In this document: piece by piece, positions 1 to 52,525 of the stretch | Layout: each line of letters starts with the position of its first letter | Position numbering within the stretch: position 1 is the stretch's first letter | Assembly: GCA_017456845.1 (NCBI GenBank) | Contig: JAFTIP010000003.1 | Span: 1-52,525 of the forward strand | Origin: Ruminococcus sp. | Lineage (GTDB): Bacteria > Bacillota > Clostridia > Oscillospirales > Acutalibacteraceae | Length of the DNA stretch: 52,525 nucleotides | Reading direction: 5' to 3' | Notes under the pieces: generated by a model | Seen by the model: the letters and a program-made list of their open reading frames with translations, nothing else | Databases searched by the model: none | What the model was told of the DNA's origin: nothing | Made by a program: the position numbers and the translations under genes

Positions 1-178
1 CAAAAAGCTCGTCGCCGTCATAAACGTCTACAATAGGCTCAAGGTAGCACATACCGATACAGCCTGTAATGCCGAGACTTACGTTTTTGGCGGAATTTAT
101 CCGAGCTTCAATAGCGTTATATACTTTTTGAGCACCTGCGGCAATACCGCAAGAGCCCTGACCAACTATAATTTTCAT
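1..178 (-). CDS. NuoF/HydB-type subunit, N-terminal thioredoxin-like ferredoxin domain (partial)
   Basis: Only the first 59 codons are present; the gene runs off the left edge. The translation starts MKIIVGQGSCGIAAGAQKVY and continues with a TGCIGMCYLEP segment. This gives two cysteine pairs of the thioredoxin-like [2Fe-2S] domain found at the N-terminus of NADH-binding NuoF-like subunits of complex I relatives and of trimeric electron-bifurcating [FeFe] hydrogenases (HydB/HndC). Its ATG overlaps the stop codon of the NuoE-like gene (ATGA), so the two are translationally coupled. The family assignment is from motifs and neighbour order. Whether the complex is a hydrogenase or another NAD-linked oxidoreductase cannot be told from this fragment. 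Confidence 0.8.
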   Translation of the reverse strand, partial: MKIIVGQGSCGIAAGAQKVYNAIEARINSAKNVSLGITGCIGMCYLEPIVDVYDGDELF

Positions 179-669
179 TTTTCTTCCTCCGCCTTTGCCT
201 TAAGCTCGTTAAGGATAGTAATAGCCTTGTCGGGAGTTAAAGAACCGTAAGTTTCATCGTTAATCATCATTACGGGAGAAAGCGAGCAACAACCTAAACA
301 AGCAACGTTTTTAAGAGTAAAAAGACCGTCGGCAGTAGTTTCGCCGTCTTCAATGCCTAATTCCTGCTTAATAGCGGCCTCGATACGCTCACTGCCGTTT
401 ACGTGGCAAGCTGTGCCCTGGCAAAGCATAATAAGATACTTGCCGATAGGCTGAAGTCTGAACTGAGCATAGAATGTAGCAACACCTAAAACTCTTGCAG
501 GAGTAGAGCCCGTACGCTTAGCAATGTGATAAATTACATCAATGGGAAGATATCCGTAGATATCCTGCGCTTTCTGTAAAATTGTAATAAGCGAACCCTT
601 AACGTCTGCGTACTCATTAAGCACGTCTTCGATTAAAGTAAGGTCGCTTTTTGCGTGATTACAGCACAT
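175..669 (-). CDS. NuoE-like 24 kDa [2Fe-2S] subunit (NADH dehydrogenase / bifurcating hydrogenase)
   Basis: This 164-residue protein matches the whole length of the NuoE/HydC/HndA family. It has an N-terminal helical part, then a thioredoxin-like fold with the four cluster ligands arranged C-x4-C (LCQGTACHVNG) and C-x3-C (CLGCCSLSP). It would hold one [2Fe-2S] cluster and pass electrons to or from the NADH-binding subunit encoded just downstream. The start is supported by GAGGTG placed about seven bases upstream. It is the first gene of an operon that continues off the left edge. In gut Clostridia this pair usually belongs to a ferredoxin/NADH-dependent [FeFe] hydrogenase, but the catalytic subunit is outside the window, so that role is inference. 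Confidence 0.9.
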   Translation of the reverse strand: MCCNHAKSDLTLIEDVLNEYADVKGSLITILQKAQDIYGYLPIDVIYHIAKRTGSTPARVLGVATFYAQFRLQPIGKYLIMLCQGTACHVNGSERIEAAIKQELGIEDGETTADGLFTLKNVACLGCCSLSPVMMINDETYGSLTPDKAITILNELKAKAEEEK

Positions 670-708
670 AATAACACCTCAATTTAAAGGATAAAAAAAT
701 ACACATTA

Positions 709-737
709 ATTTTACTACTTTAGTAAGTTAAAATCAA
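709..737 (-). promoter_or_regulatory. sigma-A promoter of the nuoE-like operon
   Basis: On the minus strand TTGATT (732-737) and TAAAAT (709-714) are separated by 17 bases, about 40 bases upstream of the nuoE-like start. Confidence 0.6.
712..726. promoter_or_regulatory. candidate operator: perfect inverted repeat inside the nuoE-like promoter
   Basis: TTACTA-CTT-TAGTAA is a perfect 6-3-6 dyad lying in the promoter spacer and overlapping the -10 hexamer. A bound protein here would block RNA polymerase. It does not match the Rex box (TTGTGA-N6-TCACAA) expected for an NADH-linked operon, so the regulator is unknown. Confidence 0.4.
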
Positions 738-805
738 TGTTAGTGCCTACAAAATTCCAAGGTAAAATGAGTCAAATTGTGTAAGAATATGTGCATTTTC
801 CAATA

Positions 806-843
806 AAAACAGCCTCTCTTATTTCTAAGAGAAGCTGTTTTCT
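806..843 (-). terminator. intrinsic terminator after the ribbon-helix-helix gene
   Basis: AACAGC and TCTCTTA pair with TAAGAGA and GCTGTT around a TTTC loop, with one C/A mismatch. Read on the minus strand the stem is followed by TTTTTATTGG, ten bases after the stop codon of the 57-residue gene. Confidence 0.7.
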
Positions 844-852
844 TAAAGCTAT

Positions 853-1026
853 TCAGTTTTCGGTATTAATCTCGCCGTGGTTCTTTTCAAATTCGGCAAC
901 GTGCCTTTTAATAAACTGCTCAATTTCTTTGTTTGCAGAGCGACCTTCAAACTCAGCCACATACCTGAACTTTTGAAAAAGTTTTCTATCAACTCTAAGA
1001 GTATATCGTAAAAGCTTATCCTCCAT
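853..1026 (-). CDS. small ribbon-helix-helix (Arc/CopG-like) DNA-binding protein
   Basis: The 57-codon ORF encodes MEDKLLRYTLRVDRKLFQKF followed by RYVAEFEGRSANKEIEQFIKR. The LLRYTLRVD beta-strand followed by two amphipathic helices with a GRSANKEIEQFI turn is typical of Arc/MetJ-type ribbon-helix-helix repressors, which bind DNA as dimers through the strand. AGAGGTG lies at proper distance before the ATG, and a terminator follows. No toxin gene is adjacent, so an antitoxin role is not supported; an orphan autoregulator is possible. An AT-rich dyad AATAA-N5-TTATT lies just upstream. Family is fairly sure, target unknown. Confidence 0.75.
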   Translation of the reverse strand: MEDKLLRYTLRVDRKLFQKFRYVAEFEGRSANKEIEQFIKRHVAEFEKNHGEINTEN

Positions 1027-1097
1027 AATTACACCTCTGATTCACTAAAACGAAGTTATAATAACTTAATTATTGCATCAAAAACAAACTAACACAA

Positions 1098-1168
1098 CCC
1101 GCCGTTAATTAAGGTTATCTCTAATTTTAACCTTTCCAAAGGCGAAATGCCCTCCCGTGGCTAACGGG
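1098..1168 (-). repeat. 71-bp structured repeat, copy 1, abutting a stop codon
   Basis: Read on the minus strand it starts CCCGTTAGCCACGG directly after the TAA stop of the zinc-ribbon membrane protein gene, and ends TTAACGGCGGG. CCGTTA at one end can pair with TAACGG at the other. A second copy of exactly the same length lies at 8761-8831, in the same position and orientation behind glmS. The ends and the CCTTTGGAAA centre are conserved; the rest varies. Confidence 0.75.
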
Positions 1169-1846
1169 TTATCGTCTGTAAATAAGGTGTGCCAAAAGCA
1201 CGCTTAAAGCTAAAACTGCCATTTCTATAAGTGCTAAAACTGCAACATACTTAGCGGTTACTCCCTCGAAGTTTGCTATAATAAGGGGATAAATATACAC
1301 CCACGCAACTGCAAGGAAACTAACGATTCCCACCAAAGGTGCACAAACCCTGATTCTGCCGATTCGGCATATAAGGCCTGCCAAAAGTGCGTTAATCAGT
1401 ATAACCGCGTTAACAGCGGCAAAGCTTTCTATCTCACCATCAAAAAGCTTAGAGGCCCAACCGCTTATCATCAGGTAACCAAAGCCGATTTCAAGAGCAA
1501 TTAAAAGTATAAAGCAAATTACACGTTTAACCTCTCTGAAAAATCTACGGATTCCCGAAAAAATTCCGAAAACGCCCATCACAGTAGCACCGATTGCCGC
1601 ATTTGATATATCGCTGTAATCCTCAGGCTGAGGATGTGCCTTGCGGTACTCCTTTTCCTTCTGAAGCTCAAGCTGACGCTGCTCGGTCATTGTAAGCTTT
1701 CTTTCAGGCTCAGCTTCTTCCGTTTGCTCATTATGTACCGCTCTTACCTTTTCGGGAAAAAGCTCAGCTTCGGTAAAGTTTGTGTCGCAAAATTCGCAAC
1801 GTCTGTTTTTTAGGTCTAAAAGACCTCCGCAGTTAGGGCAATTCAT
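1169..1846 (-). CDS. zinc-ribbon domain membrane protein, unknown function
   Basis: The 225-residue protein begins MNCPNCGGLLDLKNRRCEFC, a compact C-x2-C...C-x2-C zinc ribbon. It continues with a charged Glu/Lys-rich linker and about four hydrophobic helices in the second half. I chose the internal ATG at 1846 because it sits ten bases after GGGGAGG and overlaps the upstream stop codon as TAATG; an ATG 27 bases further upstream has no good ribosome site. It is therefore translationally coupled to the MBL hydrolase gene. Proteins of this layout are common in Clostridia and have no assigned function. The gene is followed at once by the 71-bp repeat. Confidence 0.7.
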   Translation of the reverse strand: MNCPNCGGLLDLKNRRCEFCDTNFTEAELFPEKVRAVHNEQTEEAEPERKLTMTEQRQLELQKEKEYRKAHPQPEDYSDISNAAIGATVMGVFGIFSGIRRFFREVKRVICFILLIALEIGFGYLMISGWASKLFDGEIESFAAVNAVILINALLAGLICRIGRIRVCAPLVGIVSFLAVAWVYIYPLIIANFEGVTAKYVAVLALIEMAVLALSVLLAHLIYRR

Positions 1847-2739
1847 TATTCGGTTTCCTCCCCTATCTTCCAATAATGGAAGTAATCTTCAATATACCAT
1901 TCTATTTTTCCGCTGTGCCTTAGAGCCACAAGGTGGCTTCTGACACTTGAGGTAACCATAACAAGACCCATAAAGTCAAGTTTAAGGCCGTATTTTTTAC
2001 AAAGAGAAGCCGTGAGCTCCTCAGTGGTCTGAGGCTTTATTTTTAGCTCACCTAAAATATCATTACGGATTTCAATCAGATTATCAATGTTGATTTGTGC
2101 CAGATAAGCAATATTCTCTGTGGGGTCAGTGTGAGCCGGCACACAAAGCTTGCCGTCAAGCTCTTTAAGCTTTTGAAGAGTATCAAGCTGGGTGTCTATA
2201 TCGTAAACATAGCAGATTTTTGCTTTATCGAGGGTGTTTTTGCCATTTACAGCATCGGCAACAAAATAAACGTCATCAGGAGTTTTTACACCTATCATGT
2301 GTGCTGTGTGTCCGTAAAGAGGAAAAATCTTCATACCCTCAGGCAAAGGTGCCTCACTTAACCTATATGTCTTGCAGGACTCCGTATTCATAAACTTTTT
2401 ACGAAAATCCCTGCAGGGAAATCCGCCGTAAACAAGGGTAGCCTCAACGTCTGAATACTCAATAAGCACATCCTCAACCTCAGGAGCATAGGCTTTGCAA
2501 CCTGTGGTTTCGCAGATATAACGGTTACCGCCTGCGTGATCAGTATGAGAATGAGTGTTAACAATAAAGGCAACCTCCAAGCCTTCATCATCAAGAACTT
2601 TAAGAACTCTCTGGGCGGTTTTAGCATTTAAGCCTGAGTCAATAAGCATAACCCTTTTGCTATCTAATTTATAAACACCGATTTTAGTAGGAATATCAAA
2701 AAAATAGGTTTTATCTGTAAGTTTTACCAAATCAAACAT
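1846..2739 (-). CDS. MBL-fold metallo-hydrolase
   Basis: The 297-residue product has the metallo-beta-lactamase signature NTHSHTDHAGG (residues 61-71) that supplies the HxHxDH zinc ligands. Later histidine/aspartate segments are HTAHMIG, FVADAVNG and CVPAHTDPT. This places it in the glyoxalase II-like hydrolase superfamily; the substrate is unknown. A C-terminal helical extension resembles the winged-helix tail found in some MBL hydrolases. The start at 2739 is preferred because TTGGAGATGA precedes it and the promoter at 2766-2794 would put the transcript start near 2759, leaving no leader for the ATG at 2757. It heads a two-gene operon with the zinc-ribbon membrane protein. Confidence 0.85.
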   Translation of the reverse strand: MFDLVKLTDKTYFFDIPTKIGVYKLDSKRVMLIDSGLNAKTAQRVLKVLDDEGLEVAFIVNTHSHTDHAGGNRYICETTGCKAYAPEVEDVLIEYSDVEATLVYGGFPCRDFRKKFMNTESCKTYRLSEAPLPEGMKIFPLYGHTAHMIGVKTPDDVYFVADAVNGKNTLDKAKICYVYDIDTQLDTLQKLKELDGKLCVPAHTDPTENIAYLAQINIDNLIEIRNDILGELKIKPQTTEELTASLCKKYGLKLDFMGLVMVTSSVRSHLVALRHSGKIEWYIEDYFHYWKIGEETE

Positions 2740-2765
2740 AGTGTCATCTCCAAACATACATTATT

Positions 2766-2794
2766 AGTATACCAAAACAAACTAAAAAAATCAA
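2766..2794 (-). promoter_or_regulatory. sigma-A promoter of the MBL hydrolase operon
   Basis: Minus-strand TTGATT (2789-2794) and TATACT (2766-2771) with a 17-base spacer, directly upstream of the MBL gene. Confidence 0.65.
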
Positions 2795-2814
2795 CGAAAG
2801 CAGATATAAAAGAA

Positions 2815-2840
2815 GTCCGCTCTCAAAATCGAGAGCGGAC
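2815..2840 (-). terminator. intrinsic terminator of the amylase gene
   Basis: A perfect 10-bp stem GTCCGCTCTC / GAGAGCGGAC with a 6-base loop, followed on the minus strand by TTCTTTTATAT, about 40 bases after the amylase stop codon. Confidence 0.85.
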
Positions 2841-2880
2841 CGAACAAGAGTATATAAAATTGAGAGGGTGATATCAATAA

Positions 2881-5800
2881 TTAAACATTTTCCCACTGGT
2901 TTGTGGAGTTATTGAAAGCTTTACCGAACTCTGCGTTCAAATCGCTTGTCTTACAGTGGTCGCCGCCTGCGTTGAATACAACGTTGGTGTGTCCCTCAGG
3001 AAGCTTAATCTTGTAAAGTCCGTTTCCTAAGGACTCCATAGCTGTACCGGGCCAAGTTGTGCCGTCACCGCCATTAGGCCATGAGTGACAGTTTACTGTA
3101 CCCCAGCCTGCATTATCCTTAAAGTAGATGCAATCTGCCGATACCTGAACGCCAGAATTATTATTGTGATTATTGTTGTTATGGTTGTTTGAGTACGGCT
3201 TCCAACCGCCGTCCCAAATCATACCTGTACCCTGTACTACGATATCATCTGTTTTGTTGTTGATGTTGCTGCCTTCGTTGAATACAACGTTGTTGTGGCC
3301 TTCGGGAAGCTGGATTCTGAAAATACCGTTACCTAAAGACTCCATAGCTGTACCGGGCCATGTTGTACCATCGCCACCGCTGGGCCAGGAGTGGCAGTTT
3401 ACACTGCTCCATGTGGACTTGAGGTAGATGTAGTTGTCAGGCTGAGGAGGCTCTGTTCCAGGAGGATCTGTAACCACGGGCTGTGTAACTACAGGCTGAG
3501 TAACCACAGGCTGAGTAACCACAGGCTGAGTAACTACAGGCTGTGTAACTACAGGCTGAGTAACTACGGGCTGTGTAACCACAGGCTGTGTAACTACGGG
3601 CTGTGTAATCACAGGCTGAGTAACTACAGGCTTCTCTGTAGGCTCGGTCTGAGGTGCCTGTGTGGGCTCTACGTTAGTACCGGGAACTGTGTACCACTCG
3701 CCTGAATCAAAATTCTTTATAATATTAGCACAGAATTTCTGAATTGCAGTTACATCCTTAACGTTTACCTTGCCGTCAGAATTTACGTCCGAGAGGATAA
3801 GCTGTAAATTATTAAGGGTAGTCATTCTGGCAAGTGCCTTCTGCATTGAAGTTGCATCTTTGATAGAAATTTTTTCGTTTAAGTCTACGTCGCCGTATTT
3901 ATGCTTGTCGCCTGAGTTTGTGTTGGGAGTTGTGGGCTTCTGCACAGGTGTTGTAGCTGTAGGAGCAGGAGGAATAACAATGATATCATCATCCTCTGAA
4001 GGCTCTGTTTTAGGCTGTGTAGGCTCAGGTGTAGTCACAACAGGCTTAGGCTGTGTAGGCTGAGGTGTAGTTACAACAGGCTGAGGCTGTGTAGGCTGAG
4101 GCTGAGTGGGCTGAGGCTGTGTAGGCTGAGTCTGAGGCTGTGTAGGAATAGTCTCAACAGGACCGTCGTAGATAACTGTATGCTCTTTCCACTCTGAATC
4201 AACGCAAATCATTGCATTGCCTGTATACTGTAAACCCTCCTCGGCCGGATACTGATTTTTGCCGTTATCAGAGAAGATAACCTGACAATTCTCATAGCCT
4301 GCGGGTACCTTTAAGTACCAGATGTTGTTGCCGATGCTCTGCATCTGCTCGCCGGGCCACTGAGTAGAGCCCTGACCGTTTTTATAAACGTAGCAGTTTA
4401 CACTGCCCCAATTTGTAGAAGAATTATCATAGTAAATACCGGGCTCTGCGGGAACAGAAAGGTTATACTCATAGGTAACAGCCTCGGAAGTTTCCTTGCC
4501 GTTGGAAGCCTTAACAGAAATCTTTGTCTGTGTGCCTGCGGCTGTACCCTTACCGATTGTAATTTTCTGGCCGTTTGTAAAGGACTGATAAGCACCGCCG
4601 TTTACACTATACTGACCGCTTGTAGCATTTTCAAAGTTAAGTGTAACTGTGAACGTATCGGTTGTGTAGTTTGTGGAGCCGGGAGCAGCGAAAGCAGAGG
4701 GGCCCTCTACTCTGGGAGTTGCGTTAAGTAAAACTGCAATACCCTTATCGCCAACCTTACCTGTCATCTGAGAGCTTGTAACTGTCCATGTAGAACCTGA
4801 AACAAGGTCTTTGTATGTGCCGGGTTTTGTGATACCGCCGCCGTTTGCAACAGATACATCTCTGTTACCGCCGCCGCCTAAAACGATAACTGCACCGCTC
4901 TCACGGTTAACTACTGCACAGCCGTTGCTGCTCTGGAAATAGTCTTTCTCATTTCCGCAAGCGTTCTTGAGCTGGTTAACAGCTGCAATCTCTTTATTTT
5001 TGAATGCTGTGCTACCCTTCTGACCTGACTGGATGTTTTCCTTGTCAGAAGAACCGGGACGGGAGAAATAGAGCGCGTTTGAGCCGTTTCTGGAAGCAAC
5101 TACTGCATAAGCTCTGTCGATAACATTCTGGCTCATTTCATTTGAGAAGCCCCAATCCTTACCGTTGGACCATGTATCGTGGCTTTCACCCCATAAAACA
5201 AGTTTGTTGGGAGCAATGCCGCGGTTTACCCAGTTGCCGTTGGAGCCGGGAACATTGCCGCCTGCAAAGGCATTTCTTACATCGCCGCCGTAAACAGAGT
5301 CTGTTACGCTCATATAGTCTGTGTATTCCTTCATAAGACCTTCGGTGCCGCCGCCGTCAGCAGGACCAACGAGGATTTCACCATAGTGCCACATGCTGTT
5401 GTTCTCTGTAACAGCCTTCCAGAAATTACATCCTTCGGAAGGAAGAGATATATGCTTTGCGGCATCCCAACGGATACCGTCAACGCCGATACCTTCAAGT
5501 TCTTTCATATATTTTGCAACAACCTGCTGAACATAGTTGTGTTCAGAGTTAAGGTCGCGCATACCGATTTCGCCGTGGGTTACCTGATAGCGGTCTGCCC
5601 AGCTGGAAACACCGCCAAGGTTATGCCAGTACTGACTATCCTTAAGGTCATCCTGAACGCGGTTTGTGTCTCCGTTAAGGTGGTTTGCAACTACGTCAAC
5701 AATAACCTTGATGCCGTATTTATCTGCCTCCTGACAAAGGGACTGAAGATCGCCCTTGGAACCGAGAGGGTTATTGCCAACATAAAATCCGTAGGGCTGA

Positions 5801-6111
5801 TAAAGCCAGTACCATGCACCTGAGCCGCCGGGCTGAGCAGGAGAGGTCTGAACAGAAGTAAAGCCTGCTTCTGCAATGCTTTTGAGTTCCGCCTTGATGT
5901 CATTATACTTCCAGTCGAAGCAGTGAAGTATATTACCGTCCTGAATGTTTTTTGCCAAGCCGTAATTTGCACTTGTCTCAGCAAGTTCTGTGTTTGCTGC
6001 AACTTCAACGTACTCTATCTCAGCAGCAGAAGCTGTAAAGCTAAAGCCGCAAAGAACAGAAAGAATAGTGCACACAGCAAGCACAAGGCTTAAAATTCTC
6101 TTCGTTTTCAT
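2881..6111 (-). CDS. secreted multidomain alpha-amylase: GH13, CBM26, dockerin, repeat linker, two CBM26
   Basis: The 1076-residue protein starts with a clear signal peptide ending ...TASAA near residue 30. The GH13 barrel spans about 55-460: region I DVVANH (139-144), nucleophile D216 in GIRWDAAKH, acid/base E245 in HYGEILVG, and D312 in WGESHDT. An immunoglobulin-like stretch and a CBM26-type starch-binding module (about 558-645, NWGSVNCYVY) follow, then TQP-rich linkers. A type I dockerin (about 739-803) has two calcium-loop repeats, GDVDLNEKISIKDA and SDVNSDGKVNVKDV. Next come eleven PVVTQ units (828-882) and two more CBM26 modules (about 895-970 and 993-1076) that are near copies of each other. 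It would hydrolyse starch outside the cell and dock to a cohesin, as in the R. bromii amylosome. GGGAGG precedes the ATG; it is monocistronic, with its own promoter and terminator. Confidence 0.93.
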   Translation of the reverse strand: MKTKRILSLVLAVCTILSVLCGFSFTASAAEIEYVEVAANTELAETSANYGLAKNIQDGNILHCFDWKYNDIKAELKSIAEAGFTSVQTSPAQPGGSGAWYWLYQPYGFYVGNNPLGSKGDLQSLCQEADKYGIKVIVDVVANHLNGDTNRVQDDLKDSQYWHNLGGVSSWADRYQVTHGEIGMRDLNSEHNYVQQVVAKYMKELEGIGVDGIRWDAAKHISLPSEGCNFWKAVTENNSMWHYGEILVGPADGGGTEGLMKEYTDYMSVTDSVYGGDVRNAFAGGNVPGSNGNWVNRGIAPNKLVLWGESHDTWSNGKDWGFSNEMSQNVIDRAYAVVASRNGSNALYFSRPGSSDKENIQSGQKGSTAFKNKEIAAVNQLKNACGNEKDYFQSSNGCAVVNRESGAVIVLGGGGNRDVSVANGGGITKPGTYKDLVSGSTWTVTSSQMTGKVGDKGIAVLLNATPRVEGPSAFAAPGSTNYTTDTFTVTLNFENATSGQYSVNGGAYQSFTNGQKITIGKGTAAGTQTKISVKASNGKETSEAVTYEYNLSVPAEPGIYYDNSSTNWGSVNCYVYKNGQGSTQWPGEQMQSIGNNIWYLKVPAGYENCQVIFSDNGKNQYPAEEGLQYTGNAMICVDSEWKEHTVIYDGPVETIPTQPQTQPTQPQPTQPQPTQPQPVVTTPQPTQPKPVVTTPEPTQPKTEPSEDDDIIVIPPAPTATTPVQKPTTPNTNSGDKHKYGDVDLNEKISIKDATSMQKALARMTTLNNLQLILSDVNSDGKVNVKDVTAIQKFCANIIKNFDSGEWYTVPGTNVEPTQAPQTEPTEKPVVTQPVITQPVVTQPVVTQPVVTQPVVTQPVVTQPVVTQPVVTQPVVTQPVVTDPPGTEPPQPDNYIYLKSTWSSVNCHSWPSGGDGTTWPGTAMESLGNGIFRIQLPEGHNNVVFNEGSNINNKTDDIVVQGTGMIWDGGWKPYSNNHNNNNHNNNSGVQVSADCIYFKDNAGWGTVNCHSWPNGGDGTTWPGTAMESLGNGLYKIKLPEGHTNVVFNAGGDHCKTSDLNAEFGKAFNNSTNQWENV
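3470..3634 (-). repeat. 11 x 15-bp in-frame tandem repeat (PVVTQ linker)
   Basis: Eleven 15-base units of the form gtaac(t/c)ac(a/g)ggctg(a/t) encode PVVTQ on the minus strand. They differ mainly at silent positions, with one PVITQ and one PVVTD. The array joins the dockerin to the C-terminal starch-binding modules and could change length by slippage. Confidence 0.95.
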
Positions 6112-6153
6112 ACAAAAATTCCTCCCTATTCTAATACTAAAAAATCCATGCTC

Positions 6154-6182
6154 ATTCTAACAAAAGAATTTTTTAAAATCAA
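6154..6182 (-). promoter_or_regulatory. sigma-A promoter of the amylase gene
   Basis: Minus-strand TTGATT (6177-6182) and TAGAAT (6154-6159) with 17 bases between. The leader would be about 35 bases and includes GGGAGG. Confidence 0.6.
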
Positions 6183-6250
6183 ATCGCAGAAAGCCTTTTT
6201 GCCCCTTAAAATGCACCAAACTTTTTTAACATAATTTAGTCAAAATAACA

Positions 6251-6278
6251 AACCGACGGCTGAAAATCGCCGTCGGTT
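6251..6278 (-). terminator. hairpin terminator downstream of the S26-like gene
   Basis: Perfect 10-bp stem AACCGACGGC / GCCGTCGGTT with an 8-base loop. The minus-strand tail TGTTATTTTG is only moderately T-rich. The rest of 6112-6360 is AT-rich with no further ORF that I can support. Confidence 0.65.
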
Positions 6279-6360
6279 ACCTTTTCAAATCTTATTTTTT
6301 ATATAGGTTATGCTTTTTTTATCCTCAAAAAAGCTGTTTTTTAAAAAATTTTCATGAAAT

Positions 6361-6870
6361 TTATTTTTTGGTATCCGTTGTCGTTTTTTGCACAGATTCC
6401 CACTTTCCTTTGCCATGAATTATCCTATAGCCGTATTCATTAGCTAATTGCTTGGCTCTTCTTATCTTTCTTGCAATTTTTATGATAGGCTTGCGAAGAT
6501 AAAAATTATCCACCCAAAAGTGAACGTAACGAAGATATTTCTTATTATGGGCATCAATGTATTTCTCTTTTCTGAAAAAGCCTGTAACAATACCAAGGAT
6601 GTTTTTGTCGGTGATGTCGTACTCAATCTCATAAAGACCGTCACCGCATATAACGTAGCCCTTTTCCGTTACGTCAATAATACGATGCACAACGTATCTT
6701 CCGCGGTTATCAAGATACACCGGAAGGTCGTATTTTTTTAGCCTGCCATTAACAGGATTAACCACCACAGAGTCTACACCGTTTCTTATCATAGGCCACA
6801 TTGAAACACCGTGAGGATGAATAACAAAATTTCCTCTTTCTATTGCGTTTTCAATTTTATCTAAAGTCAT
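6361..6870 (-). CDS. S24/S26 (signal peptidase I-like) family protein without membrane anchor
   Basis: The 169-residue protein has the S26 serine motif HPHGVSMWPMI near its N-terminus, then VVVNPVNGRLKKYDLPVY, RYVVHRIIDV and a VICGDG motif. The SMxP serine together with a conserved VVHR histidine resembles ER-type/SipW-like Ser-His signal peptidases rather than the Ser-Lys bacterial type. No transmembrane helix is visible, so it is probably a soluble member of the group often annotated S24/S26 peptidase; its substrate is unknown. The Lys/Arg-rich C-terminal half (about 95-169) is unlike the peptidase core. I chose the ATG at 6870: the promoter at 6900-6928 would leave only about 8 bases before the ATG at 6885. 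Confidence 0.7.
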   Translation of the reverse strand: MTLDKIENAIERGNFVIHPHGVSMWPMIRNGVDSVVVNPVNGRLKKYDLPVYLDNRGRYVVHRIIDVTEKGYVICGDGLYEIEYDITDKNILGIVTGFFRKEKYIDAHNKKYLRYVHFWVDNFYLRKPIIKIARKIRRAKQLANEYGYRIIHGKGKWESVQKTTTDTKK

Positions 6871-6899
6871 ATGCTCACTTCTCATCAGTTAATATCATA

Positions 6900-6928
6900 A
6901 GTTTATCACAATACACTTACCTTTGCAA
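6900..6928 (-). promoter_or_regulatory. sigma-A promoter of the S26-like gene
   Basis: Minus-strand TTGCAA (6923-6928) and TAAACT (6900-6905), 17-base spacer. Confidence 0.5.
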
Positions 6929-6946
6929 CCTGAAAGTTATCATCGG

Positions 6947-7684
6947 CTATTTTCCTGTAAAAAAATCCACCATAGCCTTACAGGACCGCGACATTTCTAT
7001 GCTGAAATCGCTGTTATGCTTACGGTTGCAAAACTTTCTTATATACTCACCTATTTTTTCTTCAGATATATTCTGCCTTTCGCAAAGCATATTTTCCATA
7101 TTATCTGCCTTAGCCTTATTATATGTGTTTTGAAAAACTATATCCTGTGCCTTGAATCTGGGAGGCTTTTGCCTCTCAATCTGACTTTTTGCAGGATAAC
7201 CAAAGCACAGCATACAGGCAGGCACTACGTAATCGGGCAAATCAAAAAGGGCTCTGTGCTTTTCAAAATTTTCTGTAATATCGCCGATATAGCAAGAGCC
7301 AATACCTAAGCTTTCAGCGGCAACCACCGCATTTTGTGCGGCAATAAGCGCATCTGCATTAGCGAGGAACAAATCACCGTAAGAGGGGCTGCGCACCTCA
7401 TCAACATGCTTTCTGAACACATTAATCCAACGATAATAGTCTGCACAAAACACAAGCACCAAGGGAGCTTTTGCTATAAAGGGCTGGTTGTCACAGGTTA
7501 CAGCCAAGGTTTCCTTAAGCTTTTTATCCGTAACATCAATTATGGTATAAAGAGTCATATTACCTGCAGTAGGTGCCTGAAGTGCTGCATCCAGAATAAC
7601 TGCTTTTTCTTCACTGCCTATGGGTTTATCCTCAAACACCCTTACAGATTTTCTTTTTTTAAGAAAACTGATAACATCATTCAC
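6947..7684 (-). CDS. nitroreductase family flavoprotein
   Basis: The product (245 residues from this start) shows the FMN-dependent nitroreductase pattern. It has KKRKSVRVFEDKPI at the N-terminus, AALQAPTAGN, then DALIAAQNAVVAAESLGIGSCYIGDI and MLCFGYP. Such enzymes reduce nitro-aromatics, quinones or flavins using NAD(P)H as homodimers; the natural substrate is not evident. A Cys/Lys-rich tail after residue 195 (CERQNISEEKIGEYIRKFCN) extends beyond the core. No ATG fits: GTG at 7684 lies nine bases after AGGCGG and is preferred over the upstream GTG at 7693, which abuts that site. The MITE-like element sits only 26 bases upstream, so the original promoter region may have been displaced. Confidence 0.85.
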   Translation of the reverse strand: MNDVISFLKKRKSVRVFEDKPIGSEEKAVILDAALQAPTAGNMTLYTIIDVTDKKLKETLAVTCDNQPFIAKAPLVLVFCADYYRWINVFRKHVDEVRSPSYGDLFLANADALIAAQNAVVAAESLGIGSCYIGDITENFEKHRALFDLPDYVVPACMLCFGYPAKSQIERQKPPRFKAQDIVFQNTYNKAKADNMENMLCERQNISEEKIGEYIRKFCNRKHNSDFSIEMSRSCKAMVDFFTGK

Positions 7685-7710
7685 CAAAAACACCGCCTGT
7701 TATTTTACTT

Positions 7711-7988
7711 TAGAGTGAGTCAAGTATATCCAAATCAGATTTTTGAGGGATAATTTTTACTCACTTGTTGTTAAAATACTCGTGAATCCGTCAGGATTCA
7801 CTGCGTTTTTGCCTAAATTGAGCCAAAATTCTCACCTCAAAAATTCTTCGACCTAAATCTTTTGGAGTTTCAGTTGATTTTGGGTGGCTGAGGACATCGC
7901 AAGGCTGACGCCTTGGGGTGTCCGAAACGCTCAAAAGCAGCGAAAACACTAAGATTTAGGCTGGTTCGGATATGCTTGACTCACTCTA
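7711..7988. mobile_element. MITE-like element with ~30-bp terminal inverted repeats and TA ends
   Basis: The left end TAGAGTGAGTCAAGTATATCC (7711-7731) is repeated in inverse at the right end (7968-7988) with one change, and similarity continues to about 30 bases. The 278-bp body has no transposase ORF but contains internal hairpins: GTGAATCC-GTCA-GGATTCAC, and CAAGGC-TGAC-GCCTTG. TA at both outer ends fits TA target duplication as made by IS630/Tc1-mariner-type transposases. It lies between the thiamine pyrophosphokinase and nitroreductase genes, and its right end supplies the last codons of the former. Element type is inference from structure. Confidence 0.75.
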
Positions 7989-8596
7989 ACAAGAAGCAAC
8001 GTGCCGTTATCAACACTTACCTCTGCCACCTTGCCTTTTGTAACCTCATTGCTTACACCGTACTGATAGTCACAGGTGATTTCGGCATTCTCCAAGGGGT
8101 ATTTTGCGTTTTTTATTGTAATGCCTGTAGTCTTTCCAAAAATATTAATAAGCGAAAAATAAGGGTAGGTATCAGGAATATACACAGGCTCACTGCCTAC
8201 TGCCTGCATTTCGCAGTAATCGTCGGCAATTATAGCTTTAAAACCCTTATCAAAAAGCATCTTGAGAATAGAAACATTACCCAAGGTGTGGTCTAACCTC
8301 TGGCCGATAACGCCTAAAATAAGAAAATCCTCAAAGCCTCTTTTTATGGCTTCCTTAACAGCAAAAACTGTGTCGGTGTCGTCCTTCTCAGTTGGCAAAA
8401 CAATTGTCTCCACCTCAAGGTTGGGGTTTTCGGAGGAATCAAAATCGCCAACAATCAGGTCGGGCTCAACACCCAAACCAACACTGTGCCTCAGTCCGCA
8501 GTCGCAGAAAATATAAAAATCCTCAGAGGAAAGATATTTTTTTATATCATCATAATTCAAAATATCGGCTCCGCCGACTATAACGCACCTTTTCAT
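7949..8596 (-). CDS. thiN: thiamine pyrophosphokinase, C-terminus altered by an inserted element
   Basis: The 215-residue enzyme transfers pyrophosphate from ATP to thiamine, giving the cofactor thiamine diphosphate. Family motifs are present in order: ILNYDDIKKYL, FCDCGLRHS, DLIVGDFDSSE, PTEKDDTDT, VIGQRLDHTLGN and a C-terminal beta-rich part ending KGKVAEVSVDNGTLLLV. Everything after that (VRVSQAYPNQPKS) is encoded by the terminal inverted repeat of the MITE-like element, which replaced the native stop. The catalytic region lies before the insertion, so the protein is probably still active. GGAGGGG precedes the ATG, and a promoter lies at 8629-8657. Confidence 0.9.
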   Translation of the reverse strand: MKRCVIVGGADILNYDDIKKYLSSEDFYIFCDCGLRHSVGLGVEPDLIVGDFDSSENPNLEVETIVLPTEKDDTDTVFAVKEAIKRGFEDFLILGVIGQRLDHTLGNVSILKMLFDKGFKAIIADDYCEMQAVGSEPVYIPDTYPYFSLINIFGKTTGITIKNAKYPLENAEITCDYQYGVSNEVTKGKVAEVSVDNGTLLLVRVSQAYPNQPKS

Positions 8597-8628
8597 AATA
8601 TCCCCTCCTCAGTTTTTATGCTTTTGAT

Positions 8629-8657
8629 ATTGTAACACATATATCACTAATTTGCAA
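8629..8657 (-). promoter_or_regulatory. sigma-A promoter of thiN
   Basis: Minus-strand TTGCAA (8652-8657) and TACAAT (8629-8634) with 17 bases between. No room or sequence for a TPP riboswitch is seen between it and thiN. Confidence 0.6.
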
Positions 8658-8692
8658 AACAAACATTAACTCTTAAAATTCCCATTAACACA

Positions 8693-8718
8693 AAAGCCCC
8701 GCAATAAAACGGAGCTTT
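8693..8718 (-). terminator. intrinsic terminator after glmS
   Basis: AAAGC-CCCG pairs with CGGAGCTTT around CAATAAAA, with one mismatch. On the minus strand it is followed by TTTTGTGTT. It lies between the 71-bp repeat and the thiN promoter. Confidence 0.65.
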
Positions 8719-8760
8719 GATTATATCAGGTTATTCAAAAATTATAAATTAACGCTTCAA

Positions 8761-8831
8761 CCCACCGTTGATGATAGGTTACCTTTATATGAACTTTTCC
8801 AAAGGTGGAACCGCCCACCGTGGCTAACGGT
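8761..8831 (-). repeat. 71-bp structured repeat, copy 2, abutting the glmS stop codon
   Basis: On the minus strand it begins ACCGTTAGCCACGGTGGGC immediately after the glmS TAA and ends CAACGGTGGG. Same length and orientation as the copy at 1098-1168. The two share both ends and the CCTTTGGAAA centre, with many changes between. Confidence 0.75.
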
Positions 8832-10658
8832 TTATTCAACGGTTACGGATTTTGCAAGGTTTCTGGGCTTATCTACGTCATTACCGCGAAGAACAGAAGA
8901 ATAGTAAGCCACAAGCTGTAAGGGAACAATTGCAGACATAGGCATAAGCATTTCCTCACACATAGGAACTCTTATAATCTCGTCGGCAACATCCTCGCCA
9001 ACCTCAAAGCCTTCACCGCAAACAAGAAGCACCTTGGCACCTCTTGCCTTAACCTCTTTGATGTTTGAGATGGTCTTGTCAAAAAGGTCAGACTGAGTAG
9101 CAACTGCAATAACAGGCATACCGTCGGTAATAAGTGAGATTGTGCCGTGCTTTAATTCACCTGCGGCATAACACTCGGAATGAATGTAGGAAATCTCCTT
9201 AAGCTTTAAAGAGCCCTCCATAGAAAGTGCATAGTCAAAGCCTCTGCCGATGTAAAGCAGGCTTTCAGCCTTAATAAGCTCCTTAGCAGCTTCCTTTGAG
9301 ATTGCATCGGTAGATTTAATAATCTCGGCAATTCTTTCGGGCATAGCCATAAGCTCTGCAGTCAGACGCTTGCACTCTGCCTCTGAAATCTTGCCCTTTG
9401 CAAAAGCAAGCTCAAAGGAAAGCATATACATAACAGCAATCTGAACCATATATGCCTTTGTGGATGCAACTGCAATTTCAGGGCCTGCGTGAGTGTAAAC
9501 AAGCATATCAGACTCTCTGGCAATGGAGCTGCCCTTTGCGTTAACAACGCCCATAACCTTTGCACCTAATGCCTTAGAAACTCTTAAAGCCTCCAAAGAG
9601 TCGGCAGTTTCGCCCGACTGAGAAATAATAATAACCAAGTCACCCTCAGAAACCAAGGGAGCACGGTATCTGAATTCAGAAGCAATATCAACCACAACGG
9701 GAACTCTTGCTAATTTTTCAATGGCATATTTACCAACCATACCTGCGTGCATTGCAGTACCGCAGGCTACAATGAACACCTGCTTGATGTCCTTAAGGCT
9801 CTCTACTGTAATAGCACATTCCTCAAGGCTGGGCATACCGTGGAAAACTCTGGGAGCAATGGTTTTGCGTACAGCGTCAGGCTGCTCGTTGATTTCCTTA
9901 AGCATATAATGCTCATAACCGCCCTTTTCAGCAGCATCCATATCCCAGTCAGCTGTCTTAAGCTCTTTTTCAATGGGATTGCCCTTTAAATCGGTAAAGC
10001 ATATGTTACCCTCGGCAATGCGGGCAATCTCGTCGGGCTCTAAAAGGTAATAATCTTTAGTATACTTGATAATAGCAGGAACATCGGAAGCAATAAAGCC
10101 TTCCTCGTCCTTAACGCCGACAATAAGAGGGCTTCCTCTTCTTACGGCATAAATTACATTTGGAATATCCTTAAAAAGAATACCTAAAGCAAATGAACCT
10201 GTAACCTCAGAAAGAGTCTTTTCAATAGCCTTAACAGGGTCGCCTTCGTAATTATAATCTAAAAGCTTTGCCACAACCTCGGTGTCGGTTTCGCTGTAAA
10301 ACTCGCGACCCTCAGCTTCGAGTCGCTCTTTGAGCTCACGGTAATTCTCGATAATACCGTTATGTACCAGAGTTACATATTCACCGCCGATATGGGGGTG
10401 GGAGTTAATGTCAGAGGGCTTACCGTGAGTCGCCCAACGGGTGTGGCCGATACCTGCACTGCCTACAGGGAAAGCCTCTGCCTTCATTTTATTTTCAAGG
10501 TTTTTAAGTCTGCCTTCAGCCTTAATAACGTTTACCTCGCCGTTTTCAAAAACTGCAATACCTGCTGAGTCATAACCGCGGTACTCAAGCTTTGAAAGTG
10601 CGTTTACAAGAACTTCACTGCAATCATTTTTACCTACATATCCGACAATTCCGCACAT
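8832..10658 (-). CDS. glmS: glutamine-fructose-6-phosphate aminotransferase (isomerizing)
   Basis: The 608-residue enzyme makes glucosamine-6-phosphate from fructose-6-phosphate and glutamine, the entry step to UDP-GlcNAc. The N-terminal glutaminase starts MCGIVGYVG (Cys2 is the nucleophile), with LEYRGYDSAG and HTRWATHG. Two SIS sugar-isomerase domains follow (ACGTAMHAG, ISQSGETADS, YIGRGFDYALSMEGSLKLKE), and the usual DKPRNLAKSVTVE end is intact. AAGGAGATG precedes the ATG. Only 36 bases separate it from the upstream dehydratase gene, so there is no space for a glmS ribozyme, and it is probably co-transcribed from the promoter at 12649. That links amino-sugar supply to surface glycan synthesis. 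Confidence 0.97.
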   Translation of the reverse strand: MCGIVGYVGKNDCSEVLVNALSKLEYRGYDSAGIAVFENGEVNVIKAEGRLKNLENKMKAEAFPVGSAGIGHTRWATHGKPSDINSHPHIGGEYVTLVHNGIIENYRELKERLEAEGREFYSETDTEVVAKLLDYNYEGDPVKAIEKTLSEVTGSFALGILFKDIPNVIYAVRRGSPLIVGVKDEEGFIASDVPAIIKYTKDYYLLEPDEIARIAEGNICFTDLKGNPIEKELKTADWDMDAAEKGGYEHYMLKEINEQPDAVRKTIAPRVFHGMPSLEECAITVESLKDIKQVFIVACGTAMHAGMVGKYAIEKLARVPVVVDIASEFRYRAPLVSEGDLVIIISQSGETADSLEALRVSKALGAKVMGVVNAKGSSIARESDMLVYTHAGPEIAVASTKAYMVQIAVMYMLSFELAFAKGKISEAECKRLTAELMAMPERIAEIIKSTDAISKEAAKELIKAESLLYIGRGFDYALSMEGSLKLKEISYIHSECYAAGELKHGTISLITDGMPVIAVATQSDLFDKTISNIKEVKARGAKVLLVCGEGFEVGEDVADEIIRVPMCEEMLMPMSAIVPLQLVAYYSSVLRGNDVDKPRNLAKSVTVE

Positions 10659-10694
10659 AGGAACATCTCCTTTTAGTTAGGGTGTGTGTTTTCT

Positions 10695-12602
10695 TTAGTT
10701 TATTTTATGCTTGAAAGTAGGAACTATTGCGGAAAGCATTTCTACAACCTTTTCGCTATTGTTTTCTTCTGCATATTTTTTAAGCTCAGTAAGCTTATTA
10801 AGCAAATCTTCTTCGTCTATGGCAATCTGATTACCGATGAAGATTTTTTTGTTTTCGGTGGATTTAAGCCCCTCTTCGTTCATTAAAAGCTCTTCAAAAA
10901 GCTTTTCGCCGGGGCGAAGTCCCGTAAATTTAATCTCAACGTCCCTGTAAGGAACCTTGCCGTACATTCTGATAAGGTTCTCGGCAAGAGTTGTAATCTT
11001 AACAGGGTCACCCATATCAAGAACAAAAATCTCGCCGCCATGGGCCATGGCACCTGCCTGAAGAACTAACGACACCGCCTCAGGAATAGTCATAAAGTAA
11101 CGGATAATGTCGGGATGAGTAACGGTAACCGGCTTGCCGCTTTCAATCTGGCGGCGAAAAAGGGGAATAACCGAGCCGTTAGAGCCTAACACGTTACCGA
11201 AGCGAGTTGTAACAAATTCTGTTTTTGTGCTGTGCTGTGCCTTATACTGAGCAATCATTTCACAGCAGCGTTTTGTGGCACCCATAACATTTGTGGGATT
11301 AACCGCCTTGTCGGTGGAAATCATAACAAACTTTTCAACGCCGTAATTTTCCGCTAAAGTTGCAACGTTGTATGTGCCGAAAATATTGTTTTTAACGGCC
11401 TCTTCGGGCGAGGTTTCCATTAAAGGAACGTGCTTATGGGCAGCAGCGTGGAAAACAATGTGAGGTTTATATTCCTTAAAAATGCTTTCCATTTTGTCGT
11501 AATCTCTTACCGAAGCAATAAGAGTAACAAAATTAAGTCCGTCATCATGCTCCAGACGAAGCTCCTGCTGAATATCATAAGCGTTATTTTCGTATATATC
11601 TACTATAATAATCTGCTTAGGGTCATAATTTGCAATCTGCCTTACAAGCTCAGAGCCTATGGAACCGCCGCCGCCTGTAACCATGCATACCTTGCCTTTA
11701 ATAAATGCTTTTATGCTGTCTTTATCAAAAGAAATGGGGTCTCTTCCCAACAAATCTTCAATTTTAATATCCTGAACCTGCTTAAGCAAGCCCTTGCCGC
11801 TGCTTGTATCATCAAAATAAAGCTGGCTTAAATAAGGCACCATTTTGATATTGCACTGGGTTTCGGAGCAGATTTCAAGAATCTGCTTTCTTTCTTCATC
11901 AGTACAGGACGGAATGGCAAACAAAATAAGAGAAATATTGTTTGCTTTACAAATCTGAGGGATGTCCTGAGTATTGCCCAAAACAGGTACACCGTTTATC
12001 TTGGTGCCGTACTTTGCACGGTTATCATCAACAAGACAAACAGGAAAAATATCGTGAGAGGGGTTATTGGGGTCGCTTTTAGCACTTTCAATATCGGCTA
12101 AAATAAGCTTTGCAGCCTGACCCGCACCTACAATCAGGGTACGGCGGGCATTTTCTTCTCGTCCTGCTTCGGTGAGCCTTACAATAGCCTGTTTAAAAAG
12201 CAACCTTACCAGAAGCATACAGAAAAGCGAAGAAAGGTAAAAAATCACAAAATAAAGCACAGGAAGCTGGCGGTCAAAAATATTAAAATAATATGCAAAC
12301 ACACCGCTTAACATAAAGCTTAAGGTAACGGCTATACCGCAAACCAAAAAGTCTTTTTTGCCGTAAAGCCGCCAAAAAAACGAGTAGGCTCCTAAGCTTA
12401 ACAAAAACAAAACGGTAAAAAGTCCCACAATGCCAAGCAAAAGCGTCATGGTAGACCACGGAACCGAAAGTGAATCGGCTGTATGGGCACCACGCAGAAT
12501 ATCCGCCCACATCAACGCAAGATTGGCAAACGTACCTGTTACCGCCACAATAAGTATATCTGCAATTAATAGAAATCCCTTACGGGAACTGAACTTCTTC
12601 AT
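10695..12602 (-). CDS. membrane nucleotide-sugar 4,6-dehydratase (PglF/FlaA1/CapD family)
   Basis: This 635-residue protein has four N-terminal membrane helices (within about 10-137), a first Rossmann domain (RTLIVGAGQAAK, about 154-165), and a catalytic SDR domain starting VTGGGGSIGSELV (308-320). The active site shows ISTDKAVNPTNVMGATKR. Met replaces the usual SDR tyrosine and K444 is retained, which is diagnostic of PglF/WbpM-type UDP-GlcNAc 4,6-dehydratases. The product would be a UDP-4-keto-6-deoxy-HexNAc for bacillosamine- or QuiNAc-type sugars. It is transcribed divergently from the phosphoglycosyltransferase gene and with glmS. The aminotransferase and acetyltransferase needed for bacillosamine are not in the window, so the exact sugar is open. 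Confidence 0.9.
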   Translation of the reverse strand: MKKFSSRKGFLLIADILIVAVTGTFANLALMWADILRGAHTADSLSVPWSTMTLLLGIVGLFTVLFLLSLGAYSFFWRLYGKKDFLVCGIAVTLSFMLSGVFAYYFNIFDRQLPVLYFVIFYLSSLFCMLLVRLLFKQAIVRLTEAGREENARRTLIVGAGQAAKLILADIESAKSDPNNPSHDIFPVCLVDDNRAKYGTKINGVPVLGNTQDIPQICKANNISLILFAIPSCTDEERKQILEICSETQCNIKMVPYLSQLYFDDTSSGKGLLKQVQDIKIEDLLGRDPISFDKDSIKAFIKGKVCMVTGGGGSIGSELVRQIANYDPKQIIIVDIYENNAYDIQQELRLEHDDGLNFVTLIASVRDYDKMESIFKEYKPHIVFHAAAHKHVPLMETSPEEAVKNNIFGTYNVATLAENYGVEKFVMISTDKAVNPTNVMGATKRCCEMIAQYKAQHSTKTEFVTTRFGNVLGSNGSVIPLFRRQIESGKPVTVTHPDIIRYFMTIPEAVSLVLQAGAMAHGGEIFVLDMGDPVKITTLAENLIRMYGKVPYRDVEIKFTGLRPGEKLFEELLMNEEGLKSTENKKIFIGNQIAIDEEDLLNKLTELKKYAEENNSEKVVEMLSAIVPTFKHKIN

Positions 12603-12648
12603 CGCTGTACCTCTTAAAAAGATATAATGTACACAATTTTACAAATAA

Positions 12649-12677
12649 ATTATACTACTTATAACCCTTAATGTCAA
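12649..12677 (-). promoter_or_regulatory. strong sigma-A promoter of the dehydratase-glmS operon
   Basis: Consensus TTGACA (12672-12677) and TATAAT (12649-12654) on the minus strand with 17 bases between, 47 bases upstream of the dehydratase ATG. Confidence 0.8.
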
Positions 12678-12703
12678 TTAAAGATTAATATAAACATTTT
12701 TCG

Positions 12704-12731
12704 TTGATTTTCTCATTTTATATGTTATAAT
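12704..12731 (+). promoter_or_regulatory. sigma-A promoter of the glycan locus
   Basis: TTGATT (12704-12709) and TATAAT (12726-12731), 16-base spacer, back to back with the opposite promoter. No further clear promoter was seen before 22881, so the locus may be one long operon. Confidence 0.7.
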
Positions 12732-12791
12732 ATAAGTTGTATTATTGGAAAGTGTTGCTTATTGCTTTTATTTATATCGAGGGGTAGAGAT

Positions 12792-13427
12792 ATGTATAAA
12801 TTTTTTAAGCGTTTTTCAGACGTAATCATTTCTTTTCTGGGGCTCATTATTTTATCACCGGTTTTGGCTATTACCGCACTTTTGATTAAAATCGATTCCA
12901 AGGGTCCTGTTATCTTTAAACAGCAAAGACTTGGAAAAGACGGAAAAGTCTTCGATATCTATAAATTCCGCAGTATGTGCGTAGGTGCCGAGCACACAGG
13001 TTCAGGCGTTTATTCCGGCAAGGGTGACGCAAGAGTGACAAAGGTAGGCAAATTCATCCGTGCCACAAGCATTGATGAGCTTCCTCAGCTTGTAAATATT
13101 CTTAAAGGTGATATGAGCATAATAGGTCCCCGTCCTCCGCTTACATACCACCCTTGGCCTTTGGAGGATTATTCTGAGGAACAAAGGCATATGTTTGATG
13201 TTCGTCCCGGCGTTACCGGATGGGCTCAGGTAAACGGCAGAAAAGACGTTGAGTGGAACAGAAGAATCGAGCTTAACGTATGGTATACAAGGAATATATC
13301 CTTTGGCCTTGACTTTAAGATTTTCTTTGTAAGTATTTTTAAGGTACTTAAAAATGCCGACAACGAAAACACCCGCGAAACAGCCGCCAAAGCTCAGGCA
13401 GAAAAGAAGGAAGCAGTCGCCAAATAA
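12792..13427 (+). CDS. initiating phosphoglycosyltransferase (bacterial sugar transferase, PglC-like)
   Basis: The 211-residue protein is a monotopic phosphoglycosyltransferase of the PglC/WcaJ C-terminal type. It has an N-terminal reentrant hydrophobic helix (residues 10-32), KVFDIYKFRSM, the catalytic Asp-Glu pair D95-E96 in SIDELPQLVN, MSIIGPRP, and DVRPGVTGWAQ. It moves a sugar-1-phosphate from a UDP-sugar to undecaprenyl phosphate and so starts glycan assembly on the inner membrane face. An ATG 30 bases upstream is in frame, but GAGGGGTAGAG supports the start used here. A Lys/Glu-rich tail (190-211) follows the core. Pairing with the divergent PglF-type dehydratase suggests that the first sugar is a di-N-acetyl- or N-acetyl-deoxyhexose. 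Confidence 0.9.
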   Translation: MYKFFKRFSDVIISFLGLIILSPVLAITALLIKIDSKGPVIFKQQRLGKDGKVFDIYKFRSMCVGAEHTGSGVYSGKGDARVTKVGKFIRATSIDELPQLVNILKGDMSIIGPRPPLTYHPWPLEDYSEEQRHMFDVRPGVTGWAQVNGRKDVEWNRRIELNVWYTRNISFGLDFKIFFVSIFKVLKNADNENTRETAAKAQAEKKEAVAK

Positions 13428-13468
13428 CTTTAATCACATAATTTAAACAAAATAGCGGAGATGTTTAT

Positions 13469-14383
13469 ATGCAACTTCTTCTGACCGGTGCGTTTCAGTA
13501 TACGGAAAGCCAGATTGCCTCGCTTAAAAACGCAGGTTTTGAAATTACATATGTTCAGAACGAACTGCAGGAACTCAGCAGAGACTGCAGTAAGTTTGAT
13601 GCAGTTGTATGCAACTCTCTTTTTGTATACAATGACGTTGAAAAATTCAAAAACCTTAAGGCTGTTCAGCTTACCAGTGCAGGCTACGACAGAATCCCGG
13701 TAAGCAAGTTTGCACAAAAAGGCATAGCTCTTTTTAATGCCAAAGGAGTTTACAACATTCCTATGGCAGAGTGGGCTGTACTTAAAGCTCTTGAAATTTA
13801 TAAAAACTCCAAATTTTTCTATAAAAATCAGGAGCAAAAGCTTTGGGAGAAAAACCGTAATCTTTTTGAGCTTTACGGCAAAACTGTGCTTATTGTGGGC
13901 GTAGGCAACATTGGTCAAGAATGTGCAAAACGCTTCAAGGCATTCGGAACCAAGGTTTTAGGGGCAGATATTTTCGACAGCAAGTGCGAATTTATAGATG
14001 AATTCTTTTATATGGACAGTCTGCACTCTGCTTTAAAGCTTGCCGATATTATTGTGATGTGCCTGCCTCTTAACGATAAAACCGAACACCTGATAAACAA
14101 AGAAACCCTTAGCTTTTTTAAAGAAAACGCAGTGCTCATAAATATTTCAAGAGGAAAAATCATCAATGAGCCTGACCTTATACAAAAAATTTCTGAAAAC
14201 AAACTTTTGGGAGCAGCCTTGGATGTTTTTGAGGAAGAGCCTCTGAATCCGGCCAATCCACTTTGGAGCAATCCGAAGGTATACGTTACACCTCACAACA
14301 GCTTTGTGTCAGACGCCGTAAGCCAAAGGCTTTTTGAACTCATATACAAAAACCTGACTGAATTTGATTACGGCAAAAATTAA
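13469..14383 (+). CDS. D-isomer-specific 2-hydroxyacid dehydrogenase family protein
   Basis: The 304-residue protein has the two-lobed D-hydroxyacid dehydrogenase fold. The NAD-binding GVGNIG lies at 144-149, and the catalytic residues are R228 (NISRGKIINE), E257 (LDVFEEEP) and H276 (VTPHNS). It would interconvert a 2-oxo acid and a D-2-hydroxy acid with NAD(H). It sits between the initiating transferase and a Ddl ligase, with 17 bases to the next ORF. The VanH family (D-lactate formation) uses the same fold and also sits beside a ligase, but this sequence is short and divergent. A role in making an acid substituent for the glycan is equally possible. Substrate unknown. Confidence 0.85.
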   Translation: MQLLLTGAFQYTESQIASLKNAGFEITYVQNELQELSRDCSKFDAVVCNSLFVYNDVEKFKNLKAVQLTSAGYDRIPVSKFAQKGIALFNAKGVYNIPMAEWAVLKALEIYKNSKFFYKNQEQKLWEKNRNLFELYGKTVLIVGVGNIGQECAKRFKAFGTKVLGADIFDSKCEFIDEFFYMDSLHSALKLADIIVMCLPLNDKTEHLINKETLSFFKENAVLINISRGKIINEPDLIQKISENKLLGAALDVFEEEPLNPANPLWSNPKVYVTPHNSFVSDAVSQRLFELIYKNLTEFDYGKN

Positions 14384-14400
14384 TTTTTGAAAGGTATATT

Positions 14401-15447
14401 ATGGATAAAAAATCAATTCTTATTATATTCGGCGGAAATTCAACCGAACACGAAGTATCCTGTAAATCGGTTATGAATTTCATCAAAAACATCCCCGGCG
14501 AAAAGTATGAAAAACACCTTGTAGGCATAACCAAAAACGGTGAGTGGATGTACTACACCTCCGACACCGCCTTAATCCCGCAATGCAAATGGGCAGAGGA
14601 GCCCTCAAATGTTTCTGCACTGCTTTGCCCCAACAAAGGTCTTGTACTTTTAGACGGCAAAAACTCAGTTATTAAAATTGACGTAATTATTCCCGTGCTT
14701 CACGGCAAAAACGGCGAGGACGGCACAATTCAGGGCCTTTTCGAGCTTTGCTCTATTCCCTACGTCGGTTGCGGTGTTGTAGCATCCTCGGTTTCTATGG
14801 ATAAAGCCTACACAAAAATCATTGTGGACAGCTTAAAGGAAATTCCTCAGGCTGATTTTGTTCTGGTAAGAGAGGGCGACAGCAACAACTACATAGAAAA
14901 AGCCGAAGAAAAACTTGGATACCCAATGTTTGTAAAGCCCTGTAAATCAGGCTCTTCTCAGGGTGTTTCCAAGGCAGAAAACCGCACAGAGCTTATTTCC
15001 GCCGTAAATCTGGCTCTTACCCACGACTCTAAGGTGCTAATTGAAGAAACTATCAAAGGCAGAGAGCTTGAATGTGCTGTTCTTGAAAAAGACGGTGAAA
15101 TCGTTTGTTCCAATGCAGGCGAAGCAGTAGCTGGCGACGTTTTCTACAGCTATGAGGCTAAATATAACAACTCCGACTCAAAAACAGTCCTTAATCCCGA
15201 TATTCCCGAAGGCGTTAACGAAAAAGTAAGAAAATACGCTGAAGCTATTTTCAGAGCTTTGGGCTGTAACGGCCTTTCAAGAGTTGACTTTTTTATGGAA
15301 GAGGACGGCAACGTTGTTTTCAACGAAATCAACACGCTTCCCGGCTTTACCGAAATCAGCATGTATCCCATGATGATGGATGCCGTAGGCTACCCCATAG
15401 AAAAACTTATGGAAGAGCTTATTGAAGGAGCAGGACTCTCAAAATAA
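14401..15447 (+). CDS. ddl: D-alanine--D-alanine ligase family (DdlA type)
   Basis: The 348-residue ATP-grasp enzyme has FGGNSTEHEVS at the N-terminus, PVLHGKNGEDGTIQGLFEL, FVKPCKSGSSQGVSK, the omega-loop segment FYSYEAKY, and NEINTLPGFTEISMYP. These are the usual Ddl signatures. The tyrosines of the omega loop are those of D-Ala-D-Ala ligases; VanA/VanB D-Ala-D-Lac ligases differ there. The expected product is the D-Ala-D-Ala dipeptide for peptidoglycan precursors. It is unusual to find it inside a glycan locus next to a hydroxyacid dehydrogenase, so a second ligase acting on another acceptor cannot be excluded. No vanX-like dipeptidase is present. Confidence 0.9.
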   Translation: MDKKSILIIFGGNSTEHEVSCKSVMNFIKNIPGEKYEKHLVGITKNGEWMYYTSDTALIPQCKWAEEPSNVSALLCPNKGLVLLDGKNSVIKIDVIIPVLHGKNGEDGTIQGLFELCSIPYVGCGVVASSVSMDKAYTKIIVDSLKEIPQADFVLVREGDSNNYIEKAEEKLGYPMFVKPCKSGSSQGVSKAENRTELISAVNLALTHDSKVLIEETIKGRELECAVLEKDGEIVCSNAGEAVAGDVFYSYEAKYNNSDSKTVLNPDIPEGVNEKVRKYAEAIFRALGCNGLSRVDFFMEEDGNVVFNEINTLPGFTEISMYPMMMDAVGYPIEKLMEELIEGAGLSK

Positions 15448-15465
15448 CAGAAAGCAGGAAGTCTA

Positions 15466-16569
15466 ATGAAATTTGTTCTAATTTCGCCTAAAAACCGCAC
15501 GGCTTATAACTTCCGCGGCGACCTTATTAAAGATATAATCGCCAAAGGCTATGAGGTTATTGTAACAGGGCCTAACGATATAGATGTAGAGAAAATCGAG
15601 GCTCTGGGTGCAAGGTTTGTAAAAATACCTATGGAAAAAACCGGTGTTAATCCTGTTTCGGACCTTAAGTACATAAAAGCACTTAAGAAGCTTTTCAAGG
15701 AAGAAAAACCCGACATAACCTTTGGCTACACCATAAAGCCTGTTATCTACGGTGCAATTGCGGCAAAGCTTTCAAAGGTTAAGCACATATATTCTATGAT
15801 TGCAGGTGCCGGTTACGTTTTTGTTGCAAAAACCACAAAAGCAAAGCTTATCCGCTTTGTTGTAAAGCTTCTTTACAAAATAGGCTTTGCCTGTGCCGAC
15901 AAGGTTGTATTTATGAACCCCGATGACCTTAACGACTTCACATCCCTTAAGCTTCTAAAAAAAGAGAAATGCGTAATGGTCAACGGCTCGGGCGTTAATA
16001 TGGAGCGTTTTGAAAAATGCAACATCCCTGAAGAACCGATTTTCTTTATGCTTTCCCGTGCACTTCATTCAAAAGGCGTGGCCGAATACCTTAAAGCCGC
16101 AGAAATTGTAAAAGCAAAGCACCCTGAAGCAAAATTTATGTATCTTGGCGAAATAGACGAAAGCATGCAGGACTCCCTAAAAAAAGAAGAGGTTCAGTAT
16201 TATATAGATAAGGGTATTATCAACTACTATCCCGAGCACCCCGACGTAAGAATTTACTACAGGCAATGCTCTGTGTTTGTTCTGCCCTCTTACCGAGAAG
16301 GCATCCCAAGAACCGTTCAGGAAGCTATGTCTATGGGAAGACCTGTTATTGTTACAGATGCTCCCGGCTGCCGCGAAACTGTTATGGACGGTAAAACAGG
16401 ATTTATGGTAGAAGTTAAAAACTCAGATTCTCTTGCAGAAGCAATGTGTAAATTCATAGAAAACCCCCAGCTCATTAAGACTATGGGCGAAGAAAGCTAC
16501 AAATATTGTAAAGAAAAATTTGATGTCCGTAAAATCAACGAGGTTTTGATGGGACATTTAGGAATATAA
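15466..16569 (+). CDS. glycosyltransferase family 4, PglA-like
   Basis: The 367-residue GT-B enzyme begins [20 protein letters not shown], has the family [12 protein letters not shown] segment, an [17 protein letters not shown] nucleotide-binding turn, and the retaining-enzyme motif [20 protein letters not shown]. Its general sequence pattern resembles Campylobacter PglA, which adds alpha-1,3-GalNAc to undecaprenyl-diphospho-bacillosamine. By context it would add the second sugar to the lipid-linked acceptor made by the phosphoglycosyltransferase at 12792. The donor is probably a HexNAc or HexNAcA from the two UDP-sugar enzymes encoded downstream. It is the only glycosyltransferase in the locus, so either the repeat unit is short or other transferases lie elsewhere. 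Confidence 0.88.
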
Positions 16570-16582
16570 CAGGAGGCTAAGT

Positions 16583-17896
16583 ATGTCACTTTACGAAAAA
16601 ATTATTAACCGCGAAGAAAAAATTTCTCTTGTAGGCTTGGGCTACGTTGGCATGCCTATTGCAGTATCTTTCTCAAAAAAGGTAGACGTAATCGGTTTTG
16701 ACCTGAACGCTGCTAAAATTGAGCTTTACAAAAACGGCATTGATCCCACCAAAGAAGTAGGCGACGAGGCTATTAAAGCCTGTACAGTTGACTTTACTGC
16801 CGACCCCGAAAGACTCAAGGAAGCAAAATTCCACATTGTAGCAGTTCCTACTCCCGTAAACGCTGACCATACCCCGGACCTTTCACCTGTTGAAGGTGCC
16901 AGCCGTATTTTAGGCAAACACCTTACAAAAGGCTCTATCGTTGTTTACGAATCCACCGTTTATCCCGGTGTTACCGAAGACATATGTGTTCCTATATTAG
17001 AGGCTGAGTCAGGCCTTAAGTGCGGCGTTGACTTTAAAATCGGCTATTCCCCCGAACGCATTAACCCCGGTGACAAGGTTCACCGCTTGGAAACAATCGT
17101 AAAAATTGTTTCGGGTATGGATGAAGAAACCTTGGACGAGGTTGCAAAGGTTTATGAGCTTGTAGTTGAAGCAGGCGTTCACAGAGCTGAGAGCATCAAG
17201 GTTGCCGAGGCTGCAAAGGTTATTGAGAACAGCCAGCGTGACATTAACATTGCTTTTATGAACGAGCTCTCAATTATCTTCAACAAAATGGGTATCGACA
17301 CAAAATCTGTTCTCGAGGCTGCAGGCACAAAGTGGAACTTCCTCAAGTTCTTCCCCGGTCTTGTTGGCGGTCACTGCATCGGTGTTGACCCTTATTACCT
17401 TACATACAAAGCAGAGCAGCTTGGTTATCACTCTCAGATTATACTTTCAGGCAGAAGAATCAACGACGATATGGGCAAATATGTTGTTGAGTCTTTAGTT
17501 AAAAAGCTTATCTCTGCCGATATCCCCGTTAAAGGTGCAAAGGTGGCAATCTTAGGCTTTACATTTAAAGAGAACTGCCCCGACACAAGAAACACAAGAA
17601 TTATCGACATTGTAAACGAGCTTAAAGAATACGGTATCACTCCCCTTATTGCCGACCCCGAGGCTGACAAAGACGAGGCTAAACATGAGTACGGCATTGA
17701 GTTTGTAGACATGAACACCATTAAAGATATGGATGCAGTTATCCTTGCCGTTGCTCACGAGCAGTTCAAATCCCTCTCTATGAACGATATGGACAAGCTC
17801 TATAACGGAAACCACTCTAAGGTGCTCTTAGACCTTAAGGGCCTCCTTAACCGCAAAGAATACGAAACCGCAGGCTACACCTACTGGAGGCTGTAA
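16583..17896 (+). CDS. UDP-N-acetylhexosamine 6-dehydrogenase (TviB/WbpA-like)
   Basis: This 437-residue UDP-sugar dehydrogenase has an N-terminal [11 protein letters not shown] Rossmann motif, the central [22 protein letters not shown] helix, catalytic C265 in [11 protein letters not shown], and a C-terminal [16 protein letters not shown] domain. Overall features fit the HexNAc-specific TviB/WbpA branch, which oxidises UDP-GlcNAc to UDP-GlcNAcA with two NAD. It is paired with a TviC/WbpP-type epimerase two genes on; together they would give UDP-GalNAcA. AGGAGG precedes the ATG. The gene between the two is an AsnB-like amide synthetase, whose likely acid substrate is the carboxyl group made here. 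Confidence 0.92.
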
Positions 17897-17919
17897 TACA
17901 TTTATAAAGGTGATACAAT

Positions 17920-19488
17920 ATGTTAAAGCAAATATTAGATAAAGCTCCGATAGTACAACAACATCTGTTCGAAAAAGGTTATCTAATAACCAATGCCGAT
18001 ATTAAAGGTACTGAGAGTTATCCTTTTTACGGCAATTGGAACAACACTACTGTGGGTAATTTTAATTTCTGGGTTTATAATTCGACTAAATTATTCACTT
18101 ATGACTTTAACGGTAATACAGCGTTTCTTATAGGTCATGCATACAATCCTTACACTATGGATTGGAATGAAGAAGAGATACTTCAAAAAATCGCAAAAGC
18201 TTATGAAACAGATGAATATTTTAATGCTATTGACGAGCTAACGGGAATCTTTATTTTGGGAGTTGTTAATGGCTCTTCTATTGAATTCTTACTGGATGCC
18301 TCCGGTATGCAATACGGATGCTATGGCACCATAAACGGCAAGCAGTATATATCAGCTCATATGCTGCTTGTTGGTGATATTTGTAATCTTAAAACCGATA
18401 ATTATGTTGAACGTCTTGTTAACTACAAATGGTACCACTTTATGATGGGCAATTACCTTCCCGGTGACATCACCTGCTATAAAGAAATCAAACGCGTAAT
18501 CCCTAACACATATGTTAAATTAACTAACGGGAACTATTCCGTTACAAGATTTTATCCCAACAAAGAAATACGTATATGCCAAAACGATGAAGAATATGTT
18601 AAGGTAATTTCAGAAGCTGCTAAAATCATGAAAAATACTATGCAGTTAATTCCTATGAAATGGAAGAACCCCTCTATTTCTTTAACAGGCGGTATTGACA
18701 GCAATACTACTTTTGCCGCCGCCAATGGATGCTACCAAAAATACACAACTTTTAGCTATGTGTCTATGCATCGCGAATCTGTTGACGCTGAAAAAGCAAA
18801 AGAAATTAGTGACAGGTTCCATGTTCAGCACAAAGTATATGAAGTCCCTGAAAGCAATAGCGATCTTCTTTATTTTGACATATATAAATCAGTATTCGAC
18901 TATAATCAGGGTATCGGAGTATCTAAAGACAGCGATGCAAGAAAAAAAATCACCCTCATAAACAACAATATCTGTGATGTCGAAGTCAAATCTTGGATTT
19001 CTGAAACTATCCGTGCTTACGCTTATAAATACTTCGGAAGAAAAAAGTTTCCTAAAAACCTAAAAGCAAGATGCTATACTTCGTTATATAAAATATTTTT
19101 AATGAACAGAAAACTTGTTTGGGAAACCGATAAATATTTTGAAGATTACTTTAAAAACACCCAGTTAAAAGAACATCTTTATAACTATGACGAAAGCGAT
19201 TTCTTTGTTTGGGAAATGATGCACGGCGGCAAGTGCGGTCTTAACATTGGCGTGATGAAATCCTGTTTTGACATTACTATCCCATATAATAACAGGAAAT
19301 TACTTGATTTGCTTCTCAGAGTTCCTCTGGAATACCGAATATCTGATAAGCATCATCTTGACCTAAAAAAAGCTATGAATTCGGAGCTTTATGATATGAA
19401 TATTCGTGTTGTTAACCTTAACGAAACATCAACACGCAAGAAACTTGCTAACATTTACTATACTGTTAACACAAAATTACCTTTTTAA
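17920..19488 (+). CDS. asparagine synthetase-like amide-forming protein lacking the N-terminal cysteine
   Basis: The 522-residue protein has the two-domain AsnB layout. Residues 1-210 resemble the class II glutaminase fold (ELTGIFILGVV, FLLDASGMQYGCYG) but begin MLKQIL with no Cys2, so it cannot cleave glutamine in the usual way. The synthetase domain carries the ATP-pyrophosphatase P-loop SLTGGIDS at 254-261, and has family-like helices near DKHHLDLKKAMN. It would adenylate a carboxylate and attack it with ammonia or an amine. Placed between a UDP-HexNAc dehydrogenase and an epimerase, it is a candidate for amidating a HexNAcA residue, as WbpS-like proteins are thought to do. Base composition is clearly more AT-rich than its neighbours, suggesting separate acquisition. 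Confidence 0.75.
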   Translation: MLKQILDKAPIVQQHLFEKGYLITNADIKGTESYPFYGNWNNTTVGNFNFWVYNSTKLFTYDFNGNTAFLIGHAYNPYTMDWNEEEILQKIAKAYETDEYFNAIDELTGIFILGVVNGSSIEFLLDASGMQYGCYGTINGKQYISAHMLLVGDICNLKTDNYVERLVNYKWYHFMMGNYLPGDITCYKEIKRVIPNTYVKLTNGNYSVTRFYPNKEIRICQNDEEYVKVISEAAKIMKNTMQLIPMKWKNPSISLTGGIDSNTTFAAANGCYQKYTTFSYVSMHRESVDAEKAKEISDRFHVQHKVYEVPESNSDLLYFDIYKSVFDYNQGIGVSKDSDARKKITLINNNICDVEVKSWISETIRAYAYKYFGRKKFPKNLKARCYTSLYKIFLMNRKLVWETDKYFEDYFKNTQLKEHLYNYDESDFFVWEMMHGGKCGLNIGVMKSCFDITIPYNNRKLLDLLLRVPLEYRISDKHHLDLKKAMNSELYDMNIRVVNLNETSTRKKLANIYYTVNTKLPF

Positions 19489-19503
19489 TAGGAGTGGCAT
19501 AAA

Positions 19504-20481
19504 ATGGGTTATAAGCACCTTGAATTTCCTAAGAACTCTATATTTTTAGTTACGGGCGGAGCAGGTTTTATTGGCTCTAACCTATGCGAGGCTATACTGG
19601 ATATGGGTTACACAGTCCGCTGTCTTGATAATCTTTCTACAGGTAAAAAGTCCAATATGGACGGTTTTATCAATAACCCCAACTTTACATTTATCGAAGG
19701 CGATATCCGTGACCTTGACACCTGTATGACTGCATGCAAAGGCGTTGATTACGTTCTTAATCAGGCGGCTTGGGGCTCTGTTCCCCGTTCTATCGAAATG
19801 CCTCTTCTTTATGAAGACATCAACATTGGCGGTACCCTTAATATGATGGAAGCTGCACGTCAGCAGGGCGTTAAGAAGTTTGTTTATGCTTCTTCCTCCT
19901 CTGTTTACGGCGATGAACCTAACCTCCCCAAAAAGGAAGGCAGGGAAGGAAACCTCCTCTCCCCCTATGCTCTTACAAAAAGAGTCGACGAAGAATACGG
20001 CAAACTTTACACAAAGCTCTACGGCCTCGATACTTACGGAATGCGTTACTTCAACGTATTCGGCAGACGTCAGGACCCCGACGGTGCCTATGCCGCTGTT
20101 ATTCCCAAATTCATCAAACAGCTCTTAAACGGCGAAACCCCCACAATCAACGGCGACGGTAAGCAGTCCCGTGACTTTACATACATTGAAAACGTAATTG
20201 AAGCAAACCTTAAGGCATGCCTTGCACCTTCAAGTGCCGCAGGCGAAGCTTTCAATGTTGCCTTCGGTGGCAGAGAATATCTTATTGACATTTACTACGG
20301 CCTTACAAAAGCTTTGGACAAAGAGGATATTGAGCCTAACTTCGGTCCCGACAGAAAGGGCGATATCAAGCATTCCAATGCCGATATCTCAAAAGCTAAA
20401 GAGCTTTTAGGCTACAACCCCGATTATAGCTTTAAAGACGGCATTAAGCTTGCCATAGATTGGTATAAGGAGAACTTATAA
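19504..20481 (+). CDS. UDP-GlcNAc/GlcNAcA 4-epimerase (WbpP/TviC-like)
   Basis: The 325-residue extended SDR has VTGGAGFIGSN (16-26), LDNLSTGKKSN, GDIRDL, the active site S132/Y155/K159 (SSSVYGD and SPYALTK), and the WbpP-typical QAAWGSVPRSIE and FNVFGRRQDPDGAYAAVIPKF stretches. WbpP/TviC enzymes invert C4 of UDP-GlcNAc or UDP-GlcNAcA. With the dehydrogenase at 16583 this gives UDP-GalNAcA, a precursor of Vi-like and O-antigen-like acidic polymers. The GC content and codon use match the dehydrogenase, not the AT-rich genes on each side, so the pair is probably the older core of the locus. Confidence 0.92.
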   Translation: MGYKHLEFPKNSIFLVTGGAGFIGSNLCEAILDMGYTVRCLDNLSTGKKSNMDGFINNPNFTFIEGDIRDLDTCMTACKGVDYVLNQAAWGSVPRSIEMPLLYEDINIGGTLNMMEAARQQGVKKFVYASSSSVYGDEPNLPKKEGREGNLLSPYALTKRVDEEYGKLYTKLYGLDTYGMRYFNVFGRRQDPDGAYAAVIPKFIKQLLNGETPTINGDGKQSRDFTYIENVIEANLKACLAPSSAAGEAFNVAFGGREYLIDIYYGLTKALDKEDIEPNFGPDRKGDIKHSNADISKAKELLGYNPDYSFKDGIKLAIDWYKENL

Positions 20482-20503
20482 ACAAATTTAGGAGGTTTTC
20501 TAT

Positions 20504-21538
20504 ATGAAAATCGCAATACATCAGAACGAAAAAATGTTTAAACACTCTAGTCAAATAGTAGACGATTGTATCAAACAGTGTGTGAAAAGAAACATTAAAT
20601 ATAAAATCGTAAACTGCTACGATACTAATATATTAGAAACCCTTAGGGAATTCGATGCAGTTATATGGACCATTCAAAATTACGTAAAAGCAGATATGCT
20701 TGAGGCACGGAGTATACTTAACTCCGCACAAAAAATAGGACTTAGGGTTTTTCCCGACTTTAACACATCCTGGCATTTTGATGATAAAATTGCAGAAATG
20801 TATTTGCTTCAAGCTATAAATGCTCCTATACCTAAAAGTTGGGTGTTCTATTTTAAGGATGAATGCATAGAATGGCTTAAAAACGAAGCTAAATATCCAA
20901 TCGTAGCAAAACTTAGATGCGGTTCTGGTGCAAACAATGTAAAGCTCCTAAAAAACTTTAAAGAAGCCAAAAAATATACCGACATAATGTTCACGAAAGG
21001 CTTTAGTCCTGCCCCTAGTGCCATTTACAAAGCTTACTCAAAAGCACAGTCCTCAAAGAACTTAAAGGTAATAATTAATAGAATTAAGAAAATCCCCGAT
21101 TTCCTTAACACTCTTTCAAATGCAAAAAAACTTAGCCGAGAATCTGATTATTGTTATTTTCAGGAGTTTATTGAAAACAACGGTTATGATATTAAAATAG
21201 TTGTTATAAATGATAAACTGATTCCTCTGTGCAGAAATATACGAAAAGGCGACTGGCGTGCATCAGGCGGCGGCGATTGCTACACAGATATCTCTATGGT
21301 TACCGAGCAAATTCGAAAATCAGCTTTCGACACTTTTGATAAGTGCGGTTTCCAGTGTATTGGTTTTGACTATGTTGTGGATAAAAACACAAACGAAGGA
21401 AAAATAATTGAGATGTGTTATGGATTTGATTTTCAAGCTTTATCTGATGTTGGCGGATATTTTGATCGACACGGCAATTGGCATAAAGATAGCACATTAA
21501 GTATTGTAAATGAAATCTTTGAGACACTGGTCAAATAA
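20504..21538 (+). CDS. ATP-grasp ligase of unknown acceptor
   Basis: The 344-residue protein looks like a RimK/Ddl-type ATP-grasp enzyme. A pre-ATP-grasp lobe contains VFPDFNTSWHFDDKIAEMYL (about 85-104), then IPKSWVFYF, the ATP-binding lysine and glycine loop YPIVAKLRCGSGANNVKLL, FQEFIENNGYDIKIVVINDK, and a C-terminal metal-site segment GFDYVVDKNTNEGKIIEM. Such enzymes make an acyl-phosphate and couple it to an amine. In a glycan locus it is a candidate for attaching an amino acid to a uronic acid or amino sugar; no substrate can be named. It is AT-rich like the AsnB-like gene. AGGAGG precedes the ATG and the 3' end overlaps the next gene by 29 bases. Confidence 0.75.
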   Translation: MKIAIHQNEKMFKHSSQIVDDCIKQCVKRNIKYKIVNCYDTNILETLREFDAVIWTIQNYVKADMLEARSILNSAQKIGLRVFPDFNTSWHFDDKIAEMYLLQAINAPIPKSWVFYFKDECIEWLKNEAKYPIVAKLRCGSGANNVKLLKNFKEAKKYTDIMFTKGFSPAPSAIYKAYSKAQSSKNLKVIINRIKKIPDFLNTLSNAKKLSRESDYCYFQEFIENNGYDIKIVVINDKLIPLCRNIRKGDWRASGGGDCYTDISMVTEQIRKSAFDTFDKCGFQCIGFDYVVDKNTNEGKIIEMCYGFDFQALSDVGGYFDRHGNWHKDSTLSIVNEIFETLVK

Positions 21539-22364
21539 CCACAGGCAAGCCATCTTCGTATCGATAATTATTTTTATTATTGTTTTATCTTTCCTGATAT
21601 GCTTACTGGTCAGTTATTATGCTTTGTACCTGACAGAAAATAAAGCATATGTTAAAATAATCAACAATACAAATTTAATTATCCTATCTGACCTTCACGA
21701 TTCTTCTTTCGGGAAAAATAACGCAAAGCTTATTGATAAGGTGAGACAATGTGAACCGGATGTTATTTTTACGGTTGGCGATATGGTAAGCGAATACAAT
21801 AAGGACTACTCTTACCTTTCGCCCCTTTATCAATCTTTAGCTGAGATTGCACCTGTTTACTGCTCTTTAGGTAATCACGAGCTTTCTCATCCTGAAAGCG
21901 AAAAGATAAAAGGGATTTTAAAAGAACACGCAACTCTTCTTGATAACGAATATACCGAAACCAATATTAACGGAACCGATGTACGTATCGGCGGGCTTAT
22001 GGGGTATCACCCCGACAACGTTGAGCTTAATGAGTTTGTAAGGGATTTTGCCGATACCGAAAAATTTACCCTTCTGCTGAGCCATTGCCCTGAATACTAC
22101 GTCTGGGGCGTTGACGAGGTAAAAATTGATTTAATGATCTCAGGGCATACTCACGGCGGTCAGGTGATTGTTCCTTTCAAGGGCGGTCTTTATGCTCCCG
22201 AGCAAGGTTACTTTCCTTACTACGACTACGGTGTTTTTTATGAAGAAAATACCACTCTGGTTATTACCCGTGGCTTAGGCACCTCAAAGCAGAAGGTTCC
22301 ACGATTTAATAACCCCCCTGAAATTCTTTGTCTTACCCTTGAGCCTGAGGTGCAAAATGAATAA
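21510..22364 (+). CDS. membrane-anchored metallophosphoesterase (YkuE-like)
   Basis: A single N-terminal membrane helix (about 14-40) is followed by a calcineurin-type phosphoesterase domain with all metal motifs: LSDLHDSS, VGDMVSEY, SLGNHELSH, LLSHCPEYY and SGHTHGGQVIVPF. The 284-residue length and topology match the YkuE/YaeI group, which acts at or outside the membrane. The start lies inside the end of the ATP-grasp gene (29-base overlap), and its own end overlaps the CYTH gene by eight bases, so the three are translationally coupled. In this context it could hydrolyse a phosphorylated lipid carrier or nucleotide sugar; that is inference. Confidence 0.88.
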   Translation: MKSLRHWSNNHRQAIFVSIIIFIIVLSFLICLLVSYYALYLTENKAYVKIINNTNLIILSDLHDSSFGKNNAKLIDKVRQCEPDVIFTVGDMVSEYNKDYSYLSPLYQSLAEIAPVYCSLGNHELSHPESEKIKGILKEHATLLDNEYTETNINGTDVRIGGLMGYHPDNVELNEFVRDFADTEKFTLLLSHCPEYYVWGVDEVKIDLMISGHTHGGQVIVPFKGGLYAPEQGYFPYYDYGVFYEENTTLVITRGLGTSKQKVPRFNNPPEILCLTLEPEVQNE

Positions 22365-22881
22365 AAAACCTTTGGAAATTGAATACAAATTTCTTATAGA
22401 AATGCCCGATTTAAAAATTCTTGAAGCACAGCCCGAGTTCAGAGCAAAAAAACTTTGCCAGATGTACCTTGAACTGCCCTGTGGTTTCAGCGAATTCGGC
22501 ACAAGATGCCGTATAAGAAAAACCGAAGAGCAAAACACAAAAGCCTACTGTAAAACCTTCAAAAAGGATGTTACAGGCATTACCCGTATTGAGGTTGAGG
22601 AGGAAATTTCTGCCGATGAGTTTGAGAAGCTTTCTAAGTTCTTAAGAAAAGGCACAGCTCCCGTTGAAAAGACCCGCTACACCTTCTTTTATGAAGGGCA
22701 CACCTGCGAGGTTGATGTTTTCCCTTTCTGGCAAGACAAGGCATTTCTTGAAATTGAGGTGGAAAATGAAAAGGTTGTTCCGCATATTCCACCCTTTATT
22801 AATGTAATAAAGGACGTATCAACGGATATAGCTTACCGAAACTCGGTGCTTGCCCAAAGGATTTTTCAGGGCACACTCTAA
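22357..22881 (+). CDS. CYTH-domain triphosphate tunnel enzyme
   Basis: The 174-residue protein starts with the CYTH signature EIEYKFLI (ExExK). It has alternating acidic and basic strands: RCRIRKTEE, AYCKTFK, RIEVEEEI, KTRYTFFYEGHTCEVDVFPF and LEIEVENE. This is the eight-stranded tunnel fold that binds triphosphate with divalent metal. Bacterial members include inorganic triphosphatases, thiamine triphosphatases and class IV adenylyl cyclases, and sequence alone does not decide between them. The ATG at 22357 follows TGAGGTG; an in-frame TTG at 22339 is less likely. It is the last gene of the glycan locus before a bidirectional terminator. Confidence 0.85.
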   Translation: MNKKPLEIEYKFLIEMPDLKILEAQPEFRAKKLCQMYLELPCGFSEFGTRCRIRKTEEQNTKAYCKTFKKDVTGITRIEVEEEISADEFEKLSKFLRKGTAPVEKTRYTFFYEGHTCEVDVFPFWQDKAFLEIEVENEKVVPHIPPFINVIKDVSTDIAYRNSVLAQRIFQGTL

Positions 22882-22891
22882 CCACATACAA

Positions 22892-22922
22892 AACAGGCGG
22901 CAAGTTTTACTTGCCGCCTGTT
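22892..22922. terminator. bidirectional terminator between the glycan locus and ohrR-like gene
   Basis: A perfect 13-bp stem AACAGGCGGCAAG / CTTGCCGCCTGTT with a TTTTA loop and T-rich flanks on the plus side (ATTTTATTC) serves the two convergent genes. Confidence 0.9.
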
Positions 22923-22925
22923 ATT

Positions 22926-23366
22926 TTATTCTTTAACAACACCCAGAGCTTTATAAAGCAAACGGTAAAGCTCAGCCGCTTCCTCGGGCTCTAAGTTTAT
23001 ACAACCAGCTAACCTTTCAGGAACAGATACCGCCTCAGCTTTTAATGCTTCTCCTTTTGAGGTTATTTCAACCTCCAAAACCCTTTCGTCTTTTTTGCTT
23101 CTGGCTCTGTTTACAAATCCCTTTTTCTCTAAGCTTTTCAACACAGGCGTTAAAGTCCCCGAATCCAAGAAAAGACGTTTTCCAAGTCCTTTAACACTGC
23201 AACTTTTATCTTCCCACAATACCATCATAACAATATACTGAGTATAGGTAAGATCCAGCTCATCCAAAAAAGGACGATATTTTCTAACCACCTCTTTTGC
23301 ACAGGCATAAAGAGGAAAGCAAAGCTGGTTTTCAAGTCTTAAAACATCAAACTTACTTTTATCCAT
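22926..23366 (-). CDS. OhrR-type MarR family redox-sensing repressor
   Basis: The 146-residue winged-helix protein has LENQLCFPLYAC at the N-terminus. C16 sits exactly where OhrR proteins carry the peroxide-reactive cysteine, and YTQYIVMMVLWE follows, with the recognition helix LFLDSGTLTPVLKSLE and the wing SKKDERVLEVEIT. OhrR proteins release DNA when that cysteine is oxidised by organic peroxides. The gene lies 17 bases after a glutathione peroxidase-type gene, a natural target, and would be co-transcribed and autoregulated. AGGGTG precedes the ATG. A matching dyad sits at the shared promoter. Confidence 0.9.
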   Translation of the reverse strand: MDKSKFDVLRLENQLCFPLYACAKEVVRKYRPFLDELDLTYTQYIVMMVLWEDKSCSVKGLGKRLFLDSGTLTPVLKSLEKKGFVNRARSKKDERVLEVEITSKGEALKAEAVSVPERLAGCINLEPEEAAELYRLLYKALGVVKE

Positions 23367-23383
23367 AAAAACACCCTATATTA

Positions 23384-23857
23384 TTATAGCAAAGCCTCAA
23401 TACTCTTTTCAAGTTTTTCGGGTGTTACTGCAGAAGCACAACGCTCAACCACATTGCCATCTCTATCGATAATAAATTTGGTAAAATTCCATTTTATCTT
23501 ACTTCCCAACAAACCGCCCTTCTGAGACTTAAGGTAGGTGTAAAGGGGAGCTTCATCGTCGCCGTTTACATTAATTTTTGCGAACTGCTTAAATGTGGTA
23601 CCGTAATTTAAGGTACAAAAGCTTACAATTTCCTCGTTGCTTCCGGGTGCCTGATTTCCAAACTGATTGCAGGGAAAGTCGAGGATTTCAAACCCTTTAT
23701 CTTTATACTTATCATAAAGCTTCTGTAATCCTTCATACTGAGGGGTAAATCCGCATCCGGTGGCGGTATTTACAATCAACAGCACCTTACCTTTATAGTC
23801 ACTGAGGTTAACGTCATTACCTTTTGCATCTTTTACAGTAAAATCATAAATTGTCAT
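23384..23857 (-). CDS. glutathione peroxidase family thiol peroxidase
   Basis: The 157-residue enzyme shows the catalytic set C35 (NTATGCGFTPQ), Q69/Q65 region (FPCNQFGNQ) and W123 (KWNFTKF). It has cysteine rather than selenocysteine. Bacterial members of this family usually take electrons from thioredoxin and reduce hydroperoxides in the cytoplasm. The length is full. It is the first gene of an operon with the OhrR-like repressor, under a promoter with an overlapping dyad. GGAGC precedes the ATG. Confidence 0.95.
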   Translation of the reverse strand: MTIYDFTVKDAKGNDVNLSDYKGKVLLIVNTATGCGFTPQYEGLQKLYDKYKDKGFEILDFPCNQFGNQAPGSNEEIVSFCTLNYGTTFKQFAKINVNGDDEAPLYTYLKSQKGGLLGSKIKWNFTKFIIDRDGNVVERCASAVTPEKLEKSIEALL

Positions 23858-23887
23858 ACGCCTGCTCCTTTAATTGTTTCAAATTAG

Positions 23888-23930
23888 ATTGTGTTCAATT
23901 TAATTATACAGTGTATTTTTAAATTGTCAA
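23888..23930 (-). promoter_or_regulatory. promoter and candidate OhrR operator of the gpx-ohrR operon
   Basis: Minus-strand TTGACA (23925-23930) and TATAAT (23903-23908) are 16 bases apart. The dyad ATTG-TGTT-CAAT (23888-23899) covers the expected transcript start. Its AT-rich ATTG/CAAT halves resemble the AATTGTA-type sites known for OhrR; binding is inference. Confidence 0.6.
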
Positions 23931-23966
23931 TATGTATCTTTTCCCTTTTGCGCGTATATTAAAGGA

Positions 23967-23995
23967 TTGACTTATTTATCAATAGGTGCTAAAAT
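23967..23995 (+). promoter_or_regulatory. sigma-A promoter of the SCIFF operon
   Basis: TTGACT (23967-23972) and TAAAAT (23990-23995) with a 17-base spacer, 33 bases before the SCIFF ATG. Confidence 0.65.
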
Positions 23996-24028
23996 AACTT
24001 TAGAAATATAATTTCGGAGGAATTTATT

Positions 24029-24175
24029 ATGACAATCAAAACTCTTGATACCAAAAATCTTTGTGAATCCGCAAAGTGCGGCGGCTGCGGCGAATGCCAG
24101 ACTTCTTGCCAGTCTGCTTGCAAAACAAGCTGTGGCGTTGCTAATCAGGAATGCGAAAACACAGAGAACAAGTAA
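24029..24175 (+). CDS. scfA: SCIFF ranthipeptide precursor
   Basis: This 48-residue peptide reads MTIKTLDTKNLCESAKCGGC then GECQTSCQSACKTSCGVANQ and ECENTENK. The CGECQTSCQSACKTSC core identifies the six-cysteine-in-forty-five family, ribosomally made peptides nearly universal in Clostridia. Their maturases form thioether links from Cys sulfur to residues outside the alpha carbon. Here there are eight cysteines (12, 17, 20, 23, 27, 31, 35, 42) rather than six; the two extra ones appear to be among those at 12, 17 and 20. CGGAGGAA precedes the ATG. The maturase gene follows after a terminator. The biological role of SCIFF peptides is not settled; links to quorum sensing have been reported. Confidence 0.95.
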   Translation: MTIKTLDTKNLCESAKCGGCGECQTSCQSACKTSCGVANQECENTENK

Positions 24176-24199
24176 TTTGTTTTAATTACGCAAAGCTTT

Positions 24200-24222
24200 G
24201 CCGCCTTTTGGCGGCATTTTTT
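24200..24222 (+). terminator. intrinsic terminator between SCIFF precursor and maturase
   Basis: GCCGCC-TTTT-GGCGGC followed by ATTTTTT, 25 bases after the scfA stop and only 20 bases before the scfB ATG. Partial read-through would give much more precursor than enzyme mRNA. Confidence 0.85.
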
Positions 24223-24241
24223 GTGATTAGGAGATGTTTTT

Positions 24242-25621
24242 ATGATACATTGCTATAAACTCGGCGGGCTCAACATAGTCCTTGATATTTACTCAGGCTC
24301 TGTTCACGTTGTGGACGAGGTTGCCTATGATATTATAAATATGTACGAGGAAAAATCTCAGGAAGAAATCCTTGAGCTTATCATGGGCAAATATCCCAAC
24401 AATCCCGAGGTTAACGAAGCTGAAATCAAAGACTGCTTTATGCAGATTGAAGCTTTAAAGGAAGCCGGCAAGCTCTTTACCCCCGACACATACGAGGGTA
24501 TGGCAGGCAAGCTTAAAGAGAAAAGCAAGGGCATCATCAAGGCACTTTGCCTTCATATTGCCCACACCTGCAACCTTAACTGCTCTTACTGCTTTGCTTC
24601 TCAGGGCAAATATCACGGCGAGCGTGCTATGATGAGCTTTGAGGTAGGAAAACGTGCTCTTGACTTCCTTATTGAAAACTCAGGCACAAGGCACAACCTT
24701 GAGGTTGACTTCTTCGGCGGTGAGCCTCTGATGAACTTTCAGGTTGTGAAAGACCTTGTAGCTTACGCAAGAAGTATTGAAAAAGAGAAGGGCAAAAACT
24801 TCCGCTTTACTCTCACCACCAACGGTGTTCTTGTTGACCAGGATGTTATTGACTTTGCAAACAAAGAGTGCAGTAACGTTGTTTTAAGCCTTGACGGCAG
24901 AAAAGAAGTTCACGACCGCTTCCGTGTTGACTATCAGGGTAACGGAAGCTGGGAAAAGATTGTTCCCAAATTTCAGGACTTCGTTTCACAGCGCGGGGGC
25001 AAAAACTATTATATGCGAGGCACCTTTACTCACGCCAACCCCGACTTTTTAAACGATATTAAAGAAATGCTCAGCTTAGGCTTTAAGGAGCTCAGCATGG
25101 AGCCCGTTGTGTGTGCTGAGGATGACCCCAGCCGCCTTACCGACGAAGACCTTGAGATTGTTATGAAACAGTACGAAGAACTTGCCGAGCTTATGCTTGA
25201 GCGTCACAGAAAGGGCGATCCCTTTACCTTCTATCATTATATGATTGACCTCAAGGCAGGCCCATGCATTTACAAGCGACTTTCAGGTTGCGGTTCAGGC
25301 ACCGAATATATGGCAGTTACCCCTTGGGGCGACCTTTACCCCTGCCACCAGTTTGTTGGCGAAGAAAAGTTCCGCTTAGGCTCTGTTTTTGAGGGTGTTA
25401 CCAATACAGAAATTCAGGATGATTTTGCATCCTGCAACGTATATGCTCACGAAGAATGCCGAGATTGCTGGGCAAAACTCTATTGCTCAGGCGGCTGTGC
25501 AGCCAATGCCTACCACTCCACAGGTTCTGTAAAGGGTATTTACGAAGACGGCTGCAAGCTTTTCAGAAAGCGTATGGAATGTGCAATTATGCTTGAAGCT
25601 GCCAAGGCTCTTGACGAATAA
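24242..25621 (+). CDS. scfB: SCIFF maturase, radical SAM/SPASM enzyme
   Basis: The 459-residue enzyme has an N-terminal peptide-binding part (about 1-95), then the radical SAM cluster motif C110-x3-C114-x2-C117 (HTCNLNCSYCFA), FFGGEPLMNF and TTNGVLVD. A C-terminal SPASM domain is rich in cysteine (GCGSGTEYMAVTPWGDLYPC, EECRDCWAKLYCSGGC), binding auxiliary [4Fe-4S] clusters. It matches the CteB-type maturases that install thioether crosslinks on the SCIFF precursor encoded just upstream. AGGAGATG precedes the ATG. Only one base separates its stop from the next gene. Confidence 0.95.
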   Translation: MIHCYKLGGLNIVLDIYSGSVHVVDEVAYDIINMYEEKSQEEILELIMGKYPNNPEVNEAEIKDCFMQIEALKEAGKLFTPDTYEGMAGKLKEKSKGIIKALCLHIAHTCNLNCSYCFASQGKYHGERAMMSFEVGKRALDFLIENSGTRHNLEVDFFGGEPLMNFQVVKDLVAYARSIEKEKGKNFRFTLTTNGVLVDQDVIDFANKECSNVVLSLDGRKEVHDRFRVDYQGNGSWEKIVPKFQDFVSQRGGKNYYMRGTFTHANPDFLNDIKEMLSLGFKELSMEPVVCAEDDPSRLTDEDLEIVMKQYEELAELMLERHRKGDPFTFYHYMIDLKAGPCIYKRLSGCGSGTEYMAVTPWGDLYPCHQFVGEEKFRLGSVFEGVTNTEIQDDFASCNVYAHEECRDCWAKLYCSGGCAANAYHSTGSVKGIYEDGCKLFRKRMECAIMLEAAKALDE

Positions 25622-25622
25622 T

Positions 25623-26963
25623 ATGAATACACCCATTTGTGATTTTGTGAAAAAATATGCCGAAACTATGCCTTCAAGGCTTCATATGCCCGGGCATAAG
25701 GGCAAAAGCTTTTTAGGCTTTGAGCACCTTGACATTACCGAGGTTGAGGGTGCCGATGTGCTTTATAACACACAGGGAATTATTAAAGAAAGTATGGAAA
25801 ACGCATCTTCCCTTTTCGGTACGGCAAAAACCCTTTACAGCACTGAGGGTTCTTCCCTTTCTATACGTGCAATGCTTTATTTAACAGCAATATATGCCAA
25901 AGAGCAGAACAGAAAGCCTGTAATTTTGGCAGGCAGAAATGCTCACAAAGCCTTTTTAAGCGGTATAGCTTTAAGCGGAGTTGAGGTTGAGTGGATTTAT
26001 CCTGAAGAGTCTGAGGGCCTTTTAAGTTTAAACATAACCCCCGAAAAACTTGGTGCGTGCCTTAAAAACCACAGCGAAAAGCCTGTGGCACTTTACATCA
26101 CAAGTCCCGATTATCTGGGCAACACCTCAGATATAAAGGCACTCTCAAAGGTATGCAAAGAGAATGATATGCTTTTGCTTGTGGACAATGCTCACGGGGC
26201 TTATCTTAATTTTCTCAAAGAAAACCACCACCCCATTGCTCTGGGTGCAGACATATGCTGTGACTCTGCTCACAAAACCCTGCCTGTTTTAACGGGCGGA
26301 GGGTACCTTCACATCAGCAATTCTGCACCTGAGATTTTTAAAACTCAGGCAGAAAATGCAATGGCGCTTTTTGCCTCCACAAGTCCCTCCTACCTTATTC
26401 TTCAGTCCCTTGATATGGCTAATAAATATATGGCGGAAAGTTACAGAGAAAGCCTTTTTGATTTTATGGAAAAGGCTGAAAATCTGAAGAAGACCTTAAC
26501 CGAAAACGGTTATTCTCTTTTTGGCAACGAGGATTTAAAAATCGCAATTAAGGCTAAAGAATACGGTTATTGGGGTTACGAGCTTGCTGAAATCTTAGGT
26601 AAAAACGGCATAGTTGCCGAATTTGCCGACCCTGACTTTCTTGTTCTTATGCTTACCCCTGAAAACACAGACTCTGACCTTGAAAAGCTCAGCGCTTCGC
26701 TTTTGTCGGTCAAAAAGCAGGAAGCAATCAAATCCCCCTGCCCTGTAATTAAACAGCTCAAAAAGGCTTTAAGCGTTAAAGAAGCACTTTTTAGCATTAA
26801 CACAGAGGTTGATGCTAAAGATGCCGAAGGTGAAATTCTGGCAAGCTACGCTATAAGCTGTCCCCCTGCAATCCCCATTGCAATTTGCGGTGAGGTAATT
26901 GATAAAAGTACAGTTAAAGCTTTTGAGTATTACGGCATAAAAAAAATACGCATTATAAAATAA
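25623..26963 (+). CDS. Orn/Lys/Arg decarboxylase family PLP enzyme (short form)
   Basis: The 446-residue fold-type I PLP enzyme has RLHMPGHKGK near the N-terminus, GSSLSIRAML, VDNAHGAY (D188 for the pyridine nitrogen) and the Schiff-base lysine K218 in DSAHKTLPVLTGGG. It lacks the N-terminal wing domain of the inducible E. coli enzymes, as do the Bacillus SpeA/YaaO-type proteins. It would decarboxylate arginine, lysine or ornithine to a polyamine precursor. The ATG at 25623 lies one base after the scfB stop and has no strong ribosome site of its own, so its translation is probably coupled. This placement behind the SCIFF maturase is common enough in Clostridia to be conserved order, but no functional link is known. 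Confidence 0.88.
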   Translation: MNTPICDFVKKYAETMPSRLHMPGHKGKSFLGFEHLDITEVEGADVLYNTQGIIKESMENASSLFGTAKTLYSTEGSSLSIRAMLYLTAIYAKEQNRKPVILAGRNAHKAFLSGIALSGVEVEWIYPEESEGLLSLNITPEKLGACLKNHSEKPVALYITSPDYLGNTSDIKALSKVCKENDMLLLVDNAHGAYLNFLKENHHPIALGADICCDSAHKTLPVLTGGGYLHISNSAPEIFKTQAENAMALFASTSPSYLILQSLDMANKYMAESYRESLFDFMEKAENLKKTLTENGYSLFGNEDLKIAIKAKEYGYWGYELAEILGKNGIVAEFADPDFLVLMLTPENTDSDLEKLSASLLSVKKQEAIKSPCPVIKQLKKALSVKEALFSINTEVDAKDAEGEILASYAISCPPAIPIAICGEVIDKSTVKAFEYYGIKKIRIIK

Positions 26964-26968
26964 GTCTC

Positions 26969-27000
26969 GGCTCTTCTGGTTATTCAGAAGAGCCTTTTAA
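26969..27000 (+). terminator. intrinsic terminator of the SCIFF-decarboxylase operon
   Basis: GGCTCTTCTG / CAGAAGAGCC with a 6-base loop, followed by TTTTAAAATTTTTG, just after the decarboxylase stop. Confidence 0.85.
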
Positions 27001-27077
27001 AATTTTTGTTTTTCTGTTGACAAGTTAGTGTAAAAAGGAATACTATAATTATATTGATTTAAAAGGAGGCGATTTGT

Positions 27078-28754
27078 ATGGTACAAGGTATGGCTGACAT
27101 TGCCATTGTAGGCTTAAGAATACTTTTAAGCTTTTACGCAGTGTTTATTGTTTACCACTCTTATGCATCCATGCGTCGCCACAAAAGGCCCGAAAAGCCC
27201 CTGCTTATGCTTTACAACCGCCGTTTTGATATTAAAATCCCAGTGCTTTTCTGGGAAAATTCCATTGGCAGAGGTAAGGGAAGCGACATTATTATTGAAG
27301 ATGGCACAGTTTCCCGAAGCCATTGCGTTCTGCTTCGCAGAAAAGCAGGTTGGTTTATAAACGACACAGGCTCAAAATCAGGAACAAAGGTAAACGGCAC
27401 CCGAGTTTTGGGCAGAACTCAGGTTTTTATTAATGACGTAATCACCATTGGGGGTACAAATCTTACACTTCTCAGGGGCGAGGAATACGACGAAGATATC
27501 CGCCCTTCCTGGTTTTTTTCTAAAACTTCACGCAAGCCCTCGGTTTCATCAGGGTTTCTGCTTATATTAGTTAATCTTTTTCACCTTTTTATGACAGCAG
27601 AAATCTGCATCACCACAAACTCTTTAAACACAAACGCACTTATAATTTTCGGTGCCGTCACAGCGTTTTCTTGGGTTTTATACGCTTTTTCCTATGGTGT
27701 TTTCCAACGTAAAAACTTCGAGTTGGAAACCTTAGCCCTATGGCTTACCGGCCTTGGCTCACTTTTGCTTGTAGAGCAAGAAATGTCTGACGCCGTTGTT
27801 CAGGTAGCATCAGCAATTGCAGGTGCCATACTTTATATGGCAATACTAATATTCATCAAAAACCCTGACAGAGTTATTAAATGGCGATGGACGATTATGA
27901 TAGCCGCCATAGGTTTTTTAGCAATCAACCTTATCTTCGGAACCATTGAGTACGGTGCCGCAAACCGAATTTACATCGGCGGCATTTCGGTTCAGCCCTC
28001 TGAAATTGTAAAGATTGCCTACATCTTCGTAGGTGCGGCGTCCCTTGATTACCTGCAAACACGCCGAAACTTTTTAGAGTTTATTATTTTTTCTGCAATG
28101 TGCGTTGGTGCATTGGCACTTATGGGCGACTTCGGCACTGCGTTAATCTTCTTTGCAACATTTATTGTAATTTCCATAACCCGTTCAGGCGACTACAAAA
28201 CCGTAATTCTTGCCCTTGTAGGTGCCGCATTTGCGGTGCTTCTGGTTTTAAACTTCAAGCCCTATATTGCCGAAAGATTCTCAATCTGGGGACACGCCCT
28301 TGACGACCCTTACGACCTTGGCTATCAACAGGCAGGCACCTTAACAAGCATTGCCTCAGGCGGACTTTTCGGCACAGGTGTGGGAAGCGGTAATTTACGC
28401 TACTACGGAGCCTCGGAAACCGACCTTGTTTTCGGCATAGTATCTGAGGAAATGGGACTTATTATTGCAATTACAATTGCAATAGCAATTTGCGGACTTG
28501 TTTTCTATACCCGTGCTATGACCACCAGAAGCCGAAGCACTTTTTACTCTATTTCCGCCTCATGTGCGGCTACTCTTCTTTTGGTACAAATGAGCCTTAA
28601 CATCTTCGGCTGTACCGATATTCTGCCCCTCACAGGCGTTACACTTCCCTTTGTAAGCGCAGGCGGTTCATCAATGCTTTCCTGCTGGGGACTTTTAGCC
28701 TTTATCAAGGCGGCAGATGAGAGAACCTACAACAAAAAGCAAATTCTACACTAA
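27078..28754 (+). CDS. FHA domain-FtsW/RodA fusion (SEDS peptidoglycan polymerase)
   Basis: The 558-residue protein starts with one membrane helix (about 8-30). A cytoplasmic forkhead-associated domain follows (about 60-135) with ENSIGRGKGSDIIIEDGTVSRSHC, GSKSGTKVNG and GGTNLTLL. From about 155 come ten or so membrane helices of the FtsW/RodA/SpoVE family, with GGISVQPSEIVKIAYI, MGDFGTALI, GYQQAGTLTSIASGGLFGTG and PLTGVTLPFVSAGGSS. The SEDS part polymerises glycan strands from lipid II together with a class B PBP, here encoded at 29303. The FHA part would bind phosphothreonine, tying wall synthesis to a Ser/Thr kinase. AAGGAGG precedes the ATG. TTGACA at 27017 and TATAAT at 27044 lie upstream, but the spacing is 21 bases, so that promoter is doubtful. 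Confidence 0.92.
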   Translation: MVQGMADIAIVGLRILLSFYAVFIVYHSYASMRRHKRPEKPLLMLYNRRFDIKIPVLFWENSIGRGKGSDIIIEDGTVSRSHCVLLRRKAGWFINDTGSKSGTKVNGTRVLGRTQVFINDVITIGGTNLTLLRGEEYDEDIRPSWFFSKTSRKPSVSSGFLLILVNLFHLFMTAEICITTNSLNTNALIIFGAVTAFSWVLYAFSYGVFQRKNFELETLALWLTGLGSLLLVEQEMSDAVVQVASAIAGAILYMAILIFIKNPDRVIKWRWTIMIAAIGFLAINLIFGTIEYGAANRIYIGGISVQPSEIVKIAYIFVGAASLDYLQTRRNFLEFIIFSAMCVGALALMGDFGTALIFFATFIVISITRSGDYKTVILALVGAAFAVLLVLNFKPYIAERFSIWGHALDDPYDLGYQQAGTLTSIASGGLFGTGVGSGNLRYYGASETDLVFGIVSEEMGLIIAITIAIAICGLVFYTRAMTTRSRSTFYSISASCAATLLLVQMSLNIFGCTDILPLTGVTLPFVSAGGSSMLSCWGLLAFIKAADERTYNKKQILH

Positions 28755-28785
28755 AATAATAAACTTGCTACAGGAGGTTTTTGCG

Positions 28786-29268
28786 ATGGATAAAAAGAAA
28801 CTCTTAACCATTTATGATAAGCTGTTTCAAAATAAAGTAAATAAATATTGGAAGCTTCATAAAAAAGCTATTAACTCACATGGAATACGTAATATTCTAT
28901 ATTCTTATAGAGCTAAGAATATTCAAAACAAATATAATTCTTCGTTCCCTATAAAGAAAAGCATAAATTATTTCAATACTCCTCATGGGTTCTCTGGTAT
29001 TTTTATTTCTACAGACAGCCAAATAGGAACAGACTGTACAATTTATCAGCACGTAGTAATAGGCTCTAATCGCGTTAAAGGTAGTAAAGGATATGGTGCA
29101 CCGATCATTGGACATAATGTTATGATAGGTGCAGGAGCAAAAATCATCGGTAATGTAAAAATCGGAAACAATGTGCGAATAGGTGCCAATTGTTGTGTTG
29201 CAACAGATATTCCTAATAACGCAACAGTAGTTATGGAAAAACCAAGAATTATTATAAGAACAGAATAA
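28786..29268 (+). CDS. serine O-acetyltransferase-like hexapeptide-repeat protein
   Basis: The 160-residue protein has an N-terminal helical part and a C-terminal left-handed beta-helix: GFSGIFISTDSQIGTDCTIY, HVVIGSN, PIIGHNVMIGAGAKIIGNVK and IGNNVRIGANCCVATDIPNN. This pattern matches CysE-like acetyltransferases, though shorter than full CysE, and sugar O-acetyltransferases share it. AGGAGG precedes the ATG at 28786; an upstream in-frame ATG lies inside the FtsW gene. It is clearly AT-rich compared with its neighbours and separates two genes that normally adjoin (FtsW/RodA and PBP), which suggests insertion. It may acetylate a cell-wall or capsule sugar rather than serine. Confidence 0.78.
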   Translation: MDKKKLLTIYDKLFQNKVNKYWKLHKKAINSHGIRNILYSYRAKNIQNKYNSSFPIKKSINYFNTPHGFSGIFISTDSQIGTDCTIYQHVVIGSNRVKGSKGYGAPIIGHNVMIGAGAKIIGNVKIGNNVRIGANCCVATDIPNNATVVMEKPRIIIRTE

Positions 29269-29302
29269 ACGTTTTTAATAGAATTATTCCAGAAGGTAAA
29301 TT

Positions 29303-30640
29303 ATGAAAAAAACTATGTCAAGAAGCGTAATATCTCTTATTCTTGCTGCAGTATTTTTACTGGGGCTTGGCTTCTTGTGCGTAAAATACGTTATTGACGC
29401 TGACCTTTGGGCGGCCCAAAGCTACAACCCATATATGGTATCAGGTCAAGGACTCAGCAATGCAGGCGACATTTTAGACCGCAACGGCGTGGTCCTTGCC
29501 ACAAGCATTGATGGAGAGCGTACTTACCACGAAGATGAAAGCACCCGAAAAGCTATGCTTCACACAGTAGGCGACGGCTCCTATAATATTGCTACGGCTG
29601 TAGAAACCGCTTATCGTGACAAAATCTCAGGCCACAGCAAAATTTTCGGCTATGGACTGCCCGAAAGCCTTAAAGGCAAAAACAACCTTTCCGTTACCTT
29701 GGATTCAGAAGTCTGCACCGAGGTTTACGAGGCATTCGAAGGCAGAAACGGTGCTTGCTTTGTTTATAACTACAAAACAGGTGAGGTACTGTGTATGGTA
29801 AGTGCTCCCACCTACGACCCAATGAATATCCCCGAAAACATAGAGGACGGCTCTTACCTTAACAACTGTATTTCCTCGACCTACACTCCCGGCTCGATAT
29901 TTAAGATTATTACTGCCGCTGCAGGCTTTGAGCATATAGATAATTACGAAGATAAAACCTTCACCTGTGAAAGTGAAAAGGAAATCGGAAACTCAAAAAT
30001 CACCTGTTTGGAAACTCACGGTACTCTTGACCTGAAAAATGCCTTTGCCTACTCCTGCAACATCGCTTTTGGCGACTCGGCACTTATTACAGGCAGAGAA
30101 AATATGCAGAAAACTGCCGATAAAATGGGCATTAATAAAAGCTTTCGCATTGGCGAAGTGTACACCGCTCAGGGCAATTTTGACGTAAGAAAAGCCGATG
30201 ATATTTCTCTTGCCTGGTCAGGCATTGGTCAATACACCGACACCGTTAATCCTGCCCAAATGGCAATTTTATGCGGAGCAATTGCTCAGGGCGGCGAAAC
30301 ACGCCTCCCCCACTATGTTAAGGGCGAAAACTCAGGAAAAAGCGGTAAGCTTATTAGCGAAGAAATTGCAAATAATTTACACGGCCTTATGCGTTACACA
30401 ATCTCAGACTATTACGGCGACAGTATGTTTGAGGGCTTAACCGTATGTGCCAAAACAGGCACCGCTGAGGTTGGCGAGGATAAACTTCCCAACGGCTGGA
30501 TGGTAGGATATTCCACAGACGAAGACGCTCCCCTTGCCTTTGCCGTTGTGGTTGAAGAAGGCGACTACGGCTTTTACAGTGCCGGCCCTATTGCAAGAAT
30601 TGCAATGCTGGAATCAGCAAAAACACTCAGAGGAGAATAA
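29303..30640 (+). CDS. penicillin-binding protein, class B-type transpeptidase (PbpA-like)
   Basis: The 445-residue protein has one N-terminal membrane helix (10-30), a short pedestal (GDILDRNGVVLATS), and a transpeptidase domain with all three motifs: S198-x-x-K201 (TPGSIFK), S251-x-N253 (YSCN) and K384-T-G (AKTGTAE). It crosslinks peptidoglycan outside the membrane and is a beta-lactam target. The short N-terminal part fits PbpA-type D,D-transpeptidases that partner a SEDS protein. The FHA-FtsW polymerase two genes upstream is the expected partner. AGAAGG precedes the ATG and the next gene starts two bases after its stop. Confidence 0.93.
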   Translation: MKKTMSRSVISLILAAVFLLGLGFLCVKYVIDADLWAAQSYNPYMVSGQGLSNAGDILDRNGVVLATSIDGERTYHEDESTRKAMLHTVGDGSYNIATAVETAYRDKISGHSKIFGYGLPESLKGKNNLSVTLDSEVCTEVYEAFEGRNGACFVYNYKTGEVLCMVSAPTYDPMNIPENIEDGSYLNNCISSTYTPGSIFKIITAAAGFEHIDNYEDKTFTCESEKEIGNSKITCLETHGTLDLKNAFAYSCNIAFGDSALITGRENMQKTADKMGINKSFRIGEVYTAQGNFDVRKADDISLAWSGIGQYTDTVNPAQMAILCGAIAQGGETRLPHYVKGENSGKSGKLISEEIANNLHGLMRYTISDYYGDSMFEGLTVCAKTGTAEVGEDKLPNGWMVGYSTDEDAPLAFAVVVEEGDYGFYSAGPIARIAMLESAKTLRGE

Positions 30641-30642
30641 TT

Positions 30643-30858
30643 ATGAAAAAAATCACACTTTACAAAATCTTTTACATTGCCGCAATTATGCTTACCGCGG
30701 CTTTTTGCGTGCTTGTAGCGGTAGACTCCTACAGATACACCGCTTCTCTTAACTCCGCACCCTTTTACGTATTCGTGCTTGCAAGGGCATTGGTGTTCTT
30801 AACCCCTGCACTCATCGCCTTTATCGTAGGCAAAATATTACATAAAAAGTCTAAATAA
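30643..30858 (+). CDS. small two-helix membrane protein
   Basis: The 71-residue ORF is mainly two hydrophobic helices (about 8-28 and 40-64) ending in HKKSK. It starts two bases after the PBP stop, with AGAGGAG overlapping the end of that gene, so it is the last cistron of the wall operon. I do not recognise a family. A role as accessory protein of the SEDS-PBP pair is suggested only by position. Confidence 0.65.
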   Translation: MKKITLYKIFYIAAIMLTAAFCVLVAVDSYRYTASLNSAPFYVFVLARALVFLTPALIAFIVGKILHKKSK

Positions 30859-30880
30859 CATTTACAGAATGTATTTATTC

Positions 30881-30950
30881 CTGTAGAGGCGATTATAAAT
30901 CGCCCGCCAAAACCAACCATAAAACTTTTCGGGCGGATATTATCCGCCCA
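30881..30950. repeat. GTAGGGGCG-type hairpin repeat, copy A
   Basis: Contains GTAGAGGCGATTATAAATCGCCCG and GGGCGGATATTATCCGCCC, two GC-rich hairpins separated by AT-rich sequence. The right hairpin is followed by ATTCTTTTTG and may end the upstream operon. Confidence 0.75.
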
Positions 30951-30994
30951 TTCTTTTTGTACACAGATTCTTTACAGCTTATTTGATATTTCTC

Positions 30995-31023
30995 TTTATT
31001 TTTCAATTAATATGTGATATACT
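30995..31023 (+). promoter_or_regulatory. probable extended -10 promoter of secA
   Basis: TG-A-TATACT (-10 at 31018-31023) has an extended -10 element but a weak -35 (TTTATT, 30995-31000). ATTAATATGTGAT occurs at 31006 and again at 31045; this 13-base direct repeat is unexplained. Confidence 0.4.
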
Positions 31024-31095
31024 GAATTAAATATATTAAAATGGATTAATATGTGATTTTCCCAAATAAGGTTTATTATAGAAAGGAAGAGTTAT

Positions 31096-33960
31096 ATGGG
31101 ACTTTTAAAAACCCTCTTCGGCGATTACAGCAAAAAGGAAATCAAAAGAATTAAACCTCTTTGCGACAAGGTTCTGGCTTTAGAGCCTACTTATGAAAAA
31201 ATGACAGACGCCGAACTTAAAAATCAGACTGTACTTTTTAGAGAAAGACTTGAAAAAGGCGAAACTCTGGATAGTTTGCTCCCCGAGGCTTTTGCGGTTT
31301 GCCGTGAGGCATCTTGGCGTGTTTTAGGCATGAAGCACTTCCCCGTTCAGATTATCGGCGGTATTATTCTTCATCAGGGCAGAATTGCCGAAATGCGTAC
31401 AGGTGAAGGTAAAACCCTTGTGGCTACCTTACCTGCATACTTAAACGGCTTAACAGGCAAGGGCGTTCACATTGTTACAGTTAACGACTACCTTGCAAAG
31501 CGTGACTCCGAGTGGATGGGCAAGCTTTACCGCTTCTTAGGCTTAACAGTTGGTCTTATCATTCACGATATGCCAAACGATATGCGTAAAAAGCAGTACG
31601 AGGCTGACATTACATACGGCACAAACAACGAGCTCGGCTTTGACTACCTCAGAGACAACATGGTGGTTTACAAAGAGCAGAGGGTTCAGCGTAAGCATAT
31701 TTTTGCAATTGTTGACGAGGTTGACTCCATCCTTATTGACGAAGCACGTACCCCCCTTATTATTTCAGGCAAGGGCGACAAATCCACAGACCTTTATCAG
31801 AAGGCAGACTCCTTCGCAAAACGTCTTAAAAAGCACGTTTTCACCGAGGTTGACAATAAGGAAAATATGGAAGACTTCTTTGCTGAAAACGATATCGACT
31901 ACATAGTAGACGAAAAAGCAAAGACCTGTACCTTAACTCAGGTTGGCGTTAAAAAGGCAGAAAGCTACTTTGGCCTTGAGAACCTTACCGACCCCGAAAA
32001 CTTAACTTTACAGCACCACATCAATCAGGCAATCCGTGCCCACGGCATTATGCACCTTGACATAGACTACGTTAACAAAGACGGCGAAATCGTTATTGTT
32101 GACGAGTTCACAGGCCGTCTTATGTACGGCAGACGTTATAACGAAGGCTTGCATCAGGCAATCGAAGCCAAAGAGGGCGTAAAAATTCAGAACGAAAGCA
32201 AAACTCTTGCTACAATCACATTCCAGAACTACTTCCGTCTTTACGAGAAACTTTCGGGTATGACAGGTACCGCCATGACCGAAGAGCAGGAATTCAAAGA
32301 GATTTACGAGCTTGACGTTGTTGAAATCCCCACCAACAAACCCCTTGCAAGAATTGACGAAAACGATTCTATTTACCTTAACGAGCAAGCTAAATTCAAC
32401 GCAGTTATCGAAACTATCATTGAGTGCCACGAAAAGGGCCAGCCTGTGCTTGTAGGTACAATTTCTATCGAAAAATCCGAGCTTCTTAGTAAGCTTCTTA
32501 AAAAGCGTGGCGTTGAGCACAATGTTCTTAACGCAAAGCACCACGAAAAGGAAGCCGAGATTGTTGCTCAGGCAGGTAAGTTCGGAGCAGTTACCATTGC
32601 TACCAATATGGCAGGCCGTGGTACCGACATTATGCTTGGCGGTAACGCAGAGTTTATGGCAAAGAACAAAATGCGTAAAATGGGCTTTACCGACGAGATG
32701 CTCGCTGAAGCTACAGGCTTTGGCGATACTGACGACGAAGAGATTTTAGAGGCAAGAAAGACCTTCTCCGAGCTTAACGCTCAGTTTAAGGAAGAAATAA
32801 AGGACGAAGCCGAAAAAGTTCGTAATGCAGGCGGTCTTTACATTATCGGCACAGAGCGTCACGAATCACGCCGAATTGATAACCAGCTCAGAGGCCGTGC
32901 AGGCCGTCAGGGCGACCCCGGCAAAAGCCGTTTCTTCCTTTCTACCGAAGATGACCTTATGCGTATTTTCGGCGGCGACAAAATGAAGATGATGATGACC
33001 CGCCTTAACGTTGACGAAAATATGCCTATCGAAAACAAGATGATTTCAAACATCATCGAAAGCTCACAGCAGAAGGTTGAACAGCGTAACTTCGGAATCC
33101 GTAAGAATGTTCTTCAGTACGACGACGTTATGAACCGCCAGCGTGAGATTATCTACGGTCAGCGTAATCAGGTGCTTGAGGGCGAGGACATCCACGACAC
33201 AATTATGAAAATGGTTGAGCAGACCGTTACCGATATAGTAGAAACTTACCTTGTAGGCGAGCCTAAGGACTGGAATGTTGTAGGTCTTAAGGAATACTAC
33301 AACGGCTGGCTTATTACCGAGGATGCAACACCCGAATTTTTCGGCGGTGACGTTAAGTCTATGAGAAAATCAGAGGTAACCGACCTTCTCTTAAACCGTG
33401 CAAAAGAGCTTTACAAAGAGAACGAAGAAATCGTTGCAGAGGAAACCATGCGTGAAATGGAGCGTGTTTACCTACTCAAATCTGTTGACACCTACTGGAT
33501 GGACCACATCGACAACATGGAAGAGCTTAAGCAGGGTATCCGTATGCGTGCCTATGCTCAGAAAGACCCTGTTGTTGAATTCAGGCTTGAAGGCTTTGAT
33601 ATGTTCGACCAGATGATTGAGTCTATCCGTCAGGATACAGTCAAGCTTATGATTATCGCACCCAAAAAGGTACGCGAAATCCAGAAAAAGCAGGAAGAAA
33701 TGGAGCGTCTCCGTGCTGAAGCCGCAAAGGCAGCAGCTGCCGCACATCAGGTAAACCTTAACAAAGAGGACGCACCCAAGGTAAACCCCGTAACCTTTGC
33801 CATAAAGCGTGAGCAGGTTGCAAAGCCCACAGAGTTTGCAGGCGACGGCACACTTTCTACCAACCGCACAGTAGTTAAGGGCAAAAAGGTTGGCAGAAAC
33901 GACCCCTGCCCCTGCGGTTCAGGTAAGAAGTACAAGAAGTGCTGCGGACAGGAAAGCTAA
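31096..33960 (+). CDS. secA: preprotein translocase ATPase SecA
   Basis: The 954-residue motor drives protein export through SecYEG. It has the first nucleotide site [40 protein letters not shown], the preprotein-crosslinking region, the second helicase fold with [14 protein letters not shown] and [10 protein letters not shown], and a C-terminal SEC-C zinc finger ([18 protein letters not shown]) that contacts SecB or ribosomes. An extra acidic stretch near [16 protein letters not shown] is usual in Clostridia. GAAAGGAAGAG precedes the ATG. Monocistronic, ending at the terminator at 34067. Confidence 0.98.
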
Positions 33961-33975
33961 ATAAGGCTTAATATT

Positions 33976-34077
33976 ATTCCGTAGGAGCGATTTATTTAAC
34001 ATCAATTTAGCAGGCGGATAATATCCGCCCCTACAATCTTTATCTCAAACATCATTTATAAAACCACCGAGGACTGA
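33976..34077. repeat. direct repeat B flanking the XRE unit (contains a shortened GTAGGGGCG hairpin repeat)
   Basis: The sequence from ATTCCGTAGG to GAGGACTGA recurs at 34878-34998 with few changes. The left copy lacks about 19 bases (the GGCGATTATCAATCGCCCG hairpin). The hairpin repeat itself spans 33979-34034. Together the two copies bracket the XRE/membrane protein pair. Confidence 0.8.
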
Positions 34078-34110
34078 ACACCAAAAAATGCTCAGTCCTC
34101 GGTTTTGTTT
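34067..34110 (+). terminator. intrinsic terminator of secA, overlapping the 3' end of the XRE gene
   Basis: CCGAGGACTGA pairs perfectly with TCAGTCCTCGG around a 14-base loop and is followed by TTTTGTTT. The right arm also encodes the last codons and stop of the minus-strand XRE gene. Confidence 0.85.
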
Positions 34111-34319
34111 CTATTAACATCATCAGTAAGTCCTATAAGGTAGTCTGCCGATAAATTATAAAACTCACACAATCTTTTTAAATCATCAATTTTAAGCTCA
34201 GCTCGTCCTGCCTCTATATGATTATATCCCTGCTGAGATTTCTGCAGTACTGCTCCTATTTGAGCCTGTGTAAAATCCCTATCCTCTCGAACAGCTTTGA
34301 GACGCACTCGATAATCCAT
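34092..34319 (-). CDS. XRE-family helix-turn-helix repressor
   Basis: The 75-residue protein is a single Cro/C1-type HTH: LKAVREDRDFTQAQIGAVLQ, KSQQGYNHIEAGRAELKIDD, LKRLCEFYNLSADYLIGLTD. GAGGATTG precedes the ATG. It is transcribed divergently from the zinc-ribbon membrane protein gene. Two identical 17-bp dyads lie between them, so it very likely represses both promoters. No peptidase, phage or toxin gene is attached. Confidence 0.88.
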   Translation of the reverse strand: MDYRVRLKAVREDRDFTQAQIGAVLQKSQQGYNHIEAGRAELKIDDLKRLCEFYNLSADYLIGLTDDVNRNKTED

Positions 34320-34357
34320 AATATCAATCCTCTATTATTACTGAAAAAATAGTAACA

Positions 34358-34403
34358 TACTCATATATTGAGTATTGACATTTACTCAATCTTTGAGTAA
34401 TAT
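34358..34403 (+). promoter_or_regulatory. promoter of the membrane protein gene with twin XRE operators
   Basis: Two copies of TACTCA-N5-TGAGTA lie at 34358-34374 and 34383-34399, centres 25 bases apart. The -35 TTGACA (34375-34380) sits exactly between them and the -10 TAATAT (34398-34403) overlaps the second, at 17-base spacing. This is a textbook repressor arrangement. Confidence 0.8.
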
Positions 34404-34446
34404 ATAAATAAACCAATGTATTTTTTCAGATAAAGGAGTAGATTTT

Positions 34447-34866
34447 ATGTTTAAAAATGTTGGCGAAAAAATTAAGGTATTCTCAGTTATATTTTTCATC
34501 TTAATACTGCTGGGTGCTCTTGTTGGTGCAATCGTAATTTGGTCACAGCGTTATTTGGATGCTAAATTCTTTATCGGATTAGGTACTTTGGCAGGCGGAT
34601 TTTTCGTTGCCTTATTCTCCGCACTATGTATTCAGGGTTATGGCATTATTGTCTCCTCTTACGAAAGCCAAGAGATTACTGCTATAGCCGAAAAGAAGCC
34701 CACAGATTACAACGGAAACCTCTTTAACGATATGGACAAAAACAATGCTATAAAGAAAGCTCCTAAAAGTGTTCCTGTAAATGGTGAATGGAAGTGCTCT
34801 AAATGTGGAAAAATCAATCAGAACTACGTAGGCACTTGCGGATGCGGTGAAGTAAAACCAAAATGA
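34447..34866 (+). CDS. two-helix membrane protein with C-terminal zinc ribbon
   Basis: The 139-residue protein has two membrane helices (about 10-33 and 40-65), a polar linker, and a C-terminal ribbon WKCSKCGKINQNYVGTCGCG whose four or five cysteines could bind zinc. The ribbon resembles rubredoxin-like zinc fingers seen at the ends of many unstudied Clostridial membrane proteins. AAAGGAGTAG precedes the ATG. It is controlled from the divergent region with twin XRE operators and ended by the terminator in the right-hand direct repeat. Function unknown. Confidence 0.8.
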   Translation: MFKNVGEKIKVFSVIFFILILLGALVGAIVIWSQRYLDAKFFIGLGTLAGGFFVALFSALCIQGYGIIVSSYESQEITAIAEKKPTDYNGNLFNDMDKNNAIKKAPKSVPVNGEWKCSKCGKINQNYVGTCGCGEVKPK

Positions 34867-34877
34867 TTTTTGTTGAA

Positions 34878-34998
34878 ATTCCGTAGGGGCGATTATCAAT
34901 CGCCCGAGCGATTTATTTAACCTCTATTTAGCAGGCGGATAATATCCGCCCCTACAATCTTTATCATAAACATCATTTATAAAACCACCGAGGACTGA
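34878..34998. repeat. direct repeat C flanking the XRE unit (contains GTAGGGGCG hairpin repeat)
   Basis: Full version of the repeat: GTAGGGGCGATTATCAATCG, AT-rich middle, then GGCGGATAATATCCGCCCC and TAC (hairpin repeat 34881-34955). It is followed by the same AATCTTTATC...ACCACCGAGGACTGA stretch as at 33976-34077. Confidence 0.8.
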
Positions 34999-35024
34999 GC
35001 ATTTATGTATGTTCAGTCCTTTTT
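34991..35024 (+). terminator. intrinsic terminator of the zinc-ribbon membrane protein gene
   Basis: AGGACTGA / TCAGTCCT followed by TTTTTGC. The left arm is shared with the secA terminator through the direct repeat. Confidence 0.8.
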
Positions 35025-35068
35025 GCTTGCAAAATTCCAAAAACAGAGAAAAATATTTATATAAATAA

Positions 35069-35097
35069 TTGTAATGTAACTCATTTTGTGATAAAAT
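35069..35097 (+). promoter_or_regulatory. sigma-A promoter of gltX
   Basis: TTGTAA (35069-35074) and TAAAAT (35092-35097), 17-base spacer. The leader of about 60 bases is too short for a T-box. Confidence 0.55.
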
Positions 35098-35161
35098 AAA
35101 TTAAATATTTTTAATTTTGAGTGTTTTTGAGTTACAAAACCTATTCGAGAGGATTGATAAT

Positions 35162-36607
35162 ATGAAAGTACGTACACGATACGCCCCAAGCCCCACAGGT
35201 TTTATGCACGTGGGCAACTTAAGAACTGCTCTTTACGAGTATCTTATCGCCAAAAATCAGGGCGGCAGCTTTGTATTAAGAATTGAAGACACCGACCAGG
35301 AACGCTACGTTGAAGGTGCAGTTGACGTTATTTACAACACCCTTAAAATCGCAGGTCTTAAGCACGACGAAGGCCCCGACATCGGCGGCGATTTCGGCCC
35401 TTATGTTCAGTCTGAGCGTAAGGATATGTACCTCCCCTTTGCTGAACAGCTTATAGCTGAGGGCAAGGCTTACCGCTGCTTCTGCACAAAAGAGCGTCTC
35501 GAGAGCATTCAGCAGGACAATGACTTCGGCGGCTACGACAGACATTGCCGTGACCTTCCTCAGGAAGAAATCGACAGACTTTTAGCCGAGGGTGTTCCCT
35601 ACGTTATCCGCCAGAAAATGCCCTTGGAAGGCTCAACCACCTTTGTTGACGCAGTTTTCGGCGAAATTACAGTTGAAAACTCTGAGCTTCAGGACCAGAT
35701 TCTTATTAAGTCCGACGGCTTCCCCACATATAACTTTGCAAATGTTATCGACGACCACACAATGGGAATTACCCACGTAGTACGCGGTTGCGAATATTTA
35801 AGTTCCACACCTAAGTACAATCTTCTTTACGACGCATTCGGCTGGGAAATTCCCACCTACGTTCATCTTCCCCTTATTATGGGTAAGGATGCCGAGGGCA
35901 ATGTTTCCAAACTTTCCAAGCGTCACGGCTCCACAGGCTTTGAGGATTTAATCAAAGAGGGTTACCTCCCTGAGGTTATCATCAACTACATTGCACTTTT
36001 AGGCTGGTGCCCCAAGGGCAACGAGGAAATATTCTCGCTCAGCCAGCTTGAAAAAGAGTTCACGATTGAGAACATCAGCAAATCCCCCGCAGTTTTTGAC
36101 TATCAGAAGCTTCAGTGGTTCAACGCCGAGTATTTAAGAGCAATGAGCGACGAAGAGTTTACCGAGGTTGCAAAGCCTTACTACGACTCTGTTTTCGGTG
36201 ATACTCCTTATGACGGCGCTAAGCTTACTGCAATCTTAAAGGCTCGCACCGTTCAGCTTACAGATATCCCCGCAATGATAAACTTCTTCAAAGAGCTTTC
36301 CGATTACGACAAAGAGCTTTTTGTAAATAAAAAGAGCAAGACAAATTTAGAGAACTCACCTGAGATTTTAAAGACAGTTACAGAGCGTTTAGAGGCACTT
36401 TCCGATTGGAACGCTGAGGCTATCAAAGAGCTTCTCATCAATCTTGCCACCGAGCTTGAGCTTAAAAACGGAACCGTTATGTGGCCTGCAAGAATTGCCG
36501 CAAGTGGCCAGACAGTTACCCCCGGCGGTGCAGTTGAAATTCTTGATATTTTAGGAAAAGACGAGACCTTAAGAAGACTTAACATTGGTCTTGAGAAACT
36601 TTCCTGA
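35162..36607 (+). CDS. gltX: glutamyl-tRNA synthetase
   Basis: The 481-residue class I enzyme charges tRNA-Glu. It opens MKVRTRYAPSPTGFMHVGNL (HIGH-type HVGN), with RIEDTDQERYVEGA, a GCEYLSSTPKYN segment and the KMSKS-type KLSKRHG, then the helical anticodon-binding domain. I chose the ATG at 35162, which has AGAGGATTG before it and the family's standard N-terminus; an upstream in-frame ATG adds 15 unrelated residues. The next gene is glnS, 15 bases on. Since a GlnRS is present, this GltX is likely discriminating for tRNA-Glu. Confidence 0.97.
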   Translation: MKVRTRYAPSPTGFMHVGNLRTALYEYLIAKNQGGSFVLRIEDTDQERYVEGAVDVIYNTLKIAGLKHDEGPDIGGDFGPYVQSERKDMYLPFAEQLIAEGKAYRCFCTKERLESIQQDNDFGGYDRHCRDLPQEEIDRLLAEGVPYVIRQKMPLEGSTTFVDAVFGEITVENSELQDQILIKSDGFPTYNFANVIDDHTMGITHVVRGCEYLSSTPKYNLLYDAFGWEIPTYVHLPLIMGKDAEGNVSKLSKRHGSTGFEDLIKEGYLPEVIINYIALLGWCPKGNEEIFSLSQLEKEFTIENISKSPAVFDYQKLQWFNAEYLRAMSDEEFTEVAKPYYDSVFGDTPYDGAKLTAILKARTVQLTDIPAMINFFKELSDYDKELFVNKKSKTNLENSPEILKTVTERLEALSDWNAEAIKELLINLATELELKNGTVMWPARIAASGQTVTPGGAVEILDILGKDETLRRLNIGLEKLS

Positions 36608-36622
36608 GAGGAGATATATATT

Positions 36623-38323
36623 ATGGCAGAGGATAAAAAAGTATTAGCTAATGAAGAAGTAAGCGAAGTTATGGCTTCCAACTTTATTCACGATTTTATA
36701 GACGAAGACATCGCCGAAGGCGGTCGCTTTGAGGGCAAAAAGGTTCACACACGTTTTCCACCTGAGCCCAACGGCTACCTTCACATAGGCCATGCAAAGG
36801 CTATTTGCATTGACTTCGGCACTGCAGAAAAATACGGCGGTCTTTGTAACCTTCGAATGGACGACACCAACCCCACAAAAGAAGATGTTGAGTACGTTGA
36901 AGCTATTAAAGAAGACATCAAGTGGCTTGGCTACGATTGGGATGACAGATTCTACTTTGCATCCGACTACTTTGAGGATATGTACAAGTTCGCTCTTGAG
37001 CTTATTGAAAAAGGCCTTGCTTACGTTTGCGAGCTTAACGCAGAGCAGATGAGAGAGTACAGAGGCGACCTTTCTACTCCTGCAAAAAGTCCCTTCCGCG
37101 ACAGACCCATTGAGGAAAGCCTTGACCTCTTCAAGAGAATGAGAGCAGGCGAATTTGAAGACGGCTCCATGACACTCCGTGCAAAGATTGATTTAGCCTC
37201 AGGCAACTTCAATATGCGTGACCCCGTAATTTACCGCATTAACCGTCTTCCCCACCACCGTCAGGGCACAAAGTGGTGCATCTACCCCATGTACGACTTT
37301 GCTCATCCCATTGAGGACGCAATGGAAGGCATTACCCACAGCCTTTGCTCCCTTGAATTTGAAGACCACCGCCCCCTTTATGATTGGGTTATCAATAACG
37401 TTTCTGTTCCTGCAAAGCCCCGTCAGATTGAGTTTGCAAGACTGGGCATCAACAACACAGTTATGTCTAAGCGTAAGCTCAGAGCTTTAGTTGAGGAAGG
37501 CTACGTTCGCGGTTGGGACGACCCCCGTATGCCTACACTCTGCGGTTTAAGAAGAAGAGGCTACACTCCCCGTTCTATCCGCAACTTTACCGACAGAAAC
37601 GGTGTTTCCAAGGTTAACTCCATTGTTGAGTACGCTTTCCTTGAGCATTGCTTAAGAGAAGACCTCAACGAAACCGCACAGCGTGCAATGGCAGTTATCC
37701 GCCCTGTAAAGCTTGTTATCGAGAATTACCCCGAAGGCCTTACTGAGGAATTTGAGGTTGAGAATAACCCCAACCGTCCCGAAGACGGCAACCGTGTAAT
37801 TACATTCTCAAAAGAGTGCTTTATTGAGGCTGACGACTTTATGGAAGAGCCTATCAAGGGCTATCAGCGTCTTTACCCCGGCAACGAGGTTCGCTTAAAG
37901 TCTGCTTACGTTGTTAAGTGCACAGGCTGCAAAAAAGACGACGAAGGCAACGTAGTTGAGGTTTACGCTACCTACGACCCTGAGACAAAGGGCGGTAACA
38001 CTCCTGACGGCAGAAAGGTAAGAGGTACTATCCACTGGGTAGATGCCTCAAACTGCGAAAACGCCGAGGTAAGACTTTACTCAAACCTCTTCACAGTAGC
38101 AGACCCCGACACAGGCGACAAGAACTTCCTTGATTACCTCAACCCCGAATCCTTAGAGGTTGTTGAAAATGCAAAGCTTGAAAAATCCTTAGGTAACGCT
38201 AAGCTTGGCGACTCATTCCAGTTTATGCGTCTTGGCTACTTCTGCGTAGATAAAGACTCCACATCAGAGAAGCTTATTTTCAACCGCAGCGTATCTCTTA
38301 AAGACGGTTTCAAGAAGAAGTAA
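36623..38323 (+). CDS. glnS: glutaminyl-tRNA synthetase
   Basis: The 566-residue class I enzyme has [20 protein letters not shown] (HIGH), [18 protein letters not shown], the VMSKRKL signature, [18 protein letters not shown] and two C-terminal beta-barrels for the anticodon. GlnRS is absent from most Firmicutes, which use GatCAB amidation, but occurs in many gut Clostridia, probably by old transfer. GAGGAG precedes the ATG. It forms an operon with gltX, and the SDR gene begins three bases after its stop. Confidence 0.97.
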
Positions 38324-38326
38324 GAT

Positions 38327-39058
38327 ATGAAAACAGCAGTTATTACAGGTGCCGCCAAAGGCATTGGTGCGGCTGTTGCCGTGGCCTTTGCCAAAAGCGG
38401 ATTTCGAGTAGTTATAAATTACAACACAAGCGAAGAGCGTGCCCGTCAGCTTTGCAAAATTTTGAACGACACTTACCCCACCGAGGCTGTGTGTATTAAA
38501 GCTGACGTTTCAACTCCTGAGGGTGCCAAAAAGCTTATTTCAGAGTCAATTTCTGCCTTTGGCGATATTGACGTTCTCATCAATAACGCAGGCATTGCTC
38601 AGCAAAAGCTTTTTACCGACATTACTAACGCCGACTGGCAGAGTATGATTAACACAAACTTAAGCTCTGTGTTTTACCTCTGCCGCGAGGCTACTCCCTT
38701 TATGGTGTCTAAAAAAAGCGGCAATATTGTAAACATCAGCTCTATCTGGGGTCAAGAGGGCGGCTCCTGCGAGGTACACTACAGTGCCGCCAAGGCAGGG
38801 GTTATCGGCCTTACAAAGGCTCTTGCTAAAGAGCTTGCCCCATCAAACATTACGGTTAACTGCGTATGCCCCGGTGTTATCCGCACCGATATGCTCAGTT
38901 CATTCACCGAGGAAGATTTAAAGGCTCTCGCTGATGAAACTCCCGTAGGCAGACTCGGCACTCCCAAAGACGTTGCCGACGCCGTGCTTTATCTTGGCAC
39001 AAACTCAGGCTTTGTTACAGGTCAGGTTTTAGGAGTTAACGGCGGACTTTATGTTTAA
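38327..39058 (+). CDS. short-chain dehydrogenase/reductase (FabG-like)
   Basis: The 243-residue SDR has TGAAKGIGAA (7-16), NNAG (86-89), catalytic S138/S139, Y152 and K156 (HYSAAK), and a C-terminal TGQVLGVNGGLYV. It is closest in pattern to 3-oxoacyl-ACP reductases, but other SDRs share it. It lies in the glnS operon, not with fatty-acid genes, so its substrate is open. Its end overlaps the next gene by eight bases. Confidence 0.88.
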   Translation: MKTAVITGAAKGIGAAVAVAFAKSGFRVVINYNTSEERARQLCKILNDTYPTEAVCIKADVSTPEGAKKLISESISAFGDIDVLINNAGIAQQKLFTDITNADWQSMINTNLSSVFYLCREATPFMVSKKSGNIVNISSIWGQEGGSCEVHYSAAKAGVIGLTKALAKELAPSNITVNCVCPGVIRTDMLSSFTEEDLKALADETPVGRLGTPKDVADAVLYLGTNSGFVTGQVLGVNGGLYV

Positions 39059-39713
39059 AAAATCCTTCTGCCTTTTATTTGTACTGCTTGCAGCTTGCAC
39101 TCCATTCTCTGCAAGTGCAGAGAATGAGGCTTCGGCTTTTCTTTCAAATGTCACCACCGAGAAAAACAGGCTTTTTGAAACCACCCTTTCGATAAACGCC
39201 GAGGTGGCCGCCTTTGTAGCAACCCTTGAGTTTGACGAAAGCAATCTTGAATTCAGAGAAGTAAAAGCACTTTCTGAAAACTCCGAGATAGGTGTAAACA
39301 ACAGCGGCAAAGGCAAAGTTGTAATTGCCTTTGTTAACAAATACTCAACTAAGGGCGATATCCTTAAAGTTACCTTCAAAGCAAAAGCCAAAACCGCTTT
39401 TATTGATTTAAACCTTCAGCAGGTTATCAACAAAAACGCCCAAGACGTTAAGCTTACAAGTATAAAAGGTGCGGATGTAAACATCACCGAAAAAGCAGTA
39501 ACCAAACCCGAAGGCAGTAACGAAATCGCCGAGAATAACTCAACACAAGCCTCCGCCTTAAACGACAGCAAAAATAAACAGACTATAAGTATTCCTGCAA
39601 CTAAAACCTCAATCTCACAAAAAATAATTTTTGTTTCTTTGGGGATTATTGTACTTGTTGCGGTAGGTTTCATAGGTTTTATTCTTGGCAGAAAAACAAA
39701 CAGTAAAAAATAA
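39051..39713 (+). CDS. surface cohesin-like domain protein with C-terminal membrane anchor
   Basis: The 220-residue protein has a signal sequence (residues 1-23; it reads both as SASA-EN cleavage and as a possible LLAAC lipobox at C16). A single beta-rich domain spans about 27-150, then a Ser/Asn/Thr-rich stalk, a membrane helix (about 190-212) and RKTNSKK. The domain pattern (VAAFVATLEFDESNLEFREV, GKGKVVIAFVNKYSTKGDIL, KVTFKAKAK) follows the cohesin/CBM-like jelly-roll sequence, with the yDxxxLEf motif and the GdiLkvtFka strand. Cohesins bind dockerins; the amylase in this window has a dockerin. This would make it a small cell-surface anchor, but the cohesin call is by eye. It overlaps the SDR gene by eight bases. 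Confidence 0.7.
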   Translation: MFKKSFCLLFVLLAACTPFSASAENEASAFLSNVTTEKNRLFETTLSINAEVAAFVATLEFDESNLEFREVKALSENSEIGVNNSGKGKVVIAFVNKYSTKGDILKVTFKAKAKTAFIDLNLQQVINKNAQDVKLTSIKGADVNITEKAVTKPEGSNEIAENNSTQASALNDSKNKQTISIPATKTSISQKIIFVSLGIIVLVAVGFIGFILGRKTNSKK

Positions 39714-39729
39714 AACAGGAAGAATAATT

Positions 39730-40269
39730 ATGAAAAAAACTCTTAATATATTCTGGATAATCTCAGCGGTTTTCCTTGCCTTAGGTGCTTTGTGGGGCGT
39801 AATTACAAACCTCTCAGGGGTTATGGACAAGGTAACCGTTTCGGGCATTGCACTTATAATCTTCGGAGTTATAAGCTTGCTTGCCGCCTTTACCGCAGGG
39901 CTTAAGTTAAACGGCTCAGGCTGGCTTGTATTCGACGGAATAATCTCATTCATCTGCGGACTTGCCTGTGTATTCTGGTATGTGGACGCAACCCTTTTTA
40001 TGGTTGACCTTATCTACATCTTGGGCATCTGGCTGATGATGCTGGGTGTTTCTCAGGTAAGCAGAGCAGGCAGGCTTGGCAAGGCAAGCGCAGGCAAAAT
40101 CCTTATGGTAGCTACAGGCTACATAGGTGTGCTCTCTGGTATGACCCTTTTTGTACGCCCCCTTTACGAGCTCATTCCATTTTCTCAGTACGGAATCTCA
40201 TTCTTGCTTATTACCTCAGCGGTAATGGTAATCTTCCGCTGCTTCGCAAAGCAGACTTCAAGAGGCTAA
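39730..40269 (+). CDS. HdeD/DUF308-type six-helix membrane protein
   Basis: The 179-residue protein consists of about six hydrophobic helices with short turns, such as GALWGVITNLSGV, GIALIIFGVISLLAAF, FDGIISFICGLACVFWYVD and IYILGIWLMMLGVSQV. It matches the layout of HdeD-family proteins, named for acid resistance in E. coli; their role in Clostridia is unknown. AGGAAG precedes the ATG, 16 bases after the cohesin-like gene, and a terminator follows, so it ends the gltX-glnS operon. Confidence 0.75.
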   Translation: MKKTLNIFWIISAVFLALGALWGVITNLSGVMDKVTVSGIALIIFGVISLLAAFTAGLKLNGSGWLVFDGIISFICGLACVFWYVDATLFMVDLIYILGIWLMMLGVSQVSRAGRLGKASAGKILMVATGYIGVLSGMTLFVRPLYELIPFSQYGISFLLITSAVMVIFRCFAKQTSRG

Positions 40270-40276
40270 AAGATTT

Positions 40277-40306
40277 GGCACACTTCATAACGAAGTGTGC
40301 CTTTTT
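40277..40306 (+). terminator. intrinsic terminator after the HdeD-like gene
   Basis: Perfect stem GGCACACTTC / GAAGTGTGCC with a 5-base loop, followed by TTTTTG. Confidence 0.9.
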
Positions 40307-40409
40307 GAATATATTGAAAGTTTACTTGAAATTCGTAGTCCGCGGCTCCCTGTGGGAGTCATCTTTGCCTTGTGGCAAAGAATATTTAATTTTTTAGTAT
40401 ACAACATTC

Positions 40410-40457
40410 GTAGAGGTTAACACTTCCCTTGGGCAGTCGAGGACGCCTGCCCCTACG
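40410..40457. repeat. degenerate GTAGGGGCG-type repeat, copy E
   Basis: Starts CGTAGAGG and ends GCCTGCCCCTACG, with GGGCAG / CTGCCC pairing. Nearby at 40365-40382 CTTTGCC-TTGT-GGCAAAG forms another hairpin. The rest of 40307-40491 shows no gene. Confidence 0.5.
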
Positions 40458-40491
40458 AAAAAGAAAGATTATTTCTCAGAGATTGAGGCTG

Positions 40492-40520
40492 TTGACTTGT
40501 TACGACAACACTGATATAAT
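40492..40520 (+). promoter_or_regulatory. sigma-A promoter of the two-helix protein gene
   Basis: TTGACT (40492-40497) and TATAAT (40515-40520), 17-base spacer, 35 bases before the ATG. Confidence 0.75.
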
Positions 40521-40554
40521 ATTATCCTACCTAACTCTGCGAAAGGAGCAAGCT

Positions 40555-41103
40555 ATGTTTAAGGATAAATATTCTATCAAACATCTTATAGGCTTCAGCC
40601 TTGCCTCTATTGCCATTATGGTTTTCGCTTTTTTCAGCTTTGCACCATTGGAAAAAGACCAGCTTACAAGAATTGAAACCTCAGTAGTTATGGCTCAGAA
40701 AAATAAAGAAATGCGAGTATCGTGGGTAACCTTTTACGACAAAATCGGAGGAAAATACTACTGTCACGAAGATTTACTTGTAAATTTTGAAAGTACAACT
40801 TCTTTTGCCGAAGCCTTAGAAAAAGACTACAAAGGTGAAACCCTCAGCATTTACTACACTGACCGCAGAGATTTGGTCCCATTTAATATTCCTCGCTTCT
40901 GGGGATTTAACCGAGTGGCTGCTATTGAGTGCAACGATGAAATTTTAGTAAGCCTTGATACTTATAACTCGGTAAATACTGAGCAATTAATAGCTTGGAC
41001 TGTTGTTGCTATTATAGTTCTATTATTTGCAACCGGTCCCTTTGTGGCAGAAAAAATAATTTACATCTACAGCGAAAGAAAAAACAAAAACCAGCACCCT
41101 TGA
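40555..41103 (+). CDS. membrane protein with two helices and an extracytoplasmic domain
   Basis: The 182-residue protein has a membrane helix at about 12-30, a polar domain of some 110 residues (VSWVTFYDKIGGKYYCHEDL, YTDRRDLVPFN), and a second helix at about 148-170 followed by a lysine-rich end. The layout resembles DUF3592-type membrane proteins. GAAAGGAG precedes the ATG at 40555; the longer upstream reading frame runs through the promoter and repeat. Function unknown. The stop codon lies within the left arm of its terminator. Confidence 0.75.
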   Translation: MFKDKYSIKHLIGFSLASIAIMVFAFFSFAPLEKDQLTRIETSVVMAQKNKEMRVSWVTFYDKIGGKYYCHEDLLVNFESTTSFAEALEKDYKGETLSIYYTDRRDLVPFNIPRFWGFNRVAAIECNDEILVSLDTYNSVNTEQLIAWTVVAIIVLLFATGPFVAEKIIYIYSERKNKNQHP

Positions 41104-41128
41104 GTATTGTTCTTACTCAAGGGGCTTT
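41097..41128 (+). terminator. intrinsic terminator overlapping a stop codon
   Basis: CCCTTGAGTA / TACTCAAGGG with a 7-base loop, followed by GCTTTTG. The TGA stop at 41101-41103 is inside the left arm. Confidence 0.85.
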
Positions 41129-41175
41129 TGCTATAACCCACAAATCAAGGCAACAATATTTAGAGCATCCGTTAA

Positions 41176-41204
41176 TTGACATATATTTTATTAGTTGATA
41201 ATAT
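41176..41204 (+). promoter_or_regulatory. sigma-A promoter of the lipoprotein gene
   Basis: TTGACA (41176-41181) and TAATAT (41199-41204) with a 17-base spacer. Confidence 0.7.
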
Positions 41205-41249
41205 AAAATTAGAGGATATATCTATAAATTAAATGAGGAGGTTTTAAGT

Positions 41250-42215
41250 ATGAAAAGATTTTTGGCTTTAACTATCTCTTTGCTCTTTGTGCTGAGCCTT
41301 TGCGCCTGCGGAAATGAAGGCAACACCACAGGCACAGGCATCAACGGCGGCAACGAAGATAAGGAACCCGACGTAATTTCAGCGGAGCTTCAGGGCACTT
41401 GGTACGGCCCCACTAACACCCCTGAGCTTAACATCAACGCCGACGGCACGGGCAAAATTATCTATAACGGCGAAAACTTCGCCGCCACCTTTACCGCCGA
41501 AGAAAACGTTTTCACTGCTTCATCCGAGGGCTACAATATCTCAGGCGATTACGTTTTGGAAAACGATAAGCTTAAAGTAACCGCGCCTTTTAGCGGCAAG
41601 GACTACACCGTTATTTTTACCCGTAACCCCGTAACCCTTCCCGAAGGCTCTTACATTTACAATTACGAAGATACCACCTACGAAATCAACTTCACAGAGT
41701 GCACCGTAATTGTGTGCGTATTCCCGCCTGAAGACGACCCAACTCCCATAAATATTTATTTTGAATACATAGAAGAGAACATTTACATAGTTCATCCCTA
41801 TCCGCCTTATGACGGCGAAAGCCCTGAAATTCCCCTGCCTGAAAAGGTTAACACAGGCAAGCAGCCTCCCGAAATTACCATTGGCGACGGCCCCGTTGAC
41901 ACCTACGTAACAGGCGACGACATCACAGGCACCTGGACCACCACCCAGGACGGCACCGTTTCTTTCTTCGGCGTAACCAACGCTACAACCGTACCCATTA
42001 CCTACACCTTCAACGCCGACGGCACAGGCACCATTCTTGCAATGGGCATCATCCCAGGCACAATGACCTATTCCGTTGAAAACGGCGTTCTTAACCTCAC
42101 CGTTTCTATGCTTGGCGATACCGAGTCAGGCACAGGCTACGTTAAGCGTGCAGGCAACAAGCTTTACGTTCAGAATTTAAAAGGCGAAATCCAAGAGCTT
42201 ACAAAGCAAGGATAA
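41250..42215 (+). CDS. lipoprotein with two related beta-rich domains
   Basis: The 321-residue protein has a lipoprotein signal peptide with lipobox LSLCACG (C18 or C20) and a Gly/Thr/Asn-rich linker. Two similar domains begin ELQGTWYGPT (about 46) and DDITGTWTTT (about 224). Each has a GTW...N-A-D-G-T-G strand pair and a Y-x-V-E-N-x-x-L-x-x-T strand, so it looks like an internal duplication of a lipocalin-like or DUF5640-type barrel. It would sit on the outer face of the membrane. Function unknown. GAGGAGG precedes the ATG; monocistronic with its own promoter and terminator. Confidence 0.82.
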   Translation: MKRFLALTISLLFVLSLCACGNEGNTTGTGINGGNEDKEPDVISAELQGTWYGPTNTPELNINADGTGKIIYNGENFAATFTAEENVFTASSEGYNISGDYVLENDKLKVTAPFSGKDYTVIFTRNPVTLPEGSYIYNYEDTTYEINFTECTVIVCVFPPEDDPTPINIYFEYIEENIYIVHPYPPYDGESPEIPLPEKVNTGKQPPEITIGDGPVDTYVTGDDITGTWTTTQDGTVSFFGVTNATTVPITYTFNADGTGTILAMGIIPGTMTYSVENGVLNLTVSMLGDTESGTGYVKRAGNKLYVQNLKGEIQELTKQG

Positions 42216-42231
42216 CTCTTTAACAAAACAG

Positions 42232-42261
42232 CACCCTTGAACTAAAGTTCAAGGGTGTTTT
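42232..42261. terminator. bidirectional terminator
   Basis: CACCCTTGAAC / GTTCAAGGGTG with a TAAA loop, followed by TTTTAAG, between two convergent genes. Confidence 0.85.
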
Positions 42262-42264
42262 AAG

Positions 42265-42684
42265 TTATACCACAATATTCACTTTAAACTCGCCGCGGCA
42301 TTTGGGGCAACGCACTGTATGCTTGCCTCTGCGTCTTTTAAGTCTCAAGGTTGCTTTGCAATACTTGCACTTTCTGTAGCGGTATTTCTTTATGTCTCTG
42401 ATGCGGTTTTTCTGCAAAACAAAAAAATTCTTTACCGCATTCCATACTTTTAAAAAAGTACGGTTTTCAGCACTTCTTTTGTGCACGCTTTTTGAAAGTA
42501 TGCGAAAAATCGCGTATGCCAGAAACAAAAGCTGAACTCCGTATAAAATTAGTGAAGCTGTGCGGTCCCACACAAACCAGTTTGCGGTGGAAACTGCAAG
42601 TGCGATAATAAATAAAAAGAATGAATATGTGTCAAAGCCGTTTCTGCCGTACATAAACTGCTGAATCTTCTGCATAAATCCCAT
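42265..42684 (-). CDS. membrane protein with C-terminal zinc ribbon
   Basis: The 139-residue protein has two hydrophobic helices (about 21-38 and 44-62), a basic middle, and a C-terminal ribbon YRKCKYCKATLRLKRRRGKH followed by TVRCPKCRGEF, giving C-x2-C...C-x2-C. The very basic ribbon may bind nucleic acid. It is one of three membrane/zinc-ribbon proteins in this window (also 1169 and 34447). AAGGAG precedes the ATG. Function unknown. Confidence 0.78.
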   Translation of the reverse strand: MGFMQKIQQFMYGRNGFDTYSFFLFIIALAVSTANWFVWDRTASLILYGVQLLFLAYAIFRILSKSVHKRSAENRTFLKVWNAVKNFFVLQKNRIRDIKKYRYRKCKYCKATLRLKRRRGKHTVRCPKCRGEFKVNIVV

Positions 42685-42696
42685 TGTAATTTCTCC

Positions 42697-42751
42697 TTAG
42701 TAATTACTAAAAGATATTGTATCATCACTTTTTGGCAAAAACAATATCTTT
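42697..42751 (-). promoter_or_regulatory. promoter and palindromes upstream of the zinc-ribbon gene
   Basis: Minus-strand TTGTTT (42739-42744) and TACAAT (42716-42721) have a 17-base spacer. An 11-bp inverted repeat, AAAGATATTGT / ACAATATCTTT, covers both hexamers (42710-42720 and 42741-42751). A perfect 14-bp palindrome, TTAGTAATTACTAA, lies at 42697-42710 over the expected start. Two operator candidates are thus stacked on one promoter. Confidence 0.5.
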
Positions 42752-42778
42752 TTGTGAACAATACATTAATTGCAAATT

Positions 42779-42807
42779 TTGACATCTGCATCTATACTTG
42801 ATATAAT
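42779..42807 (+). promoter_or_regulatory. consensus sigma-A promoter of the metF operon
   Basis: TTGACA (42779-42784), TATAAT (42802-42807), 17-base spacer. The leader is about 16 bases, so no SAM or cobalamin riboswitch is possible. Confidence 0.8.
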
Positions 42808-42829
42808 TATATAATATGGAGGTGTTTTT

Positions 42830-43699
42830 ATGAAGCTTAAAGAGCTTTTTTCTCTTTCAAAACCTACCCTTTCTTTCGAGGTTTTCCCGCCAAAGGCTCA
42901 GGATTCATTCGAAAAGGTAAAGGGTGCCATAGGCGAAATTGCCGACCTTAACCCAAGCTATATGAGCGTTACCTACGGTGCAGGCGGCGGCACCAGCGAC
43001 TTTACCGTAAAAATCGCTGAAGATATTGAGAAAAACCACGGTGTTACAGCCCTTGCTCATCTTACCTGCGTTTCTTCCACCATTGAGCGAATCGACAGCC
43101 AGATTGCTCAGCTGAAAGCGGCAGGAATTGAGAACATCTTAGCTTTACGGGGAGATATCCCAAAGGATATGGAATCAGGCGATTTTGGTGCTTTCAGATA
43201 CGCCTCTGAGCTTATTTACGAAATCAAAAAGCAGGGCGACTTCTGCATTGGAGGTGCCTGTTATCCCGAAGGCCACGTTGAATGTAAAAGCCTTGACGAC
43301 GACATAAAGAACATTGCCAAAAAGGTAGAGGCAGGCTGCGATTTTCTTACCACTCAGATGTTTTTTGACAATGATATTTTATATTCATATATTGACAAAC
43401 TCCGCAAAAAGGGCATTTTTGTGCCCATAGTGGCAGGTATTATGCCCATTACAAATGCCGCACAGATTATGCGTGCCTGCGAGCTTTCAGGCACAGTGCT
43501 CCCCAAACGCTTTATTAAAATTGCCGAGCGTTTCGGTGATAACCCCGCCGCCATGACTCAGGCAGGCATTGCCTATGCCACCGAGCAGATTATTGACCTT
43601 TACGCCAATGGCATAAAGAATGTTCACGTTTACTCTATGAACAAGCCCTTTGTGGCTAAAAAAATTCAGGAAAATCTTTCAGAAATTATCAAGGAATGA
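42830..43699 (+). CDS. metF: methylenetetrahydrofolate reductase
   Basis: The 289-residue TIM-barrel flavoprotein reduces 5,10-methylene-THF to 5-methyl-THF, the methyl donor for the methionine synthase encoded downstream. Motifs are LSFEVFPPKAQDSFEK, SVTYGAGGG, HLTCVSSTIERID, ILALRGDIPKD, GGACYPEGHVE and LTTQMFFDN. The length is typical. GGAGG precedes the ATG, directly behind a consensus promoter. It is the first of three coupled genes. Confidence 0.96.
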   Translation: MKLKELFSLSKPTLSFEVFPPKAQDSFEKVKGAIGEIADLNPSYMSVTYGAGGGTSDFTVKIAEDIEKNHGVTALAHLTCVSSTIERIDSQIAQLKAAGIENILALRGDIPKDMESGDFGAFRYASELIYEIKKQGDFCIGGACYPEGHVECKSLDDDIKNIAKKVEAGCDFLTTQMFFDNDILYSYIDKLRKKGIFVPIVAGIMPITNAAQIMRACELSGTVLPKRFIKIAERFGDNPAAMTQAGIAYATEQIIDLYANGIKNVHVYSMNKPFVAKKIQENLSEIIKE

Positions 43700-43703
43700 T
43701 TTT

Positions 43704-44309
43704 GTGATTATTAAAAAGGAAATCCCCTTTTCAGAACTTAACATAAAAAGATCTGAAGCCTTAAGATACGCAGGAGTAAAAGGTGAGGCTGACGAAAACA
43801 CCCTGAAGCTCTATGATAAGACCTTTGAGCTTTTAAAGGAAAACCTTAAGCCAAAAGCTGTTTACAAATGTGTAGATGTATACTGCAACGACGAGGGCAT
43901 TATTATTGACGGTGACCTTATAAAAAGCACTGGGCTTAAAAAATTTTTAAAGGATTCCAAAGGCTGTGCAATACTTGCGGCAACGGTTGGAATCGAGGCG
44001 GACAGGCTCATTAACCGCTACTCCTGTGTTGAACCTTCATTGGCACTTATGATAGACGCCCTTTCAGCGGCTACGGTTGAAGCACTTTGCAACAAGCTTT
44101 GCTCGAAGGAATTCAAGGTAGAGGAGCAATGCCGTTTCTCGCCGGGATACTCGGACTTTCCCATAGATTATCAAAAACGCATTATAAAGGCACTTTCAGC
44201 AGAGCTTAATATTGGAGTAACCCTCAACAGTTCGCTTCTTCTGAGCCCATCTAAATCTGTAACAGCCATAGTCCCCATAAAAGAATGTATGAAAGAATGT
44301 TTGAAATGA
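43704..44309 (+). CDS. stand-alone methionine synthase activation-domain protein
   Basis: The 201-residue protein corresponds to the C-terminal reactivation domain of MetH as a separate gene. It has NIKRSEALRYAGVKGEADE, GCAILAATVGIEADRLINRY, MIDALSAATVEALCNKL and the SAM-binding segment CRFSPGYSDFPIDYQKRI, which matches R-x-S-P-G-Y. It would bind SAM and rescue inactivated cob(II)alamin on the MetH encoded next. I chose the GTG at 43704, which follows AAGGAA and starts four bases after the metF stop; the longer frame lies inside metF. Its stop overlaps the metH ATG (ATGA). Confidence 0.85.
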   Translation: MIIKKEIPFSELNIKRSEALRYAGVKGEADENTLKLYDKTFELLKENLKPKAVYKCVDVYCNDEGIIIDGDLIKSTGLKKFLKDSKGCAILAATVGIEADRLINRYSCVEPSLALMIDALSAATVEALCNKLCSKEFKVEEQCRFSPGYSDFPIDYQKRIIKALSAELNIGVTLNSSLLLSPSKSVTAIVPIKECMKECLK

Positions 44310-46681
44310 CAATTAAAGAAAAACTCTCACAGGAAATTATTATTTTTGACGGTGCCATGGGCACAATGCTTCAGGCGAAGAATCTCCCCAAAGATGTTCT
44401 GCCCGAAACCTACAACATAACCCACCCTGAGGTTATTACCGACATTCACCTTGAGTACCTCAAGGCAGGTGCAGACGTTATTTCTGCCAACACCTTCGGT
44501 GCAAACCTCCTTAAGTTCAGCGAAGAAGAACTCAAGTCCGTTATTGACTCAGCTATAAGCTGTGCCGAAAAAGCAAGAGAAGGCTTTGAGGATAAGTACA
44601 TTGCCCTTGATATCGGCCCCTTAGGCAGGCTTTTGGCACCTTTCGGTGACTTAAGCTTTGAAGAAGCTTACGAGATTTTTGCAAAAACCATAAAGCTTGC
44701 CAATGACAGAACCGACCTTATTATAATCGAAACAATGAACGACTCCTTCGAAACCAAGGCGGCTGTTCTTGCAGCTAAAGAAAACAGCAGTCTCCCTGTT
44801 TTTGTAAGTAACGTTTACGACGAAAAAGAAAAGCTTATGACAGGTGCCGACGCCAAAGCAATGGTAGCAATGCTTGAGGGTTTAGGGGCGGATGCAATAG
44901 GTCTTAACTGCTCTTTAGGCCCTGACAAAATGCTTAGTATTCTGCCCACATTTGCAGAGTACTGCTCTACCCCCATACTTATTATGCCTAATGCAGGCTT
45001 GCCAAAGGTTGTTGACGGCAAAACCCAATTTGACGTAACCGAAGATGAATTCGCAGAATGTATGGAAAAAGCCGTGGATATGGGTGCACGGATTGTGGGC
45101 GGTTGCTGCGGTACTAATCCCGGCTACATCAAAAAGCTCCATTCTGCTTTGAAGAAAAAGCCCCCCAAAAAAATCACACAAAAAAAACACACCTTGGTAA
45201 GCTCATACACCCACGCTGTTGAGTGGGGAAATGCTCCCATACTTATAGGCGAGCGAATCAACCCCACAGGAAAAAGCAGAGTAAAAGAGGCTTTCAGGAA
45301 TAATGACCTTTCATTTATTCTTTCCGAGGGTATTTATCAGCAGAAGGCAGGAGCCAATATGCTTGACGTCAACTGCGGTCTGCCTGAGATTGACGAGACT
45401 GAGGTGCTTTACAACACAGTCAAAGCCTTGCAGGGTGTTACCGACTTACCCCTTGTAATCGACACAGCTGATACAAAAGCTCTGGAAAAAGCTTTAAGAA
45501 TTTACAACGGCAAGCCTCTTATAAACTCCGTAAACGGCAAGCAGCAGTCTTTGGACTCGGTGCTTCCCTTAGCCAAAAAATACGGAGCTGCAGTTGTTGC
45601 TCTTACCCTTGACGAAAAGGGAATCCCCGAAACCGCCGAGGAAAGAATTAAAATTGCAGAAAAAATAATAGCTGAAGCCGCAAAGTATGGCATAGACAAA
45701 AAGGACATCATCGTCGATGCCCTAACTATGGCAATAAGTGCCGACCAAAACGCCGCTAAAGTCACTCTGGACACCATAAAGGGTGTTACAGCTATGGGTG
45801 TTAACACGGTTTTAGGCGTTTCCAACATTTCTTTCGGTCTGCCCTTAAGAGATAAGGTTAACTCCGCATTTTTCGCTCTGGCACTGGGTGCAGGCCTTAA
45901 GGGTGCAATTATGAATCCTCACTCTGAGCTTATGATGAACGCCGCACAAAATCCTGACTCCGGCTCTTATGATACCTTTGCCGAGGAAATAATTGAAAAA
46001 GTTATGTGCGAGCAAAGCACCGGCACAACTGCAGTTTCGGTAAAATCTGACAATCTCACCTTAAAAGAAGCTGTGGAAGCAGGTCTTACCGAAAAAGCCA
46101 AAGCTCTTGCAAAGTCAGCACTGGAAAACACCGAGCCTCTTGAGCTTGTAAAAACTGAGATTATTCCTGCTCTTGATAAGGTTGGAGAAGGCTTTGAAAA
46201 AGGCACAGTTTATCTTCCTTCCCTTTTAATGAGTGCCGAGGCGGCAAAAGCGGCTTTTGCTGAGGTTAAAGCAAAAATACACATAGGCGGCAGTAAAGCC
46301 ACAAACGGCAGACGCCTTGTAATCGCCACAGTTAAGGGCGACATCCACGACATAGGCAAAAACATTGTAAAACTTCTACTTGAAAATTACGGCTACGAGG
46401 TTGTTGACCTTGGCAAAGACGTGCCCACCGAGGTAATTGTAGAAAACGCAATCAAATATGACGTTAAAATGGTGCTTCTCTCTGCATTGATGACCACCAC
46501 CGTAGTTTCTATGGAAGAAACCATAAAGGCAATTAAAGAGCGTGCCCCTCACATAAAAACAATGGTAGGCGGTGCTGTGCTTTCAAAAGAATATGCCGAA
46601 ATTATAAATGCCGACTTCTACGCAAAAGACGCCATGCAAAGCGTACGCCTTTGCGATGAATATTTTGAAGCAATAAACTAA
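44306..46681 (+). CDS. metH: cobalamin-dependent methionine synthase lacking the activation domain
   Basis: The 791-residue enzyme moves a methyl group from 5-methyl-THF to homocysteine through cobalamin. Homocysteine domain: zinc ligands C202 (GLNCS) and C267/C268 (GGCCGTNP). Pterin domain: about 310-560 (ILIGERINPTGKSRVKEAF, MLDVNCGLPEID). Cap: about 580-660. B12 domain: DxHxxG at 679-684, H681 (VKGDIHDIGKN). The SAM-binding reactivation domain of full-length MetH is missing and is encoded as the preceding gene. I chose the ATG at 44306, overlapping that gene's stop codon. The gene order metF, activator, metH makes a complete methyl-transfer unit. Confidence 0.95.
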   Translation: MTIKEKLSQEIIIFDGAMGTMLQAKNLPKDVLPETYNITHPEVITDIHLEYLKAGADVISANTFGANLLKFSEEELKSVIDSAISCAEKAREGFEDKYIALDIGPLGRLLAPFGDLSFEEAYEIFAKTIKLANDRTDLIIIETMNDSFETKAAVLAAKENSSLPVFVSNVYDEKEKLMTGADAKAMVAMLEGLGADAIGLNCSLGPDKMLSILPTFAEYCSTPILIMPNAGLPKVVDGKTQFDVTEDEFAECMEKAVDMGARIVGGCCGTNPGYIKKLHSALKKKPPKKITQKKHTLVSSYTHAVEWGNAPILIGERINPTGKSRVKEAFRNNDLSFILSEGIYQQKAGANMLDVNCGLPEIDETEVLYNTVKALQGVTDLPLVIDTADTKALEKALRIYNGKPLINSVNGKQQSLDSVLPLAKKYGAAVVALTLDEKGIPETAEERIKIAEKIIAEAAKYGIDKKDIIVDALTMAISADQNAAKVTLDTIKGVTAMGVNTVLGVSNISFGLPLRDKVNSAFFALALGAGLKGAIMNPHSELMMNAAQNPDSGSYDTFAEEIIEKVMCEQSTGTTAVSVKSDNLTLKEAVEAGLTEKAKALAKSALENTEPLELVKTEIIPALDKVGEGFEKGTVYLPSLLMSAEAAKAAFAEVKAKIHIGGSKATNGRRLVIATVKGDIHDIGKNIVKLLLENYGYEVVDLGKDVPTEVIVENAIKYDVKMVLLSALMTTTVVSMEETIKAIKERAPHIKTMVGGAVLSKEYAEIINADFYAKDAMQSVRLCDEYFEAIN

Positions 46682-46745
46682 GTTTTCTACGCAAATATTT
46701 TATAAACTTAAACTTCGCTTTAAATTTATTTAAAAACTTCACAAA

Positions 46746-46785
46746 AAAGCCTGAAAAAGAATGTGTTAATTCTTTTTCAGGCTTT
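46746..46785. terminator. bidirectional terminator between metH and the LCP gene
   Basis: AAAGCCTGAAAAAGAAT pairs with ATTCTTTTTCAGGCTTT around a 6-base loop, with T-rich sequence on both exits. Confidence 0.9.
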
Positions 46786-46794
46786 ATATTTTAT

Positions 46795-48129
46795 TTAGTT
46801 TATGGGTGTGTAGTACACATCAAGAATAAGCTCAAGCATTGCCTGCTCATCCACTACGTACTGTGCATACTCACCGTTGTGGATAATCTCTCCGGGAACC
46901 TTTCTGAAGTTAACCTCTGCACCCGAGGTAACAACAGTATATCCTAAAGCGGAAATTTTGGAAGCGTTAAGGTTTGTTACCGAATAATCCTTTACAATAT
47001 TAAACAAAGTAACAGGAGTGGTAATATCCTTCTTGGTCATTTCAACTGCAGTACTTGCAAAACCTTCAAGATACTGAATCTGGCGGTTCATTCTGTCCAC
47101 GCTGGATTCCAGTATGCTTACCTCTCTGTATTGCAGAAAAGCCCTCGCCTCATCACCGTGAAGAGTAACCGTAGACCCTGCACGAGGCAATCCCATACTG
47201 TGATAAAGGTAATCGTCCACCAATGTAACAGTTACACCGCCTACTGCATCATTAAGGCGAGAAACAGCGTTAATCTCTATGGCAAAATAGGAATTTACAG
47301 GCAAATTGTAAAAAAGCCTCTCAACAGCATCCACGGTATTTTCACAGCTGGTTTCCTTGCCGTCGCCATAAGCATAAGCTAAGCAAAGCTGGGCTTTTTC
47401 GGTACCTGTATATACAGCGTCTGAAGAATACACGCCGATATCAGCGTAAATATCACGGGAAATACCGATGACATTGGTTTTTCCTGTTTTTGTATCAAGG
47501 GCAACCATATACAAAGCATCCGCCTGACCGCCCGTGCCTATTTTATCATCTTCAAGACCAAAACCTTCGTCTTTATTTTTATCTATACCCATGCAAAGAA
47601 TAGACGTCATATTACTGTTATACTCGTATGTAGTACCATTGTAAGTGATGGTGTTTTTTGCATTATCAACGGCTACGCTTGCGTTTTCAATAACAGGAGT
47701 GTTCATATCCACATCACTGTTTTTAAGCTGAGAAAAACCCGACTGCTTAAGCATAAAGAAAACCGCCATAGCAATAAGCAAAAGCACAACAAGCGAAGCT
47801 AAAACTATAGAAAGAATTATCAAAAGCTTTTTCCACCAAGGCTTTTTACGCTTGTGCTTTGCACCGGCTTCCCTTACAAAATGGTTTTTTGAGGAATAAG
47901 ATACAGTATTATTATGGTTTACAGACTGCCCCAGAATGCTTCTTTTCCTGCCGTGATACTTGGTAAAAATAAAGTCGTCGTAATCTTTTTTATCAAAATT
48001 ACTCTTGGCAGTCTCGGCTTCGCCTTCAGCCTCAGGTTGTGGGATGTCTTCGGATTTTACCTCTTGCTCTTGAGATTCAACCTCTAAAATCTCAATTTCT
48101 TTTTCAAAATCACTTGGTTCTCTGGTCAT
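46795..48129 (-). CDS. LytR-CpsA-Psr (LCP) family glycopolymer transferase
   Basis: The 444-residue protein has an acidic cytoplasmic tail of about 100 residues, a membrane helix (about 102-128), and an extracellular LCP domain. The domain has SILCMGIDKNKDEG, DALYMVALDTKTGKTNVIGI, SRDIYADIG, NSYFAIEINAVSRLNDAVGG and HGDEARAFLQYREV. LCP enzymes move undecaprenyl-linked polymers, such as teichoic acids or capsule, onto peptidoglycan; the glycan locus at 12792-22881 may supply such a polymer. The ATG overlaps the sortase gene by 20 bases and follows GGGGGTG. The long acidic N-terminal tail is unusual and may be regulatory. Confidence 0.92.
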   Translation of the reverse strand: MTREPSDFEKEIEILEVESQEQEVKSEDIPQPEAEGEAETAKSNFDKKDYDDFIFTKYHGRKRSILGQSVNHNNTVSYSSKNHFVREAGAKHKRKKPWWKKLLIILSIVLASLVVLLLIAMAVFFMLKQSGFSQLKNSDVDMNTPVIENASVAVDNAKNTITYNGTTYEYNSNMTSILCMGIDKNKDEGFGLEDDKIGTGGQADALYMVALDTKTGKTNVIGISRDIYADIGVYSSDAVYTGTEKAQLCLAYAYGDGKETSCENTVDAVERLFYNLPVNSYFAIEINAVSRLNDAVGGVTVTLVDDYLYHSMGLPRAGSTVTLHGDEARAFLQYREVSILESSVDRMNRQIQYLEGFASTAVEMTKKDITTPVTLFNIVKDYSVTNLNASKISALGYTVVTSGAEVNFRKVPGEIIHNGEYAQYVVDEQAMLELILDVYYTPIN

Positions 48130-48886
48130 CTACAAGCACCCCCTGTACTAAAAATCTTAAACTCGAATTATAATCGTGGCAAGTGCTGAGGGTAAGGATT
48201 TTACTGCTGAGGTCAAGCTCAACGCCCTCTCTTACCATTGCATTAGCCGAATGGGGATTAAGGCAGTCCTTAAGGTACTGCTCATAAACATCATCCTTAT
48301 AAAACTCAAAGCTGTTCATAATATGCCTGTCGTCATAATCGTAGGCAGCAAAAACCTTATAAGTCAGAATGTGCCCCGGTATGTAAACGTAAATGGTGTC
48401 ATTTTCCTCAAAAAACTCAGGGTCTGAAAACTGATGAAGCCCTGCAAACATGGAGCCATCCAGCATATTGTGGCCGTAAAGCACAGTTACCCTCTCAACA
48501 AAATACTTTGTGTTGTGACGCTGAGAGTAAATTGTGCCTGCAAAATCATAATTACCTCTGTAATCGTGGTGGAGATAATAATTATCATCATCATTACAGC
48601 TTTGTGCCACAGGGTAATCAATTACAGTATTCGGAATTTTAAGCCAAGCATAAAGGTCCTTGTTTATACCCTGAAGTTCCTCGAAATCAATAGGGTTTAC
48701 GGGCAAAACTTCTTCTGTAGAATCAGGAACCGAAGCCTCAGCATTTACTGCAGTTGTGTAGGGTGCAGTTGTGTTATATACATCGGGAGCATCGGGCTGA
48801 CACGCAGACAAAACCCCTGCAAAAACGCAAAGGCACATTATAAGCGATATTAAGCTTAAAAGTCTTTTTGCTTTAAAGTTCTTCAT
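48110..48886 (-). CDS. class B sortase with a lipoprotein-type signal
   Basis: The 258-residue transpeptidase has TVLYGHNM (catalytic His), TLSTCHDYNS (catalytic Cys) and SLRFLVQGVL (catalytic Arg), with the class B helix insert. It would attach sorting-signal proteins to the wall. The N-terminus, LISLIMCLCVFAGVLSACQP, contains a lipobox LSAC at C29 followed by a Thr/Ala/Pro-rich stretch. This suggests anchoring by a lipid rather than the usual uncleaved helix; C18 and C20 lie in the hydrophobic part. AGGTGAATCAGG precedes the ATG. It is co-transcribed with the LCP gene from the promoter at 48923. Confidence 0.9.
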   Translation of the reverse strand: MKNFKAKRLLSLISLIMCLCVFAGVLSACQPDAPDVYNTTAPYTTAVNAEASVPDSTEEVLPVNPIDFEELQGINKDLYAWLKIPNTVIDYPVAQSCNDDDNYYLHHDYRGNYDFAGTIYSQRHNTKYFVERVTVLYGHNMLDGSMFAGLHQFSDPEFFEENDTIYVYIPGHILTYKVFAAYDYDDRHIMNSFEFYKDDVYEQYLKDCLNPHSANAMVREGVELDLSSKILTLSTCHDYNSSLRFLVQGVLVDDQRTK

Positions 48887-48922
48887 CCTGATTCACCTTT
48901 CCGAAAATACCTATACGCATTA

Positions 48923-48951
48923 ATTATAAACCATTAAAACACCGTAGTCAA
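48923..48951 (-). promoter_or_regulatory. sigma-A promoter of the sortase-LCP operon
   Basis: Minus-strand TTGACT (48946-48951) and TATAAT (48923-48928), 17-base spacer. Confidence 0.75.
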
Positions 48952-48986
48952 TCAGATTTGCCTTTTATCAGACAACAAACAAAAAA

Positions 48987-49017
48987 CCACCCGAAAAGCA
49001 CTTAACCTTTCGGGCGG
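48987..49017 (-). terminator. intrinsic terminator after proS
   Basis: On the minus strand CCGCCCGAAAG pairs with CTTTTCGGGTGG (one G-T pair) and is followed by TTTTTTGTTTGTTG. Confidence 0.85.
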
Positions 49018-49050
49018 AACTCTATTTACAATATAATTAAAAACTGCCGC

Positions 49051-49093
49051 ATGCAATACCACTGCGAAGCAATATCACTCGCCTTAGGCGAAT
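49051..49093. repeat. short degenerate repeat with small hairpins
   Basis: The stretch contains CACTGCGAAGCAATATCACT and TCGCC-TTA-GGCGA. It resembles the CACT/GCGAAGC-rich tandem hairpin repeats common between genes of gut Clostridia. Only one remnant is seen here. Confidence 0.4.
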
Positions 49094-49102
49094 AGAACTT
49101 TA

Positions 49103-50542
49103 TCAGTACTGCTTGCCCCAGTAAACCATATGTTTTGCAGGTTTGCCGCAGCATACACAGGTGTCTGCAAGGTGCTCTTCCTCAAAGGGAATACAGCGGC
49201 TCTTAACGCCGTTTGTAACTTCCTTAAGCTTTTCTTCGCACTCTGTCTCACCGCACCACATAGCCTTGATAAAGCCGGGCTTGTTTTCTGCGATATCGAG
49301 AAACTCCTCAAAGCTTGTAGCAACAGAGGTCTTCTCCTCCATATTCTTAAGAGCCTTTTCATACATTGCGTTGTGCACTGCATCCAAAGCCTTCTGAACT
49401 TCCTCAGCGAGGTTATCGAGAGATACAAAAATCTTCTCTCTGTTATCACGTCTTACGATAACGCACTGGTTCTTCTCAATATCCTTGGGGCCAAGCTCAA
49501 CTCTTACGGGAACACCCTTCATCTCATATTCAGAGAACTTCCAGCCGGGAGCCTTGTCGGAAGCGTCAACCTTAACACGGAAATCCTTCTTAAGCACATC
49601 AGCAACCTCGTAAACCTTGTCAAGAACGCCTTCCTTATGCTGAGCAATAGGAATAATAGCAACCTGAATGGGAGCAACCTTGGGAGGAAGCACCAAGCCG
49701 TCGTCGTCGCCGTGAACCATGATGATTGCACCAATCATACGGGTGGAAACACCCCATGATGTCTGGTGGGGATAGTGGAGCTTGTTGTCTCTGCCCTGAT
49801 ATGTAATATCAAAGCTCTTTGCAAAGCCGTCGCCGAAGTAGTGGGTAGTACCGCCCTGTAAAGCAACGCCGTTGTGCATCATAGGCTCGATTGTGTAAGT
49901 AGCCTCAGCACCTGCAAACTTTTCTTTCTCGGTCTTTTTACCAATAACAGCAGGAATAGCAAGGGTCTCGCGGTAGAAATCCTCGTAAACCTTAAGCATC
50001 TTGAGGGTTTCGTCAATAGCTTCCTCAGCAGTTTCGTGCATTGTGTGGCCTTCCTGCCATAAGAACTCAGAAGTTCTGAGGAAAGGTCTTGTAGTCTTTT
50101 CCCAACGAACTACAGAGCACCACTGATTGTAAAGCTTGGGTAAATCTCTGTAAGTGTTGATGATTTTTGCGTAATGCTCACAGAAAAGAGTCTCGGAAGT
50201 GGGACGCACACAAAGTCTCTCGGTAAGTTTTTCGCTGCCACCTACTGTAACCCAAGCACACTCGGGAGCAAAGCCCTCAACGTGGTCCTTCTCCTTCTGA
50301 AGAAGGCTCTCAGGGATAAACATAGGCATATATACGTTTTCAACGCCTGTTTCCTTAAAACGGCGGTCAAGGTCTTTCTGAATATTTTCCCAGATGCCGT
50401 AGCCGTAAGGACGGATAACCATACAGCCCTTAACGCCTGAATAGTCAACAAGCTCTGCCTTTTTAACAATATCGGTATACCATTTTGCGAAATCCTCGTC
50501 ACGGCTGGTAATAGCCTCTACCATTTTTTTATTTTCTGCCAT
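49103..50542 (-). CDS. proS: prolyl-tRNA synthetase, archaeal/eukaryotic type
   Basis: The 479-residue class II synthetase has [36 protein letters not shown] (motif 1), [15 protein letters not shown] and [20 protein letters not shown] (motif 2), and [17 protein letters not shown] (motif 3). A C-terminal zinc-binding part ends [19 protein letters not shown]. It lacks the large editing insertion of bacterial-type ProRS, as expected for this branch, which occurs in many Clostridia. I chose the ATG at 50542, with GAGGTG before it; the longer frame runs through the promoter. No T-box leader is present. Confidence 0.96.
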
Positions 50543-50573
50543 AAATAGCACCTCACTTATCATATACCCTTTT

Positions 50574-50602
50574 ATTATACATAAAGCTTTAAATAAATGC
50601 AA
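50574..50602 (-). promoter_or_regulatory. sigma-A promoter of proS
   Basis: Minus-strand TTGCAT (50597-50602) and TATAAT (50574-50579), 17-base spacer, about 30 bases before the ATG. Confidence 0.75.
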
Positions 50603-50618
50603 GACCGAATTACCCACA

Positions 50619-50692
50619 GTAGGGGCGATTATCAATCGCCCGCAAAAGTTTATTTTATACAAAACATACGGGCGGATAATATCCGCCCCTAC
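50619..50692. repeat. GTAGGGGCG-type hairpin repeat, copy D
   Basis: GTAGGGGCGATTATCAATCG begins the copy, then CCCGC, an AT-rich middle, and GGGCGGATAATATCCGCCCC plus TAC. The outer GTAGGGGCG and CGCCCCTAC are inverted copies. It sits between the acpP terminator and the proS promoter. Confidence 0.85.
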
Positions 50693-50702
50693 GAATGAAA
50701 AA

Positions 50703-50725
50703 AGCCGAGGATAGTTTCCTCGGCT
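50703..50725 (-). terminator. intrinsic terminator after acpP
   Basis: AGCCGAGG / CCTCGGCT with a short loop, followed on the minus strand by TTTTTTCATTCG. Confidence 0.85.
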
Positions 50726-50748
50726 CAGTTGTTAATAGTTTTTATCAG

Positions 50749-50973
50749 TTAATTGCTCTCGATGTAAGAAACAAGCTCAGACACAGTTCTGATGTTTTCG
50801 ATTTCCTCGTCGGGAATCTCAATCTCGAACTCGTCCTCGATAGACATAAGAAGGTCTACAACGTCAAGAGAATCTGCGGATAAGTCCTCCTCAAGATTTG
50901 TGTCCATTGTGATTGTATCCTCTTCTACATCAAACTGCTCTGCAAGGATAACCTTAACTTTCTCAAAAACCAT
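50749..50973 (-). CDS. acpP: acyl carrier protein
   Basis: The 74-residue acidic four-helix protein carries the phosphopantetheine site S35 in LSADSLDVVDLLMSIEDEFE. It shuttles acyl chains in fatty acid synthesis. TTGGAGG precedes the ATG. It lies alone between the aquaporin and proS, away from other fab genes, so it could also serve another acyl pathway. Confidence 0.95.
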   Translation of the reverse strand: MVFEKVKVILAEQFDVEEDTITMDTNLEEDLSADSLDVVDLLMSIEDEFEIEIPDEEIENIRTVSELVSYIESN

Positions 50974-51048
50974 AAAATTTTGCCTCCAAAAAGATTTTGC
51001 TATTTTCCGCTTATGCGGTTATCTTCGTGTCATACCGTTATATTTAAA

Positions 51049-51717
51049 TTACTCAGCCTTAGGAGCGATTGCCTTGTACACAAGTGCAGCAAGTACACCG
51101 CCAACCAGAGGAGCAACAATAAATACCCAAACATTAGAAAGAGCCTCGCCGCCTGCGAAAATAGCAGGGCCTAAGCTTCTTGCAGGGTTTACGGATGTAC
51201 CGGTAAAGTGAATACCGAAGATATGTACCAGAGTAAGAGTTAATCCGATAACAATACCTGCAACCTTACCGTTTTCAATTTTAGAAGTAACACCTAAAAT
51301 TGCAAGAACAAATACAAAGGTAAGCACAACCTCAATAGCCAAAGACTTCACAATGTCGCCATTATAAAGGCCGTTTGCACCGAAGCCGCAGTCAAAGCCT
51401 AAGAAGTAGCCTAAAAGTGCGGCGCCTGCAATTGCACCCAAGCACTGAGCTACAACGTAACCCACAAAATCCTTAATGCTCATTTTGCCTGAAACAAGCA
51501 TAGCAATAGAAACGGCAGGATTAATGTGGCAGCCTGAAACATTACCGATAGAGTATGCCATTGCAACAATTACAAGACCAAATGCAAGGGCGGTAAGCAG
51601 ATATGCAACATTAGGGTCAGCAGTAGAACAGCCAACAGCAGCCGCAGTACCGCAAGCAAAAAGAACAAGTACGAAGGTGCCAATAAATTCAGCAATATAC
51701 TTTTTAATGCTTTCCAT
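51049..51717 (-). CDS. aqpZ: aquaporin (MIP family, AqpZ-like)
   Basis: The 222-residue protein has six membrane helices and both pore motifs, GCHINPAVS and GTSVNPARSLGPA. The second half, LVHIFGIHFTGTSVNPAR, places His, Thr and Arg where water-selective AqpZ has its narrow filter, whereas GlpF has Gly and Phe. So it is probably a water channel rather than a glycerol facilitator. AAGGAGATAT precedes the ATG. Upstream lies a TTGACA/TAATAT promoter. Confidence 0.9.
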   Translation of the reverse strand: MESIKKYIAEFIGTFVLVLFACGTAAAVGCSTADPNVAYLLTALAFGLVIVAMAYSIGNVSGCHINPAVSIAMLVSGKMSIKDFVGYVVAQCLGAIAGAALLGYFLGFDCGFGANGLYNGDIVKSLAIEVVLTFVFVLAILGVTSKIENGKVAGIVIGLTLTLVHIFGIHFTGTSVNPARSLGPAIFAGGEALSNVWVFIVAPLVGGVLAALVYKAIAPKAE

Positions 51718-51784
51718 ATAAATATCTCCTTATCATAATATATAATCTGTGCAACAAACTAAGTATGACACTGTTGCTAAAAAC

Positions 51785-51813
51785 ATATTATTGGTAAATC
51801 CTTACTTTGTCAA
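51785..51813 (-). promoter_or_regulatory. sigma-A promoter of the aquaporin gene
   Basis: Minus-strand TTGACA (51808-51813) and TAATAT (51785-51790), 17-base spacer. Confidence 0.65.
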
Positions 51814-51863
51814 TAGGTTTTTGAAAAATTGACATTTTTGTCATTTTAGTTTTTTCTAATCTG

Positions 51864-51892
51864 TTGATTTTAACGGAATTTTGGAGTACAAT
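51864..51892 (+). promoter_or_regulatory. sigma-A promoter of the patatin-like gene
   Basis: TTGATT (51864-51869) and TACAAT (51887-51892), 17-base spacer, 32 bases before the ATG. Confidence 0.65.
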
Positions 51893-51924
51893 TTCTATCA
51901 TATTCTTCAGAGTGAGGTAAATAT

Positions 51925-52525
51925 ATGAAAAAAGGTCTGGTTTTGGAAGGCGGAGCAATGAGGGGTATGTTCTCCGCAGGAGTTATGGATGTTCTTATGG
52001 AAAATGGCATTGAGTTTGACGGTATTGTCGGAGTTTCCGCAGGTGCAGTCTTCGGCTGTAATTATAAGTCCAAGCAGATTGGAAGAACCATCCGCTACAA
52101 TATGAAATACATAAAAGACCCACGCTACTGCTCACTTCGCTCTTTAATAAAAACAGGCGATATGTTCGGCAGAGATTTCTGCTACCGAAAAATCCCCTTT
52201 GAGCTTGATGTTTTCGACAACGAAACTTTTAAAAATAATCCCACTGAATTCTACTTGGTAGCAACCGACATTGGCACAGGAAAGGCAATTTACAAAAAAA
52301 TCGACTCAGCCGACGAAAAAGGCCTCCTATATATGAGAGCTTCTGCGTCTATGCCCTTGGTTTCAACAATTATAAACGTAGACGGCAAAGAAATGCTTGA
52401 CGGCGGAATCTCAGATTCAATCCCCCATGAATTCTTCATAAACAAAGGCTATAAGAAAAACCTTGTCATCCTCACTCAGCCCAAAGATTACATAAAAAAG
52501 AAAAACTCCCTTATCCCCCTTATGA
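51925..52525 (+). CDS. patatin-like phospholipase (partial)
   Basis: The first 200 residues are present; the gene runs off the right edge. It opens KKGLVLEGGAMRGMFSAGVM, which is the glycine-rich oxyanion loop. The nucleophile elbow GVSAGA and the catalytic Asp in DGGISDSIP follow, the Ser-Asp dyad of patatin-type lipid acyl hydrolases (YjjU/RssA group). It would cleave acyl esters of membrane lipids in the cytoplasm. GTGAGG precedes the ATG. Confidence 0.9.
   Translation, partial: MKKGLVLEGGAMRGMFSAGVMDVLMENGIEFDGIVGVSAGAVFGCNYKSKQIGRTIRYNMKYIKDPRYCSLRSLIKTGDMFGRDFCYRKIPFELDVFDNETFKNNPTEFYLVATDIGTGKAIYKKIDSADEKGLLYMRASASMPLVSTIINVDGKEMLDGGISDSIPHEFFINKGYKKNLVILTQPKDYIKKKNSLIPLM

What the first reader, a model, noticed from the sequence alone, without database searches (positions are those of the whole stretch)
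17920..21538. Glycan locus with two amide-bond enzymes around a UDP-HexNAcA pathway
An AsnB-like protein without Cys2 and an ATP-grasp ligase flank the WbpP-type epimerase, right after the TviB-type dehydrogenase. The carboxyl group made by the dehydrogenase is the obvious target: one enzyme could amidate it with free ammonia or an amine, and the other could join an amino acid. Both genes are more AT-rich than the dehydrogenase and epimerase, which suggests they were added later as a decorating module. I know of no described system with exactly this set.
Basis: partly seen in the sequence, partly recalled or inferred. Interest (0 to 1): 0.72.

Follow-up and report, generated by a model that had tools for sequence, protein, structure and literature searches.

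The report
Two swappable amide-linking glycan modules
A Clostridia-type bacterium's surface-sugar operon carries two different amide-bond enzymes; comparison across genomes suggests that one decorates a sugar acid while the other belongs to a hydroxy-acid-making module tied to the first step of surface-sugar assembly.

Summary
The AT-rich composition, missing Cys2 and intact ATP-pyrophosphatase loop are confirmed.

The RimK-like ATP-grasp (2 of 81 loci) fills the slot behind the epimerase that related loci often give to a TupA-like ATP-grasp. A TupA-like enzyme is known to amidate a uronic-acid carboxylate, so the uronate is its likely target.

The AsnB-like protein tracks something else. Of 46 genomes examined that hold its relatives, 44 encode a divergent HpcH/HpaI aldolase-like protein (30 of 32 where none lies nearby) and 16 a TviB-type dehydrogenase. 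Of 60 sugar-assembly loci, 50 have a D-2-hydroxyacid dehydrogenase, 15 uronate genes. In this genome the aldolase-like domain is fused to a sugar-phosphate transferase and a glycosyltransferase on another contig. Elsewhere the D-2-hydroxyacid dehydrogenase is replaced by an L-type dehydrogenase or an aminotransferase, as expected if the aldolase makes a 2-keto acid.

Best reading: the AsnB-like ligase activates that 2-hydroxy acid (or a residue bearing it) for amide formation; the ATP-grasp amidates the uronate.

The parts
8832..10658 (-). GlmS, glucosamine-6-phosphate synthase (name from sequence, no family scan run); marks the locus in related genomes
   Evidence: one copy at E <= 1e-60 in this genome, 68-74% identical where found in genus mates; beside the same operon in L034, L041, L104
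10695..12602 (-). PglF-like nucleotide-sugar 4,6-dehydratase (name from sequence; no family scan run)
   Evidence: 70-71% identical in L034, L041, L104
12762..13427 (+). initiating sugar-phosphate (phosphoglycosyl) transferase
   Evidence: PF02397 222.5 bits; present in 44 of 81 AsnB-like loci and 22 of 23 aldolase-anchored loci
13469..14383 (+). D-2-hydroxyacid dehydrogenase, frequent partner of the AsnB-like family
   Evidence: PF02826 178 bits; R228, E257, H276 invariant in 20 sequences; in 52 of 81 loci, within 100 bp of an AsnB-like gene in 30 of those 52
14401..15447 (+). D-alanine--D-alanine ligase type ATP-grasp; the only clear Ddl found in this genome
   Evidence: NF002528 396 bits, over its cut-off of 262; the van ligase models listed are below theirs; the two other PF07478 hits in the genome score 52 and 45 bits, in frames of 1085 and 437 aa
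15466..16569 (+). GT4 glycosyltransferase (GT4a), the form that goes with the uronate genes
   Evidence: PF00534; in 14 of 15 loci with the dehydrogenase and 2 of 41 without
16583..17896 (+). TviB/WbpO-type UDP-HexNAc 6-dehydrogenase
   Evidence: 495 bits to TviB, 395 bits to TIGR03026
17920..19488 (+). AsnB-like PP-loop ligase without the N-terminal glutaminase nucleophile
   Evidence: S254 G257 G258 D260 S261 K342 E355 K357 S358 W359 E362 R365 E432 R459 R506 kept in 88 of 88
19504..20481 (+). TviC/WbpP-type UDP-HexNAcA 4-epimerase
   Evidence: 311.9 bits to TviC
20504..21538 (+). RimK-like ATP-grasp ligase, in the slot often held by a TupA-like ATP-grasp
   Evidence: PF08443 25.9 bits; one close relative, L104, 72% identical, same slot
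21510..22364 (+). metallophosphoesterase, overlaps the ATP-grasp gene by 29 bp; probably not part of the module
   Evidence: PF00149; overlap, and no match within the fetched stretch in L034 and L104

Best explanation
The operon combines two modules that are assorted independently among Clostridial surface-glycan loci. Module A is dehydrogenase, epimerase, GT4a and an ATP-grasp: it makes UDP-HexNAcA (GlcNAcA to GalNAcA), adds it as an early residue, and the ATP-grasp joins an amine or amino acid to its C6 carboxyl. Module B is initiating sugar-phosphate transferase, HpcH/HpaI aldolase-like protein (in this genome on contig C24, fused to a transferase and a GT4), D-2-hydroxyacid dehydrogenase and AsnB-like ligase: the aldolase-like enzyme makes a 2-keto acid from pyruvate, the dehydrogenase reduces it to a D-2-hydroxy acid, and the AsnB-like enzyme adenylates that carboxyl and forms an amide with an amine, most likely an amino sugar of the first residue or an amino acid. 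Shown here: gene content, co-occurrence, gene fusion, conserved residues. Inferred: every reaction, its order, and the identity of acid and amine.
For: Aldolase-like profile A3 strongly matched (E < 1e-70) in 44 of 46 AsnB-like genomes, of which 30 of 32 where no aldolase gene lies near the AsnB-like gene, against 7 of 197 in the order (E < 1e-100); all 4 of those 197 with a strong AsnB-like match have it (p = 6e-7). TviB-type dehydrogenase in 16 of the same 46. Among 26 aldolase-positive genomes the AsnB-like gene (E < 1e-100) goes with the D-2-hydroxyacid dehydrogenase subfamily (8 of 12 against 1 of 14, p = 0.003 with E < 1e-100; 8 of 13 against 1 of 13, p = 0.011 with E <= 1e-70), and is in 0 of 8 whose aldolase locus has the L-type dehydrogenase or aminotransferase instead. 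These three non-homologous 2-keto-acid enzymes never share a locus (7, 5 and 3 of 23, none in 8). Transferase-GT4-aldolase fusion in this genome and in L133, GT4-aldolase in L134 and L135. The TviB-type dehydrogenase is independent of the 2-hydroxyacid dehydrogenase (11 of 15 against 29 of 41, p = 1.0) but linked to TupA/RimK ATP-grasps (9 of 15 against 1 of 41). TupA-like Cj1438C amidates the GlcA carboxylate (PMC11800379, passages). Lysine 2,3-aminomutase adjoins AsnB-like genes in 3 loci.
Against: No activity or product is known. AsnB-like genes of several subfamilies lie between dehydrogenase and epimerase in 9 loci, a placement that would also fit action on the uronate. WbpS, also AsnB-type, is needed for a uronamide (PMC7468200, passages). 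G335 has the AsnB-like gene without the 2-hydroxyacid dehydrogenase; G251 and G253 lack a strong aldolase match. Four genomes have the dehydrogenase without a strong AsnB-like match, and 8 of 23 aldolase loci have none of the three 2-keto-acid enzymes nearby. 29 of 81 AsnB-like loci show no 2-hydroxyacid dehydrogenase in the fetched stretch. In this genome aldolase and dehydrogenase are on different contigs. The histidine that I recall as a catalytic base of HpaI is not conserved in the aldolase family. The ATP-grasp has E-M-C where RimK, as I recall, has E-x-N; its slot argument rests on two examples, and 6 of 15 epimerase loci have no such ATP-grasp behind the epimerase.
Confidence: 0.55

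Rival explanations
1. One reading: the AsnB-like protein is a diverged WbpS that turns UDP-GalNAcA into its uronamide with free ammonia, and the ATP-grasp acts on another carboxyl.
For: WbpO-WbpP-WbpS is the accepted route to GalNAcAN (PMC6025236, passages), and a P. gingivalis wbpS deletion loses the uronamide (PMC7468200, passages). The AsnB-like gene lies between dehydrogenase and epimerase here and in 8 other loci.
Against: 15 of 60 glycan loci and 16 of 46 genomes with the AsnB-like family have the uronate pathway, and relatives 64-71% identical sit in loci without it. WbpS-family model TIGR03108 gives 20.4 bits against a cut-off of 816.9. No Cys2.
Confidence: 0.2
2. The AsnB-like proteins are amino-acid ligases of varied specificity (for example beta-lysine) that load amines on whichever carboxyl the locus offers: the hydroxy acid in most loci, the uronate in some. 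Different subfamilies in one slot would be serotype-like switching.
For: Two AsnB-like frames in 8 of 81 loci, at least 6 label changes for the uronate slot on the tree, lysine 2,3-aminomutase within 100 bp of an AsnB-like gene in 3 of 3 loci that have it, the ATPgrasp_ST cluster within 100 bp in 13 of 15 (one member checked against Pfam).
Against: Does not by itself explain the near-obligate aldolase partner (44 of 46) or the link to the D-type dehydrogenase.
Confidence: 0.2
3. 2-hydroxyacid dehydrogenase plus Ddl form a VanH-VanA-like pair for D-Ala-D-Lac, and the glycan genes are passengers.
For: The two genes adjoin (13469-15447), and Ddl resembles Van ligases in general.
Against: The Ddl passes D-Ala-D-Ala subfamily cut-offs and none of the listed Van cut-offs; it is the only clear Ddl found in the genome; in most relatives the dehydrogenase pairs with aldolase and AsnB-like genes, with this Ddl in 4 of 81 loci. 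vanX and regulators were not sought.
Confidence: 0.03

Closest known systems
WbpO-WbpP-WbpS (P. aeruginosa O6; H. pullorum WbpO/WbpS; P. gingivalis WbpS)
   Same: TviB/WbpO dehydrogenase, WbpP epimerase and an AsnB-type enzyme in one glycan pathway
   Different: WbpS is placed in the eps_aminotran_1 family (PMC7468200, passages); the window protein scores 20.4 bits there against a cut-off of 816.9, lacks Cys2, and its family is mostly found without uronate genes
Campylobacter jejuni Cj1438 C-terminal domain, TupA-like ATP-grasp
   Same: ATP-grasp in a capsule locus that amidates a uronic acid C6 carboxylate; the same slot in seven related loci holds TupA-like proteins
   Different: The window ATP-grasp is RimK-like by Pfam, not TupA-like; amine unknown
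Neisseria PglB2 (sugar-phosphate transferase with ATP-grasp, glyceramido-acetamido trideoxyhexose)
   Same: A hydroxy-acid amide made on the first, lipid-linked sugar, with the making enzyme tied to the initiating transferase
   Different: There an ATP-grasp is joined to the transferase; here an aldolase-like domain is fused or adjoining, and the ligase candidate is AsnB-like
V. cholerae O1 tetronate-acylated perosamine
   Same: A 2-hydroxy acid amide-linked to a 4-amino sugar
   Different: Tetronate synthesis is assigned to VC0248-VC0252 (PMC3441752, passages); those genes were not compared here, and no aldolase/AsnB-like pair is mentioned in the passages read
Beta-lactam synthetase / carbapenam synthetase (recalled, no call)
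   Same: AsnB fold without glutaminase Cys, acyl-adenylate then amide
   Different: Secondary metabolism, intramolecular ring closure

Membership tests
WbpS / eps_aminotran_1 (TIGR03108) | score over the curated cut-off of 816.9 bits | tested here: not met
   20.4 bits
WbpS / AsnB glutamine-dependent amidotransferases | N-terminal Cys2 nucleophile | tested here: not met
   M1-L2; 0 of 85 family members with Met-Cys in the first 70 residues
Asn_synthase PP-loop ligase superfamily (PF00733) | gathering score and SxxGGxDS pyrophosphate loop | tested here: met
   28.5 bits against 21; loop residues in 88 of 88
TupA-like ATP-grasp (PF14305) | Pfam match | tested here: not met
   P0007 matches only PF08443 at E <= 0.001, while slot occupants in L028, L045, L100 match PF14305 at 171-206 bits
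RimK-like ATP-grasp (PF08443) | gathering score | tested here: met
   25.9 against 21
RimK-like ATP-grasp (PF08443) | E-x-N metal ligands near the C terminus (recalled) | tested here: inconclusive
   E-M-C in both known members
D-isomer 2-hydroxyacid dehydrogenase (PF02826/PF00389) | Pfam matches and Arg/Glu/His catalytic set (recalled) | tested here: met
   178 and 49.8 bits; R228, E257, H276 invariant in 20
HpcH/HpaI aldolase (PF03328), partner protein | gathering score; Arg and metal-binding Glu/Asp (positions recalled) | tested here: met
   L015 protein 43.6 against 25; R69, E127, D153 invariant in 16
HpaI / GarL equivalogs | curated equivalog cut-offs; catalytic His (recalled) | tested here: not met
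   HpaI 19.2 of 368.8 and GarL 20.2 of 406.75 bits; the His position is variable
WbpS-type function | uronamide formation | not testable with these tools
   needs assay

The most novel reading that the evidence does not exclude
A new kind of glycan initiation unit: an HpaI-like aldolase, working with (and sometimes fused to) the initiating sugar-phosphate transferase and the second glycosyltransferase, adds pyruvate to a sugar or short aldehyde to make a 2-keto acid, which is reduced by a D- or L-dehydrogenase or transaminated, and whose carboxyl is then amidated by a glutaminase-less AsnB-like ligase. This would be an undescribed family of carboxylated, amide-decorated first residues in gut Clostridia and beyond.
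Probability: 0.25. Interest if true: 0.8.

Novelty: new variant of a known kind. Interest (0 to 1): 0.58.

Why it matters
Amide decoration of surface sugars is known from pathogens. Here the comparison separates two amide enzymes that a single genome suggests belong together. It points to a widespread module in gut Clostridia (also Bacteroidota, Lentisphaerota and others by record title) in which an aldolase-like protein of unknown product is tied, even by gene fusion, to the first step of glycan assembly. If the product is a hydroxy-acid amide, it would be a new class of microbial surface structure and a clear target for mass spectrometry.

Tried and rejected
Contamination of the contig: considered because the Ddl of genus mates is only 31-38% identical to P0002. 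Not the simplest view: GlmS on the same contig is the only copy found and 68-74% identical in the genus mates that have a match (11 of 14), and the partner locus on C24 resembles those of L028, L034, L041 and L104, whose two loci lie on one contig (judged by equal contig lengths).

Close WbpS membership: rejected on family score and Cys2. VanHA-like resistance pair: rejected as above. PDB homologues by sequence: for the AsnB-like family only the PP-loop region, best QueC at 5e-5; for the ATP-grasp weak, best 3vpb at 0.016 (labelled putative acetylornithine deacetylase), then RimK- and LysX-type chains at 0.1 to 1. Rfam and tRNA scans of the window: nothing. The glutamine synthetase beside the AsnB-like gene in L014/L050 (one genome) was not pursued.

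None of the listed titles or abstract starts describes an aldolase, 2-hydroxyacid dehydrogenase and AsnB-like cassette. Only open-licence papers are held; a 2021 survey of sugar-phosphate transferase fusions that I looked for by DOI is not held. Papers were seen as search listings, and seven as passages (PMC6025236, PMC7468200, PMC11800379, PMC11130364, PMC2824669, PMC10942596, PMC3441752); none was read whole. For the H. pullorum wbpS mutant the passages of PMC6025236 give HexNAcAN in the results and HexNAcA in the discussion, so I do not lean on it.

Sampling caveats: the 78 contig loci were found through the AsnB-like profile, so ratios inside them say nothing about AsnB-like frequency; flanks are at most 10 kb and often cut by contig ends. 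One search received 47 of the 78 loci (46 genomes): 33 of the 35 without a nearby aldolase gene (L099 and L102 left out) and 14 with one, which are positive by construction. One search used the same 47. LDH2 and IlvE replacements were noticed by eye in two loci and then sought with one seed each. Some of the 23 aldolase loci (at least L140, L189, L190) come from genomes that also gave AsnB-like loci. Family labels in the loci rest on profiles built from the loci themselves; Pfam was run on single members only.


Full report
WHAT IS THERE. The window is one whole contig (C26, 52,525 bases) of a 1.79-Mb, 62-contig genome, 93% complete. The operon runs on the + strand from 12762 to at least 21538: initiating sugar-phosphate transferase, D-2-hydroxyacid dehydrogenase, Ddl, GT4 glycosyltransferase, TviB-type dehydrogenase, AsnB-like protein, TviC/WbpP-type epimerase, RimK-like ATP-grasp; gaps within it are 13-41 bp. 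A divergent PglF-like dehydratase and GlmS lie upstream. The AsnB-like protein keeps the PP-loop, and its family shares further residues found in 88 of 88 members (K342, E355, K357, S358, W359, E362, R365, E432, R459, R506). I infer an active ATP-pyrophosphatase-type ligase that uses ammonia or, more likely, an amine directly.

HOW THE RELATIVES WERE GATHERED. P0005 was sought in 197 genomes of its order: 10 had a match, itself included, 4 of them strong (E < 1e-80). P0007 had, apart from itself, one weak match (E 6e-4) in the same 197. A profile of four AsnB-like proteins then found 78 loci in named genomes, mostly Clostridia by title (116 stretches passed, the best 80 were kept). With the window and two more loci this gives 81 loci, labelled with profiles built from them.

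TWO MODULES. Across the 81 loci the 2-hydroxyacid dehydrogenase is in 52, an HpcH/HpaI aldolase-like protein in 45, the initiating transferase in 44, the TviB-type dehydrogenase in 16 and the epimerase in 15. Of the 60 loci with any of three assembly enzymes (GT4a, GT4b, initiating transferase), 50 have the 2-hydroxyacid dehydrogenase, 44 the aldolase and 15 a uronate gene; 21 loci have none of the three. The usual order is transferase, aldolase, 2-hydroxyacid dehydrogenase, AsnB-like, glycosyltransferase: aldolase within 150 bp of the transferase in 37 of 40 loci with both, and of the 2-hydroxyacid dehydrogenase in 37 of 43. Among 56 loci with at least 4 kb on each side, the TviB-type dehydrogenase goes with the epimerase (13 of 15 against 0 of 41), GT4a (14 of 15 against 2 of 41) and a TupA- or RimK-type ATP-grasp (9 of 15 against 1 of 41, p = 6e-6), but is indifferent to the 2-hydroxyacid dehydrogenase (11 of 15 against 29 of 41, p = 1.0) and to the third ATP-grasp type, ATPgrasp_ST (2 of 15 against 11 of 41, p = 0.48).

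THE ATP-GRASP. In 9 of 15 epimerase loci the next gene is an ATP-grasp: TupA-like in seven, RimK-like in the window and L104; in 6 there is none. The occupants of L028, L045 and L100 match PF14305 at 171-206 bits. A TupA-like ATP-grasp domain, Cj1438C, forms the amide on the C6 carboxylate of glucuronic acid in C. jejuni (PMC11800379, passages). By position the window's ATP-grasp is therefore the best candidate for the uronate-amidating enzyme. Cautions: two examples only, and an unusual E-M-C where I recall E-x-N in RimK.

THE ASNB-LIKE PROTEIN. Its relatives at 64-71% identity in L030, L033, L035, L032 and L039 lie behind the 2-hydroxyacid dehydrogenase, or behind a second AsnB-like gene, in loci with aldolase and without uronate genes; a sixth, L031 (67%), lies in a stretch with neither. 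At genome level the aldolase profile A3 matches strongly (E < 1e-70) in 44 of 46 genomes that gave AsnB-like loci; G251 has only a weak match and G253 none. Fourteen of these are positive by construction because the gene lies near; of the other 32, 30 are positive. In the order as a whole A3 matches at E < 1e-100 in 7 of 197, and all four genomes with a strong AsnB-like gene are among them (p = 6e-7). Six further genomes of the order have only weaker AsnB-like matches and no aldolase match; they look like other families. The TviB-type dehydrogenase was found in 16 of the same 46 (E <= 1e-60). Against my reading, the slot between dehydrogenase and epimerase is filled by AsnB-like proteins in 9 loci, and on a tree of 88 proteins that label needs at least 6 changes on well-supported branches, so different subfamilies have come to the slot. 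That fits swapping of specificities, and it leaves a role on the uronate open.

WHAT THE ALDOLASE SAYS. In this genome the aldolase-like domain is on contig C24, in one 907-aa frame: transferase (49-243), GT4 (253-626), aldolase-like (639-904). L133 has the same fusion, L134 and L135 have GT4-aldolase, L136 a single domain; L042 and L074 have an N-terminal part that none of six profiles matched. A DegT/PseC-type aminotransferase gene lies about 1 kb away, divergent, as would fit a 4-amino sugar. In 23 aldolase-anchored loci (19, 4) the transferase is present in 22, and the 2-keto-acid enzyme is one of three unrelated kinds, never two: D-2-hydroxyacid dehydrogenase 7, malate/L-lactate-type dehydrogenase (PF02615) 5, class IV aminotransferase 3, none nearby 8 (seeds identified). 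That is what one expects if the aldolase-like protein makes a 2-keto acid. Its presumed pyruvate- and metal-binding Arg, Glu and Asp (positions recalled) are invariant in 16 sequences, while the histidine recalled as a catalytic base of HpaI is not. Among 26 aldolase-positive genomes the AsnB-like gene is in 8 of 12 with the D-2-hydroxyacid dehydrogenase subfamily (E < 1e-100) and in 1 of 14 without (p = 0.003). Counting also G281, whose partial matches reach only 1e-75, it is 8 of 13 against 1 of 13 (p = 0.011). It is in 0 of the 8 with the alternative enzymes at the locus. Weak AsnB-like matches in G145 and G269 (E 1e-9, 3e-4) were not counted. The AsnB-like ligase thus tends to follow the D-2-hydroxy acid, though four genomes have the dehydrogenase without it.

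MECHANISM. Shown: gene sets, associations, fusions, retained residues. Inferred: the aldolase-like enzyme makes a 2-keto acid; P0001 reduces it; P0005 adenylates the carboxyl and makes an amide with an amino sugar of the first residue or an amino acid; P0004 and P0006 make UDP-GalNAcA; P0003 transfers it; P0007 amidates it. Precedents seen in passages: PglB2, a sugar-phosphate transferase with an ATP-grasp domain, for a glyceramido first sugar (PMC11130364); tetronate on perosamine in V. cholerae O1 (PMC3441752). Lysine 2,3-aminomutase next to AsnB-like genes in three loci suggests beta-lysine as the amine in one clade.

NOVELTY. Amide decoration of glycans by AsnB-type and ATP-grasp enzymes is known (PMC6025236, PMC7468200, PMC11800379, passages). 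The association of an aldolase-like protein and interchangeable 2-keto-acid enzymes with the initiating transferase, and of a glutaminase-less AsnB-like family with its D-form, was not found in the ten searches run, which covered open-licence papers only. I rate it a new variant of a known kind, with a bolder reading held open.

Noticed in passing
window 14401-15447; G000 against genus mates: The only clear Ddl of this genome sits inside the glycan operon and is of another type than the Ddl of its genus mates (31-38% identity at best); L034, L041 and L104 carry it in the same locus at 75-77% identity. It looks like a replacement of a housekeeping gene carried with the locus.
   Followed up: partly
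window 2881-6111 (-): Alpha-amylase with three starch-binding stretches (CBM26) and a type I dockerin, reminiscent of the amylosome of Ruminococcus bromii (recalled).
   Followed up: no
L075, L077, L092: Lysine 2,3-aminomutase (L077: 608 bits, cut-off 525) directly beside an AsnB-like gene; L077 and L092 are glycan loci: candidate beta-lysine-decorated polysaccharide.
   Followed up: partly
L132:5754-8477, L133:8351-11035: Triple fusion of sugar-phosphate transferase, GT4 and HpcH/HpaI-like aldolase.
   Followed up: partly
L143, L174, L184: Aldolase loci with a class IV aminotransferase, two of them (L143, L174) also with a diaminopimelate-decarboxylase-like PLP enzyme, in place of the dehydrogenase: perhaps an amino acid or amine built for the glycan.
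   Followed up: partly
L071:12591-14183, L095:12177-13706: Mur-ligase-like proteins (PF08245/PF02875, shown for L071) in the same kind of glycan locus, a further possible amide-bond enzyme.
   Followed up: no
L040, L044, L066: AsnB-like genes (tandem in L040 and L044) followed by a conserved 285-aa protein, without the glycan genes profiled here nearby.
   Followed up: no
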